Source: Rhodanobacter glycinis (GTDB lineage: Bacteria > Pseudomonadota > Gammaproteobacteria > Xanthomonadales > Rhodanobacteraceae). Taken from it: a stretch of 64,000 bases of DNA. How positions within the stretch are numbered: position 1 is the first letter of the stretch; the number at the start of each line of letters is the position of its first letter. The stretch spans positions 5,810 through 69,809 of the forward strand of contig NZ_RCZB01000004.1 of the NCBI RefSeq assembly GCF_006438785.1, given 5' to 3'. The notes under the pieces were generated by a model. That model worked only from the letters and a program-made list of their open reading frames with translations. It was not told the DNA's origin and made no database searches. A program made the position numbers and the translations under genes. Of this stretch, positions 1 to 64,000 are shown piece by piece.

Positions 1-22
1 CCAGGATCAAACTCTTCACTTA
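1..22 (-). rRNA. rrs: 16S ribosomal RNA, 5' end only
   Basis: The first bases are the reverse complement of the universal 16S start (GAAGAGTTTGATCCTGG read leftward from about position 17). The mature 5' end is placed near position 22 by analogy with E. coli, where five bases precede GAAGAG. The rest of the gene lies beyond the left edge. The exact end is approximate. Confidence 0.9.
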
Positions 23-186
23 AGTTTTCGACAACCTCACCCTCGCGGGCTCGGCCATCTATCTTTCCGAAGCGTATGTCCCAACCAACAAACTCATTAC
101 TGTGTTTCTTTGGTTGGACGCTTGCATTTCTATGGACAGGTCGTAACCCTCCATCGCAAGACGTCCACACAATTCACCTGCGCACA

Positions 187-199
187 CTGTCAAAGATCA
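187..199 (-). promoter_or_regulatory. boxA-like antitermination element of the rRNA leader
   Basis: Read on the minus strand this is TGATCTTTGACAG, close to the boxA consensus TGCTCTTTAACA that loads the NusB/S10 antitermination complex on rRNA transcripts. It lies between the rRNA promoter and the 16S 5' end, where boxA normally sits. The assignment rests on sequence similarity and position. Confidence 0.6.
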
Positions 200-258
200 A
201 TCACTTGCCACCGATTTCTCGATCGCCCCGAGGACGTTTCGTCCTAGGTGAGCCGCCC

Positions 259-286
259 ATTCTACATCGCTTTTTACGACCGTCAA
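259..286 (-). promoter_or_regulatory. Candidate rRNA operon promoter
   Basis: On the minus strand TTGACG (281-286) and TAGAAT (259-264) are separated by 16 bases, a strong sigma-70-type match, followed by a GC-rich discriminator (GGGCGGC) typical of growth-rate-regulated rRNA promoters. The leader from about 250 to 23 carries boxA and no convincing gene. The stretch 287-496 between this promoter and tyrS shows no gene and no clear terminator. Confidence 0.7.
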
Positions 287-496
287 CACCTTCGTTGAAG
301 CTTTTTTGAAGGTCCCAGCGGTCCGTCAAGCAACGTTGGGCGACTGCGGGACGCGAATAATAAGAGCTGCCGGTTTTTTGGCAAGCATTACTTGATAAGT
401 ATTTTGCAGATGTGGCGCAAATAGCTGAGCAGGGGCGGAATTTTCTTTTTCCTGCGTGCCGCCGCGACCACCTTCTCTGCCCGGATGGCGTATCGA

Positions 497-1708
497 TCAG
501 GCTTGAATGAGCTTTATCCGTGCAAAGTTGCGCTTGCCCACCTGCAGTACGCCTTCAAAACCAATGGTGAAGATATGTTGCGGGTCTTCCACGACCTCGG
601 CATCAATCCGAACGGCGCGCTCCTTGAGCTTGCGAGTGGCTTCGGAATTGCTCGCGGTGAGGCCGGCCGCGGTAAGCAATGCTGCAAGGCGTATGCCCTC
701 GGCCGGCACGACAAGGTCGGTCTGCGGAAGCAGCGAGGTATCACCCTCGCCGCGCACCACGGCATGCCAGCCGGCGATCGCCAGTTCCGCCGCCGCGGCG
801 CCATGGAAGCGCGTAGCCAACTCGCGCGCCAGCCGCAGCTTGGCGTCGCGCGGATTGAGCGCACCGCCGGCGATCTCCTTCTTCATGGTTGCCAGCTCGT
901 CCAGCGACACGTCGAAACTGAGCAACTCGAACCAGCGCCACATCAGCTCATCGCCGATCTTCATGGTCTTGGTAACCATGTCGATTGCCGGTTCGTTGAT
1001 CCCGATGTAATTGCCGAGCGACTTGGACATCTTGTTGACGCCATCCAGGCCTTCCAGCAACGGCATGGTCAGCACGATCTGCGGCATTTGACCGTGGTGC
1101 TCCTGCAGCGCGCGACCCATCAGCAAGTTGAATTTCTGATCGGTGCCGCCGAGTTCGACGTCGGCCTTCAGCGCAACTGAGTCGTAACCCTGCACCAGCG
1201 GATACAGGAATTCGTGGATCGCGATCGGCTGCTGTGCCGCGTAACGTTTGGTGAAATCGTCGCGTTCAAGCATGCGCGCCACAGTGTGCTGCGCGGCAAG
1301 CTTGATCATGTCCGCTGCCGACATTTGACCAAACCACTCGGAATTGAAGCGCAGCTCGGTGCGCTCCTTATCCAGCACCTTGTAGACCTGCTCGGCATAG
1401 GTCTCTGCATTGGCCAGCACATCCTCGCGGGTGAGCGGCTTGCGGGTGACATTCTTGCCAGTGGGATCGCCAATCATGCCGGTGAAGTCGCCAATCAGGA
1501 AGATCACCTGATGGCCCAAGTCCTGAAATTGGCGCATCTTGTTCAGCAAGACGGTATGACCCAGGTGCAGATCCGGCGCTGTCGGGTCGAAGCCCGCCTT
1601 GATTCGCAAGGGGCGCCCACTTTTCAAGCGCTCGGCCAGATCCTCCCGCTTGATGATTTCGTCGGCGCCACGCGCAATCGTGGCCAGCGCCTGCTCAAGC
1701 TCGCTCAT
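497..1708 (-). CDS. tyrS: Tyrosine--tRNA ligase
   Basis: Cytoplasmic class I aminoacyl-tRNA synthetase that charges tRNA-Tyr with tyrosine using ATP. The 403-residue product has the HIGH-type motif HLGH at 48-51 and KMSKS at 226-230. Its C-terminal 70 residues look like an S4 RNA-binding domain. The length and the N-terminal [15 protein letters not shown] block fit the roughly 400-residue bacterial subgroup rather than the E. coli type. The ATG at 1708 is preceded by GAGAG six bases upstream; a second ATG three bases earlier is out of frame. The gene is transcribed toward the rRNA operon, which has its own promoter, so co-transcription is not required. Confidence 0.97.
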
Positions 1709-1774
1709 GCATTTCTCTCAAAGTTACCGTGGGGCGGGCATCCGCCGGAAAACCCGGCCGTGCTGTCGCCGTTA

Positions 1775-1803
1775 ATTGTGTGTTAACCAGGAATGTCGTG
1801 CAA
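1775..1803 (-). promoter_or_regulatory. Candidate tyrS promoter
   Basis: On the minus strand TTGCAC (1798-1803), a 17-base spacer and CACAAT (1775-1780) lie about 65 bases upstream of the tyrS start codon. The match is moderate and there is no experimental support. Confidence 0.45.
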
Positions 1804-1822
1804 ACCCTTGATGGAAAAGGCG

Positions 1823-1852
1823 TTGACGCCATTTACACATGACCGCTATGGT
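1823..1852 (+). promoter_or_regulatory. Candidate promoter of the M23 peptidase gene
   Basis: TTGACG (1823-1828), 18 bases, then TATGGT (1847-1852). If used, the transcript starts near 1860. An upstream in-frame ATG at 1839 could then not be the start codon, which supports ATG 1893. Confidence 0.5.
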
Positions 1853-1892
1853 ACGCGCAGTTTGTTACTTTGTACCGCGGGGCGTTCATAGC

Positions 1893-3338
1893 ATGGCTGA
1901 AGAAAAGCAGGGCGCGCGGCTTGGCCGCAAGCTGGCGATCTGTCGCAAGGCACAGCGTCGGCACTCCCACTTCTACGAGCGCTGCTCGCACTGGTCGTTC
2001 AACCGTTCGGGCGAGATCGAACCCATCCGCTGGCATCGCGAACGCCTCGTTCTCGCCGGTACCGCACTTCTGATTACCCTGCTTTCCGGTTTCATCATGC
2101 CCGCGTGGGCCAGCGCGATGCGTCCTGCCCCGACGCCCGAGATACATTCTCTGTTGCCGCTGGCGCTGCCAAAGGTGGCACCGATCAACGCCACCGCCGC
2201 CACCGTGGACGACTGGCAGGTCGTGCGGGTGCAGCCGGGGCAGACGCTGTCGGATATCTTCAATGCCCGCGGCCTCGGCATGGCCGACCTGCAGAAGGTG
2301 ATGGACGCCGCCGGTACTGCAAAATCCGCGCTGCACAACATACGTCCAGGCCAGGAATTCGATTTCCTGATTGGCAGCGACGGTAGCCTCAATGGCTTCC
2401 GATTTGACCAGGATCAGGCCAGCCGAGCCATCGTTCGCCTCGACGGCGCGCAGCCCATCGTTTCCATCCAGCGGCGCGACATGGACCTGCGCGAGCAGGT
2501 GGCACATGGCGTCATTCGCAGCAGCCTGTATGCGGCCGGCGACCAGGCCGGCATGGATGCGGCGATGGTCGGCAAGCTTGCCGATCTGTTCAAGTATGAC
2601 GTCGATTTCGTGCAGGACTTGCGCCTCGGCGACAGCTTCACGGTGATCTATGACGACATCTACCGTGACGGCGTGCGCTACGGCGAGGGCAACATCATCG
2701 CCGCCGAGTTCATCAACCAGGGCAAACGCTACACCGCCTATCGCTTCAAGAAGGCCGACGGCGACTACGGCTGGTTCAGCGAGGATGGCCGGCCGATCCA
2801 GAAGTCCTTCCTGCGCATTCCGGTTGACTTTACCCGCATCTCCTCGACCTTCAGCGTGGCACGCCTGCATCCGATCCTGGGTCGCATGCGCGCGCACAAG
2901 GGTGTTGATTACGCGGCGCCCAGCGGCACGCCGATCCATGCCGCGGGCGATGGCGTGATCAAGTACCACGGCTGGGAGCGCGGCTACGGCAACTTCGTGG
3001 TGGTCCAGCACAGCAACACGATCAGCACCGCCTACGGACACATGTCGCGCTTCGTGAAGGGTCAGCACGTCGGCGAGCACGTACGGCAAGGCGAGGTCAT
3101 CGGCTACGTCGGCATGACCGGTCTGGCCACTGGCCCGCATCTGCATTACGAATTCCGCGTCAACGGTGCGCAACGCAACCCGCAGACGGTGACGTTGCCG
3201 CAACCCGAGCCCCTGCCGACCGCCCAGCTGGCGCGGTTCAAGGCGCAGGTGGTAGGGCCTCAGCTGGCGCGGCTGACCGAGCTTGATGCCCGCATCAAGC
3301 TGGCCCGCACGAACGCTCCCGCCAACAACGACAACTGA
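1893..3338 (+). CDS. M23-family murein DD-endopeptidase (MepM-like)
   Basis: Predicted membrane-anchored periplasmic zinc peptidase that cleaves peptide cross-links of peptidoglycan. With the start at 1893 the product is 481 residues. It has a basic cytoplasmic N-terminus, one membrane segment at about 50-72, an OapA/LysM-like region containing VQPGQTLSDIF, and a C-terminal M23 (LytM) domain. The zinc-binding residues are visible as H335 and D339 in HKGVD and the HLH motif at 416-418. An in-frame ATG at 1839 would add 18 residues but overlaps the candidate promoter. anmK follows 13 bases after the stop, so wall cleavage and muropeptide recycling genes probably share a transcript. The family is secure; the exact bond cut is inferred. 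Confidence 0.9.
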   Translation: MAEEKQGARLGRKLAICRKAQRRHSHFYERCSHWSFNRSGEIEPIRWHRERLVLAGTALLITLLSGFIMPAWASAMRPAPTPEIHSLLPLALPKVAPINATAATVDDWQVVRVQPGQTLSDIFNARGLGMADLQKVMDAAGTAKSALHNIRPGQEFDFLIGSDGSLNGFRFDQDQASRAIVRLDGAQPIVSIQRRDMDLREQVAHGVIRSSLYAAGDQAGMDAAMVGKLADLFKYDVDFVQDLRLGDSFTVIYDDIYRDGVRYGEGNIIAAEFINQGKRYTAYRFKKADGDYGWFSEDGRPIQKSFLRIPVDFTRISSTFSVARLHPILGRMRAHKGVDYAAPSGTPIHAAGDGVIKYHGWERGYGNFVVVQHSNTISTAYGHMSRFVKGQHVGEHVRQGEVIGYVGMTGLATGPHLHYEFRVNGAQRNPQTVTLPQPEPLPTAQLARFKAQVVGPQLARLTELDARIKLARTNAPANNDN

Positions 3339-3351
3339 GCGCAACGCACGC

Positions 3352-4506
3352 GTGAATGACGCCTCGGCGCCCTATCTCGGGCTGATCTCCGGCACCAGCG
3401 CCGACAGCATCGATGCGGTGCTGGTCAGTTTCAGTCGCAGCGTGCCGCAGTTGCTGGCCAGTCACGCCCTTCCATGGCCACCGACCTTGCGCGACCGCAT
3501 GCTCGCGCTGGCACAAGGCGAAGCAGCGCTGGATGTGGATGCGTTTGGACGGCTGGACGTCGAAATCGGATGCTGCTTCGCCGACGCCGCCCTGCAGTTG
3601 CTTGAGCAAAGCGGTACCGCGGCGCAAGACGTGCGGGCGATCGGTTCGCACGGCCAGACCTTGCGCCACCGCCCCACCGGCGCCTACCCGTTCACGCTGC
3701 AACTGGGCGATCCCAGCGTCATTGCCGAGCGTTGCCGCATTGATGTGGTGGCGGATTTCCGCCGCGCCGACATCGCCGCTGGCGGGCAGGGTGCGCCGCT
3801 GCTGCCTGCGCTGCACGCGATGCTGCTGGGCCGACCGGGCTTCGCGCGAGTGGTGCTCAATCTCGGCGGCATTGCCAATATCACAGTACTCGGCAGCGAT
3901 GGCAGCGTGCGCGGCTTCGACACGGGTCCGGCCAACGGCCTGCTCGATGCCTGGTGCCAGCGTCATCGAGGCGAACCGTTCGACCGCGACGGCGCGTTTG
4001 CGTCGAGCGGCCATGTCAGCCCCGGCCTGCTCGATGCGATGCTGACCGACTCCTATTTCGCGTTGCCGCCACCGAAGAGTACCGGACGTGAACACTTCCA
4101 TCTGGATTGGCTCGCCACCCATGCGCAGCTGGCTGCACTGACACCGGCCGATGTGCAAGCAACGTTGCTGGAGCTTACCGCTCGCAGCGTGGTCACCGCG
4201 ATCACCCAACAGGCGCCGACGGCAGAAGAGATCCTGGTCTGCGGCGGTGGCGTGCACAACGTTGCGTTGATGCGGCGACTGGGCGAACTGCTGGCTCCGC
4301 GCATCGTGCTCAGCACGTCGCGCTACGGCATCGATCCGGATTTCCTCGAAGCCACCGCTTTTGCGTGGCTGGCGCGACGGCGCCTGCTCGGCCTACCCGG
4401 CAACCTGCCGGCGGTGACCGGGGCGGTTGGGCCACGGGTATTGGGGGCAATCTACTCCGCACCCGCTCCAGACTCACCAAACCGGATACTTTCCGGCGCC
4501 AGCTGA
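3352..4506 (+). CDS. anmK: Anhydro-N-acetylmuramic acid kinase
   Basis: Cytoplasmic recycling enzyme that hydrolyses and phosphorylates 1,6-anhydro-MurNAc to MurNAc-6-phosphate using ATP. The 384-residue product opens with the family motif GLISGTSADSIDAVLV and carries GSHGQTLRHRP, FRRADIAAGGQGAPL and LNLGGIANIT, all typical of AnmK. The best start is GTG at 3352, just after the upstream stop codon; an earlier ATG would overlap the peptidase gene and add residues that do not fit the family. The last 55 bases overlap the 3' end of the converging gene at 4452-4763. ampG, which imports the anhydro-muropeptides, lies close by on the other strand. Confidence 0.95.
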   Translation: MNDASAPYLGLISGTSADSIDAVLVSFSRSVPQLLASHALPWPPTLRDRMLALAQGEAALDVDAFGRLDVEIGCCFADAALQLLEQSGTAAQDVRAIGSHGQTLRHRPTGAYPFTLQLGDPSVIAERCRIDVVADFRRADIAAGGQGAPLLPALHAMLLGRPGFARVVLNLGGIANITVLGSDGSVRGFDTGPANGLLDAWCQRHRGEPFDRDGAFASSGHVSPGLLDAMLTDSYFALPPPKSTGREHFHLDWLATHAQLAALTPADVQATLLELTARSVVTAITQQAPTAEEILVCGGGVHNVALMRRLGELLAPRIVLSTSRYGIDPDFLEATAFAWLARRRLLGLPGNLPAVTGAVGPRVLGAIYSAPAPDSPNRILSGAS

Positions 4507-4763
4507 GTCGGGTGGGTCTGCGCCAAGGCATGCAGCGCTTCCTGGAATACGCCTTGTTCCGCCGCCTCCCAATGCCCACCCAGCTGGGTCAGCGCCTGCG
4601 GATCGCACAGAGTTTCGCTGAACTGTTGCGCGGCCGACATACCCAGGCCATTGCGCAAGGCATACAGCAAGACATCATTGATCGACCACTGCCTATCTCT
4701 CGCCAGCGCCTTGACGCGCTCGGCCAGCAGGCTGTCGACGTGTTGCAAGATCATGTCCGGCAC
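4452..4763 (-). CDS. Small protein with a possible ribbon-helix-helix region
   Basis: Predicted 103-residue cytoplasmic protein that I cannot name. Residues roughly 10-40 (LAERVKALARDRQWSINDV and following) read like two amphipathic helices with a short turn, similar to ribbon-helix-helix DNA-binding proteins; this is only a pattern match. The GTG start at 4763 is chosen because GGAG sits eight bases upstream; an ATG three codons later is the alternative. Its last 18 codons overlap the end of anmK on the opposite strand. The open frame continues upstream of 4763, but the extra sequence has no protein-like character. Confidence 0.6.
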   Translation of the reverse strand: MPDMILQHVDSLLAERVKALARDRQWSINDVLLYALRNGLGMSAAQQFSETLCDPQALTQLGGHWEAAEQGVFQEALHALAQTHPTQLAPESIRFGESGAGAE

Positions 4764-4924
4764 AAGCGTCACTCCATGTTGCACATGCCCCTGTAGCACC
4801 GGATGGTTGCACAGCCACGGCGCAACCAAGCGTCGCGACCACGATTTCGTGGACGACTTGGCAGTTGCACTGTGAACACCGCCACGCCGGCCTTGCACCG
4901 ACGCAATGCGGATATGCCGAAGGG

Positions 4925-6241
4925 CTAACTCGCCGCCTCGGCGCTCGCGCGCTCGCGTTCGAAGCTGCGGAAGCGTGGCCACAGGCAGGCAAACAGCAAC
5001 ATGGCAGGCAGCACCGCCAGCACCGTGATGATGAAATAGCCGCCGTAGCCGGTTGCCGTGGCGATACCGCCGGCAAAGAAACCCAGCAGTTTGCCCGGCA
5101 GGTTGACCAGCGAACTCAGCAAGGCATATTGCGTGGCGGTATGCCGACGGTTGACCAGCGAAGAGAGGAACGCCACGGTCGGCGGACCCAGCATGCCGAG
5201 AGTGAGGTTCTCGCCCGAGATCACCAGGGTCAGCACCACCAGATTGGCCGGATGCGCGATCAGCAACAGGTACAGCAAGTTGCTGCAACCGCATAGCACG
5301 ATGGTGACTCCAAGTGGGCGCCACGCCCCCCACCGGGCCACTGCGGCGCCGCCGATGAACACGCCGACGATGCCGATCCAGATTCCGTAGATTTTGGTGA
5401 CCGCGCCGATCTCGGTCTTCGAAAAGCCCATGTCACGGTAGAACGGGCTCATGATGCCGCCGATGGTGGCCTGCTCGGGCATCTTGAACAGCAGAAGGAA
5501 CAGCAGGATGACGCCGGCCAGCACCCAGCCGTAACGGTGGAAAAAGTCGGCGAACGGATCGATCACGCTCTCACGCATCGCGTCGCGCCAGCGCGCGGGC
5601 CGACTGCGCAATACGTCCGGCTCGCGCGCCATCAGCGTGGTCGCCACCGGCACCACCATCACCACTGCCATTGCCGCATATACCAGCCGCCATGACACAT
5701 GGTCGGCCAGGATCAGCGCCACCGCACCGGCCAGCAGCAAGCCGATCCGGTAGCCCAGCGAATAGGTAGCGACCAGCGCACCCTGTGCCTCGATCGGTGC
5801 AATCTCGATGCGATAGGCGTCCACCGCAATGTCCTGGGTTGCGCCGAACAACGCCACCAACAGCGTGGCAATCACGAACGGCACCAGCAGCGCCGGCGTC
5901 AACAAGGCCATCGCCAGCAGGCCGGCAACTACGCCCAACTGCGCGAACAGCAGCCACCCGCGGCGCTGTCCTAGCCGGGCGAAACCGGGGATCCGCCAGT
6001 GATCGAGCAACGGTGCCCACACGAACTTGAGCGCGTACGCCATGCCGGCGCTGGCGATCATCGTGATGTCCTTCAGCACGATGCCGTTTTCCTTCAGCCA
6101 GTATGCCAGCGTGCCGGCCACCAGCAGAAACGGCAACCCGGAGGAGAAGCCGAACAGGAACATCGTCCACGCCGCCGGCTGGGCGAACGCTCGCCACACC
6201 GACGGCTTCACCGGCCTGGGCGCCAGCGGCTCAGTCGGCAT
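4925..6241 (-). CDS. ampG: AmpG-type muropeptide permease (MFS)
   Basis: Inner-membrane major facilitator transporter that imports GlcNAc-anhydroMurNAc peptides for cell-wall recycling. The 438-residue product has about 12 hydrophobic segments and AmpG-like blocks such as GFSSGLPFLLVAGTLAYWL near the N-terminus and ATQDIAVDAYRIE in the first half. AmpG also feeds signals to AmpR/beta-lactamase systems in many gammaproteobacteria, but no such genes are visible here. The start codon lies inside the end of the upstream exonuclease gene (11-base overlap), which indicates translational coupling. With anmK and the M23 peptidase it forms a peptidoglycan recycling neighbourhood. Confidence 0.93.
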   Translation of the reverse strand: MPTEPLAPRPVKPSVWRAFAQPAAWTMFLFGFSSGLPFLLVAGTLAYWLKENGIVLKDITMIASAGMAYALKFVWAPLLDHWRIPGFARLGQRRGWLLFAQLGVVAGLLAMALLTPALLVPFVIATLLVALFGATQDIAVDAYRIEIAPIEAQGALVATYSLGYRIGLLLAGAVALILADHVSWRLVYAAMAVVMVVPVATTLMAREPDVLRSRPARWRDAMRESVIDPFADFFHRYGWVLAGVILLFLLLFKMPEQATIGGIMSPFYRDMGFSKTEIGAVTKIYGIWIGIVGVFIGGAAVARWGAWRPLGVTIVLCGCSNLLYLLLIAHPANLVVLTLVISGENLTLGMLGPPTVAFLSSLVNRRHTATQYALLSSLVNLPGKLLGFFAGGIATATGYGGYFIITVLAVLPAMLLFACLWPRFRSFERERASAEAAS

Positions 6242-7001
6242 AGTCGACGGTGTAGGGCGCGTGGTCGGAGAAGCGCTCGCCGCGGTAGACCGAACAATCC
6301 TTCAGTCGATCGCGCAGCAACGGCGTGCAGACCTGGTAATCGATGCGCCAACCCACGTTGTTCGCGCGCGCCTGGCCTCGATTCGACCACCAGGTGTATT
6401 CAACCGCGTCCGGCTTGATCGCGCGGAAACTGTCGACCCAACCGCGCTGCTGGAACAACAGGTCCAGCCATGCGCGTTCTTCCGGCAGGCAGCCGGAGTT
6501 CTTCTGGTTGGACGACCAGTTCTTGATGTCGTTCTTCGTGTGCACGATGTTCCAGTCGCCGCAAATGACGTAGTCGCGGCCGCTCGCCAGCCACTTGTCG
6601 AAGATCGGCGTGATCCACTCCATCGCCTTGAACTTGAATCGCTGGCGCTCGTCGCCGGAGGAGCCGGACGGGAAATACAGCGAGACCACGCTGAGGTTGC
6701 CAAAGCGCGCCTCGATGTAGCGACCCTCGTTGTCGAACTCGTCCCAGCCCAGTTCGGTCAGCACCTGGTCGGGCTCGCGCTTCGCGTAGATCGCCACGCC
6801 GCTGTAACCCTTCTTGCTGCTGGCATCGCGGTAGAAGCAGTGGTGGCCGTCGGGGCGAAACATGGCGTCGGCAAGCTGGTGCTCCTGCGCCTTGGTCTCC
6901 TGCAGGCAGACCACGTCGGCCTCCTGCTTGCGCAACCACTCGAACACACCCTTGTTCGCGGCTGAACGGATGCCGTTGGCGTTGAGGCTGATGATGCGCA
7001 T
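6231..7001 (-). CDS. xth: Exodeoxyribonuclease III (Crc-lineage, catalytic residues intact)
   Basis: Predicted apurinic/apyrimidinic endonuclease and 3'-5' exonuclease of the ExoIII/EEP fold, 256 residues. The catalytic set known from E. coli ExoIII can be matched: N7, E35 (LQETKA), Y109, D149 and N151 (GDWN), D221, and D246-H247 (SDHAP). The gene lies beside pyrE and near algC-dut-coaBC-radC. In Pseudomonas the corresponding place beside pyrE is taken by crc, whose product has the same fold but lost these residues. This copy should therefore be an active DNA repair enzyme rather than the Hfq partner Crc. GGAGAG lies three bases before the ATG. Divergent from the acetyltransferase-pyrE pair. 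Confidence 0.92.
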   Translation of the reverse strand: MRIISLNANGIRSAANKGVFEWLRKQEADVVCLQETKAQEHQLADAMFRPDGHHCFYRDASSKKGYSGVAIYAKREPDQVLTELGWDEFDNEGRYIEARFGNLSVVSLYFPSGSSGDERQRFKFKAMEWITPIFDKWLASGRDYVICGDWNIVHTKNDIKNWSSNQKNSGCLPEERAWLDLLFQQRGWVDSFRAIKPDAVEYTWWSNRGQARANNVGWRIDYQVCTPLLRDRLKDCSVYRGERFSDHAPYTVDYAD

Positions 7002-7071
7002 GGGCTCTCCCGATCTCGTGATGCGTGATCATAACAACCGGGCTACCCTGCGATCGCCGGTGGAAACGAAT

Positions 7072-7566
7072 ATGCACGAACATCCCACCCTCTGCGTCAT
7101 CCAGGTCGACGCCAAACTGCATCCCTCGTTGCTCGGCCTGCGCGTGCTGCCGGTACAGCGTGATTGGGTCGGCGCGATCGCCGACCTGCTCGCCGATGTC
7201 GCGCTGTGCCCCGGCAACGAACCGATGGCGATACTGAAGGGCGACACGCCGATCGGCTACTACTGCATCGAACCCACGGCTCGCAGCGTGGCCGGACGCG
7301 ATTTCGAATTGCCGTCGCTGGGCCTGCGCGGGTTCTTCATCGATGCCACCTGGCAAGGCCGAGGGCTGGGCAAACAGGCATTGCAGGCGATGCTCGTCGA
7401 CCTCGCCCGGCGCCACCCCGACGCACGCCAGCTGGCATTGACGGTTAACTGCAACAACCACGCTGCCCTGCAGCTGTATCTGCGCACCGGCTTCCATGAC
7501 AGCGGCGAGCTGTACCATGGCGGTCGTTCTGGCCCCCGGCACCTATTGCTGCGGCCGCTACCCTGA
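7072..7566 (+). CDS. GNAT-family N-acetyltransferase
   Basis: Predicted acetyl-CoA-dependent acetyltransferase, 164 residues, substrate unknown. The acetyl-CoA-binding motif A is visible as TWQGRGLGKQAL, preceded by a beta strand (LRGFFIDA) and followed by NCNNHAALQLYLRTGF, the usual GNAT motif B region. The ATG at 7072 is taken because the homologous fold begins right after it; the ribosome binding site is weak (GGAAACGAAT). pyrE begins 24 bases downstream, so the two are probably co-transcribed. Confidence 0.85.
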   Translation: MHEHPTLCVIQVDAKLHPSLLGLRVLPVQRDWVGAIADLLADVALCPGNEPMAILKGDTPIGYYCIEPTARSVAGRDFELPSLGLRGFFIDATWQGRGLGKQALQAMLVDLARRHPDARQLALTVNCNNHAALQLYLRTGFHDSGELYHGGRSGPRHLLLRPLP

Positions 7567-7590
7567 TTCCCATTGTTTGCGAGACGACCC

Positions 7591-8259
7591 GTGCACGAAT
7601 ACCAGCGCGACTTCATCGAACTCACCCTGCAGCGCGAGGTGCTGCGCTTCGGCGAATTCACCCTGAAATCCGGCCGTCAGAGCCCGTACTTCTTCAACAT
7701 GGGGCGGATCGACTCGGGCGCCGCGCTGGCCCGGCTCGGCCGTGCCTATGCCGCCGCCGTGGTGAATGCCGGCATCGCGGTGGACATGTTGTTCGGTCCT
7801 GCCTACAAGGGCATCGCGCTGGCCGCCGCCACCGCCATCGCACTGGCCGAGCAGCACCAGCGCGACCTGCCGTGGGCGTACAACCGCAAGGAGGCGAAGG
7901 ATCACGGCGAGGGCGGGGTGCTGGTCGGCGCACCACTCAAGGGTCGCGTGCTGATCGTCGACGACGTGATGACCGCCGGCACCGCGGTGCGCGAATCACT
8001 GGCGCTGATCCGCGCGAACGGCGCGGAGCCGGCCGGCGTGCTGATCGCGCTGGATCGGCAGGAGCGCGGCCAGGGCGAGCGCTCCGCCGCGCAAGAAGTG
8101 GCCGCGGACTATGGCATCCCGGTGATTGCGATCACCAGTCTGGACGATGTGCTGGCCTATGCCGGTGAGCACCCCCGACTGGCTGCCGAGCACGCGCGCC
8201 TGCTTACCTATCGTGAACGCTACGGGGTACAGCACATTGGTTCACCCACAGGCCCGTAA
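7591..8259 (+). CDS. pyrE: Orotate phosphoribosyltransferase
   Basis: Cytoplasmic pyrimidine biosynthesis enzyme that joins orotate and PRPP to give OMP. The 222-residue product has the family block [17 protein letters not shown] near the N-terminus and the PRPP-binding loop [13 protein letters not shown]. The GTG at 7591 gives the usual family length, with GAGACG as a weak Shine-Dalgarno; an upstream start would add a few atypical residues. The neighbourhood with a Crc-like nuclease and the algC-dut-coaBC-radC block resembles Pseudomonas. Confidence 0.96.
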
Positions 8260-8355
8260 ACTCCAGCGAACCCGATCACAGTGGCAATCGTTGCCGCGGG
8301 TACAGAGCTAGGCAGCGCGATGACGATGGCTATACTGGGAAACAAGGGGGAATTC

Positions 8356-8997
8356 ATGCGCAAGTCACTGCTCGTTTTTGCTGTCGTCATGCTGGTTGCC
8401 AGCCTGTCGGCGCACGCTCAAAACACCGGCAACATCCGCTACAAATGGTATGACGGGCAGGGCCTGATGCACTTCAGCGACAGCCTGACCGCCGATGCGA
8501 TGAAGTACGGCTACGACCTGGTCAACGACCGGGGCCTGGTGGTGCAGCACGTGCCGCGCCAGTTGAACGCCCAGGAACGCGCCGCCGCCAACAAGCTGGC
8601 CACCGAAGAGGCCGCGAAGCAGCGCGCCGCGCAGGAAATCGTCAACGCCGAAACGCAGATGCTGGAGGCCTATCCGGACGAAGAGTCCTACAAGATCTCG
8701 CAACAGCAGACGCTGGACACCATCGACCAGCAGATCCACACGACCCAGATCAACCTGCGCAGCCAGGAAAAGGCGCTGACCGATCTGCTCGGCCGCGCAG
8801 CCGAAATGGAGAATGCCAAACAGCCGGTACCCAAGTACCTGGCCGACAGCATTGCCCAGCAACGCGGCGTCGTCACCGAGCAGCGCAATACGCTGCATCG
8901 TCAGCAGGCCTTGCGCGCGCAGACCGTGCAACTGCAGGCCAAGCAGCTGGTGCGCTATCGCGAACTCAAGGCGGCACAAGCGCAATCGCAACAGTAG
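8356..8997 (+). CDS. DUF4124-domain exported protein
   Basis: Predicted periplasmic or envelope protein of unknown function, 213 residues. A signal peptide is clear (MRKSLLVFAVVMLVASLSAHAQ). The region after it, with YKWYDGQGLMHFSDS, is the short DUF4124 pattern common in Xanthomonadales. The rest is rich in Ala, Gln and charged residues and likely forms a long coiled coil (roughly 75-210). AAGGGGG lies five bases before the ATG at 8356, which fixes the start. A TATACT at 8331-8336 could be a -10 element, but I see no good -35. Confidence 0.8.
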   Translation: MRKSLLVFAVVMLVASLSAHAQNTGNIRYKWYDGQGLMHFSDSLTADAMKYGYDLVNDRGLVVQHVPRQLNAQERAAANKLATEEAAKQRAAQEIVNAETQMLEAYPDEESYKISQQQTLDTIDQQIHTTQINLRSQEKALTDLLGRAAEMENAKQPVPKYLADSIAQQRGVVTEQRNTLHRQQALRAQTVQLQAKQLVRYRELKAAQAQSQQ

Positions 8998-9096
8998 GCG
9001 AGGCGTCAGCTCTGCGGGGAGCGGACGATTGGCGGTGGCGGGAGCTTCCTCGCCTACCCTGAGGACATCTTCTCGCTGCGGGAGGAATCATCTGGA

Positions 9097-9123
9097 GCGG
9101 GCCTCGACTTCGTCGGAGCCCGC
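9097..9123. terminator. Hairpin between converging genes
   Basis: GCGGGCCTCGAC and GTCGGAGCCCGC form a 12-base stem with one mismatch around a TTC loop, between the end of the DUF4124 gene and the end of the phosphomannomutase gene. No T-run follows on either side, so an intrinsic terminator is only a possibility. Confidence 0.35.
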
Positions 9124-9128
9124 AGCAT

Positions 9129-11453
9129 TCAGAAAGGCAGCTTGAGTTTGAAATCCACCGCCAGCAACTGCTTGCGGAAGAACTGCTGGATCCGCTTCAA
9201 CGCCGCCACATTGTCCGCCTCGAAACGCAGTACCAGCACCGGCGTGGTATTGGATGCGCGCACCAGACCCCAGCCATCCGGCCAGTCTGCGCGCAACCCG
9301 TCGATGGTGATCAGGGTGGCATCGTCGAAGTTCGCCTGCTGCCGCAACTTGTCCATGAAGCGATAGTGCTCGCCCTCTTCCAGCTCGACCTTCAGCTCGG
9401 GGGTGGACACGCTGGTCGGCAACGTCGCGAAGATCTCTTCCGGGCTGCGCCCCTGCAGATCGCCGGCAAGTATCTCCAGCAATCGCGCGGCGGCATAGAT
9501 GCCATCGTCGAAGCCATACCAGCGCTCCTTGAAGAAGAAATGCCCGCTCATCTCGCCGGCCAGTTCGGCACCGGTCTCGCGCATCTTTGCCTTGATCAGC
9601 GAATGACCGGTGCGCCACATCAACGGGCTGCCGCCGGCATCGAGGATCTGGCCCTTCAGATGGCTGGTGCACTTGACGTCATAGATCACGGTGGCGCCGG
9701 GCTGGCGCGACAGCACGTCACGCGCGAACAACATCAGCAGGCGATCCGGATAGATGATCTCGCCGGACTGCGTCACCACGCCCAGGCGATCGCCGTCACC
9801 GTCGAAGGCGATGCCCAGGTCGGCACCGGTCTGCTTCACCGACAGGATCAGGTCCTCCAGGTTATGCGGGTCCGATGGATCCGGATGGTGATTCGGAAAA
9901 CTGCCGTCGACGTCGCAGTACAGCGGGATCACCTCGCAACCGACGCCCTCCAGCACCTGTGGCGCAATCGCACCGGGAATGCCGTTGCCGCAGTCGACCA
10001 CGATCTTCAGGCGGCGCTCGGCCAGCACATCGGAAACGATTTTCTCGATGTAGTCGGGCGCCACGTCGACTTGGCGCAGGCCGCCCTGGCCACCGCTTTC
10101 CAGCGCACCGCTGGCGATGCGTTGGTACAGGTCCTGGATCGCGCCCTCGGACAAGGTCTCACCCCCGACCACGATCTTGAAACCGTTGTAGTCCGGCGGG
10201 TTGTGGCTGCCGGTGACGGCCACACCGCAGCCGGTGTTGAAGCGATAGGCGGCGTAATAGACCACCGGCGTGGGCACCGCGCCGATGTCGATCACGTCAA
10301 TGCCGGCCGCGCGCAAGCCATCAGCCAGCGCACCGGCCAGCTCCGGTCCGGACAGGCGGCCATCGCGGCCCACGACGATTTCGCGCAGGCCTTTCTCGCC
10401 CATCAACGTGCCGATCGACTGGCCAAGTGCGTACGCAACTTCCTTGTTCAAGGTCTTGCCGACCACGCCGCGCACGTCGTACGCACGGAAGATGCTCGGA
10501 TCCACATTGATCGTCGGATTGACCGGGGTCACCGGTGGCGGGGCAGCTGATGGCGTCGCTGGTTTGGTCAATCCCGGGATATTCTCGATTCTCGCAGGCA
10601 ATGCCACTTCCTGGGGTTCGTCTGCCGGTGTCTCACGCAAACGCAGCCGCAGACGCAACAGGAAGCCACCGGCACCCAACCCCAACAGAGCCAGCAACGC
10701 CGTCAGGGGCCACACCCGCGGCAACACGATGAAGGCGCTTGGCAGACCGGCGCCGACACTGAACATACTGCCGGCGACCGGCTTGCTGGTCGCTTCGGCT
10801 TCGGCCGATGCGGCGCCGTGGGAAAACAGCTGTACGTTGCCGTGCTCATCGCCCTGGCGCAGATCCAGGCGGCCACCGGCCGGCGAGATCGCGTCGAAAC
10901 GTTGCCGCAGTGGCGCGAAGGGCAGCTCGATCCACGCCCATGCCTGGGCCTGCTGTGGTGGCCCCAGTGGCATCACCAGGCTCAGCCGGCGATCGCCGCC
11001 ATAGGAAACGCTCTGCACCAGCGGTACGCCCTCGGCGCTTTGCGCGGCCATCAACTGGGCCGCCTTGGCGTAGCCGAACTCGCGGTAATTGGCCTTTAGC
11101 ACCTCGTTCAGATCGCCGCTGTACAACTCCAGCTTTATTGCCTGGGGCAACTGCTGGCGCAGCGCCGCGGCAGATTGCACCGGGTCACTCATCAGGGTGG
11201 ACGGATCCAGGGTGCCCAGTACTTTTTCGACCGTGCCGCGCTGCCTGGCAACCTCGTCGGACATCGCCTGCACGGCTTGGCCCTGGGCGACATGGACCCG
11301 CTCGATGGCACTGCCTTCATCGGCGATCAGCCAGGTCTGCCACACGCAGAACAACCCCAGCAGGAGCAGGGCAGTGCCGCCAGCCAGCGGCAACAGCGCA
11401 TGCCAGTCGACCTGCACGTTGCGCAGCCGTTCTTTCGCGATGTTCAACGCCAT
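9129..11453 (-). CDS. algC: Phosphomannomutase/phosphoglucomutase with membrane-anchored N-terminal extension
   Basis: Interconverts mannose-6-P/mannose-1-P and glucose-6-P/glucose-1-P, feeding exopolysaccharide and LPS precursors. With ATG 11453 (GGGGA upstream) the product is 774 residues. Two membrane segments at about 17-43 and 248-270 flank a roughly 200-residue region that would face the periplasm. A Pro-rich linker leads to the catalytic half, with the phosphoserine loop TGSHNPP (S416), the metal loop DGDGDR (551-556), the sugar loop GEMSGHFFF and the phosphate-binding RASNTTP. The long form next to dut is known from Pseudomonas algC; the role of the extension is unknown. An earlier in-frame start would overlap dut and is rejected. 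Confidence 0.9.
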   Translation of the reverse strand: MALNIAKERLRNVQVDWHALLPLAGGTALLLLGLFCVWQTWLIADEGSAIERVHVAQGQAVQAMSDEVARQRGTVEKVLGTLDPSTLMSDPVQSAAALRQQLPQAIKLELYSGDLNEVLKANYREFGYAKAAQLMAAQSAEGVPLVQSVSYGGDRRLSLVMPLGPPQQAQAWAWIELPFAPLRQRFDAISPAGGRLDLRQGDEHGNVQLFSHGAASAEAEATSKPVAGSMFSVGAGLPSAFIVLPRVWPLTALLALLGLGAGGFLLRLRLRLRETPADEPQEVALPARIENIPGLTKPATPSAAPPPVTPVNPTINVDPSIFRAYDVRGVVGKTLNKEVAYALGQSIGTLMGEKGLREIVVGRDGRLSGPELAGALADGLRAAGIDVIDIGAVPTPVVYYAAYRFNTGCGVAVTGSHNPPDYNGFKIVVGGETLSEGAIQDLYQRIASGALESGGQGGLRQVDVAPDYIEKIVSDVLAERRLKIVVDCGNGIPGAIAPQVLEGVGCEVIPLYCDVDGSFPNHHPDPSDPHNLEDLILSVKQTGADLGIAFDGDGDRLGVVTQSGEIIYPDRLLMLFARDVLSRQPGATVIYDVKCTSHLKGQILDAGGSPLMWRTGHSLIKAKMRETGAELAGEMSGHFFFKERWYGFDDGIYAAARLLEILAGDLQGRSPEEIFATLPTSVSTPELKVELEEGEHYRFMDKLRQQANFDDATLITIDGLRADWPDGWGLVRASNTTPVLVLRFEADNVAALKRIQQFFRKQLLAVDFKLKLPF

Positions 11454-11511
11454 ACCCGTCCCCACGGCTGTGCCTGCGCGCGAGCCCGACTGGTTTCGGA
11501 CCCGCGCCTGT

Positions 11512-11982
11512 TCATTGGATACCGGTCGAGCCAAACCCGCCGCTGCCGCGTTCGCTCGGCGCAAAATCGGTCACGACACTCAGCCGCGCCTGCGCCACCG
11601 GCACCAGTAACAACTGGGCGATCCGGTCGCCCACTGCGATGGTGTACGACTGCGTGCCGCGATTCCAGCATGAAATCATCAACGGTCCCTGGTAGTCGGC
11701 GTCGATCACCCCGACCAGGTTGCCCATCACCAGGCCGTGCTTGTGGCCCAGTCCCGAACGCGGCACGATCAACGCGCACCAGCCGGGGTCGCCGATATGG
11801 ATCGCGATGCCACTGGGCACCAACGCACTTTCGCCCGGCGCCAGCGTCAGCGGCGTCGCCAGTGCAGCACGCAGGTCCATGCCTGCGCTGCCGATCGTGG
11901 CAGCCTGCGGCAACGGAATGCTGTCGCCGAGTCGCGGATCGAGAATCTTCAGTTCGATGTCGAGGGTCTGCCGGCCGCTCAT
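11512..11982 (-). CDS. dut: Deoxyuridine 5'-triphosphate nucleotidohydrolase (dUTPase)
   Basis: Hydrolyses dUTP to dUMP and pyrophosphate, preventing uracil incorporation and supplying dTMP synthesis. The 156-residue trimeric-type product shows the conserved motifs GSAGMDLRA, the [11 protein letters not shown] phosphate motif, GVIDADYQG with the catalytic Asp, and the C-terminal GSGGFGSTG arm. Its ATG overlaps the coaBC stop codon (ATGA), a sign of translational coupling. algC begins 58 bases downstream, so coaBC-dut-algC is probably one transcription unit. Confidence 0.97.
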
Positions 11983-13184
11983 CGACGCGTCGCCCGGTAG
12001 CGTTCGGCCACGTGGGCAATCAACTGCCGTGCCAGCTCCGGCTTGGCCGCTCGTGGCAGCTCTACCGCACCGTCGGCCCAGTACAACGTCAACGCATTGT
12101 CGGCGGCCTCGAAGCCGAGTCCGCTCCCCACCTGATTGGCCGCAATCATGTCCAGCCCCTTGTGCTGCAGCTTGCCTTGCGCATAGCTGGCCACATCATG
12201 GGTCTCCGCGGCGAATCCGACCAGGAACGGGTGCGCGATTTGCGCCGACAGGCTGGCGAGAATGTCGGGATTCTCGCTGAGCCGCAGCGTCAGGCTGGCG
12301 CCATCATGCTTCTTCAGCTTGGTCGCGGAGACATCCTGCGGGCGGTAATCGCCCACGGCCGCCGCACCGATATAGATGTCTGCCTGCGCCGCGGCCTCAA
12401 GCACCGCCGCATGCATCTGCGCCGCACTGCGCACGTCGATGCGCCGCGTTATACCCGAAGGCGTAGCCAGGCTCACCGGTCCGGCCACCAAGGTCACCGT
12501 GGCGCCGGCGGCCGCGGCCGCCGCGGCCGCCGCAAAACCCATCCGCCCGGAACTGCGGTTGCCGATGAAACGCACGGGGTCGATGTCCTCGTAGGTCGGC
12601 CCGGCACTGATCAGCACATTCAGGCCGGCCAGGACGCCGTTGCCGAATGAAGCCAGCAGCGCATCGCGCAATTCATGCGGTTCCAGCATGCGCCCGCTGC
12701 CGACATCACCGCAGGCCTGGTCGCCAACGGCTGGCCCCAGCAGGTGGGCGCCGCGCTGACGCAGGGTGTCGACGTTGGCCTGCACCGATGGATGCGCCCA
12801 CATCTGCTGGTTCATCGCGGGCGCCAGATACAGCGGCGCGGCGCTGGCCAGACACAGCGTGGTCAGCAGGTCGTCGGCCAGACCGTGCGCCAGCCGCGCC
12901 AGCAGGTCCGCACTGGCCGGCGCAACCACAATGCGTTCGGCCCAGCGCGCCAGTTCGATATGACCCATCGCCGCCTCGGCCTGTGCATCCCACAGGCTCA
13001 CCCGCACGTCCTGGCCGGATAGCGCCTGGAACGTGGTCGGGCTGACAAAATGGGTGGCGCCCTCGGTCATCACCACGCGCACTTCGGCATCGAGGTCACG
13101 CAGGCGTCGAACCAGTTCGCAGGACTTGTAGGCGGCGATGCCGCCGGACACTCCCAGCAGAATGCGGCGTTGGGCAAGACTCAT
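11979..13184 (-). CDS. coaBC: Bifunctional phosphopantothenoylcysteine decarboxylase / phosphopantothenate--cysteine ligase
   Basis: Cytoplasmic flavoenzyme catalysing two coenzyme A steps: ligation of cysteine to 4'-phosphopantothenate and decarboxylation to 4'-phosphopantetheine. The 401-residue product has an N-terminal flavoprotein domain ([13 protein letters not shown], then APAMNQQMW) and a C-terminal synthetase domain starting near [14 protein letters not shown]. The run of nine alanines at [12 protein letters not shown] is encoded by a nearly palindromic GCGGCC-rich stretch near 12,510-12,535. ATG 13184 gives the usual length; an in-frame start 16 codons earlier adds unlikely sequence. 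Divergent from radC with a 96-base gap. Confidence 0.96.
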
Positions 13185-13280
13185 GTAAGACGGGCCTGAC
13201 AATCGGGCAGAGCCGTAGCTTACCGGATTCATTCACCCTCGCCGCTGCCTTGCGGGGACGCGCTCCGGCAAGTTGCGATC

Positions 13281-13952
13281 ATGAGTATCCGCGACTGGCC
13301 TGAAGGGGAACGCCCCCGCGAAAAACTGCTGGCACGCGGCAGCGCCTCGCTGTCCGACGCCGAGTTGCTGGCGGTACTGCTGGGTAGCGGCAGCCGTGGC
13401 AAGGACGCCATTGCGCTGGGACGAGAATTGATCGCCAACGCTGGCAGCCTGGGCGCGCTATTGGCCTGCCCCGAGCAGCAGATCCGTGCCGGTGGGCTGG
13501 GTCCGGCCAAGCGCGCGCGGATCGCCGCCGCGCTGGAGCTGGCTCGACGCAGCCTGGCCGAGCAATTGCTGGCAAAGCCCAGCCTGGGTAACCCGCGCGA
13601 CAGCGGCGATTACCTGCGCGCCCGACTGCGGCACCTGCCGTACGAGGTGTTCGGTTGTCTGTATCTGGACAACCGCCACCGCGTGCTGGCATTCGAGGAA
13701 CTGTTCCGCGGCACCGTCGACGGCGCCAGCGTGCATCCGCGCGAGGTGGTGCGGGCTTGTCTGCAGCACAATGCCTGCGCCGTGATCTTCGCCCACAACC
13801 ACCCTTCCGGCGTGGCCGAGCCGAGCGCGGCCGACCGCGCGATCACCCACGAGCTGCGCGATGCGCTGCAGCTGGTCGGGGTGCGTGTGCTCGACCATAT
13901 GGTGATCGGCAGCGGCGAGCCTGTATCGATGGCGGCTCGCGGCCTGCTCTGA
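13281..13952 (+). CDS. radC: RadC-family JAB-domain protein
   Basis: Member of the RadC/DUF2466 family, 223 residues; the family has a metalloprotease-like fold but no settled biochemical role. The N-terminal half has a helix-hairpin-helix-like segment (LGPAKRARIAAALEL) and the C-terminal half the metal-binding JAMM set HPREVV ... AHNHPSG followed by SAAD, all intact. It lies divergent from coaBC, a classical arrangement in gammaproteobacteria. No T-rich terminator follows on the plus strand. Confidence 0.93.
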   Translation: MSIRDWPEGERPREKLLARGSASLSDAELLAVLLGSGSRGKDAIALGRELIANAGSLGALLACPEQQIRAGGLGPAKRARIAAALELARRSLAEQLLAKPSLGNPRDSGDYLRARLRHLPYEVFGCLYLDNRHRVLAFEELFRGTVDGASVHPREVVRACLQHNACAVIFAHNHPSGVAEPSAADRAITHELRDALQLVGVRVLDHMVIGSGEPVSMAARGLL

Positions 13953-13969
13953 GTGCCAACCGCGGCCAC

Positions 13970-13998
13970 AAAAAAACGGCGTGGAATGATCCACGCCG
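13970..13998 (-). terminator. Strong intrinsic terminator for leftward transcription without an upstream gene
   Basis: On the minus strand CGGCGTGGA and TCCACGCCG form a perfect nine-base GC-rich stem with a four-base loop, followed directly by seven T residues. On the plus strand the hairpin is followed by CAGGGCCGA, so it does not serve radC. No leftward protein gene lies between here and argS, which makes the terminator an orphan. Confidence 0.75.
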
Positions 13999-14146
13999 CA
14001 GGGCCGATTTGGGAGGGGGAGAGAGCGGCGTCTCCGGTGCCGTTTCATGGAGGGGAGTCATGTCCAGGCCTCGCCAGTGTCGCAGCGCCGCATGACGAAC
14101 CGATGACATGTGGAGTTCGCATGAAGTGCCGCCAAGTCGCCGATAC

Positions 14147-14155
14147 TTATGCACA
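14147..14155 (+). promoter_or_regulatory. DnaA-box-like site
   Basis: TTATGCACA matches the DnaA-box consensus TTATNCACA. It lies left of an AT-rich stretch. A single nine-base match can occur by chance. Confidence 0.35.
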
Positions 14156-14193
14156 AAATGAAGATACCGGCACTTGCCGGGCCTATCGTGCCT

Positions 14194-14222
14194 TTGACCA
14201 TAAGTTGTAACTGCAATTATAT
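14194..14222 (+). promoter_or_regulatory. Candidate argS promoter in an AT-rich island
   Basis: TTGACC (14194-14199), a 17-base spacer and TTATAT (14217-14222) form a plausible sigma-70 promoter. It sits in an AT-rich island of about 70 bases (14193-14262), unusual for this GC-rich sequence. It would give a leader of more than 200 bases before the argS start. The rest of the gap 13953-14459 holds the small-RNA candidate, two DnaA-box-like sites and no convincing protein gene. Confidence 0.45.
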
Positions 14223-14310
14223 GATATGTATGGATATATTATTGTGACAAGTTGATTTTTTACCTTCCGAGGCGGAGCTCGAACCGTCAGCTGCAGCTTT
14301 CCCCACAGAC

Positions 14311-14319
14311 TTATCCACA
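14311..14319 (+). promoter_or_regulatory. DnaA-box-like site (perfect TTATCCACA)
   Basis: TTATCCACA is the strongest form of the E. coli DnaA box. It has the same orientation as the site at 14147 and lies on the other side of the AT-rich island, 141 bases upstream of argS. Function is unproven. Confidence 0.45.
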
Positions 14320-14459
14320 AGGCACGCCACGCCGATGCATCAGGATTCGTGATCCCTACCCGCCGCACCGAATGGAGCCGGGGCTGCCGCGCCCGGCGCA
14401 TCTCGCCCGCATGGCGGTCTGTTAGGATTGGCGGTTCCATCACGAAACCGATCCCATCC

Positions 14460-16148
14460 GTGAAAGAACAGCTGCGCGAACTGGTGCTGCAAGCGATCCA
14501 GGCCCTGCAAGACGATGCCACCCTGCCTGCCGACCTGACCCTGCCCGGGTTCGTGATCGAACGCGCACGCAGTCGCGAGCACGGTGATTTTGCCTGCAAC
14601 GTGGCGATGCTGCTGGCCAAGCCGGCACGTGCCAAGCCACGCGAGCTGGCCGAGAAGCTGGTCGCTGCGCTGCCGGCCAACGGGCTGGTGGAAAAAGTGG
14701 AAATCGCCGGCCCCGGCTTCATCAACTTTCACCTGGCCGCCGGTGCCTATCACGGCGAAGTCCGCCGCATCATGGTGCAGGGTGATGCTTACGGTCGCAA
14801 CGAAAGCGGAGCGGGCAAGACCATCGGCGTGGAATTTGTCTCGGCCAATCCGACCGGCCCGCTGCACGTGGGCCATGGTCGCGCCGCCGCAATCGGCGAC
14901 TGCCTCAGCCGCCTGCTCGATGCCACCGGCTGGAACGTCAAGCGCGAGTACTACTACAACGATGCCGGCGTGCAGATCGCGAACCTGGCCATCTCGGTGC
15001 AGGCGCGCGCCCGCGGCATCACCCCGGACGACAGCAGCTGGCCGGACAGCGGCTACCGTGGCGACTACATCGCCGACGTGGCACGCGCCTACCTCGATCG
15101 CGAATCCGTGGTAGCCGATGGCGAGACGGTGACCGGCGCCGGCGATGTCGACGACCTCGACGCGATCCGCCACTTCGCCGTGGCCAGCCTGCGCCGCGAA
15201 CAGGATCTCGACCTGCAGGCCTTCGGCGTCGCCTTTGACACCTATTTCCTGGAATCGTCGCTATACAGCGACGGCAAGGTGGAAGAGACCGTGCGCGAGC
15301 TGATTGCCCACGGCCACACCTTTGAGGAAGGCGGCGCGCTGTGGCTGCGCAGCACCGACTTTGGTGACGACAAGGACCGCGTGATGCGCAAGTCCGATGG
15401 CACCTACACCTATTTCCTACCTGACGTGGCTTATCACCTGAGCAAGTGGCAGCGCGGTTACCAGCGTGCGATCACCGAACTGGGTTCGGATCACCATGGC
15501 TCGCTGGCCCGCGTGAAAGCTGGTCTGCAGGCGCTGGATTGCGGCATCCCCAAGGGCTGGCCGGAATACGTGCTGCATCAGATGGTGACGGTGATGCGCG
15601 GCGGCGAGGAAGTGAAGATCTCCAAGCGCGCCGGCAGCTACGTCACCCTGCGCGACCTGATCGACGAAGTCGGCCGCGACGCCACGCGCTACTTCCTGAT
15701 TGCACGCAAGTCCGATTCGCAACTGGTGTTCGACATCGACCTGGCCCGTTCGCAGAGCAACGACAACCCGGTCTACTACATCCAGTACGCGCATGCTCGC
15801 GTCTGCAGCGTGTTGCGTCAGGCACCGGAGAAGGGCTTCTCGTTCGACCTGCAGGACGGCCTCGCCAACCTTGCGCGGCTGGACAACGAGCACGAGCAGA
15901 TCCTGCTGACCGAACTGTCGAAGTATCCGGAACTGGTCGATGCCGCCGCGGCGAACCTGGAGCCGCACCTGGTTGCCGCGTGGCTGCGTGAACTGGCCAA
16001 TGCGTTCCACACCTACTACAACTCGCATCAGTTCCTGGTCGAGGACGCCGCGCTGCGCAACGCGCGCCTGGCGCTGGTGGTGGCGACCCGGCAAGTGTTG
16101 AAAAATGGCCTGCAATTGTTGGGCCTGAGCGCCCCGGAGAAGATGTAA
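14460..16148 (+). CDS. argS: Arginine--tRNA ligase
   Basis: Cytoplasmic class I synthetase that charges tRNA-Arg. With GTG 14460 the product is 562 residues, the normal bacterial length. It shows the N-terminal Add1-type domain, the HIGH-type motif in [13 protein letters not shown] near residue 135, and the KMSKS region in its usual ArgRS form (KISKRAG), then the C-terminal DALR anticodon-binding domain. The frame stays open upstream to 14349 but those residues do not look like a synthetase; the ribosome binding site before GTG is poor, so the start is less certain than the identity. The next gene's ATG overlaps the stop codon by one base. Confidence 0.95.
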
Positions 16149-16864
16149 TGGCATCACGCAAGGGCAAGGGCCGGCAGGCCGTGCGCAATGGCAGCAACGG
16201 TTTTCCGGGTTGGGGCTACGCCGTCATCGGCGTGGTGATCGGCGCCATCCTGATGGCGGTGATGATGCGCGGCAGCCTGCTGACCAGCATGAACAAACCC
16301 AGCGGTCCGCAAGCCAACCCGCAGGCCACCGCCGAACGCGGCAGCGAGCCTGGCGTGGTTGAACCGGCGACCGGCGACAGCGCACCGAAGAAACCGCAAT
16401 TCGATTTTTATTCGGTGCTGTCCGAGAAGGAAGTACGCATCCCCGACGCCGAGATCAGCGCGCAGGCGCGCGCCGAGCAACAGCAGAAGCAGCAGGCCGC
16501 GCAGTTGCAGGCCCAGCAACAGGCCGCTGCCCAGCAGGTGGCGGCAGCACCGCCGGCCAACACGCCGGCCGCGGTCAGCGAGAACATTGCGGCCGCTCCG
16601 GCTACGGCCGTACCGCAACCGGCTGCCGGCAGCGGCTATTTGCTGCAGGTCGGCGCGTTCCCGAACGCTGCCGATGCCGAGACCCTGAAGGCGAAGCTCG
16701 CCATGCAGGGCTTCGTCGCCAACGTGCAATCGGTCAACATCGGCGGGCAGAGCTACAACCGCGTGCGTCTGGGCCCATTCCGTTCGGCAACCGAACTGGA
16801 ATCGACCAAGCGGCGGCTGGCCGGCGCGGGGATCAATGCGATTGCGCTGAAGGAAGGCAAATAG
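16148..16864 (+). CDS. SPOR-domain membrane protein (FtsN-like)
   Basis: Predicted bitopic inner-membrane protein, 238 residues. A short basic N-terminus is followed by one membrane segment at about 24-40, a Gln/Ala-rich linker (roughly 110-140) and a C-terminal SPOR domain (about 160-236, starting YLLQVGAFPNAADAE) that in known proteins binds denuded glycan strands at the division septum. The layout matches FtsN and DedD, but such proteins are widespread and the exact role is not proven. Translation is coupled to argS (TAATG overlap). Confidence 0.85.
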   Translation: MASRKGKGRQAVRNGSNGFPGWGYAVIGVVIGAILMAVMMRGSLLTSMNKPSGPQANPQATAERGSEPGVVEPATGDSAPKKPQFDFYSVLSEKEVRIPDAEISAQARAEQQQKQQAAQLQAQQQAAAQQVAAAPPANTPAAVSENIAAAPATAVPQPAAGSGYLLQVGAFPNAADAETLKAKLAMQGFVANVQSVNIGGQSYNRVRLGPFRSATELESTKRRLAGAGINAIALKEGK

Positions 16865-16953
16865 CGCGCAGCCTGCGCGCAACGAAACGGCGGCCGCGTA
16901 GGCGTGGCCTGTCCGGCCGCAACAACACCGATCCGCCGAGCGAGACTTTCCAC

Positions 16954-17706
16954 ATGACAACCAAGACCGCATGGATCACCGGCGCGACCTCCGGATTCGG
17001 CGCCGCCACCGTGGAGCGCTTCGTGGCCGGAGGCTGGCGGGTGATCGCCAGCGGCCGTCGCGCCGAACGGCTGCAGCAGCTGGTGGCGCAGCATGGTGCC
17101 GAGTGCGTGCATGCCACGGCGTTCGATGTCCGTAACGAAACGGCGATGCGCGCAGCGCACGCGAACCTGCCACCCGCGTTCGCCGGCATCGACCTGCTGG
17201 TCAACAACGCCGGCCTGGCGCTGGGCACCGCGCCGGCGCAGCAGGCAGACCTGGCGCAGTGGAAGCAGATGATCGACGTCAACGTCACCGCCCTGGTGAC
17301 GCTGACCCACCTGCTGCTGCCGCAACTGATCGAGCGCCGCGGCGCGATCGTCAACATCAGCTCGATCGCAGGCAGCTACGCCTACCGCGGCGGCAACGTG
17401 TACGGCGGCACCAAGGCCTTCGTCACCCAGTTCTCGCAGAACCTGCGCAGCGACCTGCCCGGCAGCGGCGTGCGCGTGACCTCGATGGAGCCGGGCATGG
17501 CCGAGACCGAGTTCACCCTGGTGCGTACCGGCGGCGACCGGGTCGCCTCGGACCAGCTCTACGCCGGCGTCCATCCGATCACGGCCAGCGACATTGCCGA
17601 CACGATCTGGTGGATCGCCAACCTGCCGCCGCACCTGAACATCAACCGCATCGAGGTGATGCCGGTCAGCCAGTCGGCGGCCGGTTTGCAGGTGCACCGC
17701 GACTGA
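16954..17706 (+). CDS. Short-chain dehydrogenase/reductase (YdfG-like)
   Basis: NAD(P)-dependent oxidoreductase of the classical SDR family, 250 residues. The cofactor-binding motif is TGATSGFG near the N-terminus, NNAG follows, and the active-site pair is Y150 and K154 in YGGTK. The RRAER stretch after the second strand suggests NADP. Similar proteins act on 3-hydroxy acids such as serine and malonic semialdehyde; the substrate here is inferred only. It converges on the 3-hydroxybutyrate dehydrogenase gene with a 15-base gap. Confidence 0.88.
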   Translation: MTTKTAWITGATSGFGAATVERFVAGGWRVIASGRRAERLQQLVAQHGAECVHATAFDVRNETAMRAAHANLPPAFAGIDLLVNNAGLALGTAPAQQADLAQWKQMIDVNVTALVTLTHLLLPQLIERRGAIVNISSIAGSYAYRGGNVYGGTKAFVTQFSQNLRSDLPGSGVRVTSMEPGMAETEFTLVRTGGDRVASDQLYAGVHPITASDIADTIWWIANLPPHLNINRIEVMPVSQSAAGLQVHRD

Positions 17707-17721
17707 GCCATCCGGCCCTGT

Positions 17722-18522
17722 TCACTGCATGAACCAGCCGTGGCTGACCACGATCGACTGACCGGTCAGCGCGGCGGACGGGAAGGTGGCCAGGTACAGC
17801 GCGGTCTGCGCGATGTCTTCGACGGTGGTGAACACACCGTCGACGGTGTCCTTCAGCATCACGTTCCTGATCACTTCGTCTTCCGTGATGCCGAGCTCTT
17901 TCGCCTGCTCGGGGATCTGCTTCTCCACCAGTGGCGTGCGCACGAAGCCGGGGCAGATCACATGCGAACGCACATTGTTCGGCGCGCCTTCCTTGGCCAG
18001 CGTGCGGGCCAGCCCGAGCAAGCCATGTTTGGCGGTGACGTAGGCGGATTTCAGCTTCGACGCTTCGTGCGAATGCACCGAACCCATGTAGATCACGATG
18101 CCGCCGCGGCTCTTGCCGGTGCCATCGCTCTTGTACATGTGCTTCAGCGCGGCCTTGGTGGTGAGGAAGCCGCCGTCCAGGTGAATCGCCAGCATCTTCT
18201 TCCAGTCGGCGAACGCGAACTGCTCGATCGGGTTGATGATCTGCACTCCGGCGTTGGAGATCAGGACGTCGAGATGGCCAAACGCGGCGACCACCTTGTC
18301 GGTGCCAGCGTTGACCGCATCCTCGCTGGTGACGTCCATCGCGATGCCGATCGCCTTGCCGCCCGCCGCATTGATCTCTGCCGCGACCGCATCCGCCGCC
18401 TGCTGGTTGATGTCGGCGATCGCCACGCTGGCGCCATTCTTCGCGTACAGCTCGGCAATTGCCTTGCCGAGGCCGCTGGCCGCGCCGGTGATCAGGGCGA
18501 CCTTGCCGTTGAGACTTGTCAT
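17722..18522 (-). CDS. bdhA: 3-hydroxybutyrate dehydrogenase
   Basis: Predicted NAD-dependent SDR that oxidises (R)-3-hydroxybutyrate to acetoacetate in polyhydroxybutyrate or ketone-body use. The 266-residue product shows [18 protein letters not shown], the catalytic YVTAKHG region and the C-terminal half typical of this dehydrogenase ([19 protein letters not shown]). AAGGAG lies five bases before ATG 18522, fixing the start; a longer frame runs into the upstream repeat and is rejected. No PHB synthase or depolymerase is visible nearby. Confidence 0.9.
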
Positions 18523-18557
18523 GACTGCTCCTTCAAGGATCCAGAGGGCTGGGGTTT

Positions 18558-18689
18558 CCTTCTCCCTTCGGGAGAAGGTGGCGCGAAGCGACGGATGAGG
18601 GTTCGGGATTGCGGAACATTCCGCTCCGGCCGAACCCTCATCCCTCTCACCCGCAGGGGGACTCCCTTCGGTCGCCATCGGTAGAGGGG
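18558..18689. repeat. Intergenic palindromic element
   Basis: Three nested or adjacent palindromes: CCTTCTCCC/GGGAGAAGG (558-578 of 18 kb); a 14-base perfect inverted repeat GGATGAGGGTTCGG (18593-18606) and CCGAACCCTCATCC (18630-18643) enclosing GCGGAACATTCCGC; and CCCTCT/AGAGGG at the right. The wording resembles dispersed intergenic repeats of Xanthomonadales genomes. Only one copy is visible in this window. It lies between speA and bdhA, both leftward, and could affect read-through. Confidence 0.65.
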
Positions 18690-18696
18690 CTTTCAA

Positions 18697-20586
18697 TCAA
18701 CGCGAATCTTCGGCCAGATAGGTGTACGCGGTGAGCCCGCCATTGAGCACGTCGTACAACTGTCCTGCCTCATCACCGATCACGCCTGCACTGGCGATGC
18801 GCTCGCGGTAGCTCTGGCGCAGCACTTCGAGATCGTAGCCGACGTAATCGAGCATCAGGTCGGTGGTGTCGCCGCGACGCACATGCGCAAACGTGTAGCT
18901 GTCGCCGTCGACGCGCACGTTGACCGCGTCGGTATCGCCGAACAGGTTGTGGATGTCGCCCAGTGTTTCCTGGTACGCGCCGACCATGAAGATGCCGAGC
19001 CGGTAGCTTTCGCCTTCCTTCAACGCATGCAGTGGCAGGCTGACGTCGACGCCTTCGGCATCGACGTAATGGTCGATACGGCCGTCGGAGTCACAGGTGA
19101 GGTCGACGATCACGCCGCGCCGCGTCGGTTCCTCGTCCAGCCGCGCGATCGGCGCGATCGGGAAGATCTGGCCGATCGCCCACACGTCCGGGATCGACTC
19201 GAACACCGAGAAATTGACGAAGTACTTGTCGACCAGCTTCTCGTCCAGCTCGTCCAGCGCCTGCCGGTGTGAGCGCTCGGCCGGCAACAGGCGCGTGCGC
19301 ACGGCACCGGCGATCGCGTAGTACATCTCGTCCAGCCGCGCACGGTCGGCCAGCGCCAGCTGACCCAGCGCGTACAGCGTCTGGCCTTCCTGCAGATGAT
19401 GCTGGGCTTCATGGAACAGCTCCAGCGCGGGGCGCCGATCCAGTTCGTCCCAGGTTTCGCGCAGCCGGCGCAGCACCGCAGGCTCGTCCGCGCGCAAGGG
19501 CGGAATCGCACCGGCCGGCACCGGCTCGACCTCGGTCACGTTGACCACCATCACCGCGTGGTGCGCGGTCATCGCACGGCCGGCCTCGGTGAGGATGTGC
19601 GGCGCGGGCAGGCCTTCGGCGACCACCGCCTCGGCCAGCGACTGCACGATGGTGGCGGCGTACTGCTCGATCGAGTAATTGATCGAGTTGTGGCTGCGCG
19701 AGCGCGTGCCTTCATAGTCCACGCCCAGACCGCCGCCGACATCGACGATCTCCAGCGGCACGCCCATCCGCTTCAGCTCGACGAAGTAGCGGGTGGCCTC
19801 TCGCATGCCGTTGGCGATGTCGCGCACGTTGGAAATCTGCGAGCCCATGTGGAAATGCTGCAGCTTCAGCGTGTGCTTGAGGCCCGCCGCGTCGAGCCGT
19901 TCGATCAGGGTCAGCACCTGGTTTGGCGACAGCCCGAATTTGCCCTTGTCGCCGCCGGTGTTCTGCCACTTGCCCGCACCGATCGAGGCCAGCCGCACGC
20001 GCACGCCGAGCAGCGGCTCGACGTTCAGCGCCCTTGCCTCGCTGAACACATGATCCAGTTCGGACAGTTTCTCGATCACGATATGCACGCGCAGCCCGAG
20101 CTTCAGGCCGATCAGCGCGAGACGGATGTATTCGCGATCCTTGTAGCCGTTGCAGATCACGATCGAACCGGGCCGCGCCATCGCCAGCACGGCCATCAGT
20201 TCAGGCTTGGAGCCGGCTTCGAGACCGAAGCCGTGCGTGCCGGCGGCGACCAGCTCACCGGCGACGCCACGCTGCTGGTTCACCTTGATCGGATAGATGG
20301 CCGTATAGCCGCCTGCATAGCCATGGTCGGCAATCGCCTTGGCGAATGCGTCCTGCAACCGCTCCAGACGATCGGCGAGGATGTCGGGAAAGCGCACCAG
20401 CAGCGGCAGGCGCAGGCCGTCGGCACGGGCGCGCTCGACGATCTGCGGCAACGAGAGGGCCGGGCCGCTCGCGCCACGCGGGCGCATCACGATCTCACCG
20501 GCGGCGTTCACATCCACGTAGCCGTCGCTCCAATGCGGCACGGCATAGGTGTGGCGGGCAGAGTCGGTATTCCAATGGTTCGCCAT
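18697..20586 (-). CDS. speA: Biosynthetic arginine decarboxylase
   Basis: PLP enzyme converting arginine to agmatine, the first step of the agmatine route to putrescine. The 629-residue product has the PLP-binding lysine at K101 in YPIKVNQQ, the GGGLGVDYEGT phosphate-binding loop and the LTEAGRAMTAHH region typical of SpeA. AAAAGGAG lies nine bases before ATG 20586, fixing the start. Divergent from speE across 286 bases that hold TACAAT-like -10 elements on both strands (20749-20754 minus, 20823-20828 plus) without clear -35 partners. Confidence 0.95.
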   Translation of the reverse strand: MANHWNTDSARHTYAVPHWSDGYVDVNAAGEIVMRPRGASGPALSLPQIVERARADGLRLPLLVRFPDILADRLERLQDAFAKAIADHGYAGGYTAIYPIKVNQQRGVAGELVAAGTHGFGLEAGSKPELMAVLAMARPGSIVICNGYKDREYIRLALIGLKLGLRVHIVIEKLSELDHVFSEARALNVEPLLGVRVRLASIGAGKWQNTGGDKGKFGLSPNQVLTLIERLDAAGLKHTLKLQHFHMGSQISNVRDIANGMREATRYFVELKRMGVPLEIVDVGGGLGVDYEGTRSRSHNSINYSIEQYAATIVQSLAEAVVAEGLPAPHILTEAGRAMTAHHAVMVVNVTEVEPVPAGAIPPLRADEPAVLRRLRETWDELDRRPALELFHEAQHHLQEGQTLYALGQLALADRARLDEMYYAIAGAVRTRLLPAERSHRQALDELDEKLVDKYFVNFSVFESIPDVWAIGQIFPIAPIARLDEEPTRRGVIVDLTCDSDGRIDHYVDAEGVDVSLPLHALKEGESYRLGIFMVGAYQETLGDIHNLFGDTDAVNVRVDGDSYTFAHVRRGDTTDLMLDYVGYDLEVLRQSYRERIASAGVIGDEAGQLYDVLNGGLTAYTYLAEDSR

Positions 20587-20872
20587 CAGCGTTGCTCCTT
20601 TTACCAACGGATGATGCAGTCGCAGCGGCGAGCCTTGACGGTACTGCTCCTGGAGAGCACGAGCCCGAGCGACCGGAAGCCTCGCACGCCGCGGGGCCGA
20701 TCGGACTTGTCGGCCGCCGACGCGCTGCGCCGGCCGTGCCAGGGCGACATTGTAATGGCCGCCTGTGACGATATGCGCAAGCGGCCGCGTCACGCCGCCG
20801 GGACGTTCACCGCGGTTGTCGCTACAATTGGCGGTCTTTGTCCTTCCATCCGGTTCGCCAGGAACACCCGCC

Positions 20873-21727
20873 ATGTCGCAGCAGCTCAGCTGGTTCACCG
20901 AAGCCCACCAGGCTTCCGGCTCCTCCATCGGTTTCCGTACCGAGCAACTGCTGCACGCGGAGAAGACCCCGTTCCAGACCATCGAGATCTACAAGACCAC
21001 CGACTGGGGCAACCTGATGGTGATCGATGGCTGCGTGATGCTGACCACCCGCGACAACTTCTTCTATCACGAGATGATGACCCACCCGGCGCTGTTCACC
21101 CATGCGCGCGCCAAGCGCGTGGTGGTCATCGGCGGCGGCGACTGCGGCACGCTGCGCGAGGTGCTCAAGCACGAGGAAGTCGAGTCTGCGGTGCAGGTGG
21201 AGATCGACGAGCGCGTGACCCGGCTGGCCGAGGAATATTTCCCCGAGCTGTGCGAATCGAACAATGACCCGCGCGCCGAGCTGCTGTTCATCGACGGCAT
21301 CAAGTACATGGCCGAAGCCGAACCGGAGTCGCTGGATCTGGTGATCGTCGACTCGACCGATCCGGTCGGCCCGGCCGAAGGCCTGTTCAACGCCGCGTTC
21401 TACGCCAGCTGCTACAAGGCGCTGCGCCATGGCGGCCTGCTGGTGCAGCAGAGCGAGTCGCCGCTGGCGCACCTGGATCTGATCAAGTCGATGCGCTCGG
21501 CGATGCGCACCACCGGCTTCAGCGCGGTGAAGACGCTGCCGTTCCCACAGCCGTGCTACCCGACCGGCTGGTGGAGCTGCACGATGGCGCGCAAGGGCGG
21601 CGACCTGTCCGGCTTCCGCGAGCGCGGCGCGATCAGCAAGAATTTCCCGACCCGCTACTACAACGCCGACATCCACAAGGGTGCGCTGGCGCAACCGGAA
21701 TTCATGCGCGAGGCGCTGGGCGAGTAA
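20873..21727 (+). CDS. speE: Polyamine aminopropyltransferase (spermidine synthase)
   Basis: Transfers the aminopropyl group from decarboxylated S-adenosylmethionine to putrescine, giving spermidine. The 284-residue product has the fold's nucleotide motif VVIGGGDCGTLREVLKH and the active-site region VDSTDPVGPAEGLF. AGGA lies upstream of ATG 20873. Together with the divergent speA it marks a polyamine locus, but speD and the agmatine-processing enzyme are not in the window. Confidence 0.95.
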   Translation: MSQQLSWFTEAHQASGSSIGFRTEQLLHAEKTPFQTIEIYKTTDWGNLMVIDGCVMLTTRDNFFYHEMMTHPALFTHARAKRVVVIGGGDCGTLREVLKHEEVESAVQVEIDERVTRLAEEYFPELCESNNDPRAELLFIDGIKYMAEAEPESLDLVIVDSTDPVGPAEGLFNAAFYASCYKALRHGGLLVQQSESPLAHLDLIKSMRSAMRTTGFSAVKTLPFPQPCYPTGWWSCTMARKGGDLSGFRERGAISKNFPTRYYNADIHKGALAQPEFMREALGE

Positions 21728-21792
21728 CGGGAAAGGGGAAAGGGGAAACGGCCGTGTGCGGACCGTGTGCCGGCTTCCGTTCCCCAGTTCCT

Positions 21793-22044
21793 TCAGAACA
21801 GCGTGTTGCGCACCTTGGGCAGCAACACCAGCAGCAGCGTGGCGATCGGCCCCACCAGCAATGACAGCAGGAACCACAGCAAACCGCTGCGGTTCTTGCC
21901 CTGCGCCAGCGCGGCATTGATCAGCGCCAGCGTGCCCCAGCCGACGAACCACGGGGCGCCATCGGCAAATGTCGACAAATGATCCACTAAGCGTCTCCCG
22001 GTCATGAGGGGCGCGGCCATGCGCCGAAACGGCCATCCTAACAA
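21793..22044 (-). CDS. Small hydrophobic protein of unknown function
   Basis: Predicted 83-residue protein that I do not recognise. The C-terminal half contains two likely membrane stretches (around GWGTLALINAALA and LLWFLLSLLVGPIATLLLVLL) separated by a short basic loop (QGKNRSG), then a basic tail. Start is uncertain: ATG 22044 with AAGG ten bases upstream, or ATGs at 22020 and 22005. It converges on speE across a purine-rich spacer with three GGGAAA-type repeats. Confidence 0.55.
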   Translation of the reverse strand: MLGWPFRRMAAPLMTGRRLVDHLSTFADGAPWFVGWGTLALINAALAQGKNRSGLLWFLLSLLVGPIATLLLVLLPKVRNTLF

Positions 22045-22139
22045 GCCTTGCCGCGCCTGCCTGTTTCCGGTGCCAGCCGGATCAGCCGGGCTTAATCTGC
22101 CCGAGGTATGCTGAACGCTTTAATTGCGGACCCGAGCCC

Positions 22140-23171
22140 ATGATGCGTGGATTGCGCTGTTTCGCCCTGACCTGCGTCCTGTCATTGCTGGTCACGCCGG
22201 CATTCGCCGCCAAAGCCGCTGCCGGCATGGAGCACAACGAACCGAGCAAGACCGCCAAAGCCCGCGACAAGGCCCAACTGGCCTTCCAGCGCGATCTGGT
22301 CAGCGTGCTCGCGCCACGCGCCGACGCGTTGCCGCTGCTTGGCGCCGCCCTGCTCGCACGGCCGCTGTTCAACCAGCCTCCCAGCAACAGCTTTCATGTG
22401 CTGATCGGCCGCGCCGCGCAGGCCGACGGCGCCGACGCCGCCATCAGCTGGGTGCGCCTCGCCGATTGCGACGCCAAGGCCGACGCCTGCCCGAATACCG
22501 CCGCGCTGGACCAGTTGCTCGCGCAGGCGCCGGATAACGCCGCGGTATGGCTGCTCAAGCTCGGCGCCGATGCCCGCAACATGAAACAGGACGATGCCCG
22601 CGAGGATCTGGGCAAGGCCGCCAATGCCAAGCTGTACGACGACTACACCGGCGCCAGCCTGAAGGCGCTGGCCAGCTCGATCGGCGTGCTGCCGCCAGCG
22701 GCCGACACGTTCGATCCCGCCTCGAAGGCCGGCGCAGTGGGTATGCAGGCGATGCTGGTGTATGGCATCGCCAGCACGCAGCCACAACCGACCCTGCAGG
22801 TCATCGCCAAGCTGTGCGAGAACGCCGCCGAGGATGCCTCGATCAAGGTCGATTGCCTGAAGCTGGGCAAGACCCTCGAATGGGGTTCCAGCCCGCTGGC
22901 CCGCTCGCTCGGCCTGCATCTGCGCGAGGTGCTGGCGGGTGAGCCGGCCCAGCAGCAGGAGGCGAAGGACGCCCGCCGCAATCTGATCTGGCAAGTGCAG
23001 AGCTTCAGCCAGCTGCTGGCCCGGGCCCAGGACGATCCGTCGCTGGCCCAGCATCTGCTGGCACTGGCGCGCAACGGCGGCACCGAGATGAGTCTGCTGC
23101 TGGCCGCCCTGCGCGACAACAACATCCCGATCGACGCGCCAGCCAACTGGCAGCCGCGCCAGCCGGGCTGA
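22140..23171 (+). CDS. Exported protein of unknown function
   Basis: Predicted 343-residue periplasmic or envelope protein. A signal peptide is clear (MMRGLRCFALTCVLSLLVTPAFA). The rest is mostly helical, rich in Ala and Leu, with paired cysteines near DCDAKADACPN and isolated ones further on, so disulfide bonds are possible. No catalytic motif is recognisable; a helical-repeat, TPR-like scaffold is conceivable. Two adjacent ATGs begin the frame. It lies upstream of the ParA-type gene on the same strand with a 78-base gap. Confidence 0.65.
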   Translation: MMRGLRCFALTCVLSLLVTPAFAAKAAAGMEHNEPSKTAKARDKAQLAFQRDLVSVLAPRADALPLLGAALLARPLFNQPPSNSFHVLIGRAAQADGADAAISWVRLADCDAKADACPNTAALDQLLAQAPDNAAVWLLKLGADARNMKQDDAREDLGKAANAKLYDDYTGASLKALASSIGVLPPAADTFDPASKAGAVGMQAMLVYGIASTQPQPTLQVIAKLCENAAEDASIKVDCLKLGKTLEWGSSPLARSLGLHLREVLAGEPAQQQEAKDARRNLIWQVQSFSQLLARAQDDPSLAQHLLALARNGGTEMSLLLAALRDNNIPIDAPANWQPRQPG

Positions 23172-23249
23172 CGCTTCTCCGCCACGCCGCTTTGCGCCGC
23201 ATCCGCAGCCGTGTAGGCTTGAGACACCTTCCGCGGCAAGGGTGAATCG

Positions 23250-23882
23250 ATGCTTACGACGCTGGTGGCAAGCAGCAAGGGCGGTTGCGGCAAGAGCACG
23301 CTGGTGACCCAGCTGGCCTCGCACTGGGCACAGGCAGGGCAGCACACCGCCATCGTCGACGCCGACCGGCAAGGTTCCAGCTTCCGCTGGGCCGCGCTGA
23401 GACCGGACAACGTACCCGGCGTACTGGGGCTCGAAGGCGGTCGCCGCTCGCTACAGAAGCTGCCGCCGGATACCCAGCAGCTGCTGATCGACACCGCCGC
23501 CGGCTCCGGCGAGCGCGAACTGGAACCGTATCTGGAACAGGCCGACGTGCTGCTGGTGCCGGTGCTGCCGTCCTCGTTCGACCTGCACGCCACGCTCGGC
23601 TTCATCGATGAGCTGCAGTCGATCAACCGGATCCGCCGCGGCAAGCTGCCGGTGGGGCTGGTCGCCAACCGGCTCAAGCCGTGGACCCACGCCAGCCAGG
23701 ACGCGATCGCCCAGCTCGCCGAACAATCCCCGTTTCCGATCGTCTCGCGGCTGCGCGACAGCCAGGCCTACGTGCTGCTCAGCGCGCTGGGCAAGGGCAT
23801 CTTCGATTACCAGTCCGAGCAGGTGCGCAACCACCAGCAGGACTGGAAGGCGCTGCTGCGCTGGATCAAACGTCAGCATTGA
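23250..23882 (+). CDS. ParA/MinD-family ATPase without a ParB partner
   Basis: Predicted P-loop ATPase of 210 residues. The deviant Walker A motif KGGCGKST is at 10-17, followed by the VDADRQGSS region with the conserved Asp and a later LLIDTAAG strand-loop. Proteins of this short class position plasmids, chromosomes or large assemblies on the nucleoid or membrane. No ParB, MinE or chemotaxis gene is adjacent, so the cargo is unknown. AAGGGTG precedes ATG 23250. sixA follows 60 bases downstream. Confidence 0.85.
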   Translation: MLTTLVASSKGGCGKSTLVTQLASHWAQAGQHTAIVDADRQGSSFRWAALRPDNVPGVLGLEGGRRSLQKLPPDTQQLLIDTAAGSGERELEPYLEQADVLLVPVLPSSFDLHATLGFIDELQSINRIRRGKLPVGLVANRLKPWTHASQDAIAQLAEQSPFPIVSRLRDSQAYVLLSALGKGIFDYQSEQVRNHQQDWKALLRWIKRQH

Positions 23883-23942
23883 AGCGAGACCCTCTTGATG
23901 CCGTCATCGCGCGCGCCGCGCGACCTACCCTCGGAGTCCTCC

Positions 23943-24416
23943 ATGCAAGAACTGATTTTGTTGCGACACGCCGAAGCCGTCCCGATAGAAACCGCTGGCG
24001 ATGACCAGCAACGCCCGTTGAGCGCACGTGGCGAGCAGGAAGCGCAGGCGGCCGGGCTGTGGCTGGCCGCGCACGGCGTGCGGCCCGAACGCGTGCTGTG
24101 CTCGCCGACCCGGCGCACCGACGAGACCACCCGACTGGCACTGGCCGCCATCGACTCAGCGCCGATTCCTCAGATGCTCGGCGAAATCTACGATGCCTCT
24201 CCCGGCGAACTGCTGGCCCTGCTTGACCAGCACGACGACGCCTGCACGGTGATGCTGGTCGGGCACAACCCGGGGATCGAGCGGCTGGTCGCCCTGCTGG
24301 TCGAAGGACGCTCCGACGAATTCCGCGGCATGCCGCCGGGTGCGCTGGCTGTGCTGCATCTGAATGGCCCACTGGAACCGGGCAACGCCCGACTGGATGC
24401 GTTCTGGTCGCCCTAG
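23943..24416 (+). CDS. sixA: Phosphohistidine phosphatase SixA
   Basis: Histidine phosphatase superfamily member, 157 residues, which in E. coli removes phosphate from phosphohistidine in the nitrogen PTS and, as first described, from ArcB. The catalytic RHG-type motif is R8-H9 in LLRHAEA; the second conserved His is in VGHNPGIERL. GGAG sits seven bases before ATG 23943, so the upstream in-frame ATG is not used. The targets in this organism cannot be told from the window. Confidence 0.88.
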   Translation: MQELILLRHAEAVPIETAGDDQQRPLSARGEQEAQAAGLWLAAHGVRPERVLCSPTRRTDETTRLALAAIDSAPIPQMLGEIYDASPGELLALLDQHDDACTVMLVGHNPGIERLVALLVEGRSDEFRGMPPGALAVLHLNGPLEPGNARLDAFWSP

Positions 24417-24528
24417 CGAGACACACGATCACGCTGCCGCCGATCGCGCGCGACGCCCAGCGCGATTGAACGACACCCGCCCGGCTCGTCGTCACGGATG
24501 CCGCATGCATCTTTCGTATCATCCTCGC

Positions 24529-26406
24529 ATGCCTCGCTCACTGTGCCGCTTCACCTTCCCACTCCTGCTCGGCGCCCTGCTGCTGCAGGGCTGCACGCTG
24601 TCCCGTACGCAGATCCGGCGCGCCGATGCGGTAGTCGCGGCTACCGTCGACCACAGCACCACCTGCGCCCGACCCGACCATTGCGCCGTACCTTCGCCCC
24701 TGCGCGACGCGGCCCTCCAGGCGCTGGCCGCGTCCACCGCACAACAGCCAGTACACGTGGTGACCCTGCTGGACGACAGCGAGCCGGCGCTGGCCGCACG
24801 CATCAACCTGATTCGCGCAGCGCAACAATCGATCGACGTGCAGACCTTCATCTGGGACCAGGACGATGCCGGCCAACTGGTACTGGACGAGCTGGTGCAG
24901 GCGGCCCGCCGCGGCGTGCAGGTGCGCATCCTGGCCGACCAGCTGTTCTCGCTGGACAACATGGATCTGCTCGACCGGCTGTCGCGGGTCAGCGCGAACC
25001 TGCAGGTGCGGCTGTACAACCCCACCTTCCACAAGGCGCACACCCAGCCGCTGGAATTCGCCGCCGGTGTGCTGTGCTGCTTCATGCATTTCAACCAGCG
25101 CATGCACAACAAGCTGCTGCTGGTGGACGACAGCATCGGCATCACCGGCGGGCGCAACTACCAGGATCGCTATTTCAACTGGGACGACGATTTCGACTAC
25201 GTCGACCGCGACGTGATGGTCGGCGGCCCTGCCGCCAGGCAGATGGCCACCAGCTTCGAGTTGTTCTGGCAGCACAAGCGCGCCGAACCGCTGACTCACC
25301 TGCGCGACGTCAACCAGCGCATCCTGTCCGATGCCGCGCCGCCGGTCTGGCAACCGCCGCATTACCGTCGACCGTTGCGGGTGGCCCGCCTGCAACAGGT
25401 GGCCGAGGATCCGGCCTGGCTGCAGGCGTGGCTGGTCGAGCCCACGCTGCAGACCGGCAAGGTCGACTATTTCAGCGACATGCCGGCCAAGACCGCCAAG
25501 CCGGACAAGCGCCGCGCGCTGGATTTCACCCACCACATCATGCGCATGATCGCCGACGCCAGGCGCGAAGTGCTGTTGCAGACGCCGTACCTGGTGATGA
25601 GCAAGCGCGCCCAGGGCATCTTCAGGCGATTGCACCGGCGCGCCGAGCCGCCGCGGGTGATCGTGTCGACCAATTCGCTGGCCTCGACCGACGCATTCGC
25701 CGTGTATGCGATGTCGTACAAGCACCGCAAGCGCTACCTCAAGAAGTTCGGCTTCGAGATCCACGAACTGAAGCCGCATGCACCCGGCCCCGCGGTGGAC
25801 AACCAGCTGGCCAATCTCGGCATGGACACCCCGGAGCTGCCATCGGAAACCGCCAGCCCGGCCAGCGCCTCGGTGGCCCGCTTTCACCTGCTCGGCAGCC
25901 GCGGCAGCAACAACCGGCCGGCACCGCTGCTCAGTGAAGGCCGTCGCTTCGGCCTGCACGCCAAGTCGATCGTGATCGACGATGCGTTCGCGATGGTCGG
26001 CTCGCACAACTTCGACCCGCGCTCGGATCACTACAACACCGAGGCGGGCGTGATCGTCTACGACCGCACGTTCGCCGACCAGCTGCGCCGCAGCATCCTG
26101 CGCGATACCCAGCCGGAGAACGCCTGGGTGATCGCGCCACGGCAGGCGGTGATTCCGGTGCTCAGCGACATCAACCAGGCGATCGGCAGCGTCTCCGAAC
26201 AATTGCCGCTATTCGACCTGTGGCCATTCCGCTACGCCACCAGCTACGACCTCAAACCCGGTTGCCAGCCGATGCGCGCCACCGATCCGGGCTTCTTCGC
26301 CTGCTACGCACCGGTCGGCGATTTCCCCGATGTGGCTCTGTCGCCGAAGCTGATCATCACACGACTGTTCACCGCTTTCGGCGTCGGCGCCAAGGGCGTG
26401 CTGTGA
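24529..26406 (+). CDS. Phospholipase D-family lipoprotein (cardiolipin synthase-like)
   Basis: Predicted lipoprotein of 625 residues with lipobox LLQGC (C22). It carries two HKD motifs, HNKLLLVDD near 193-201 and HAKSIVIDD near 477-485, each followed by a GG/GSHN-type segment, so both halves of the phospholipase D active site are present. The family includes ClsC-like cardiolipin synthases that work on envelope phospholipids; the reaction here is inferred. Start ATG 24529 suits the signal peptide; ATG 24505 is an alternative. A REP-like palindrome pair follows the stop. Confidence 0.82.
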   Translation: MPRSLCRFTFPLLLGALLLQGCTLSRTQIRRADAVVAATVDHSTTCARPDHCAVPSPLRDAALQALAASTAQQPVHVVTLLDDSEPALAARINLIRAAQQSIDVQTFIWDQDDAGQLVLDELVQAARRGVQVRILADQLFSLDNMDLLDRLSRVSANLQVRLYNPTFHKAHTQPLEFAAGVLCCFMHFNQRMHNKLLLVDDSIGITGGRNYQDRYFNWDDDFDYVDRDVMVGGPAARQMATSFELFWQHKRAEPLTHLRDVNQRILSDAAPPVWQPPHYRRPLRVARLQQVAEDPAWLQAWLVEPTLQTGKVDYFSDMPAKTAKPDKRRALDFTHHIMRMIADARREVLLQTPYLVMSKRAQGIFRRLHRRAEPPRVIVSTNSLASTDAFAVYAMSYKHRKRYLKKFGFEIHELKPHAPGPAVDNQLANLGMDTPELPSETASPASASVARFHLLGSRGSNNRPAPLLSEGRRFGLHAKSIVIDDAFAMVGSHNFDPRSDHYNTEAGVIVYDRTFADQLRRSILRDTQPENAWVIAPRQAVIPVLSDINQAIGSVSEQLPLFDLWPFRYATSYDLKPGCQPMRATDPGFFACYAPVGDFPDVALSPKLIITRLFTAFGVGAKGVL

Positions 26407-26419
26407 GGCTCTCCGTGTC

Positions 26420-26489
26420 TGTGGGAGCGGCTTCAGCCGCGACGCTCTGGCCTGAAGACAAAAACATCGCGACTGAAGCCGCTCCCACA
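26420..26489. repeat. REP-like palindrome pair (REPIN)
   Basis: TGTGGGAGCGGCTTCAGC... at 26420-26442 and its near-perfect reverse complement at 26467-26489 (one mismatch in 23 bases) are separated by 24 bases. Each arm contains a smaller GGCTTCAGCC-type palindrome. This is the known layout of paired repetitive extragenic palindromes in Pseudomonas and Xanthomonadales. It sits between two converging genes. Confidence 0.8.
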
Positions 26490-26501
26490 AAACCGCAGCA
26501 G

Positions 26502-27062
26502 TTACGGCACTCGCGCGATGCCGTCGCCATGCGAGGAGAAGCGCATCGGCAGGTCACCGCCGAAGCCATCGGGGTGCTCTGCCGGCACGGCGAAGCGCCA
26601 GCCGCGCACGCTGCGCAAGGCATGTTCGTCGAGAATCGGATCGCCGCTGGATTCGACCAGGCTGGTCGCACCGACACGACCGTTGCCGTCGATGCCGACG
26701 TGCAACACCACCCGGCCATCCAGATGGCCGCGCAACTCATCCCATGACTGCGAGGTGTCACCTGGCATCGCCAGCGGCACCAGTTCCGATGCCGGAGCAA
26801 GCACGGCGGCCTGCGCTTCGCCCATGTCGCTGGCAGCACGATCGGCCTTTGCGCGATGGACCCGCACCACACTGACCGGACCCTGTCGGTGCCGCGGCGA
26901 GGGCAGGGCATGACGGCGCGCGGATGACCCTTGCTGAGCCGACGCGAGACGTGGCGTCGGGCCTCGCCAGCCGACCGTCAGCGTGCTGAGCCAGCCGGTG
27001 CCGGCGATGCCGATCGCCAGCGCCAGCACGCTCAGGCCGGTCGTGGTGCGCAGACGCAGCAT
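26502..27062 (-). CDS. TonB C-terminal-like protein
   Basis: Predicted single-pass envelope protein of 186 residues: a short N-terminus, one membrane segment (about 10-32), a basic linker and a C-terminal region (LDGRVVLHVGIDGNGRVG ... LDEHALRSVRGWRF) that matches the TonB fold pattern. It lacks the long Pro-rich spacer of classical TonB and no exbB/exbD is adjacent, so energy transduction to outer-membrane receptors is uncertain. It starts 13 bases after the thiolase gene and is probably co-transcribed with it. Confidence 0.75.
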   Translation of the reverse strand: MLRLRTTTGLSVLALAIGIAGTGWLSTLTVGWRGPTPRLASAQQGSSARRHALPSPRHRQGPVSVVRVHRAKADRAASDMGEAQAAVLAPASELVPLAMPGDTSQSWDELRGHLDGRVVLHVGIDGNGRVGATSLVESSGDPILDEHALRSVRGWRFAVPAEHPDGFGGDLPMRFSSHGDGIARVP

Positions 27063-27075
27063 GTCGGTGTCGTGT

Positions 27076-28362
27076 TCACGGCCGTTCGAGGATCGCGGTG
27101 ACGCCCATGCCGCCGGCGGTGCAGATCGAGATCAGCCCGCGGCCGGAACCTTTCTGCTCCAGCAACTTTGCCAGCGTGGCGATGATCCGCGCGCCGGTCG
27201 CGGCAAATGGATGGCCGACCGCGAGGCTGGAACCGTGCACGTTGAGTTTGGCCGGGTCGATCGAACCGAACGGCGCATCCAGGCGGAGCCGGTTCTTGCA
27301 ATAGTCGGCCGACTCCCACGCGCGCAGCGTGCACAGCACCTGCGCCGCGAACGCCTCGTGGATCTCGTAATAGTCGAAGTCCTGCAGGCTGAGGCCGTTG
27401 CGCGCCAGCATGCGCGGCACCGCGATGGTCGGCGCCATCAGCAGGCCCTCGCCGTGGACGAAATCCACCGCGGCCACCTCGGCGTCGCGCAAGTACGCCT
27501 GGATTTTCAGGCCGCGCTGCGCGGCCCACTCGTCGCTGGCCAGCAGCACGGCAGCCGCGCCATCGGACAGCCCGGTGGAATTGCCCGCGGTCAAGGTGCC
27601 GCGGCCGGACGCCTTGTCGAACGCAGGCTTCAATGTGGCCAGCTTCTCCAGTGTCGAATCGGGGCGCAGGAAACCATCGCGCTTGAGACCACGGAACGGC
27701 ACCAGCAGATCGTCGAAGAAACCGGCGTCATACGCGGCGGCCAGCTTGTGATGGCTGTCCAGCGCCAGCTGATCCTGCGCCTCGCGGCCGATCTGCCACT
27801 CCTTCGCCATCTGCTCGCAATGGTCGCCCATCGACTTGCCGGTGCGCGGCTCGGCCACGCCGGGAAACGAGGGCTTCAACTCGCCGAAGGAGAATCCGCG
27901 CAGCGCCACCTTCAACTTGTCCAGCGGCGTCTTCGCCCGGTTCATCGCCAGCAGCCGCTTGCGCAGGCGAGTGCCGTAAACGATCGGCACGTCGCTGGTG
28001 GTGTCCGAGCCGCCGGCGATGCCGGCATCGATCTGGCCGACGGCAATCTTGTTCGCCACGATGATCGCGTTGTCCAGCGAGGTGCCGCAGGCGCGCGCCG
28101 TGGTGATGCCCGGCGTGGTCGGTGCCAGTCCGGAACTGAGCAGCGCCTCGCGCGCCAGATTCCAGTCCGATGAATGCTTGATCACCGCACCCATCACCAC
28201 TTCGCCCAGCTCCACGCCGTGCAATCCGAACCGTTCCACCAACGCGCCGAGTACCTTGACCGACATGCCGAAGTTGCCGACGTCGGCATAGGCCGTGTTG
28301 TTGCGGCAGAACGGAATGCGTACGCCGCCGATCACTCCAACGCGTCTTTGCGTCTTTTCCAT
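27076..28362 (-). CDS. fadI: Acetyl-CoA C-acyltransferase (thiolase, FadI-like)
   Basis: Predicted thiolase of fatty acid beta-oxidation that cleaves 3-ketoacyl-CoA with CoA; it could also act in the synthetic direction. The 428-residue product shows the nucleophilic cysteine C92 in TTARACGTS, the HEAFAAQ and GHPFAATGAR motifs, and the C-terminal CTAGGMG with the second catalytic cysteine. Length and spacing suit FadI-type enzymes rather than short biosynthetic thiolases. ATG 28362 is the first start giving a canonical N-terminus (RRVGVIGGVRIPF). No fadJ partner is adjacent. Confidence 0.88.
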   Translation of the reverse strand: MEKTQRRVGVIGGVRIPFCRNNTAYADVGNFGMSVKVLGALVERFGLHGVELGEVVMGAVIKHSSDWNLAREALLSSGLAPTTPGITTARACGTSLDNAIIVANKIAVGQIDAGIAGGSDTTSDVPIVYGTRLRKRLLAMNRAKTPLDKLKVALRGFSFGELKPSFPGVAEPRTGKSMGDHCEQMAKEWQIGREAQDQLALDSHHKLAAAYDAGFFDDLLVPFRGLKRDGFLRPDSTLEKLATLKPAFDKASGRGTLTAGNSTGLSDGAAAVLLASDEWAAQRGLKIQAYLRDAEVAAVDFVHGEGLLMAPTIAVPRMLARNGLSLQDFDYYEIHEAFAAQVLCTLRAWESADYCKNRLRLDAPFGSIDPAKLNVHGSSLAVGHPFAATGARIIATLAKLLEQKGSGRGLISICTAGGMGVTAILERP

Positions 28363-28476
28363 GCTCGAAACTGTCCACCACTCAAGTCGGTCAAGGCTAA
28401 CCCGCGCTGCCGCGCGGCGAAAGCCCAAAACGCTGAATGGTAGAATCGGTACCCTTTGCCCTTCGGATTACCGACT

Positions 28477-29616
28477 GTGGAAACACAAACGCTGCTCGCC
28501 CTGCCCATCGTGCTGGCATTGGAGCCGGTGGCCGGCGAGCCGCCGGCGCGAATGACCCTGAGCCGCGACGAGGCCGCGGAGCTGGCGGAACGGGTTGCCG
28601 CCGATCTGCATACGTTGGTGCCACAGGTCGACGCCGCGCGGCTGGCGCTGGCCGGTGCGCTGTTCGATCAGGTCGAACTGCTGCGGCCGGGCTTTCCGGT
28701 GTGGACGACGCTGGACGAACTGGCCCGGCGCGTGCCGCGCGGCCAACTGGACAACGTGGTTGCCTTCGGCAGCCACGACGGTCACATGCCGGCGCAGCCG
28801 CTGGAGCCGTCGCCCATCTTTGCCGATGGCCCGATGCGGCTGCTGCCGATGAGCCTGCTGGCGCCTGTGGCGCTGGCCGAGGAATTGTCCGAGCAACTGG
28901 AGATCCAGCTGGTCGGTCGCGGCGAAGCCAGTGCGCCGACCGCCGATTGGTTGATGCGCACGCTGGGCATCCGGCTGGAGCACGTGCGTTACCTCAGCCG
29001 CAACGACCTGCTGGCACTGACCTGCGTACAGTACGAGCACGTCAACCTGGCGCCGTTGTGGACGCTGCTGGAAACGGCGCTGCTGACCCCCGAGCGCGCC
29101 GAATCGACCATGAGTGCGCGCGGACTGACCCTGCGCTACGAGCACGGCAATGTGCTGGCGCAGTCGCCATCGCAATGGCTGGCCGCACAAACCGGTGACG
29201 CCTCGGAACGGGCGCATGCTCTGGCCGGCATCGTGTTCGAGTTGCGCCAGTACGCTGCCTTGCTCGCCGCGCACCAGTTGCCGCTGCTGCTGCAGGCGGA
29301 TGTCGGCGGGCCGGTCGAGGCGGACGCCGGTTATCTGCTGGAAACCCTCGCCGCCGCCGGGCCCGGCCATGAACCACCGACTTTGTTCGCGCACGAGGCG
29401 GCCGGTCTCGGTGTCATCGCCATCACCGTGGCGCAACGCGGCGGTGGCGGCGTCCGTGTGCTGGCCCATGGCTATCCGTTGCGGCCGAGCGCGCTGGGCC
29501 CGTTGCTGGCGCTGCTGGCGGACCGTCACGGCATCGCCGCCGACCTGCATGCGCTGGGCCGGGTCGTGCTGGACGAGCACGGCCAGCTGGGTGCGCCGGC
29601 GAACACGCTGCACTGA
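28477..29616 (+). CDS. Protein of unknown function
   Basis: Predicted 379-residue soluble protein that I cannot assign. It is acidic, Ala/Leu-rich, without signal peptide, membrane segment or recognisable catalytic motif. A TAGAAT at 28441-28446 could be its -10 element, consistent with the GTG start at 28477; a longer in-frame start at 28456 would lie almost on the transcript start. It is divergent from the thiolase gene and precedes a cyclic-di-GMP signalling gene by 101 bases. Confidence 0.65.
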   Translation: METQTLLALPIVLALEPVAGEPPARMTLSRDEAAELAERVAADLHTLVPQVDAARLALAGALFDQVELLRPGFPVWTTLDELARRVPRGQLDNVVAFGSHDGHMPAQPLEPSPIFADGPMRLLPMSLLAPVALAEELSEQLEIQLVGRGEASAPTADWLMRTLGIRLEHVRYLSRNDLLALTCVQYEHVNLAPLWTLLETALLTPERAESTMSARGLTLRYEHGNVLAQSPSQWLAAQTGDASERAHALAGIVFELRQYAALLAAHQLPLLLQADVGGPVEADAGYLLETLAAAGPGHEPPTLFAHEAAGLGVIAITVAQRGGGGVRVLAHGYPLRPSALGPLLALLADRHGIAADLHALGRVVLDEHGQLGAPANTLH

Positions 29617-29717
29617 GTCCGTCCCGGCCGTGGACCGCGATATTTGTATCGCGCAGGAAACTCGGCGCATGATGCAGCAGCGCCGACAGGGGGCGCGCTC
29701 CAGCTGACGGAAAGACC

Positions 29718-32192
29718 ATGCGGCCGCACAAGTCTGCCGAGGTATTGCCATCACTTCCTCACGGGCCGGACTGGCCAGCGCGAATCTTGCGCGGCGCCCC
29801 GGTGCTGCTTGCCTACCTCGACGCCGAGCAACGGTTTCGCTACGCCAACGAACTCCATCGCGACTGGCTCGGCCTCGATCCGCAGGCGATGCTGGGCCGA
29901 CGCCTGGTCGATGTGGCCGGCCATCGCAACTACCAGAGCGCGGCCCCCGCGCTGGAAAAAGCGTACGCCGGCCAGATGGCCAGCTTCGAAGGCGAGCTGT
30001 ACAACGGCAGCGAGCGCCGCTACGCGCATGGCAACTTCCAGCCGGATTTCGACACCGACGGTCGTGTGCGCGGCGTGTTCACCGCACTGATCGACATTAC
30101 CGAGCGGCACACCCTGGAGCTGAAACTGCACGAAAGCGAGCAACGCTTTTTCGGCGCGTTCCAGCATGCCGCAATCGGCATGGCACTGACCCATCCGGAC
30201 GGCCATTTCCTGCGCGTCAATGCCGCGGTGTGCCAGATGCTGGGCTATCGCGAGGAAGAACTGCTGGCGCTGGACATCGCCAGGCTTACCCACCCGGATG
30301 ACCTCGCCGCCGATGTGGCCTTGATGGCCGAGCTGCTGGCCGGCCAACGCGAGTCGTACCAGCTGGAGAAACGCAATTTCCACAAGGACGGCCACGTCGT
30401 GCATATCCTGCTCGCCATCTCACTGGTGCGCGACGATCACGGTGCGCCGCTGTACTTCGTCTCGCAGGCGCAGAACATCAGCCAGCGCAAGGCGTTCGAG
30501 GATGCGCTGCATCGCGAGCGCGAGCTGGCCGAGGTCACCTTGCGCTCGATCGGCGACGCGGTGATCACCACCGATCCACAGCTGGGCGTGACCTCGCTCA
30601 ACCCGATCGCCGAGGCGATGACCGGCTGGACCAGCGACGAGGCGCAAGGCCGCCCGATCGAGGAGATCTTCCAGCTGTTCGACGCCGGACACGGCCATCC
30701 GGTGGCCAATCCGCTGCGCGCCGCGATCGGCCGCAACACCATCGTCGACCTGACCGGCAAGACGCTGCTGCGCCACCGCCACGGCTTCGACACGCCGGTG
30801 GAGGACTCCTCCGCGCCGATCCACGACCACGCTGGCAATGTCGTCGGCGGCGTGCTGGTGTTCCATGACATCAGCGAGACCCGCGCGCTGGCCTTGAAGA
30901 TGATTCACCTGACCCAGCACGACACGCTCACCGGGCTGCCCAACCGCAGCCAGCTGCACGGCCACATCGGACAGGCGCTGGCCACGGCCAGCCGGCGCCA
31001 GCAGCGCGCCGCACTGATCCACCTGGACATCGACCATTTCAAGCAGGTCAACGAACTCCACGGCCACGCGGCCGGCGACCGCGTGCTGTGCGCGCTCGCC
31101 GAGCAATTGCATCGCTGCCTGCCCGGCGACGAATTTCTCGGCCGCTATGGCGGCGACGAATTTGTGGTGGTGCTGCCGCACCTGGAAAGCGTCGGCGAGG
31201 TGGCCAGCCTGTGCCAGACCCTGATCAACCAGGTCGAGCAGATCCGCATCGACGGCCTGGCCGACCTGCTGCTGCACGTCAGCATCGGCATCAGCGTGTA
31301 TCCGGATGATGCGCTGGAGCCGGAAAGCCTGCTGCAACACGCGGAGACCGCGCTGGTCGCGGTGAAGGCGCAAGGCCTGCACAGCTACCGCTTCTTCACC
31401 GCCTCGATGAACGAGCGCACGCGCGCGTTGCGGCGGATCGAGACGGCGCTGCGCCAGGCGCTGCCGCGCCATGAGCTGAGCCTGTATTACCAGCCGAAGG
31501 TGGATGCCGAGAGCGGGCGCATCGTCGGCGCCGAGGCGCTTCTGCGCTGGCATGCGAACGGGCGCGAGCTGTACGAGCCGGACCAGTTCATCCCGGTGGC
31601 CGAAGACACCGGGCTGATCCTGCCGATCGGTGCCTGGGTGCTGCGCCAGGCCTGCAAGCAGGCACAGCTGTGGCAACTGCGCGACCGGGCCATTGCGGTG
31701 TCGGTGAATGTGTCGCCGCTGCAGTTCCAGCATGCCGATTTCTACAGCTGGCTCGACGACGTCTTGAACGAGACCGGGCTCGACGCCAACCTGCTCGAAC
31801 TGGAGCTGACCGAGCGCATGGTGATGTCCGGCGGCGACGCCACCACCTGCCTGCTGCAGCGGATCAAGCGGCGCGGCGTGCGGTTGTCGCTGGATGATTT
31901 CGGTACCGGCTACTGCAGCCTGTCCTACCTCAAGCATTTTCCGATCGACGCGCTGAAGATCGACCGCGTGTTCGTGCGCGACCTCATCAGCGACCGTGAC
32001 ACCGCCACGATCACCAGCTCGATCATCGCGATGGCACGTAGCCTCAACAAGCTGGTGATCGCCGAAGGCGTGGAGACGCGCGAGCAGGGCGCGTTCCTGC
32101 GCCACGCCGGCTGTTCGCAACTGCAGGGCTTCCTGTATGGCGCACCGATGCCGGCCGCGGAATTCCAGCAGCAGTTGCTCAGCACCGACTGA
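29718..32192 (+). CDS. PAS-PAS-PAS-GGDEF-EAL cyclic-di-GMP signalling protein
   Basis: Predicted soluble sensor with both c-di-GMP synthesis and hydrolysis modules, 824 residues. Three PAS-like domains lie at about 20-135, 140-260 and 270-390. The GGDEF domain carries an intact YGGDEF at about residue 480, and the EAL domain an intact EALLRW near 605, then ELTERM, DDFGTGYCSLSYL and IAEGVET. Both activities could be real; which dominates cannot be told. No membrane segment is seen, so the signal is likely cytoplasmic (redox, gas or ligand bound by PAS). GGAAAG lies just before ATG 29718. Confidence 0.92.
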   Translation: MRPHKSAEVLPSLPHGPDWPARILRGAPVLLAYLDAEQRFRYANELHRDWLGLDPQAMLGRRLVDVAGHRNYQSAAPALEKAYAGQMASFEGELYNGSERRYAHGNFQPDFDTDGRVRGVFTALIDITERHTLELKLHESEQRFFGAFQHAAIGMALTHPDGHFLRVNAAVCQMLGYREEELLALDIARLTHPDDLAADVALMAELLAGQRESYQLEKRNFHKDGHVVHILLAISLVRDDHGAPLYFVSQAQNISQRKAFEDALHRERELAEVTLRSIGDAVITTDPQLGVTSLNPIAEAMTGWTSDEAQGRPIEEIFQLFDAGHGHPVANPLRAAIGRNTIVDLTGKTLLRHRHGFDTPVEDSSAPIHDHAGNVVGGVLVFHDISETRALALKMIHLTQHDTLTGLPNRSQLHGHIGQALATASRRQQRAALIHLDIDHFKQVNELHGHAAGDRVLCALAEQLHRCLPGDEFLGRYGGDEFVVVLPHLESVGEVASLCQTLINQVEQIRIDGLADLLLHVSIGISVYPDDALEPESLLQHAETALVAVKAQGLHSYRFFTASMNERTRALRRIETALRQALPRHELSLYYQPKVDAESGRIVGAEALLRWHANGRELYEPDQFIPVAEDTGLILPIGAWVLRQACKQAQLWQLRDRAIAVSVNVSPLQFQHADFYSWLDDVLNETGLDANLLELELTERMVMSGGDATTCLLQRIKRRGVRLSLDDFGTGYCSLSYLKHFPIDALKIDRVFVRDLISDRDTATITSSIIAMARSLNKLVIAEGVETREQGAFLRHAGCSQLQGFLYGAPMPAAEFQQQLLSTD

Positions 32193-32198
32193 GCCCGC

Positions 32199-32672
32199 TC
32201 AATCCGCGCTGCCGCCAGTGCCGGCCAGAGCGGCTTCGTACATCGCGTAGTGGCAGCGCTGCATGCCTAGGCCTTCGTAGGTCGCCTGCGCACGCTGATT
32301 CTCGGTTTCCACGTACAGTCGCACGCCCACCGCGCCAGCCGCCGCCGCACGCTGCGCCACCGCCGCATACAGCGCGCGGAACACCCCGCCGCGGCGCGCG
32401 TCGGGGCTCACGTACACGCTCTGGATCCACCAGAAATCGCCATCGCGCCAGTCGCTCCATTCGTACGTCACCAGCAGACTGCCCACTGCCACGCCATCGC
32501 GTTCCGCCACCAGGTAGAAGCCGCGTCGCGGCTGTTCGAACACACCGGCGACGCCGCGCTGCAGGGTGTCGCGGTCCAGTTGCCGGTGTTCGGTTTCCCA
32601 TGCCATTGCCGCATTCCATGCGACGAGTTCGGGCAGGTCGGTGAGGCGGGCGGCGCGAATCGACAACGACAC
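32199..32672 (-). CDS. GNAT-family N-acetyltransferase
   Basis: Predicted acetyltransferase, 157 residues, substrate unknown. The N-terminus (SIRAARLTDLPELVAWN) is typical of GNAT proteins, the cofactor region reads SVYVSPDARRGGVFRALY, and the C-terminal part LYVETENQRAQATYEGLGM matches motif B. The start is GTG 32672 with GGAG seven bases upstream; the nearby ATG is out of frame. Converges on the signalling gene and is divergent from the glucan synthase. Confidence 0.85.
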   Translation of the reverse strand: MSLSIRAARLTDLPELVAWNAAMAWETEHRQLDRDTLQRGVAGVFEQPRRGFYLVAERDGVAVGSLLVTYEWSDWRDGDFWWIQSVYVSPDARRGGVFRALYAAVAQRAAAAGAVGVRLYVETENQRAQATYEGLGMQRCHYAMYEAALAGTGGSAD

Positions 32673-32815
32673 GGCATGACTCCGGCAATGGGACGAGGGC
32701 GCATCGTAGCGTGCGCGCTCTTCACACGCAGGGGCGTAGCGTCCGAGCGGAAGCCGGCGGCCGCGGCAGCTCGTTGTGGACAGCGCCAGGCCATGAACCC
32801 CAAGGAAAAGCGTAC

Positions 32816-35800
32816 TTGAATATCGGCAGTCTCCTCGATCTGCTCAAGCTGCGGCGTCTGCGCGCGTTCCGCCGTCGACGCGCGGCCGCGCACGCGCGCC
32901 CCGAGCAGGAGCCGGCGCTGCGCTCGGAGCTGTTCAGTGCCGAGCAGATGGAACGGCACGGTCAGGCGCTGGCCGGCCAGCACCGGGTGAGCGCGCGCTC
33001 CAGTGCCGACCTGCTGCTGACCCGGCTGGCCGACAACGAGGCGGTGCTGACCCACACCTGCGAACGGTTGACCAACGCGACCCGGCGCAAGCGGCGAGTG
33101 ACTCCGGCCGGCGAGTGGCTGCTGGACAATTTCTACCTGATCGAGGAACAGATCCGGATCGCCCGCCGGCATCTGCCGAAGGGTTACAGCCGCGAACTGC
33201 CGCGCCTGGACAGCGGCCCCTCGGCAGGCCTGCCGCGCGTGTACGACATCGCGCTGGAAATCATTTCGCACGGCGATGGCCGGGTCGACACCAGCAGCCT
33301 GCAGCGCTTCATCGGCGCCTACCAGAGCGTAACCCCGCTCAAGCTGGGCGAGCTGTGGGCGATCCCGATCATGCTGCGGCTGGCGCTGATCGAAAACCTG
33401 CGTCGCGTCGCCGCGCGGGTGATGGCGGACTGGCGCTATCGCGGCAAGGCCGTGCGCTGGGCCGACAGCATGACGGCGACCGCCGAACGCGATCCCAAGA
33501 GCGTGGTGCTGGTGGTCGCCGACATGGCGCGCTCGAACCCGCCGATGACCGGACCGTTCGTGGCCGAGATGGCGCGCCGGCTGCAGGGCCAGAGTCCGGC
33601 GCTGGCGTTGCCGTTGAGCTGGATCGAGCAGCGCCTGGCCGAATCGGGCCAGAGCATCGAGCATCTGGTGCAGTCGGAGGCACAGCAGCAGGCCGCCAAC
33701 CAGGTCACCATCAGCAACAGCATCGGCGGCCTGCGCGCGCTCTCGGCGATCGACTGGCGCGAATTCGTCGAGCGCAGCAGTGCGGTGGAGCAGCTGCTGC
33801 GGCAAGACCCCGCCGGCGTCTATGCGGCGATGGATTTCGCCACCCGTGACCGCTATCGCCACGTGGTGGAAGCGCTCGCCCGTCGCCATCGGCTGACCGA
33901 GCTGGAGGTGGCCGAGGCTGCCGTTGCGCTGTGCCAGCCCGCCGCCCCGACCGACACCACTACCTCGTTGCCGCAACATGTGGGCCTGTACCTGATCGAC
34001 CGCGGCCGGCGCCGGCTGGAGCGCCACCTCGGCATCCGGCCGCGACTGGTCGAGAGCCTGCGCCGCGGCTTCGACCGCGCGCCGCTGCCGGTCTACCTGG
34101 GCCTGCTGGCATTGCTGACGTTTGCGTTTGCACAGCCGCTGGTGCTGGCTGCCGCGCACGATGGCCTGCCGCTGTGGGCGCTAATCGCGATTGCCATACC
34201 GGCCACCCTGCTGGCCAGCCAGCTGGGCTTGAGCCTGCTCAACTGGATGGCCACGCTGGCGGTGGCGCCACAGCTGCTGCCGCGGATGGACTATTCCGAA
34301 GGCATCCCGGCCAGCGCACGCACGCTGGTGGCGATACCCAGCCTGTTCGCCAGCGTGCAGGACGTCGAGGACCTGGTCGAGGCGCTGGAAGTGCGCTTCC
34401 TCGGCAACCGCGACGAACACCTGCACTTCGCCCTGCTCACCGATTTCGCCGATGCGGACAGCGAAACCCTGCCCAGCGACGATGCGCTGCTGCGGCTGGC
34501 GCAGCGGCGCATCGAGGCGCTCAACGAGCACTACGCCAGCGTCGAGGCCGATCGCTTCTTCCTGTTCCATCGCCCGCGTCGCTGGAACGCCGCAGAACGA
34601 TGCTGGATGGGCCACGAGCGCAAGCGCGGCAAGCTGGCCGATCTCAACGCGCTGCTGCGCGGCAACGCGCACGACCGTTTCATGCTGGTCGTGGGCGACA
34701 TCGCGGCGCTGCCAGCGGTGCAATATGTGATCACGCTGGACACCGACACCGAACTGCCGCGCGACTCGGCGCAGGCATTCGTCGGCACCATCGACCACCC
34801 GCTCAATCGCGCGGTGTACGACCCGCGGCAGCGGCGCGTGGTGTCCGGCTACGGCATCCTGCAGCCGCGCGTGGGCATCAGCCTGCCCAGCACCGCGCGC
34901 TCGCGCTATGCACAGCTGTACGGCAGCGATGCCGGCATCGATCCGTATACGCAGATGGTTTCGGACGTCTATCAGGACGTGTTCCACGAAGGCTCGTTCA
35001 TCGGCAAGGGCATCTACGCGATCGACGCGTTCGAGCTGAGCCTGGACGGCCGCTTCCCGGAAAACCGCATCCTCAGCCACGATCTGGTCGAGGGCTGCCA
35101 CGCTCGCGCGGGCCTGCTCAGCGACGTGCAGCTGTTCGAGGAGTACCCGGCGCGCTACGGCGCCGACATCAAGCGCCGCCACCGCTGGATTCGCGGCGAC
35201 TGGCAACTGCTGCCGTGGCTGCTGCCGTGGGCGCCGACCGCGCACGACGGCTGGCGCCGCAACGCGCTGACCGCGTTGTCGCGCTGGAAGATCCTCGACA
35301 ACCTGCGCCGCAGCCTGGTGCCGACATCGTTGCTGGTGTTGCTGGTGACCGGCTGGCTGGCGATCTCGCCGGTGTTCTCGTGGACGCTGGCGGTGCTGTC
35401 TATGGTGCTGGTGCCGCCGTTGCTGTCGGCCCTGCTGGAGCTGGTGCAGAAGCCGCGCGAAGTGCAGATCGACCAGCATCTGCGGGCCGGATTCAACGCC
35501 GGCATGCTGCATTTTGCGCGGATGGCGCTGGCGCTGGCGTGGCTGCCGCACGAGGTGCTGTATCAACTCGACGCGATCGTGCGCACGTTGTGGCGGGTGA
35601 CGATCAGCGGTCGCCACCTGTTGCAGTGGCAGACTTCCAGCGAGGTCGAGCGACGCAGCAGCAACACACCGGCGACGCTGTGGCGGCTGATGTGGATCGG
35701 TCCGCTGCTGGCACTGCTGCTGGGCGTGGCACTGACCCTGCAGCGCCCGATGGTCTTGCTGCTGGCCGCGCCGTTGCTGCTGCTTTGGCTACTGTCGCCG

Positions 35801-38800
35801 GCGCTGGCGTGGTGGATCAGCCAGCCGCGCAAGCCCGACGCGTTTGCGCCAACGCCGGCACAAACGCGCTTTCTGCGCGTGCTGGCGCGCCGCACCTGGG
35901 CGTTCTTCGATACCCATGTCGGCCCGGCCGACCACTGGCTGCCGCCGGACAACCTGCAGGAACGCCCCGGGCCGGTGATCGCCCACCGCACCTCGCCGAC
36001 CAACATTGGCATGACGTTGCTGGCGAACCTGGCCGGCTTCGACTTCGGCTTTCTCAGCGCCTGCCGCCTGCTCGATCGCACGAACGACACGCTGGCGACC
36101 ATGCAGCAGCTGCCGCGCCATCGCGGCCATTTCTACAACTGGTACGACACGCAGAGCCTGCAGCCACTGGCGCCGCTGTACATCTCGGCGGTGGATAGCG
36201 GCAACCTCGCCGGCCACCTGCTGACCTTGCGGCCGGGCCTGCTGGCCGTGATCGGCGAGCCGGTGTTCCAGTCGCGCGTGCTGCAGGGCCTGCTCGACAC
36301 CGTGCATGTGCTGGATGACACGCTCGACAGCAATGGCAGCCGCGCACTGGATCCGATGCGGCAGGAACTGCAGGCCGCACTGCTCGTGCCGCCGACCACC
36401 ACCGGCGCGGCGCTGACCCTGCTGCAACGGCAACTGGATCATGCCCACGCACTGGCGCAGACACTGGCGCCCGAACCCGGCAGCGACGCCGAGTTCTGGC
36501 TCAGCGCGTTGCTGGAGCAATGCAGCGACCTGTGCGACGAGGCCACCCTCTTCAACCTCGATCCACCGCCCGACGACGACGCCGGCTTCAGCGGCATTCC
36601 CACCCTGCTGCAGCTGGCGCGGGCCGAGCCGCTGTGCTGGCCATCCGGCGCCGGCGCCGAGGGCATGCGCGAACGGGCGCGCGAACGCATTGTGGCGATC
36701 GAGCGGCTGGCGCAGCAGGCCGGCGAACTGGCGCTGATGGACTATCGATTCCTGTATGACAGCGCGCGCGACCTGCTGGCCATCGGCTACAACGTGGACG
36801 AGCGTCGGCTCGACGCGGGTTACTACGACCTGCTCGCCTCGGAGGCGCGGCTGGCCAGTTTCGTCGGCATCGCGCAGGGCCAGCTGCCGCAGGACAACTG
36901 GTTCTCGCTGGGCCGCCTGCTGACCACCAGTGGCGGTGAACCGGTGCTGCTGTCGTGGACCGGCTCGATGTTCGAATACCTGATGCCGACGCTGGTGATG
37001 CCGAGCTACGAAGGCACCTTGCTCGAGCAGACCTGCCGCGCCGCGGTGGCGCGCCAGATCGAATACGGCAGCCAGCTCGGTGTGCCGTGGGGCGTTTCCG
37101 AATCCGGCTACAACACGATGGACGCGCACTTCACCTATCAGTACCGCGCGTTCGGCGTACCCGGCCTCGGCCTCAAGCGCGGGCTCGGCGACGATGTGGT
37201 GATCGCGCCATACGCTACCGCGCTGGCCATGATGGTTGCGCCGGCGGCAGCCACCAAGAACCTGCAGCGGCTGGCCGACGCCGGTGCCGCGGGACGCTTC
37301 GGCCTGTACGAGGCGATCGACTACACCCCGGCCCGGCTGCCGCTGGGGCAGGCCTCCGCGCTGGTGCAGTCGTTCATGGCGCACCACCAGGGCATGAGCC
37401 TGCTGGCGCTGGCCTATGCACTACTGGACCGGCCGATGCAGCGGCGCTTCGAATCCGATCCGCAGTTCCAGGCCACCAGCCTGCTGCTGCAGGAACGCGT
37501 GCCCAAGACCGCGGCGGAATACCTGCATGCGTCCGGCTTCCCGGAACTGGACGGCAACCCGCGCGTGGCCGAAGCGCGGCTGCGCGTGTTCGCCGATCCG
37601 GATCGCGCGCGACCAGCGGTTCAGCTGCTGTCGAACGGCCGCTACCACGCGATGATCAGCAGCGCCGGCGGCGGCTACAGCCGTTGCGGCGAGCTGGCGC
37701 TGACCCGCTGGCGCGAGGACAGCACGCGCGATCACTGGGGCATGTTCTGCTACCTGCGCGACGTGGCCAGCGGCGAGTACTGGTCCACTGCGTACCAGCC
37801 CACGCTGAAGAAGACCGAGCAGTTCGAGGCGATCTTCTCCGACGCGCGCGCCGAGTTCCGCGTGCGCGAGCGCGAGTTCGACGCGCACACCGAGATCGTG
37901 GTGTCGCCCGAAGACGACATCGAGCTGCGCCGCACCCGCATCACCAACCGCAGCCGCACGCGGCGCACGATCGAGCTGACCAGCTATGCCGAGGTGGTGC
38001 TGGCACCATCGCTCGCCGATGCGCTGCATCCGGCCTTCAGCAAGCTGTTCGTGCAGACCGAGCTGGTGCCCGAGCTGCAGGCGATCGTGTGCACGCGCCG
38101 GCCGCGCGCGGCCGACGAACACGTGCCGTGGATGTGCCACCTGCTGGCCGTGCACGACGCCCACATCGACGCGATCTCGTACGAGACCGACCGCGCACGT
38201 TTCATCGGCCGCGGCCGCAACGTGGCGCAACCGCAGATGCTCGATCGCGAGCAGGCGCAACTGTCCAACAGCGATGGTTCGGTGCTCGATCCGATCGTGG
38301 CGATCCGCTGCCGCATCACGCTGGAACCGGAACAATCGGCCACGATCGACTTTGTCACCGGCATGGCCGAGCACCGCGACGGCTGCCTGCGGCTGATCGG
38401 CAAGTACCGCGATCGCCACCTTGCCGACCGCGTGTTCGACCTGGCCTGGACGCACAGCCAGGTGCTGCTGCGCCAGCTCAACGCCAGCCTCGCCGATGCA
38501 CAGCTGTACGAACACATGGCCACCTCGATCATCTACCCAAACGCGAACCTGCGCGCCGAGTCCGGCATCCTGCGCGGCAACCGGCGCGGGCAGTCGGGCC
38601 TGTGGGGGCAGTCGATCTCCGGCGACCTGCCGATCGTGCTGCTGCAGATTGCCGACCCGGCGCGCATCGAACTGGTGCGCCAGCTGGTGCAGGCGCACGC
38701 GTACTGGCGGCTGAAAGGGCTGGCGGTGGATCTGGTGATCTGGAACGAGGACCGCGCCGGCTATCGGCAGGAGCTGCAGGACCAGATCATGGGCCTGATC

Positions 38801-41452
38801 GCCTCGGGCAGCGAGGCGAGCCTGCTCGATCACCCCGGCGGCATCTTCGTGCGCCCGGCGCAGCAGCTGTCCGGCGAAGACCGCATGGTGATGCAGGCCA
38901 GTGCGCGCATCATCCTGGCCGACAATCGCGGCAACCTGGCCGAACAGATCAGCCGACGCCGCGCGGAAACACATGCGCCGCGCTTCGAACCGAGCAAGCC
39001 GCGACGCATCCCGTCGGTGTCGCCGATGCCACCCTCGGCGCCATCGGCGCTGCAGCTGGCCAACCCGCATGGCGGCTTCAGCGCGGACGGCCGCGAGTAT
39101 GTGATCACGCTGGCGCCGGGCGATGCCACGCCGGCGCCATGGGCCAACGTGCTGGCCAACCCGCACTTCGGCACGGTGATCTCCGAGAGCGGCAGTGCAT
39201 ACACCTGGGGCGAGAACGCGCACGAGTTCCGGCTCACGCCGTGGCACAACGACCCGGTCAGCGACGGCAGCGGCGAGGCGCTGTATCTGCGTGATGAGGA
39301 AACCGGCCAGGTCTGGTCGCCCACGCCGCTGCCCGCGCGCGGCAGCGGCGACTACATCACCCGCCACGGCTTCGGCTACAGCGTGTTCGAGCACGTCGAG
39401 GACGGCATCCACTCCGAACTGTGGATCTACGTGGCGCTGGATGCCTCGGTGAAATTCTCGGTGCTGAAACTGCGCAACGCCTCTGGCCAGCCGCGCCAGC
39501 TCAGCGTCACCGGCTACGTCGAATGGCTGCTCGGCGATCTGCGCGAGCGCACGTCGATGCACGTGGTCACCGAGTCGGATCCGGCCAGCGGCGCGCTGTT
39601 CGCCCGCAATGCCTACAACACCGAGTTCCCGAACCGCGTGGCGTTCTTCGACGTGGACGACCCCGCCCGCGGCATCGACGGCGACCGCCGCGAATTTATC
39701 GGCCGCAACGGCAGCACCGCGGCGCCCGCCGGGTTGGCCCGCGCGCATCTGTCCGGCCGCCTCGGCGCAGGGCTGGACCCCTGCGCGACCTTGCAGATGA
39801 GCGTGGCGCTGGACGACGGCGAGCAGCGCCAGGTGATCTTCCGGCTCGGCCTGGGCCGCGATGCCGCCGACGCCAGCGCGCTGGTGCAGCGCTTCCGCGG
39901 CAGCGGCACCGCCGCGCAGGCGCTGGAGAAAGTTCGCGCGCACTGGGCCCGCACGCTGGGTGCCGTGCAGGTTCGCACGCCCGAGCCGGCGCTCGACGTG
40001 CTGGCCAACGGCTGGTTGCTGTATCAGACCATTGCCTGCCGGATCTGGGCGCGCAGCGGTTACTACCAGTCCGGCGGCGCATTCGGTTTCCGTGATCAAC
40101 TGCAGGATTCGATGGCGACCCTGCACGCCGCCCCAGAACTGTCGCGCGCGCAATTGCTGCTGTGTGCGGCGCATCAGTTTCCCGAAGGCGACGTGCAGCA
40201 CTGGTGGCACCCGCCGCTGGACCGCGGCGTGCGCACCGCCTGTTCCGACGACTACCTGTGGCTGCCGCTGGCCACCAGCCGCTACGTGCTGGCCACGGCC
40301 GATACCGGCGTGCTGGAACAGCGCGTGGGCTATATCGAAGGGCGGCCGCTGCATCCGGGCGAGGAGTCCTACTACGACCTGCCGCAGCCATCGGGCCTCA
40401 ACGAGACGCTGTACCAGCACTGCGTGCGCGCGATCGAGCACAGCCGGCCGCGCGGCGCGCACGGCCTGCCACTGATCGGCGCCGGCGACTGGAACGACGG
40501 CATGAATCGGGTCGGCGAAGCCGGCCGCGGCGAAAGCGTGTGGCTGGGTTTCTTCGCCTGCGAGGTGCTTTCGCGCTTCGCCGAAGTGGCCCGCCTGCAT
40601 GGCGACGAGGCCTTTGCACTGCGCTGCGAAGGCGAGGTGAGCCAGCTGCGCGTGGCGCTGGAGCAGCACGCGTGGGATGGCGCCTGGTACCGCCGCGCAT
40701 ACTTCGACGACGGCACCCCGCTGGGTTCCAGCAGCAACGACGAATGCCGCATCGACTCGATCGCGCAGAGCTGGTCGGTACTGTCCGGCATCGCCTCGCC
40801 CGAGCGCCGGCTGCAGGCGATGAACTCGCTGGACCAGCATCTGGTGCGCCGCGATGCCGGCCTGGTGCAGCTGCTCGATCCGCCGTTCGACAAGTCCAAA
40901 CTCGACCCCGGCTATATCAAGGGCTACGTCCCCGGCGTGCGCGAGAACGGCGGCCAGTACACGCATGCCGCGATCTGGGCCACGATGGCATTCGCCGAAC
41001 TGGGCGACAGCGCCCGCGCGTGGGAACTGCTGCGCATGATCAACCCGGTCAGCCATGGCATCGGCGACGCGCAAATGGACGTCTACAAGGTCGAGCCGTA
41101 CGTGGTCAGCGCCGACGTCTACGCGGTCGAACCGCACGTCGGCCGCGGCGGCTGGAGCTGGTACACCGGCTCCGCCGGCTGGATGTACCGGCTGATCATC
41201 GAGTCGCTACTCGGCCTGCGCCTGGAAGCCGGCAAGCTACGCTTCACGCCGGTGCTGCCGGCGCAGTGGGAAGGTTTCTCGCTGGACTATCGTTATCGCG
41301 ACACGCAATACCGCATCAACCTGCGCCAGAGCGAGCCCGGCACGCTGAGCACCGTATGGCTGGATGGCGCGGTGCAGGCGGATGGCTGTATTCCGCTGGT
41401 CGATGACGGGACCGAGCACAGCGTCGAGCTCAACCATCCGCGCACTGCGTGA
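32816..41452 (+). CDS. ndvB: Cyclic beta-1,2-glucan synthase (GT84-glycoamylase-GH94)
   Basis: Giant inner-membrane enzyme that makes cyclic osmoregulated periplasmic glucans from UDP-glucose: initiation, elongation, length control and ring closure in one chain. The product is about 2878 residues from TTG 32816, chosen because AAGGA lies nine bases upstream; an upstream in-frame ATG at 32711 adds unlikely sequence. The GT part has membrane segments near 420-485, 835-875 and 958-1005, a DTDT metal motif near 641 and an RWIRGDW motif near 788. The glycoamylase-like domain is near 1380-1535 (GVPWGVSESGYN). The C-terminal third is the GH94 phosphorylase domain with the catalytic region GDWNDGMN near 2557. 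Export and glucan-modifying genes are not adjacent. Confidence 0.93.
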   Translation: MNIGSLLDLLKLRRLRAFRRRRAAAHARPEQEPALRSELFSAEQMERHGQALAGQHRVSARSSADLLLTRLADNEAVLTHTCERLTNATRRKRRVTPAGEWLLDNFYLIEEQIRIARRHLPKGYSRELPRLDSGPSAGLPRVYDIALEIISHGDGRVDTSSLQRFIGAYQSVTPLKLGELWAIPIMLRLALIENLRRVAARVMADWRYRGKAVRWADSMTATAERDPKSVVLVVADMARSNPPMTGPFVAEMARRLQGQSPALALPLSWIEQRLAESGQSIEHLVQSEAQQQAANQVTISNSIGGLRALSAIDWREFVERSSAVEQLLRQDPAGVYAAMDFATRDRYRHVVEALARRHRLTELEVAEAAVALCQPAAPTDTTTSLPQHVGLYLIDRGRRRLERHLGIRPRLVESLRRGFDRAPLPVYLGLLALLTFAFAQPLVLAAAHDGLPLWALIAIAIPATLLASQLGLSLLNWMATLAVAPQLLPRMDYSEGIPASARTLVAIPSLFASVQDVEDLVEALEVRFLGNRDEHLHFALLTDFADADSETLPSDDALLRLAQRRIEALNEHYASVEADRFFLFHRPRRWNAAERCWMGHERKRGKLADLNALLRGNAHDRFMLVVGDIAALPAVQYVITLDTDTELPRDSAQAFVGTIDHPLNRAVYDPRQRRVVSGYGILQPRVGISLPSTARSRYAQLYGSDAGIDPYTQMVSDVYQDVFHEGSFIGKGIYAIDAFELSLDGRFPENRILSHDLVEGCHARAGLLSDVQLFEEYPARYGADIKRRHRWIRGDWQLLPWLLPWAPTAHDGWRRNALTALSRWKILDNLRRSLVPTSLLVLLVTGWLAISPVFSWTLAVLSMVLVPPLLSALLELVQKPREVQIDQHLRAGFNAGMLHFARMALALAWLPHEVLYQLDAIVRTLWRVTISGRHLLQWQTSSEVERRSSNTPATLWRLMWIGPLLALLLGVALTLQRPMVLLLAAPLLLLWLLSPALAWWISQPRKPDAFAPTPAQTRFLRVLARRTWAFFDTHVGPADHWLPPDNLQERPGPVIAHRTSPTNIGMTLLANLAGFDFGFLSACRLLDRTNDTLATMQQLPRHRGHFYNWYDTQSLQPLAPLYISAVDSGNLAGHLLTLRPGLLAVIGEPVFQSRVLQGLLDTVHVLDDTLDSNGSRALDPMRQELQAALLVPPTTTGAALTLLQRQLDHAHALAQTLAPEPGSDAEFWLSALLEQCSDLCDEATLFNLDPPPDDDAGFSGIPTLLQLARAEPLCWPSGAGAEGMRERARERIVAIERLAQQAGELALMDYRFLYDSARDLLAIGYNVDERRLDAGYYDLLASEARLASFVGIAQGQLPQDNWFSLGRLLTTSGGEPVLLSWTGSMFEYLMPTLVMPSYEGTLLEQTCRAAVARQIEYGSQLGVPWGVSESGYNTMDAHFTYQYRAFGVPGLGLKRGLGDDVVIAPYATALAMMVAPAAATKNLQRLADAGAAGRFGLYEAIDYTPARLPLGQASALVQSFMAHHQGMSLLALAYALLDRPMQRRFESDPQFQATSLLLQERVPKTAAEYLHASGFPELDGNPRVAEARLRVFADPDRARPAVQLLSNGRYHAMISSAGGGYSRCGELALTRWREDSTRDHWGMFCYLRDVASGEYWSTAYQPTLKKTEQFEAIFSDARAEFRVREREFDAHTEIVVSPEDDIELRRTRITNRSRTRRTIELTSYAEVVLAPSLADALHPAFSKLFVQTELVPELQAIVCTRRPRAADEHVPWMCHLLAVHDAHIDAISYETDRARFIGRGRNVAQPQMLDREQAQLSNSDGSVLDPIVAIRCRITLEPEQSATIDFVTGMAEHRDGCLRLIGKYRDRHLADRVFDLAWTHSQVLLRQLNASLADAQLYEHMATSIIYPNANLRAESGILRGNRRGQSGLWGQSISGDLPIVLLQIADPARIELVRQLVQAHAYWRLKGLAVDLVIWNEDRAGYRQELQDQIMGLIASGSEASLLDHPGGIFVRPAQQLSGEDRMVMQASARIILADNRGNLAEQISRRRAETHAPRFEPSKPRRIPSVSPMPPSAPSALQLANPHGGFSADGREYVITLAPGDATPAPWANVLANPHFGTVISESGSAYTWGENAHEFRLTPWHNDPVSDGSGEALYLRDEETGQVWSPTPLPARGSGDYITRHGFGYSVFEHVEDGIHSELWIYVALDASVKFSVLKLRNASGQPRQLSVTGYVEWLLGDLRERTSMHVVTESDPASGALFARNAYNTEFPNRVAFFDVDDPARGIDGDRREFIGRNGSTAAPAGLARAHLSGRLGAGLDPCATLQMSVALDDGEQRQVIFRLGLGRDAADASALVQRFRGSGTAAQALEKVRAHWARTLGAVQVRTPEPALDVLANGWLLYQTIACRIWARSGYYQSGGAFGFRDQLQDSMATLHAAPELSRAQLLLCAAHQFPEGDVQHWWHPPLDRGVRTACSDDYLWLPLATSRYVLATADTGVLEQRVGYIEGRPLHPGEESYYDLPQPSGLNETLYQHCVRAIEHSRPRGAHGLPLIGAGDWNDGMNRVGEAGRGESVWLGFFACEVLSRFAEVARLHGDEAFALRCEGEVSQLRVALEQHAWDGAWYRRAYFDDGTPLGSSSNDECRIDSIAQSWSVLSGIASPERRLQAMNSLDQHLVRRDAGLVQLLDPPFDKSKLDPGYIKGYVPGVRENGGQYTHAAIWATMAFAELGDSARAWELLRMINPVSHGIGDAQMDVYKVEPYVVSADVYAVEPHVGRGGWSWYTGSAGWMYRLIIESLLGLRLEAGKLRFTPVLPAQWEGFSLDYRYRDTQYRINLRQSEPGTLSTVWLDGAVQADGCIPLVDDGTEHSVELNHPRTA

Positions 41453-41584
41453 TCCACATCGTCGGTGAGGCGAGAGGCCGCGCCGCCTTTCGTCCCATGC
41501 AACACTGCAAGATCAGGCGGCGGGATTAGACTGCACTTGACTCCGGCGTAGGGCCTCATCGTGCAGCAGGCAAGGAGAGTACGC

Positions 41585-41932
41585 ATGAACTACAAGGGCA
41601 GCTGCCACTGCGGCAGGATCTCGTTCGAAGTCGAAGGCCAGATCGACGGGGCATTGGCCTGCAACTGTTCAATCTGCCAGAGAAAGGGTTCGCTGCTCTG
41701 GTTCGTGCCGCAGGAAAAATTCCATCTGCTCACGCCCGAGAATGCGGCCAGTACGTACACCTTCAACAAGCACGTCATCAAGCGCCGTTTCTGCCCCGAT
41801 TGCGGCATGCAGCCGTACAGCGAGGGCACCGATCCGAAAGGCAACGCGATGACGGCTATCAATATCCGTTGTCTCGAAGGCGTCGACCTTGCGACTATTC
41901 CAGTGCAGAACCACGACGGTCGCTCGGCATAG
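41585..41932 (+). CDS. GFA-family zinc-binding protein
   Basis: Small Mss4-fold protein of the glutathione-dependent formaldehyde-activating (GFA) family, 115 residues. The zinc-binding cysteines are visible in SCHCGRISFE, CNCSICQRKG and FCPDCGMQPYSEG. Many members are not formaldehyde enzymes, so the function is open. AAGGAG lies seven bases before ATG 41585. A small membrane protein gene follows 29 bases later. Confidence 0.88.
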   Translation: MNYKGSCHCGRISFEVEGQIDGALACNCSICQRKGSLLWFVPQEKFHLLTPENAASTYTFNKHVIKRRFCPDCGMQPYSEGTDPKGNAMTAINIRCLEGVDLATIPVQNHDGRSA

Positions 41933-41961
41933 GCCGGTGATACCCACCCTTGGAGAAGCAA

Positions 41962-42129
41962 ATGAAACACGCGCTTGTGCTCATGGTTTTACTTCTGGCT
42001 GCGGCGGCGTTCTATATCGCAGGCAGCGCAACCGGCGCCGTAGTTCTTGTGGGCATCGGCCTGCTGCTGGAACTCGGGTTCTGGTTCGGGCTCATTCGAA
42101 GGCCGCGCAGCAAAAGCCGGGTCGCCTGA
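41962..42129 (+). CDS. Small membrane protein
   Basis: A 55-residue frame with GGAG about six bases before its ATG. The product has two hydrophobic stretches (LVLMVLLLAAAAFYIAG and AVVLVGIGLLLELGFWFGL) and a basic C-terminal tail (RRPRSKSR), typical of a hairpin-like inner-membrane protein. Function unknown. It probably shares a transcript with the upstream GFA gene. The following stretch, 42130-42625, contains an inverted repeat and no convincing gene. Confidence 0.6.
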   Translation: MKHALVLMVLLLAAAAFYIAGSATGAVVLVGIGLLLELGFWFGLIRRPRSKSRVA

Positions 42130-42523
42130 CGCCTGCACAGGCATCTTCAGGGAGTGCGCTGCGTGCCATGCACTGTTGATGCCGCTACCGGGTAACTGCT
42201 GCGTCTACTGTTCATTTGGCAGCGTCAAATGCCCGCCGATGCAACAGGACGGCTCGTGCTGCGGCAGTAGTGGCACATAGAGAATCATCCAGGCCGCAAC
42301 ATCGGTGCGCCTCACGTGCGTTTGTGGGTCTCCCGGAGAATTGAACGATCCTGTCCCGGCATCGCCTACCGATCCCGACACCGGTGGGCGCCCTGCAAAG
42401 CGATAACGAGCCATGCTGCTCCACTACCCGCGCAGTTTCCTGCGCCGCTCGCGTCGACCTCGTCATGGTTGGACTTATGCATCGGTTTAACCTGCCGACA
42501 TGCAGGCTGGAAGGTAAACCCGA

Positions 42524-42562
42524 GATGCGGCATGGTTGAGGCAACATCCGACATGCCGCATC
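42524..42562. promoter_or_regulatory. Perfect 11-base inverted repeat upstream of zwf
   Basis: GATGCGGCATG (42524-42534) and CATGCCGCATC (42552-42562) are exact reverse complements with a 17-base spacer, ending 63 bases before the zwf ATG. There is no T-run, so it is more likely an operator or an RNA hairpin in the leader than a terminator. The smaller CCTGC/GCAGG hairpin lies just upstream. Confidence 0.45.
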
Positions 42563-42625
42563 GTGTGGCTCGGGCGCCGAATCAACAGCGCTACCGGCCT
42601 TGCCCTCATGGAGAGAACGCCCGCT

Positions 42626-44032
42626 ATGCCGACACAACGCTCGGATGCCTTGGTTTTTTTCGGCGCCACTGGCGACCTGGCCTACAAGCAGATCTTCCCC
42701 GCGCTGCAGGCGATGATGCTGCGCGACGGGCTGGACGTGCCGATCATTGGCGTGGCGCATTCCGGCTGGAACGTGGAGAAGCTACGCCAGCGCGCGCATG
42801 ACAGCCTGGCGCAGGCGGCGAAGCATCGGGGCGGCGACGTCGACGAGGCCGCGTTTGCGAAGTTCTCGGCACGCCTGCAGTACGTCGATGGCGACTACAA
42901 CGATCCGGCCACGTTCACGCAGTTGAAGCAGGTGCTGGGCAGCGCCAGTGCGCCGCTGCATTACCTGGCGATACCACCGAGCCTGTTCGGCGTGGTGGTG
43001 AAGAACCTGCAGCAGGCCGGCTGTGCGGACAACGCGCGGGTAGTGGTGGAGAAGCCCTTTGGCCGCGACCTGGCCTCGGCGCAGGCGCTCAACCGCACGT
43101 TGCACCGGGTGTTTCCGGAGTCGGCGATCTTCCGCATCGACCACTACCTGGGCAAGGAGCCGGTGCAGAACCTGCTGTACTTCCGCTTCGCCAACACCGT
43201 GCTGGAACCGGTGTGGAACAACCGTTATGTCGACAGCGTGCAGATCACCATGGCCGAGCAGTTCGGCGTGGATGGCCGCGGCAGTTTCTATGAGGGCGTC
43301 GGCGCGATCCGCGACGTGCTGCAGAACCACCTGCTGCAGGTGACTTCGTTGCTGGCGATGGATGCGCCGATCGGCAACGACCCGGTCTCGCTGAATGCGG
43401 AAAAGCTGCGGCTGTTCCGCGCGATGCGCCCACTCGATCCGGCCGAAGTGGTGCGCGGCCAGTTCAACGGCTATCGCGGGGTCGAGGGCGTGGCGCCGGA
43501 TTCCAACGTGGAGACCTTCGTGGCGCTGTGTCTGCACATCGACACCTGGCGCTGGGCCGGGGTGCCGTTCTACATCCGCGCCGGCAAGAACCTTCCGCTC
43601 ACCACCACCGAGGTGATGGTGGACATGAAGACGCCGCCGTTGTCGGTATTCGACGAGATCACGCCACCGCAATCGAATTACTTCCGCTTCCGGCTCAGCC
43701 CCGAGGTGATCATTGCCGAAGGCATGCGCGTCAAGCGGCCCGGCGAGACGATGCAGGGCGAGCCGGTGGAGCTGGTGGCACGCCACCATTCAGAGCCGGA
43801 GAAACCGCCGTACGAACGGCTGCTCGCCGACGCGATCCGCGGCGATAATGCGTTGTTCACCAGCGACGAATGCGTCGAGGCCGCGTGGGCGGTGGTCGAC
43901 CGGGTATTGCACCACCCGGGCAGCGTGAGCTTCTACGAGCCCGGCAGCTGGGGACCGGCCGATGCCGCGAAGATCGTCAGCAGTGCCGAAGGCTGGCACG
44001 ACCCGCAAGCCGAGGCGAGCGAACCATGCTGA
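42626..44032 (+). CDS. zwf: Glucose-6-phosphate 1-dehydrogenase
   Basis: Oxidises glucose-6-phosphate to 6-phosphogluconolactone with NAD(P), the entry to the oxidative pentose phosphate and Entner-Doudoroff routes. The 468-residue product has the cofactor motif [11 protein letters not shown] at 11-21, EKPFGRDL, and the catalytic RIDHYLGKE near 170. ATG 42626 is preceded by GGAGAG about ten bases upstream; an in-frame ATG at 42608 is an alternative. It heads a six-gene sugar-phosphate operon; the next start codon lies inside its end (7-base overlap). Confidence 0.95.
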
Positions 44033-44739
44033 GCAATGACGTCCCCGCCACCGCGTCGGTGGTCTTCCTGCTCGACGTCGACAACACCCTGCTCGACAAC
44101 GACCGTTTCGCCGCCGACCTCGGCGACACGCTGCAGCAGGCATTCGGCGCCGCCGCGCGCGAACGCTACTGGGCGATCTATGCGCAGCTGCGCGACGAGC
44201 TCGGCTATGCCGACTACCTGGGCACGCTGCAGCGCTTTCGCAGCGGCCTGGACAACGATCCCTCGTTGCTGCAGATGTCGAAGTACCTGCTGGAATATCC
44301 GTTCGCCGAGCGGTTGTACCCGCACGCACTGGCCACCGTCGCGCACCTGCGCACGTTGGGACCCACGGCCATCCTGTCCGACGGCGACGTGGTGTTCCAG
44401 CCGCGCAAGATCCAGCGCGCTGGCCTATGGGACGCGCTGCGTGGCGAGGTGCTGATCTACCTGCACAAGCAACGCATGCTGGTGGCGATGCAGCAGCGCT
44501 ACCCGGCCGCGCACTACGTGATGGTGGACGACAAGCCGCAGATCCTGGCCGAGATGAAGCAACACCTTGGCCACCGGCTCACCACGGTGTTCGTGGAGCA
44601 GGGCCACTATGCAGCGCAGGCACCCGCAGATGTGCGTGCGGCGGCCGATATCCATATCGCGTGCATCGGCGATCTGCGCGAGCGTAAGCTTGTCGATTTC
44701 CTGCCCGACGCTCCCGTCATCAACCTTCCGGCAGACTGA
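44026..44739 (+). CDS. HAD-superfamily hydrolase in the sugar-phosphate operon
   Basis: Predicted HAD-type phosphatase of 237 residues. The nucleophile motif is [12 protein letters not shown] with D17 and D19; motif II (AILSDGD), a motif III lysine candidate and the motif IV region [11 protein letters not shown] follow in the right order. A helical cap occupies about 30-110. Its place between zwf and tal, with overlapping translation, suggests a sugar phosphate or damaged intermediate as substrate; this is inference from context only. Confidence 0.8.
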
Positions 44740-44777
44740 AACCCCCACCCGTATCGAACTGGAGTCATGGAGCAAGC

Positions 44778-45877
44778 ATGAAAGCGACCCGTCAACTGCA
44801 CGAACTCGGCCAGAGCCTGTGGCTGGACAACATCACCCGCAGCCTGCTCGACGACGGCACGCTGGCGCGCTACATCGCGGAAGATTCGATCACCGGGCTG
44901 ACTTCGAACCCGAGCATCTTCGATGCCGCAATCGGCGATGGCGACGCCTACGACGCCGGCGTGCACGCCAAGACGCTGGCCGGTCTGTCCGGTGAGGCGC
45001 TGTTCACCGAGCTGGCGCTGGAAGACCTGCGCCGCGCCGCCGACCTGTTCAAGCCGGTATTCGACGCCACCCATCAGGTCGACGGCTGGGTCTCGATGGA
45101 AGTGTCGCCCTTGCTGGCCGCCGATACCGCCGGCTCGATCGCGGCAGCGAAGAAGATTCACGCGCAGGGTCGGCGCGACAATTTGTTCGTGAAGATTCCC
45201 GGCACCCCCGAGGGTGTGCCGGCGATCGAGGAGGCGATCTTCCTCGGCATCCCGATCAACGTGACCTTGCTGTTTTCGTGCGCGCACTACCAGGCCGTGG
45301 CCGAAGCGTACATGCGCGGCATCGAGCGCCGCCTCGCCGCGGGCCTCGATCCGAAAGTCGGTTCGGTCGCCTCGCTGTTCATCAGTCGCTGGGACGTGGC
45401 TGCCAACAAGCAGCTGCCGGACGAACTGCACAACAAGCTCGGCATCGCGGTGGGCCAGCAGACCTATCGCGCCTACCGCGAACTGCTCGCCTCGTCGCGC
45501 TGGCAGAAACTCGCCGACGCCGGCGCGCTGCCGCAGCGCCTGCTTTGGGCCAGCACCGGCACCAAGGACCCGTCCGCGCCCGACACGCTGTACATCAGCG
45601 CGTTCGCCGCGCCCGACACCATCGACACGATGCCCGAGAAAACCCTGCATGCGTTCGCCGACCACGGTCAGCTGCATGGCGTTATGGCGATTGACGGCGG
45701 CGACGCCGACGACACGCTGGCGCAGATCAGCAAGGCCGGCGTGGACATCGATGCGCTGGCGCTCAAGCTGCAGCAGGACGGCGCCGACGCGTTCGTCAAA
45801 TCGTGGCACCAGCTGCTGCAACGGATCGCCGACAAGGCCGCAGCGCTGGCCGACAAGTCAAAAGGACCCGCGCTGCG

Positions 45878-45881
<4 letters not shown>
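44778..45881 (+). CDS. tal: Transaldolase
   Basis: Transfers dihydroxyacetone between sugar phosphates in the non-oxidative pentose phosphate pathway. The 367-residue product carries [11 protein letters not shown] near the N-terminus, [12 protein letters not shown] and the Schiff-base lysine in NLFVKIPGT (about K139), and belongs to the longer bacterial form. GGAG precedes ATG 44778. The stop codon overlaps the pgi start (ATGA), so translation is coupled. Confidence 0.95.
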
Positions 45882-47538
<1,657 letters not shown>

Positions 47539-47542
<4 letters not shown>

Positions 47543-49185
47543 CCCAGCAGATCAGCCCCCTCGCCGGCAAGCCGGCGCCAGCGTCGATCCTGGTCGATGT
47601 GCCGAAACTGCTGGCCGCCTACGTCGACCTCAAGCCCGACCCCTCGGTGCCGGCACAGCGCGTGGCGTTCGGCACCTCCGGCCATCGCGGCAGTTCGTTC
47701 GAGCGCAGCTTCAACGAGACGCACATCCTGGCGATCAGCCAGGCGATCTGCGAGTACCGGCGTTCGAAAGGCATCGACGGCCCGCTGTTCATCGGTGCGG
47801 ACACCCACGCCCTGTCGCAACCGGCGTTCGAGAACGCGCTGGAAGTGCTGGCCGCCAACGGCGTCGAGACGATGATTTCCAGCGGCGGCGAATACACGCC
47901 GACGCCGGCGGTATCGCACGCGATCCTGGTCTACAACAGGGGGCGCACGAGCGGTCTCGCCGACGGTATCGTGATCACGCCGTCGCACAACCCGCCGGAC
48001 AACGGCGGCTTCAAGTACAACCCGACCAACGGCGGCCCGGCCGACAGCGACATCACCAATTGGGTGCAGCAGCGGGCGAACGCATTGCTTGAGAGCGGCC
48101 TGAAGGACGTCAAGTGCATGCCTTACGCGCTGGCGCGCAAGGCGGCCACCACGCACGAACGCGACTATCTCAACAACTACGTCGCCGACCTCGCCAGCAT
48201 CGTCGACTTCGATCTCATCCGCAGTGCCGGCGTGCACATGGGCGTCGATCCGCTGGGTGGCGCCGGCGTGCACTACTGGGCGCCGATCGCCGATCGCTAC
48301 CAGCTCGACCTCACCGTGGTCAGCGCGGTGGTCGACCCGCAGTTCGCCTTCATGAGCGTGGACTGGGACGGCAAGATCCGCATGGACCCGTCGTCGAAGT
48401 ACGCGATGCAGCGGCTGATCGGGCTGAAGGACCAGTACGACGTGGCGTTCGCCTGCGACACCGACCACGACCGCCACGGCATCGTCACCCGCAGCAGCGG
48501 GCTGATGGAGCCGAATCATTATCTGTCGGTGATGATTGACTACCTGTTCCGCCATCGGCCGCAGTGGGGCGCGCATGCCGCGGTGGGCAAGACCGTGGTC
48601 AGCACCGCGCTGATCGACCGCGTGGCCAAACGGCTCGGACGGCAGCTGTACGAGGTGCCGGTCGGTTTCAAATGGTTCGCACCGGGCCTGTTCGACGGCT
48701 CGCTCGGCTTCGGCTGCGAGGAAAGCGCCGGCGCCTCGCTGCTGCGCCGCGACGGCACGGCGTGGGTCACCGACAAGGACGGCCTGGTGCCGGCGTTGCT
48801 GTCGGCCGAGATCACCGCGCGCGAGGGCAAGGACCCGGGCGAGCTGTATGCGCAGCTGACCCGCGAACTCGGCAAGCCGTTTGCCAGCCGCGTCGATGCC
48901 GCCGCCACGCCGGCGCAGAAGGCGAAGCTGGCGAAACTGTCGCCCGATCAATTGAAGAGCGACCAGCTCGCCGGCGAGAAGATCGAGCAGGTGCTGGACA
49001 AGGCGCCCGGCAACGGCGCGGCGATCGGCGGCATCAAGGCCATCGCCGCCAGCGGCTGGTTCGCTGCGCGACCGTCCGGCACCGAGGCGATCTACAAGAT
49101 CTACGCCGAAAGCTTCAAGAGCGAAGAACACCTGCAAGCGCTGCTGAAGGAAGCCCAGGGCATCGTCGACAGCGCGCTCGCGTAA
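47539..49185 (+). CDS. pgm: Phosphoglucomutase (alpha-D-glucose phosphate-specific)
   Basis: Interconverts glucose-6-phosphate and glucose-1-phosphate, linking the pathway to glucan and nucleotide-sugar synthesis such as UDP-glucose for the cyclic glucan synthase upstream. The 548-residue product has the substrate entry [12 protein letters not shown], the phosphoserine loop [13 protein letters not shown] (Ser near 148), the metal loop DTDHDRHG and the terminal phosphate-binding [12 protein letters not shown]. The ATGA overlap couples it to pgi. It is distinct from the algC-type enzyme at 9-11 kb. Confidence 0.95.
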
Positions 49186-49211
49186 CCTCATCCATCACCG
49201 GAGATACCGCC

Positions 49212-51260
49212 ATGTCCAACGCCCTCGACCAGCAATGCATCGACCTGCTGCGCTTCCTGTCGGTGGACATGGTGCAGAAGGCCAATAGCGGCCACCCCGG
49301 CCTGCCACTGGGCGCCGCGCCGATGGCCTACGCGCTGTGGACGCGGCAGCTGAAGCACAACCCCGCCAATCCGCACTGGCCCGACCGCGATCGCTTCGTG
49401 CTGTCCGCCGGCCACGGCTCGGCGCTGCTGTACAGCCTGCTGTTCGCCACCGGCTACGACCTCACCCTGGACGACATCAAGCAGTTCCGCCAGTGGGGCG
49501 GCAAGGCCCCCGGGCACCCCGAGTACGGCCACACGCCAGGCGTCGAGATCACCACCGGCCCACTGGGCCAGGGCCTGGCGAACGCGGTGGGCATGGCGAT
49601 CGGCGAGGCGCACCTGGCCGCGCGCTACAACCGCGACGGCCACCGCGTGATCGACCACCACACCTGGGCCATCGTCAGCGACGGTGACCTGATGGAAGGC
49701 GTGGCCAGCGAGGCCGCCTCGCTGGCCGGCCATCTCAAGCTGGGCAAGCTGGTCTGCCTGTACGACGACAACTACGTGACGCTGGCCGGCGGCACCGACA
49801 TCACCTTCTCCGAGGACCGCGCGAAACGCTTCGAGGCGTATGGCTGGCAGACCATCCACGTGGCCGACGGCAACGACCTGGTCGCGATCCATGCCGCGCT
49901 GGATGCGGCCCGCGCCGACACCACCCGGCCCTCGCTGATCCTGGTACGTACGCATATCGGCTACGGCTCGCCCGAGCAGGACACGTTCAAGGCGCACGGC
50001 TCGCCGCTGGGCGTCGAGGACGTCAGGAAGACCAAGGAGAAGCTGGGCTGGCCGGTCGAACCGGACTTCCTGCTGCCGCCGCCGGCGCTGGCGCATTTCC
50101 GCGAGGCACTGGATCGTGGCGTGGCGGCCGAGCGTGCCTGGAACAGCCGTATGGACGTCTATACGAAAACCTTCCCCGAGCTGGCGACCGAGTTGCAAGG
50201 CCGCCTGGATGGCGAACTGCCGCTGGGTTGGGATGCGGACATCCCGGTGTTCCCCGCCGACGCCAAGGGCCTCGCCACCCGCGTCGCCGGCGGCAAGGTA
50301 ATGAACGCGATCGCGCCGAAACTGCCCGCGCTGGGCGGCGGCTCGGCCGACCTCGATCCGTCCACCCACACCGCGCTGAAGGGCCTGGGCGACTTTAATC
50401 CGCCGCTGGTGCCGGGCGAAGACAGCCAGGGCTCCGACGGCGGCGGCTGGAGCCATGCCGGGCGCAACCTGCACTTCGGCGTGCGCGAGCATGCGATGGG
50501 CGCGATCGCGAACGGACTGGCCGTGCACGGCGGCTTCGTGCCGTACGGCTCGACCTTCCTGATCTTCTCCGACTACATGCGCCCGGCAATCCGCCTGGCC
50601 GCGCTGATGGGCATCCACGTGGTGCACGTGTTCACCCACGACAGCGTGGCACTGGGCGAGGACGGCCCCACCCACCAGCCGGTGGAACAGCTGGCCAGCC
50701 TGCGCGCGATCCCCAACCTCAGCGTGATCCGCCCCGCCGACGCGAACGAGACCGCGGTGGCGTGGAAGGTGGCGCTGGAATCGACCAAGCATCCAGTGCT
50801 GCTGGCGCTGACCCGGCAGGACGTGCCCACGCTCGACCGCACCCGTTACGCCAGCGCCGACGGTTTGCGCAAAGGCGCCTATGTGCTGAGCGACGCGAGG
50901 GACGGAAAGCCGTCATTGATCCTGATCGCCAGCGGCTCGGAAGTCGGACTGATCCTCGAAGCCGCGGACCAGCTGCAGGCCGATGGCATCGCCGTACGCT
51001 GCGTGTCGATGCCGAGCTGGGAACTGTTCGATGCGCAGCCGCAAAGCTACCGCGACGAAGTGCTCCCGCCTGGCGTGACTGCGCGGCTGGCGGTGGAGCT
51101 GGGTGTATCGCAAGGCTGGGACCGCTACACCGGCGCGCACGGCGACATGCTCGGCATCGATCACTTCGGCGCCTCCGCCCCGGCCGATGTGCTGCTGCGC
51201 GAATTCGGCTTCACGGTCGCCAACGTGGTGGCGCGGGCGCGTGCCTTGCTGGCCGGGTGA
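49212..51260 (+). CDS. tkt: Transketolase
   Basis: Thiamine diphosphate enzyme transferring two-carbon units between ketose and aldose phosphates. The 682-residue product has the N-terminal [12 protein letters not shown], the ThDP/metal region [13 protein letters not shown] near residue 156, and the pyrimidine and C-terminal domains ([27 protein letters not shown]). GGAGAT lies eight bases before ATG 49212. Last gene of the operon; 26 bases separate it from pgm. No clear terminator follows. Confidence 0.96.
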
Positions 51261-51437
51261 CGCCCCTCGCGACGGCATCTGGCTAGCCTTCATCTGGTGT
51301 TGTGGCTGCGTGGTCGGCCGATGATCGGGATGGCAGGGAGGCCGCCGTGGGCGTAGTGCTTGGGGCCGCGATCGGCTGGGTGAGCGTGCGGGTTTGCTGT
51401 ACCGGCTTGCCAGCTCCGGGCCGATCCGTTCGACAAA

Positions 51438-51466
51438 TTCGCAATTTATGACGATCGCCCTATATA
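51438..51466 (+). promoter_or_regulatory. Candidate promoter of the efflux operon
   Basis: TTCGCA (51438-51443), 17 bases and TATATA (51461-51466) form a weak -35 but good -10 match in an AT-richer stretch. The gap 51261-51525 otherwise shows no gene, and no regulator is adjacent. Confidence 0.35.
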
Positions 51467-51525
51467 TCTGAACTCTCCAGTCTGCTATTTTGCCGGCCCG
51501 GTGCTCCCTTGCCCAGGCTATCCCC

Positions 51526-53058
51526 TTGTCCCTTCTTCTGTCTGATGCGAAACCTGTCTCGTTCGTCGGCTGCGCTTTCACGCTGCTGGCCGGTCTGGCG
51601 CTTGCCGGTTGCGCGGTGGGCCCCGACTACCGGCGCCCCGACGCCCCATCGGTGGACCGCTTCACGGCACAGCCACTGCCGGCCGGCACCGCGGCAACGA
51701 AGGTTGCCGGCGGCGACGCCCAGCGTTTTCTGCAAGGCCGCGACGTGCCGGCGCGCTGGTGGACGACGTTCGGGAATGCCGAGCTGACCCGCCGGGTGAA
51801 CACGGCGCTGAGCCACAGTCCCACCGTGGCGTCGGCCCAGGCGGCCCTGCGCCAAGCGCAGGAAAATGCCAATGCGGCACGCGGCGGATTGTTCCCCTCG
51901 CTGGACGCCGGCGCCGGCGCCACCCGCCAGAAGCAGTCCGCCGCGCAGTCGGTGGGTCCCGCCGGACGCGGCCCGTTCACTGTCTACAACGCCTCGGTCA
52001 GCATCGGCTACACCCTCGATCTGTTCGGCGGCGTGCGCCGCGGGATCGAGGCGCAACTGGCGCTGGCCGACTACCAGCGCGCCCAGCTCGACACCACCTA
52101 CCTGACCCTGGCCGCCAACGTGGTCACCGCGTCGCTGCAGGAAGCCTCGTTGCGCGAGCAGCTGCGCGCGACCGAACAGATCCTGGACATCCAGGGCAAG
52201 AGCCTGCAGATCGCCCGCCAGCAGCAGCAGATCGGCTCGAAGTCTCTGTCCGACACGCTGGCCGTGCGCTCGCAGGTAGCCGCCACCGAGGCCACCCTGC
52301 CGCCACTGCGCGCCCAGCTCGCCGCGACGCGGAACCAGCTGGCGACCTACCTGGGCACCACGCCAGCGCAGCTGGAGCTGTCGCCGCTGACGCTGGATGC
52401 GATCGGCCTGCCGCGCGACATCCCGGTCAGCCTGCCCTCGGGCCTGGTCGAGCAACGCCCGGATATCCGTGCGGCTTCGGCACAGCTGCATGCAACGTCG
52501 TCCCAGGTCGGCGTGGCCACCGCGGCGATGCTGCCGCAGATCACGCTCTCCGGCAGTGCCGGTTCGCAGGCGTTGCGCGCAGGCGATTTGTTTTCCACCG
52601 GCACCGGTGCCTGGTCGCTGGGCCTGGGCCTGACCCAGCCGCTGTTCCATGGCGGCGAGCTGCTGCATAAAAAGCGTGCCGCGCAGGCCGGCATGGACAA
52701 GGCCGTGGCGGACTGGCAGCAGACCGTGCTGGTCGCGTTCCAGAACGTCGCCGATGCGCTGCAGGCGCTGCAATACGATGCCGAAGGACTGGCCGCGCAA
52801 GCCGCCGCCGAAAGCGCGGCATCGCAGCAGCTCGCGCTCACCGACCGCCAGTTCCAGCTCGGTTCGACCGGCTATCTCAATCTGCTCGATGCCCAGCGCA
52901 GCTACCAGCAGGCGCGCATCGCCCTGATCCAGGCGCGCGTCGCGCGCCTGGCCGATACCGCCGCGCTGTATGCCGCCCTCGGTGGTGGCTGGCGCAGTGA
53001 TGCCGGCATGGCCAGCCCCGCGGCAAACACGCCCACCCCACCCACTGCACCCCACTGA
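51526..53058 (+). CDS. RND efflux outer-membrane lipoprotein (OprM/NodT family)
   Basis: Predicted trimeric TolC-like channel of a tripartite pump, about 510 residues. The lipobox is LALAGC, followed by AVGPDYRRP, the standard mature N-terminus; two coiled-coil hairpin repeats follow, with YTLDLFGGVRR and GLTQPLFHGGELL marking the two halves. No in-frame ATG precedes the signal peptide: TTG 51526 (AGG upstream) or TTG 51490 would have to serve. An ATG at 51545 lies one base out of frame, and a single extra A in its GCGAAACC run would give a perfect start, so a frameshift or sequence error is possible. Confidence 0.85.
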   Translation: MSLLLSDAKPVSFVGCAFTLLAGLALAGCAVGPDYRRPDAPSVDRFTAQPLPAGTAATKVAGGDAQRFLQGRDVPARWWTTFGNAELTRRVNTALSHSPTVASAQAALRQAQENANAARGGLFPSLDAGAGATRQKQSAAQSVGPAGRGPFTVYNASVSIGYTLDLFGGVRRGIEAQLALADYQRAQLDTTYLTLAANVVTASLQEASLREQLRATEQILDIQGKSLQIARQQQQIGSKSLSDTLAVRSQVAATEATLPPLRAQLAATRNQLATYLGTTPAQLELSPLTLDAIGLPRDIPVSLPSGLVEQRPDIRAASAQLHATSSQVGVATAAMLPQITLSGSAGSQALRAGDLFSTGTGAWSLGLGLTQPLFHGGELLHKKRAAQAGMDKAVADWQQTVLVAFQNVADALQALQYDAEGLAAQAAAESAASQQLALTDRQFQLGSTGYLNLLDAQRSYQQARIALIQARVARLADTAALYAALGGGWRSDAGMASPAANTPTPPTAPH

Positions 53059-53069
53059 GGAGTTCGCGC

Positions 53070-54230
53070 ATGCCTACGCGCGTCGACAAAAAGCCCAGCA
53101 CCACCAAGCGCATGATCTGGATGATCGTTGGCGTGCTGTTGTTGATCGCGCTGATCGCCGGCATCAAGGTGCTGCTGGTCATGCGCATGATCCACAACAT
53201 GCCGAAGCCGGCGCCGTTCACGGTCAGCACCACCACCGCCCGCGAACAGCCATGGCAACCCGCGCTGAGTGCCGTCGGCACCCTGCGTGCGGCCAACGGT
53301 GCCGACCTGGCGATGGATGTGGCCGGTCTGGTCACCGAGGTGAATCTGAAATCCGGCCAGGACGTGAAGCAGGGCCAGGTGCTGGTGCAGCTGCGCGACG
53401 GCGACGACGTGGCCCAGCTGCAACAGCTGGAGGCGGCGGCCCAGCTGTCGCAGCTCACCTTCGAGCGGGCGCGCAAGCAACTTGCGGCGCAGGCGATCAG
53501 CAAGGCCGATTACGACACCGCCGCCGCCGATCTCAAGGGCAGGCAGGCCGCGGTGGCGCAGCAGAAAGTGGTGGTGGCCAAGAAGCAGCTGCGCGCACCG
53601 TTCGCCGGCCGCGCCGGCATCATCACTACCAGCCCCGGTGACTATCTCAGCGCCGGCACCACGGTGGTGACGGTGCAGCAGCTCGATCCGCTGTTCGTCG
53701 ATTTCTACGTGCCGCAAAGCGAACTGGGTCGCATGCAAGTGGGCCAGGCGGTGAACCTGAAGCTGGATGCGTATGCCAGCCGCGGTTTCAGCGGCAAGCT
53801 CAGCGCGATCAGCCCCAAGGTCGATCTGGGCACGCGCAACGTGCAGGTCGAGGCGACCGTGCCCAACCACGACAAGGCGCTCACCCCGGGCATGTTCGCC
53901 AAGGTCAGCGTCGACGTCGGTAACGAGCAGCCCCGGCTGACGCTGCCGCAGGCGGCGATCGTCTACAACCCGTATGGCGACACCGTGTACGTGGTGCAGC
54001 CGCCCAAGGGCAAGGACGACAAGGGCCAGCCGCTGCCGCCCACGGTGAAGCAGACCTTCGTCACCGTCGGCGAGACCCGCGGCGACCAGGTGGCGATCCT
54101 CAAGGGCATCGAGCCCGGCACCGTGGTCGTGACCAGTGGCCAGATCAAGCTGAAGAACGACGCGCCGATCGCGATCGACAACAGCGTGAAGCCGGCCGAC
54201 AGCGCCCATCCCGCGCCGCAGGAGCACTGA
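53070..54230 (+). CDS. RND efflux periplasmic adaptor (MexH/AcrA-type)
   Basis: Membrane fusion protein of 386 residues linking pump and channel. It is anchored by an N-terminal membrane segment (about 15-38) rather than a lipobox. A lipoyl-like half (VTEVNLKSGQDVKQGQVLVQL), a helical hairpin, the second lipoyl half (LRAPFAGRAGIITTSPGDYL), beta-barrel and membrane-proximal domains follow in order. It starts 11 bases after the channel gene and 9 bases before the pump gene. Confidence 0.92.
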   Translation: MPTRVDKKPSTTKRMIWMIVGVLLLIALIAGIKVLLVMRMIHNMPKPAPFTVSTTTAREQPWQPALSAVGTLRAANGADLAMDVAGLVTEVNLKSGQDVKQGQVLVQLRDGDDVAQLQQLEAAAQLSQLTFERARKQLAAQAISKADYDTAAADLKGRQAAVAQQKVVVAKKQLRAPFAGRAGIITTSPGDYLSAGTTVVTVQQLDPLFVDFYVPQSELGRMQVGQAVNLKLDAYASRGFSGKLSAISPKVDLGTRNVQVEATVPNHDKALTPGMFAKVSVDVGNEQPRLTLPQAAIVYNPYGDTVYVVQPPKGKDDKGQPLPPTVKQTFVTVGETRGDQVAILKGIEPGTVVVTSGQIKLKNDAPIAIDNSVKPADSAHPAPQEH

Positions 54231-54239
54231 GCGAACGCC

Positions 54240-57200
54240 ATGAAATTCACCGACCTGTTCATCAACAAGCCGGTGCTGGCGGTGGTCGTCAGCCTGCTGA
54301 TCCTGGTACTCGGCGTGCGCGCCGTCAGCAGCCTGAGCGTGCGCCAGTACCCGAAGACCGAGAACGCCACGGTTACCGTCACCACCGCTTATTACGGTGC
54401 TGACGCGCAGACCATGGCCGGCTTCATCACCCAGCCGCTGGAGCAGGCGATCTCGCAGGCGCAGGGCATCGACTACATGTCCTCCAGCAGCGTGCAGGGC
54501 GTGTCCACCATCACCGCGACCTTGCATCTGAACTACGACGCCAACCGCGCCCTGACCGAGATCACCACCCAGGTGAATTCGGTGAAGAACCAGCTGCCGC
54601 CGCAGGCGCAGCAGCCGGTGCTCAACGTGCAGACCGGCGAGACCATCGACGCGATGTACATGGGCTTCTACAGCGATGTGCTGCCCACCAACAACATCAC
54701 CGACTACCTGGCGCGCGTGGTCAAGCCCAAGCTCGATTCGATCGATGGCGTGCAGACTGCCGAGCTGCTCGGCGCGCGCCAGTTCGCCCTGCGCGCCTGG
54801 CTCGACCCGGCCAAGATGGCGGCGCATGGCATCACCGCCACTGATGTGAACACGGCGCTGGCCTCCAACAACTATCTGGCCGCGGTTGGCTCCAGCAAGG
54901 GCCAGGCGGTGACGGTCGACCTGACCGCCGACAGCAACCTGCATTCGGTCGACGAGTTCAAGCAGCTGGCGATCAAGCAGGTCAACGGAGCGATCGTGCG
55001 GCTGCAGGACGTAGCCACGGTCTCGCTGGGCTCGGAAAGCTACGACTTCAATGTGGCCTTCAGCGGCAAGCGTTCGGTGTTCATCGGCATCAAGGTCGCA
55101 CCCGACGCGAACGTGCTGGACGTGGCCAAGCGCGTGCGCGAGGCGTTCCCGGAAATCCAGAGCCAGCTTCCCGGCGGGCTGACCGGGCAGATCGTCTACG
55201 ACGGTACCGAGTTCGTGAACAGCTCGATCAACGAGGTGGTCAAGACCCTGGCCGAGGCGCTGCTGATTGTCACCCTGGTGATCTTCCTGTTCCTCGGCAG
55301 CCTGCGTGCGGTGATCATCCCGGTGATCGCGATGCCGCTGTCCCTGGTCGGCACCTTCTTCGTGATGCTGGCGCTGGGTTACTCGATCAACCTGCTGACC
55401 CTGCTGGCGCTGGTGCTGGCGATCGGGCTGGTGGTGGACGACGCGATCATCGTGGTGGAGAACGTCGACCGGCACATGAAGGAGGAGGGCAAGACGCCGC
55501 TGCAGGCCGCCTTGCTCGCCGCGCGCGAGCTGGGCGGACCGATCCTGGCGATGACCGTGGTGCTGATCGCGGTGTACGTGCCGATCGGTTTTCAGAAGGG
55601 ACTGACCGGCGCGCTGTTCAGCGAATTCGCCTTCACCCTGGCCGGCGCGGTGACGGTGTCGGCGGTGGTCGCGCTGACCCTGTCGCCGATGATGGCCTCG
55701 AAGTTCTTCCGCAACGAGCAGGAGAGCGGCCGCTTCGTGCAGTTCATCGATCGCCAGTTCGATCGCGTGCACCACGGCTATCAGCGCGTGCTGCACAACA
55801 CGCTGTCGACCAAGTCGGTGGTCATCGTGATGAGCGCGCTGCTGCTGCTGGCCACCATTGCACTGGGCATGACGGCGCAGTCCGAACTGGCCCCGGAAGA
55901 GGACCAGGGCATCGTGGTCGGCCAGATCGTGGGCGCACCGAACACGACGGCGCAGCAGATGAATGTCTATGCGACGCAGATGTTCGATCTGTCCAGGCAG
56001 TTGCCGGAATACGAGCAGATGTTCCAGCTGACCGGCGTGCCCACCATCAACCAGGGCATCGGCGGCGTGCTGTTCAAGCCGTGGGACCAGCGCCACCGCA
56101 GCGCGCACGAACTGCAGCAGGTCCTGCAGCAGAAGTGGAACGGCATCGCCGGCGGCCGCGTGGCCGCGTTCCAGTTCCCGCCGCTGCCCGGCGCGTCGGG
56201 CCTGCCGATCCAGGTGGTGATCACCACCACCGAGCCGTTCGAGAACCTCAACGAGGTGGCTTCCCAGGTACTGCAGAAGGCGCAGGCCAGCGGCAAGTTC
56301 TACTTCGTCGACTCCGACCTCAAGGTCGACAAGCCGCAGGGCACGGTCAGCCTCGACCGCGACATGATCACCACGCTCGGGCTGACCCAGCAGGACGTGG
56401 GTGCCGCGCTCGGCTCGGCGCTGGGCGGCGGCTACGTCAACTACTTCTCGATCTCCGGCCGCTCGTACAAGGTGATCCCGCAGGTATTGCAGGCCGACCG
56501 GCTCAACCCGAACCAGGTACTGGGCTACTACATCCGCGTGCCGGACGGCTCGGTGATCCCGGCCTCGACCGTGGCCAAGATCACGAGGCAGGTGGTGCCG
56601 CAGTCGCTGAACCGCTTCCAGCAGTTGAACTCGGCCACGATCTCCGGCGTCAGCGGGATGTCGCAGGGCGACGCGCTGACCTACTTGCGCGATCTGGTGA
56701 AGGAGGTGGCGCCGACCGGCTTCAACGTCGACTACGCCGGCCAGTCGCGCCAGTTCACCCAGGAGTCCGGCGGTTTCGGCGCGACCTTGCTGTTCGCCGT
56801 GATCATCGTGTTCCTGGCCCTGGCCGCGCAGTTCAACAGCCTGCGCGATCCGATCGTGATCCTGGTCTCGGTGCCGCTGGCACTGTTCGGCGCGCTGATC
56901 TTCGTCAACCTGTTCACCAGCCTCAACATCTACACCGAGGTCGGCCTGGTGACCCTGATGGGCCTGATCAGCAAGCACGGCATTCTGATCGTGCAGTTCG
57001 CCAACCACTCGCAACTCGCCGGCATGTCCAAACGCGAGGCGATCGAACACGCCGCGGCGGTACGCCTGCGGCCGATCCTGATGACCACCGCGGCGATGGT
57101 GCTGGGCGTGCTGCCGCTGGTGATCGCCTCCGGCGCCGGCGCGGCGGGCCGTTTCAACATGGGCCTGGTGATTTCCACCGGCCTGGCGATCGGCACGGTG

Positions 57201-57308
57201 TTCACCTTGTTCGTGGTGCCGGCGTTCTACCTGCTGCTGGCGGCCGATCGCCACGGCGGCGAGCCGTCGGATGATCCGCGACTGGAGGAGTCGACGGCGC
57301 AGGCCTGA
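54240..57308 (+). CDS. RND multidrug efflux pump (MexI-like, HAE1 family)
   Basis: Inner-membrane proton-driven pump of 1022 residues exporting hydrophobic or amphiphilic compounds. The proton-relay residues are present: D400-D401 in GLVVDDAIIVVEN (TM4) and K912 in LISKHG (TM10). Two large periplasmic loops and 12 membrane segments follow the usual pattern, and the block GIDYMSSSSVQG resembles MexI-type pumps rather than AcrB or MexB. Substrates cannot be predicted. It completes an operon in the order channel-adaptor-pump and is followed by a strong bidirectional terminator. Confidence 0.94.
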   Translation: MKFTDLFINKPVLAVVVSLLILVLGVRAVSSLSVRQYPKTENATVTVTTAYYGADAQTMAGFITQPLEQAISQAQGIDYMSSSSVQGVSTITATLHLNYDANRALTEITTQVNSVKNQLPPQAQQPVLNVQTGETIDAMYMGFYSDVLPTNNITDYLARVVKPKLDSIDGVQTAELLGARQFALRAWLDPAKMAAHGITATDVNTALASNNYLAAVGSSKGQAVTVDLTADSNLHSVDEFKQLAIKQVNGAIVRLQDVATVSLGSESYDFNVAFSGKRSVFIGIKVAPDANVLDVAKRVREAFPEIQSQLPGGLTGQIVYDGTEFVNSSINEVVKTLAEALLIVTLVIFLFLGSLRAVIIPVIAMPLSLVGTFFVMLALGYSINLLTLLALVLAIGLVVDDAIIVVENVDRHMKEEGKTPLQAALLAARELGGPILAMTVVLIAVYVPIGFQKGLTGALFSEFAFTLAGAVTVSAVVALTLSPMMASKFFRNEQESGRFVQFIDRQFDRVHHGYQRVLHNTLSTKSVVIVMSALLLLATIALGMTAQSELAPEEDQGIVVGQIVGAPNTTAQQMNVYATQMFDLSRQLPEYEQMFQLTGVPTINQGIGGVLFKPWDQRHRSAHELQQVLQQKWNGIAGGRVAAFQFPPLPGASGLPIQVVITTTEPFENLNEVASQVLQKAQASGKFYFVDSDLKVDKPQGTVSLDRDMITTLGLTQQDVGAALGSALGGGYVNYFSISGRSYKVIPQVLQADRLNPNQVLGYYIRVPDGSVIPASTVAKITRQVVPQSLNRFQQLNSATISGVSGMSQGDALTYLRDLVKEVAPTGFNVDYAGQSRQFTQESGGFGATLLFAVIIVFLALAAQFNSLRDPIVILVSVPLALFGALIFVNLFTSLNIYTEVGLVTLMGLISKHGILIVQFANHSQLAGMSKREAIEHAAAVRLRPILMTTAAMVLGVLPLVIASGAGAAGRFNMGLVISTGLAIGTVFTLFVVPAFYLLLAADRHGGEPSDDPRLEESTAQA

Positions 57309-57320
57309 GCGACAGACAGA

Positions 57321-57350
57321 AGAAAGGCGCGGTCACCCGCGCCTTTCTTC
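57321..57350. terminator. Bidirectional intrinsic terminator
   Basis: AAGAAAGGCGCGG and CCGCGCCTTTCTT form a perfect 13-base stem around TCAC. The T-rich right arm continues as CTTCTTG for rightward transcripts and the A-rich left arm gives a T-rich tail leftward, so it can end both the efflux operon and the converging Bax-inhibitor-like gene. Confidence 0.85.
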
Positions 57351-57396
57351 TTGCAGTGTCCGGCGGCGATGCTGGACAGGGCAATGTCCTTTCAGT

Positions 57397-58152
57397 TCAG
57401 TTGCGCGACTGCAGCTTCGACAGCAGGCGCAGCAGTTCCAGGTACAGCCAGACCAGGGTGACCACCAGCGCGAACGCGCCGTACCACTCCATGTATTTCG
57501 GTGCGCCGGACTGGGCTCCGGTTTCGATCATGTCGAAGTCGAGGATCAAGTTGAGCGCCGCGATCACCACCACCACCGCGCTGAACGCGATGCCGATGCC
57601 GCTGCTGCCGTTGATGAAGCCCATCGAGTGGCCGAAGAAGCCCATCGCGAAGTTGGCCAGGTACAGCAGCATGATGCCGCCGGTGGCGGCGACGATGCCG
57701 AGCTTGAACTTCTCGGTGGCGCGGATCAGCCCGCTGCGGTAAGCCAGCAGCATCGCGGCCATGGTGCCGAAGGTCAGCGCCACCGCCTGCATCACGATGC
57801 CGGGGTAGCGCAGCTCGAAGATCGCCGACAGCGCGCCGATGAAGACACCTTCGACCAGCGCATACAGCGGCGCGGTGACCGGTGCCCAGGTTTTCTTGAA
57901 CGCGGTGACCAGGCCGAGGATCAGCCCGCCGATCGCGCCGCCAAGCACCAGCGGCAACATGGCCGGCGCGCTTTCCGCACCGCTGAACCGGCTCCAGCTG
58001 AACATGGCGCCGACCAGCACCAGGATCAGCAGCAGGCCGGTCCGGTTGACCGTGCCGTTGATCGTCATGGCCTCGTCGCCGTGCGCGACGAGCGCGCCGC
58101 TGGCGGCGTCGAGGAAGGTGTTCTTGTTGAGCGCCGGATTGCCGCTTTGCAT
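57397..58152 (-). CDS. Bax inhibitor-1/YccA-family membrane protein
   Basis: Predicted seven-segment inner-membrane protein of 251 residues. Hydrophobic stretches begin near GLLLILVLVGAMFSW and end with FALVVTLVWLYLELLRLL; the conserved acidic pair of the BI-1 fold may be in LDFDMIET. Family members can be pH-sensitive calcium leaks or bind FtsH (YccA); the role here is unknown. GGAG lies seven bases before ATG 58152. Confidence 0.88.
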   Translation of the reverse strand: MQSGNPALNKNTFLDAASGALVAHGDEAMTINGTVNRTGLLLILVLVGAMFSWSRFSGAESAPAMLPLVLGGAIGGLILGLVTAFKKTWAPVTAPLYALVEGVFIGALSAIFELRYPGIVMQAVALTFGTMAAMLLAYRSGLIRATEKFKLGIVAATGGIMLLYLANFAMGFFGHSMGFINGSSGIGIAFSAVVVVIAALNLILDFDMIETGAQSGAPKYMEWYGAFALVVTLVWLYLELLRLLSKLQSRN

Positions 58153-58288
58153 GAGGAAACTCCCGTTGATTGCCGACCCATCGTAGCCGGCCCGCCATCG
58201 GCTTGACAGCGCCTGCGCCGATACGTCGCTGCGCCGCCACGCGCAAACTACGCGACAATACGACCTTGCCGAATCGTGCGGAGTTCCG

Positions 58289-59206
58289 ATGAATCCTTCC
58301 ACCCTGCGTATCGCTACCCGCAAGAGCGCGCTGGCGCTGTGGCAGGCCGAGCACGTAGCCGCGCTTTTGCGCGCCGCGCATCCGGGGCTGGCGGTGGAGC
58401 TGGTGCCGATGAGCACGCGCGGGGACGAGATCCTGGATCAGCCGTTGGCCAGCATCGGCGGCAAGGGGCTGTTCCTCAAGGAACTCGAAGTGGCGATGCT
58501 GGAAGGCCGCGCCGACCTCGCCGTGCATTCGCTGAAGGACGTGCCCGCGCAACTCGAACCCGGCTTCACGTTGCCGGCGATGTTGCCGCGCGCGGACGCG
58601 GCCGATGCGTTCGTCAGCAACGACTGGGCGGATCTCGCGGCGTTGCCGCGCGGCGCGCGGGTGGGTACGTCATCGCTGCGCCGACAGGCGCAGTTGCGCG
58701 CACTGCGGCCAGATCTGGTCCTGCTCGACCTGCGCGGCAATGTGGGCACCCGGCTGGGCAAGCTCGACGCCGGTCACTACGACGCGATCGTGCTGGCCTG
58801 CGCGGGGCTGGAGCGCCTCGGCTTGGCGGCGCGCATTCGCTCGCGGCTAGCCGCACCGGACTGGCTGCCGGCGCCGGGCCAGGCCGCGATCACGATCGAG
58901 GCGCGCGACGACAACCCGACCGTGCTGATGCTGCTGGCCGCACTGGATGACGCCGATACCCGGCTCACCGTCAGCGCCGAAAGGGCGATGAATCACGCGC
59001 TCGGCGGCAGCTGCACGGTGCCGGTCGGCGCCTGGTGCGTGCTCGGTGAACACGGCCTGCACCTGCGCGGCATGGTCGGCGACGCGGCCAGCGGCCGACT
59101 GCTGCGGGCCGAGGCCAGCAGCCCCGGCGATCAGGCGCTGGCGCTGGGTCGCGAAGTGGCGGCGGCACTGCTGGATCAGGGCGCGGGCGAGTTGCTCGGG
59201 CTGTGA
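58289..59206 (+). CDS. hemC: Hydroxymethylbilane synthase (porphobilinogen deaminase)
   Basis: Heme biosynthesis enzyme that polymerises four porphobilinogens into hydroxymethylbilane. The 305-residue product shows [35 protein letters not shown] with the catalytic Asp, and the dipyrromethane-cofactor cysteine C242 in [16 protein letters not shown] lies six bases before ATG 58289. hemD is not next to it in this window, which differs from the frequent hemC-hemD pairing. Confidence 0.96.
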
Positions 59207-59268
59207 CGACGAGCGGTCGAAGTCGCGCCATCTGTTGCATTTGTTTTCCGCGCCCCGCTGCATGACAA

Positions 59269-59298
59269 ACGGCCCGGCAGCTTGCGCCACCGGGCCGT
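59269..59298. terminator. Hairpin between hemC and the DUF481 gene
   Basis: ACGGCCCGG and CCGGGCCGT form a perfect nine-base stem around a 12-base loop, between two converging genes. No clear T-run follows, so it may only slow polymerase or protect RNA ends. Confidence 0.5.
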
Positions 59299-59322
59299 CA
59301 TGAGCAGCCGCTGCTGGTCAAT

Positions 59323-60138
59323 TCAGAAGCTGTAGACCAGATTCGTCGTGGTCAGTGTGTCCATCTTCTTGGTGCCCGGCAGCACGTCGCTGTTGTGGCG
59401 CACCTGGAAACCGACCTTCAGCGCGAGCTTCCTGGTCATGCTGACGGCCAGGCCGGCATCGTTTTGCAGGTAGGTGTTCTTCGAACCCGCTTCCATCAGG
59501 AACGTGTCCTCGAACGCGGTGTTGTCGGTGAGCTTGTACTTGTAGTTGATCAGGCCGCGGGCCACCATTTCGCTCTGGGTCTGCTGCCGCTGCGGCACCA
59601 GCGCGCCACCGACGACCGTGTCGACATCGGCCGGGCGGTAACGCTTGTAACCGGGACCGATTTCGAACGACAGTTCGTTGCGCTCGTCTTTCAACGCGAT
59701 GTAGCCGTAGCCGAGCGAGACGATGCCCTGCCACAGATTGGCGCCGAAATCGTCGTGCTCGTAACGGGCGGCACCGACGATGTAGCTGCGCGGATCGAGC
59801 TTGTAGCCGACCGAGGCGCCGCCGTCATAGCGGTTCGCGGTGGTGTTGAACTGCTCGATGGTGTTGCCGGCGGTATCGACCACTTTCTGCTGGCTCTTGG
59901 AGCGCAGCGCGTCGACGAAGAAGCTGTTCTTCCACTGCTCGTTTTCCTGGTTCAGGCCGAGCTTGGCATTGATGTTTTGCGAGCGCGAATTGCCGGTGGC
60001 CGAGGCAAAACCGAATTCGCCCGAGCCACTCCAGCCGCCATTGCTGGTGGCGGCGGTGTCGGTGGCGCCATCCTGGGCCTGCGCGGCAAAGCTCGCAAAG
60101 GCGGCCAGCAGCAGGCCGGCGATCAAGGTCTTTTTCAT
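59323..60138 (-). CDS. DUF481-family outer-membrane protein
   Basis: Predicted outer-membrane beta-barrel of 271 residues, function unknown. A signal peptide (MKKTLIAGLLLAAFASFAAQAQ) is followed by alternating beta strands ending in the typical C-terminal phenylalanine (NLVYSF). The block WSGSGEFGFASATGNSRSQN is the usual start of DUF481 proteins, some of which are salt- or stress-induced. ATG 60138 fits the signal peptide although its ribosome binding site is weak. Confidence 0.85.
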   Translation of the reverse strand: MKKTLIAGLLLAAFASFAAQAQDGATDTAATSNGGWSGSGEFGFASATGNSRSQNINAKLGLNQENEQWKNSFFVDALRSKSQQKVVDTAGNTIEQFNTTANRYDGGASVGYKLDPRSYIVGAARYEHDDFGANLWQGIVSLGYGYIALKDERNELSFEIGPGYKRYRPADVDTVVGGALVPQRQQTQSEMVARGLINYKYKLTDNTAFEDTFLMEAGSKNTYLQNDAGLAVSMTRKLALKVGFQVRHNSDVLPGTKKMDTLTTTNLVYSF

Positions 60139-60233
60139 CGGGGGGACAGTCCATTTGTTAAACAATCGTAGTGCGCTACCTTAACGGCATGGCTTGAACT
60201 CGCAATGAATGAGGCCGGCGTCTGGCCGATCGA

Positions 60234-61139
60234 TCAGCCGGCTGCGCCGCGCACCAGCAACGATTCATACAGATTCCGCTCCAGACATTTGCCCAGCAGA
60301 CAGCTGGGCACGGCCAGCGCCGCAGCGATCAGATCGATGCCGTCATGCCGGGTCAGCAACAGCGCGATGCAAGGAATCACATAGGTGAACAACGCGGCCA
60401 CGAAACGCGCCGGGCGCAGCGCATATTCACGCGCTGCACCACCATGGGTGGCTGAGCCGGCCAGCGATTGCCAGGCCAGGCCCTCCAGCAGACCCAGCAG
60501 CAGGGCCAGCGCCAGCAGCAGCATGATCCACGGATACAGGCCGCGCGGAGTCGTCAACTCACCCAGCGCCAGCACGCATAGCCACAGCCACAAGCCACCG
60601 GCATAGCCGGCGAAGACCAGCCGGCTGATCGGCAACGAAACTGCCGCGCGCTGCGCCGACGGCGACAGCTGGCAGCAAAAGCGATAGCCGGTGTAGGCCA
60701 GGCTGGACAGGCTGCACAAGGTCAGCGCGGCGCCGGCCAGTCGCGTCGCCCAGAAGATGTTGCCGCCGCGAGCCAGTCCCGCCACGGCCAGCATCGGCAG
60801 GTACGCCGCCAGCGCCAGCAGCGCTGCACGGTTCGGCCGACTGCCGCGCCGCGGACGCCAGCCATACCAGTCCGATGCGCCACGCCACGGCAGACAGGCC
60901 ACCAGCAGGCCGGCGCTGATCAGCAAGGTGCCGACAGACAGCGGCACCAAGGTGCCGTTGCGACCCGCCGGATACAACCCGAGCAACAGCGCCAGTCCCA
61001 GCCATGCCCACAAGCCGTAGCCGCTGGCCGCCAGGATCCGCCACAGGGGCGCCGCCGACTCCACACGCCAGTACATCATCGGCATGTCGGCATCATTGGC
61101 GGACGGGGTGGTGTTGGGTAATCCGCGAACAGGTTGCAT
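60234..61139 (-). CDS. Polytopic membrane protein of unknown function
   Basis: Predicted inner-membrane protein of up to 301 residues with about eight hydrophobic segments, rich in Leu, Ala and Trp. It has several single cysteines and no recognisable transport or enzyme motif. A loose resemblance to membrane anchor subunits of DMSO-reductase-type enzymes is possible, but no partner gene is present. The start is uncertain: ATG 61139 or the ATG cluster 18-21 codons later (MPMMYW). Divergent from the WYL regulator. Confidence 0.6.
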   Translation of the reverse strand: MQPVRGLPNTTPSANDADMPMMYWRVESAAPLWRILAASGYGLWAWLGLALLLGLYPAGRNGTLVPLSVGTLLISAGLLVACLPWRGASDWYGWRPRRGSRPNRAALLALAAYLPMLAVAGLARGGNIFWATRLAGAALTLCSLSSLAYTGYRFCCQLSPSAQRAAVSLPISRLVFAGYAGGLWLWLCVLALGELTTPRGLYPWIMLLLALALLLGLLEGLAWQSLAGSATHGGAAREYALRPARFVAALFTYVIPCIALLLTRHDGIDLIAAALAVPSCLLGKCLERNLYESLLVRGAAG

Positions 61140-61276
61140 GAGTGAACCGGCTTGGGCCAGAAAAATCGGGGCAGGCGATCGCGCCGGGCAATCTGCTTGC
61201 GCATGGTGGGCTTGCGGGTACCGCAGGCCGCACCCATGCTACAACGCTGCACCCACGCATGCCTCGACGAAACACC

Positions 61277-62260
61277 ATGGATCGCTACGAACGCATACTG
61301 ACCCTGCATCGGCTGTTGAAATCGGCACACTATCCGGTGCCGCTGTCGCGCCTGCTCGGCGAGCTGGAATGCTCGCGCGCCACGCTGTACCGCGACGTGG
61401 CGTTCCTGCGCGATGCGCTGGGCGCACCAATCGAAAGCGCCGGCACCGACCAGGCCGCATTCCGCTATGAAGTCGGCGAGGGCGAGAAGTTCGAACTGCC
61501 CGGGCTGTGGCTGACCTCCGACGAGCTGGCCGCGCTGCTCGCGTTGAACGAACTGATCAGCCGCTCCGGCCCAGGCGTGCTGGCCGGCGCGCTGGCGCCG
61601 TTCAAGGCGCGCATCGAGGGCCTGCTGTCCGATCAAGGCAGCGGCAAGGCGCTGCCGATCGAGCGGATCCGGGTGATCCCGTGGGGCGAGCGCAAGCTCG
61701 ACCAGCAGGTGTTCCGCATCGTTGCCGGCGCGGTGCTGGAGCGCAAGCAGCTGCGCTTCCGCTACCGCGCACGCACCACCAATGCCGACAGCCGGCGCAC
61801 CGTGTCGCCGCAGCGGCTGACCCATTACCGCGACAACTGGTATCTGGACGTGTGGGATCACGATCGCGAAGCGTTGCGCAGTTTTGCGGTCGACCGCATC
61901 GTCGAGGCGCAGTCGCTGGATGATGCTGCCACCGATGTGGCGGAGAACGACCTCAACGAGTTGCTCGCTTCCAGCTACGGCATCTTTGCGGGCAAGCCGA
62001 AAGCGTGGGCGACCATCCGCTTCTCGCCGCATGCCGCGCGCTGGGTCGCCGACGAGCACTGGCATTCGCAGCAGAAGGGTGAGTGGCTGCCCGATGGCCG
62101 CTACGAATTGAAGGTGCCCTACTCCAATTCAAAGGAGTTGCTGATGGACGTGCTCAAGTACGGGCCGGACGCGGAAGTGGTGGCGCCGCTGCCGCTGCGC
62201 GAGGAAATGAAGATCCTGCTGCAGCTGGCCCTGGGCGGCTATCGCTCCGAATTGAGTTGA
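61277..62260 (+). CDS. WYL-domain transcriptional regulator (YafY-like)
   Basis: Predicted DNA-binding regulator of 327 residues. An N-terminal winged helix-turn-helix (about 1-60, with RLLGELECSRATLYRDVAFL) is followed by the WYL ligand-binding domain, with LRFRYRARTT and YRDNWYLDVWDHD strands, and a C-terminal WCX-type extension. The signal is unknown. ATG 61277 gives a normal N-terminus; an earlier ATG at 61259 adds six residues. Next to the membrane protein and the transporter, which are possible targets. Confidence 0.85.
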   Translation: MDRYERILTLHRLLKSAHYPVPLSRLLGELECSRATLYRDVAFLRDALGAPIESAGTDQAAFRYEVGEGEKFELPGLWLTSDELAALLALNELISRSGPGVLAGALAPFKARIEGLLSDQGSGKALPIERIRVIPWGERKLDQQVFRIVAGAVLERKQLRFRYRARTTNADSRRTVSPQRLTHYRDNWYLDVWDHDREALRSFAVDRIVEAQSLDDAATDVAENDLNELLASSYGIFAGKPKAWATIRFSPHAARWVADEHWHSQQKGEWLPDGRYELKVPYSNSKELLMDVLKYGPDAEVVAPLPLREEMKILLQLALGGYRSELS

Positions 62261-62266
62261 TCCTGT

Positions 62267-64000
62267 TCAATGGCCCGGCAGCGGATGGAACGGCCAGAAG
62301 ATCGGGATCAGCCACATCGACAACGCACAGAACAGCGCTATCAGCGGAATGCCCACCTTCATGAAATCGGTGAAGCGGTAACCGCCGGCGTAATACACCA
62401 TGGTGTTGGTCGGATAACCGACCGGCGTGGCAAACGAGGTGGCGGCGGCAAACGCCACGGCCACCACGAACGGCCGCGGATCGACGTGGGTGGCCTGGGC
62501 CACCGTGGCGGCGATCCCCACCATCAGCACGACTGACGGGTTGTGTCCCATCAGCTCGGTCAGCAGCGCCGTGAGCAGATACACCATCAGCAGCGCGGCC
62601 AGCGGGCCGTGGCCACCGACCAGATGCATGGCGGCAGTCACCACCACCGCCGACAATCCGGTCTTCTCGATCGCCAGTCCCAGCGGCAGGATGGCGCCGA
62701 GCAGGATGATGATTTTCCAGTCCATTCCCTCGTAGACATCCTTGCGGCCGAAACAGCCGCCCAGCGCCATCGCGACGGCACCACACAGCGCAGCGATCGG
62801 AATCGGCAGCCAGTGCATGCCCGAGACCAGTACCACGGCGGCCATGATGGTCGCCGCCAGCAGCGCCTTGCGCGACATCCCGCGGACGTCTTCGCGCTCG
62901 TTGAGCACGATAAACGCCTCGTCGTTGCGAAGTTTCGGCATCGTCGCTTCGTCGACCAGCACCATCAGCACGTCGCCGACCGCCAGGCGTGTCTCGCTGA
63001 GCTTGTCGCGCAGCACCTCGCCGCGCCGGTTCAGCGCCAGCGCGGTCGCGCCGTAGCGCCAGTCCAGACCGATCTCGGCCAGATTGCGGCCCTCCATCGG
63101 ACTGGCCGGCGCCACCATCATCTGGGCCAGCACGCGGGGCTGATCGCCCTCCGGGGCATAGCGGCGCTCCGGCGCGTTGTGCAGCTTGGCCTTGCGCTGG
63201 AACTCCTCGATCTTTTCCCAATCGCCGCGCACCAGCAGCACGTCGCCCGCCTCCAGCTTCTGTTCGCGCGGCGACCACATCTGCCGCTCGCCGCGCAGCA
63301 ATTCCAGCGGATACACGCCGAACTCCTCACCCAGCCGCGCATCGGCAATGGCCGTACCCAGCAAGGGCGACTCGTCGCTGATCTCCAGTTCGGCCACGTA
63401 CTTGCCGGCCTCGACGTCATCGGGCAGCGCCGCGTCGATATGTCGTGGCAGCAGGTGCCGGCCGATCAGCATCAGGTAGATGATGCCTGCCACCGCCAGC
63501 ACCGCGCCCATGCGGGTGAACTCGAATACGCCGAACGGCACCATGCCGTGCTTCTGCGCCAGGCTGTCGGCGAGCAGGTTCGAGGACGTTCCGATCAGCG
63601 TGCACACGCCGCCCATCTGCGCGGCATACGCCATCGGCATCAGCACGCGTGCCGGCGAGGTACCGGTGCGCTGGCACACGCGCAGGGCCAGCGGCAGGAA
63701 CGCGGCGACCAGCGCGATGTTCTTGACGAAAGCGCCCAGCGGTGCAATCGCCAGCATCATCGCCAGGGTCAGCAACCAGGGTCGACGGATCCTCATCAGC
63801 AGGCGGGTCAGCGGATCCAGTACGCCAGAACGTTCGATGCCCAGGCTCAGCGCGAACATCGCCGCCACCGTCACGGTGGCCTCGTTGCTAAAACCGGACA
63901 AGGCCTCGACCGGGCTCACGATACCCAGCACCACCAGCGCTCCCAGCACGATCAGCGCAACCAGGTCGATGCGCACCTTTTCGCTGGCGAACATGCCCAT
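62267..64000 (-). CDS. SLC13-type transporter with RCK_C domains, N-terminus beyond the window
   Basis: Predicted sodium- or proton-coupled anion transporter of the DASS/SLC13 group (sulfate, phosphate or dicarboxylate), at least 577 residues here. Membrane segments at both ends flank a cytoplasmic insert with two TrkA-C-like (RCK_C) domains at about 200-370, for example AGDVLLVRGDWEKIEEF and VGDVLMVLVDEATMPKL. Conserved loops GTSSNLLADS and GYPTNTMVYYAGG mark the two substrate half-sites. The frame is open at the right edge, and the first visible Met is probably not the true start, so the gene is partial. Confidence 0.85.
   Translation of the reverse strand: MGMFASEKVRIDLVALIVLGALVVLGIVSPVEALSGFSNEATVTVAAMFALSLGIERSGVLDPLTRLLMRIRRPWLLTLAMMLAIAPLGAFVKNIALVAAFLPLALRVCQRTGTSPARVLMPMAYAAQMGGVCTLIGTSSNLLADSLAQKHGMVPFGVFEFTRMGAVLAVAGIIYLMLIGRHLLPRHIDAALPDDVEAGKYVAELEISDESPLLGTAIADARLGEEFGVYPLELLRGERQMWSPREQKLEAGDVLLVRGDWEKIEEFQRKAKLHNAPERRYAPEGDQPRVLAQMMVAPASPMEGRNLAEIGLDWRYGATALALNRRGEVLRDKLSETRLAVGDVLMVLVDEATMPKLRNDEAFIVLNEREDVRGMSRKALLAATIMAAVVLVSGMHWLPIPIAALCGAVAMALGGCFGRKDVYEGMDWKIIILLGAILPLGLAIEKTGLSAVVVTAAMHLVGGHGPLAALLMVYLLTALLTELMGHNPSVVLMVGIAATVAQATHVDPRPFVVAVAFAAATSFATPVGYPTNTMVYYAGGYRFTDFMKVGIPLIALFCALSMWLIPIFWPFHPLPGH

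Follow-up and report, generated by a model that had tools for sequence, protein, structure and literature searches.

According to excerpts of PMC3771888, the small RNA sX13 (RF02232) is limited to the Xanthomonadaceae and carries apical loops rich in C, which pair with G-rich motifs close to the start codons of its targets, and both its own C-rich motifs and the G-rich motifs in the targets are reported to be needed (PMC3771888). The same excerpts assign apical C-rich motifs to the alpha-r7 family of the alphaproteobacteria, whose RNAs consist of three stem-loops (PMC3771888). Small RNAs linked to phosphate or PhoB include, in excerpts of the respective reports, EsrL of enteropathogenic Escherichia coli, RNAs of Sinorhizobium meliloti and srvg23535 of Vibrio alginolyticus; there, ChIP-seq in E. 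coli K-12 is stated to have seen no PhoB at the EsrL promoter, and the PhoB site of srvg23535 is given as a prediction only (PMC10294691, PMC8829014, PMC6186989). A PhoB box in place of the -35 element is, as excerpted from PMC3616915, a known layout at PhoB-activated promoters (PMC3616915).

Here a stretch of 64,000 nucleotides from Rhodanobacter glycinis (hereafter the window) was analysed; an unrecorded regulatory RNA of about 100 nt is very probably encoded on its minus strand, between radC and argS. Judged from sequence comparison, this RNA is very probably under PhoB control and probably acts as an anti-Shine-Dalgarno repressor. It resembles sX13 in size (about 100-115 nt), in having its own terminator and C-rich loops, and in occurring in the same order; it differs in its predicted interleaved helices, as opposed to the three plain stems of sX13, in its PhoB-type promoter and in its locus. 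With alpha-r7 it shares apical C-rich motifs, whereas the lineage is different and no Rfam match was obtained in the window or at the loci of 16 relatives. EsrL, the S. meliloti RNAs and srvg23535, which were compared through Rfam searches only, are alike in their reported or predicted response to phosphate or PhoB. RNAs of this kind are known; within the reach of the Rfam and literature searches, no family with this fold and promoter class is on record. Among the matches listed in a search of open-licence PMC titles and the beginnings of abstracts, no paper dealt with a small RNA between radC and argS, or with small RNAs in Rhodanobacter, Dyella or Luteibacter.

Locus and terminator

Both flanking genes, radC (13281-13952) and argS (14460-16148), scored above the NCBIfam cut-offs and run rightward, in agreement with a preliminary description of this DNA, which had noticed a minus-strand terminator without a leftward gene before it. 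The stem at 13998-13977 is formed by CGGCGTGG/CCACGCCG plus an A-T closing pair, with the loop UCAU, and is followed by T7 at 13976-13970; the T-run adjoins the stem on the minus strand only. What had been called a perfect nine-base GC stem does have nine Watson-Crick pairs and the T7, but 7 of the nine pairs, not all, are G-C according to the scan. Terminator-like sites within 4 kb, counted on both strands, numbered 3 against 2.6 expected from shuffles; a single site of this type is therefore within chance expectation, and its weight comes from its conservation.

The two CU-rich stretches that had been remarked on upstream of the terminator were both located on the minus strand, ACTCCCCTC at 14058-14050 within the loop of a CATG/CATG hairpin and CTCTCTCCCCCTCCC at 14025-14011. 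The span of 13970-14212 that had been proposed for the small RNA proved too long, for the conserved promoter begins at 14108 with a predicted transcript start near 14070, and 14127-14180 belongs to a different element with a conserved DnaA box. The 245-nt span folded as one RNA gave z values of -1.55 (minus strand) and -1.25 (plus strand), that is, no signal, because two different elements are mixed in it. The coordinates of the features are collected in Table 1.

Table 1. Features of the radC-argS interval, in positions of the window
Feature	Position	Strand	Remarks
Predicted small RNA, about 101 nt	13970-14070	-	Start predicted from the -10 element; RNA matched by covariance models R1 and R2
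PhoB-type box TGTCATCGGTTCGTCAT, two GTCAT repeats with 11-bp period, replacing the -35 element	14092-14108	-	104/105 loci
-10 element GACACT, 10 nt past the box	14076-14081	-	xAxxxT at the same spacing in 104/104 box-bearing loci
Hairpin 1, CAUG/CAUG; possible outer GCC/GGC at 14069-14067 / 14041-14039	14046-14062	-	4/4 pairs changed on both sides (65 sequences); 92.7% of cells paired
Apical loop ACUCCCCUC, predicted anti-Shine-Dalgarno seed 1	14050-14058	-	CUCCCC in the first 48 nt of 97/105 transcripts
Predicted pseudoknot helix S1, GGAGA (14035-14031) / UCUCC (14022-14018)	14018-14035	-	5/5 pairs changed on both sides; 91.1% of cells paired
Predicted pseudoknot helix S2, GCCG (14029-14026) / CGGC (14006-14003), interleaved with S1	14003-14029	-	96.8% of cells paired; both-side changes in 2/4 pairs
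Pseudoknot loop 3, C-rich CCCUCCCAAAU, predicted anti-Shine-Dalgarno motif 2	14007-14017	-	CUCCC between nt 49 and the terminator region in 99/105 transcripts
Intrinsic terminator, stem and T7	13970-13998	-	99.1% of cells paired; both-side changes in 5/9 pairs
Separate element with DnaA boxes TTATGCACA (14147-14155) and TTATCCACA (14311-14319), 164 bp apart	14147-14319	+	Not part of the small RNA

Distribution in the Rhodanobacteraceae

A DNA search of 100 genomes, comprising that of the window, 44 others of the same genus and 55 from outside the genus, gave matches in the window's own genome, in 41 of the 44 and in 2 of the 55. The matches split into two blocks, one upstream (about 14180-14127) and one, the core, on the minus strand at about 14110 to 13968. 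Of the 45 genus members, counting the window's genome, 41 have the core. No match of the DNA search was found in G008, G017 (79% complete) and G022, and G001 gave the upstream block only, being without the core by covariance model as well.

Covariance model R1 was built from 39 genus sequences (alignment A1, that is, 39 of 41, with L011 and L029 left out as missed by the pattern), and at E≤0.01 it matched 93 of 197 genomes of the family. Outside the genus, 54 R1 loci were read and 53 kept; L166 was dropped, having neither box nor radC or argS. A second model, R2, was run against 299 genomes of the order and had matches in 56 of them at E≤0.001; 15 further loci were read and 11 kept, with L167, L168, L177 and L181 dropped for having neither box nor radC-argS. 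The three R2 matches outside the family had neither. Two extra minus-strand matches of 96 (L115:1573-1679 and L156:1087-1163) were dropped before counting. In all, these searches, among them the covariance search that the preliminary description had suggested for the family, gave copies at 105 loci in 105 genomes, belonging to 15 of the 26 genera in the family sample; 105 is a floor (at least 105), because only part of the R1 and R2 matches were fetched and read. No verified copy was obtained from the other 11 sampled genera. A stricter promoter pattern, run against a named collection of 84,980 species in which records near the window's genome may be absent, returned 29 stretches, all titled Rhodanobacter or Dyella.

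At 100 of the 105 loci the RNA lies at argS (radC within the fetched flank in 96), and the remaining five are at a ppk/phoR locus. These five genomes (G003, G006, G026, G028 and G037) have the core at this other place, and the radC-argS interval of the four in which it was fetched contains the upstream DnaA-box block only. The core is therefore an independent unit, since it sits elsewhere in five genomes while the upstream block stays behind. In all five, the relocated promoter and RNA adjoin a glycosyltransferase gene, with ppk next; on the other flank, four genomes have phoR and then phoB, with the unit pointing at the 3' end of phoR, and the contig of G037 ends before that side could be read. 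NCBIfam cut-offs were exceeded by PhoB at two of these loci, by PhoR at three and by polyphosphate kinase at two, the remaining phoB, phoR and ppk genes being assigned by similarity to the scanned ones. In G003 and G006, pstS lies 6-7 kb from the unit. Promoter, RNA and terminator are conserved together as one unit, the second location included, as is expected of an independent noncoding gene.

Promoter

PhoB-activated promoters have a repeat period of 11 bp and about 10 nt between box and -10 element. This layout, with a GTCAT direct repeat, an 11-bp period and about 10 nt to the -10 element, was found at 104 of the 105 loci, and the strict form GTCAY-N6-GTCAY at 102; the sole exception to the conservation of the repeat pair is L029, in which one repeat has decayed. 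The -10 sequences GACACT and CACACT are far from TATAAT. A sigma-70-like match at 14250-14221 was rejected as the promoter, as it does not travel with the RNA.

In the 4.28-Mb genome of the window, the pattern TGTCATN5YGTCAT occurs three times (reversed control, 0), and box and -10 pattern together give one exact match, which is this promoter, and one with a single mismatch (control, 0). A box with one mismatch precedes a porin-like gene near pstS in this genome, by eye a phosphate-selective porin; the NCBIfam scan of a relative of this gene gave no match. The same box and spacing (box, 10 nt, TCCAAT) precede ppk of G003, and at a threshold of 11/12 letters no box was found before ppk of the other four genomes with the unit at the ppk side. 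The other two of the three exact PhoB-type boxes in the window's genome are at L055:1501-1517, near a transporter gene adjoining a ppk gene, and at L057:1501-1517, near a sigma-factor gene, these genes being named by eye.

Fold and covariation

The structures were named by hand and then scored for covariation in a family alignment (A3) of 65 of the 94 loci then collected. Standard pairs made up 93.5% of cells, compared with 82.4% in shuffles, and both-side changes were found in 17 of 23 pairs and in 154 cells, compared with 47 cells in shuffles. As the genomes are related, these counts overstate the number of independent events, and those for hairpin 1, S1 and the terminator lean towards structure because the alignment was fitted to them by R1; S2 lay outside that model, and one extra S2 pair in the family count is unpaired in 35 of 61 cells. 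The covariation score was 0.292, against 0.126 in shuffled alignments (0/500) and at most 0.087 in slid versions. When the 3' sides were re-paired between genera (at most four sequences per genus, with the divergent genome G123 of genus g47 entered as its own genus), the score fell for hairpin 1, S1, S2 and the terminator, and none of 200 permutations reached the observed value. Within the genus the result was mixed: both-side changes occurred in 3 of 18 pairs, a number that 74 of 500 shuffles reach, and the cells with such changes numbered 13 against 3.0 in shuffles (0/500). RNAalifold on the genus alignment omitted hairpin 1 and placed the second helix in another register.

The sequences of both helices change between genera, S1 being UGAGA/UCUCA, GGGG/CCCC, GGAU/AUCC or GGCG/CGCC and S2 GCCGCA/UGCGGC or ACCGU/ACGGU elsewhere; in the genus of L164 neither S1 nor S2 was found by the script, and S2 is poor in L165. 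Compensatory changes were thus seen in both of two interleaved helices, with weaker support for S2 (2/4 pairs). Since S1 and S2 interleave, the two would, if formed together in one molecule, produce a pseudoknot of the H type in which loop 3 is rich in C; the sequences are compatible with coexistence of the helices as well as with their alternation.

The preliminary description had also pointed to two exclusive folds, the segment ACGCCGC being able to pair with the left arm of the terminator stem. This segment is present at 14031-14025, one position from where it had been placed, and the pairing is possible in the window; by eye, it is not kept in divergent relatives. The anti-terminator fold is not supported, failing where the left half of S2 differs (L165, L119 and L145, by eye), and the segment overlaps a pseudoknot helix.

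C-rich motifs and candidate targets

The CUCCCC and CUCCC motifs complement Shine-Dalgarno sequences; part of the second C-rich stretch is taken up by helix S1 in the window. Counts of motifs and of ATG codons were taken from a scripted cut of each transcript, and this cut is plainly misplaced in L121 at least. Targets were sought with a single seed form, which over 11 genomes served to list sites and not as a test. Eight copies of GAGGGGAG-N1-12-ATG occur in the window's genome, compared with two in the reversed control, and one of the eight is the complement of the small RNA itself. Candidates among the seed sites include a TonB-dependent receptor, a tryptophan halogenase, a protein weakly matching cytochrome c peroxidase and a secreted-looking protein of 118 residues.

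The 118-residue protein (L222:1511-1864; C1:1006014 in the window's genome) had no Pfam match and was matched in 96 of 100 genomes. Its gene, the leader of which was read in 50 genomes (41 from the genus), is the best candidate target. GGGGAG stands before its start in 33 of 38 genus genomes with the small RNA and in none of three without it; in other genera it does so in 2 of the 7 genomes with the small RNA whose leader was read, and GGGGAG is also the strong Shine-Dalgarno sequence of the gene. Confidence in the main explanation was slightly lowered by this recount. The leader of this gene is very constant in the genus (GGAGAGGGGAGCC-ATG).

Comparison with sX13 and other described RNAs

At the gathering threshold, Rfam gave no match in the whole window; at a loose threshold, 581 bases gave three weak matches, all far below the cut-offs, and the small RNA loci of 16 relatives gave weak matches at chance level only. 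The sX9 model had no match. In the genome of the window, the sX13 model (RF02232) had no match at radC-argS, and cmscan of the loci of 16 relatives gave no sX13 match at E≤3. Among 61 genomes of the order, RF02232 matched 18 at E≤0.001, eight of them over the cut-off. The window's genome had one match at this level, on contig C16:81715-81828 (L216:3216-3329), with 38.3 bits (below the cut-off of 50) and 141 bases past the polA open frame. Conversely, R2 applied to seven loci fetched for sX13 found nothing credible, the best match having an E value of 1.6 and lying at a different place in the locus. With the sX13-like match after polA and no credible cross-match, the sX13-like RNA and the radC-argS RNA are therefore separate.

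The closest parallel named at the outset had been sX13. The likeness holds for the design, namely C-rich apical loops (97/105 and 99/105 transcripts for the two motifs) and an own terminator, but not for membership: identity with sX13 is excluded by the lack of a model match at the locus and by the location at argS or ppk/phoR, not after polA. Seven further Rhodanobacteraceae of the sample also gave sX13-like matches, of which two exceeded the cut-off.

Interpretation

The leftward small RNA with C-rich loops and a terminator, as originally proposed, is borne out by family-wide conservation, covariation and a conserved promoter; its transcript, PhoB dependence, mRNA pairing and repression we infer from sequence. 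When phosphate is scarce, phosphorylated PhoB would bind the GTCAT-N6-GTCAT box that takes the place of a -35 element, and transcription would run leftward over about 100 nt, starting near 14070 and ending at the terminator (13970). From its 5' end, this RNA is predicted to form a hairpin that exposes CUCCCC in its loop, then an H-type pseudoknot whose loop 3 is rich in C, and finally the hairpin of the terminator. Through its C-rich loops it would pair with Shine-Dalgarno sequences of the GGGGAG type and lower translation of the targets. To this explanation as a whole, a trans-acting, PhoB-controlled small RNA with C-rich loops that lowers target translation, we assign a probability of roughly 0.7. 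That it serves as a phosphate-saving translation brake, in which the two anti-Shine-Dalgarno loops (one in the hairpin, one the third loop of the pseudoknot) would damp many mRNAs of the GGGGAG type when phosphorus, mostly held in ribosomes, runs short, is a tentative extension that we consider possible and rather doubtful.

A PhoB-driven RNA might act mainly on a protein, by titration through the C-rich loops, or on another RNA as a sponge, instead of by Shine-Dalgarno pairing. The stable, covarying structures that hold or adjoin the two C-rich motifs would suit protein binding equally, and the target evidence is weak; the close complementarity of the loop to Shine-Dalgarno sequences, together with the need of sX13 for its C-rich motifs and for G-rich target motifs in excerpts of PMC3771888, nevertheless makes this mode of action unlikely, although worth keeping in mind. 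Paralogous regulators of the OmpR/PhoB class read related direct repeats, and PhoB binding is here predicted from the sequence, so the promoter might answer to one or more of those regulators and the RNA not belong to phosphate starvation. The 11-bp period, the 10-nt distance to the -10 element, the same layout before ppk of G003 and the position of the unit beside phoR-phoB in four genomes speak against this, and we hold it to be quite improbable.

Coding readings of the interval fare much worse. On the plus strand of the window, an 11-codon frame preceded by GGAGGGGAGTCATG had suggested a rightward argS leader with ribosome-binding sites, but GGGGAG-ATG occurs at 37 of the 105 loci only, with a frame of 11 codons at 13 of the 37, while the stems and C-rich loops are conserved, which is the opposite of the outcome that the preliminary description had named as refuting the small RNA. 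These counts largely contradict the leader, as do the T-run past the stem on the minus strand only and the five genomes in which the unit is away from argS, and its probability is very small. A minus-strand gene for a small protein (ATG ACT CCC CTC CAT ...) is hardly credible either: hairpin 1 of the window does contain an ATG, and among genus sequences a frame of about 30 codons often begins at the first ATG, yet 30 of the 105 transcripts have no ATG, its position and the frame length vary within the genus, the frame is broken by indels in the genus alignment, and the paired bases covary.

The PhoB-controlled RNA with anti-Shine-Dalgarno loops would add a hitherto unrecorded family to the small RNAs of Rhodanobacter, Dyella and their relatives, a bacterial family common in the environment; its signal (phosphate), its mode of action and its fold, which would be unusual among base-pairing small RNAs, are predictions. 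PhoB-controlled repression of translation would be directly testable in cultured soil bacteria, and two unrelated RNAs with C-rich loops in one genome, one of them sX13-like, would form a natural pair for the question of how targets are divided.

Neighbouring DnaA-box element

The pair of DnaA boxes is strikingly conserved, keeping a spacing of 163-165 bp at 104 of 105 loci, with one genome contributing two loci, and it stays at radC-argS in four genomes that have the small RNA elsewhere. Between the boxes lie an IHF-like site, YAANNNNTTGATW, and a half-box, TTCCCCACA, the latter 13 bp before the second box; the DnaA boxes and the IHF-like site were assigned by their consensus sequences. The dnaA gene is about 50 to 245 kb from the element in the 16 genomes searched, with single-contig chromosomes treated as circles, and 91 kb away in the window's genome. 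By analogy, the pair may be a datA- or DARS-like element: the arrangement of the pair with an IHF-like site is like that of E. coli datA, the minimal region of which has, according to an excerpt of PMC10950094, one IHF site and four DnaA boxes (PMC10950094).

In G023 and G012, argS at the small RNA locus looks decayed (L032:1-760 and L035:1-860), with pieces matching only and frames on the expected strand of at most 185 codons in the stretch read; the small RNA and the DnaA boxes are kept in both.
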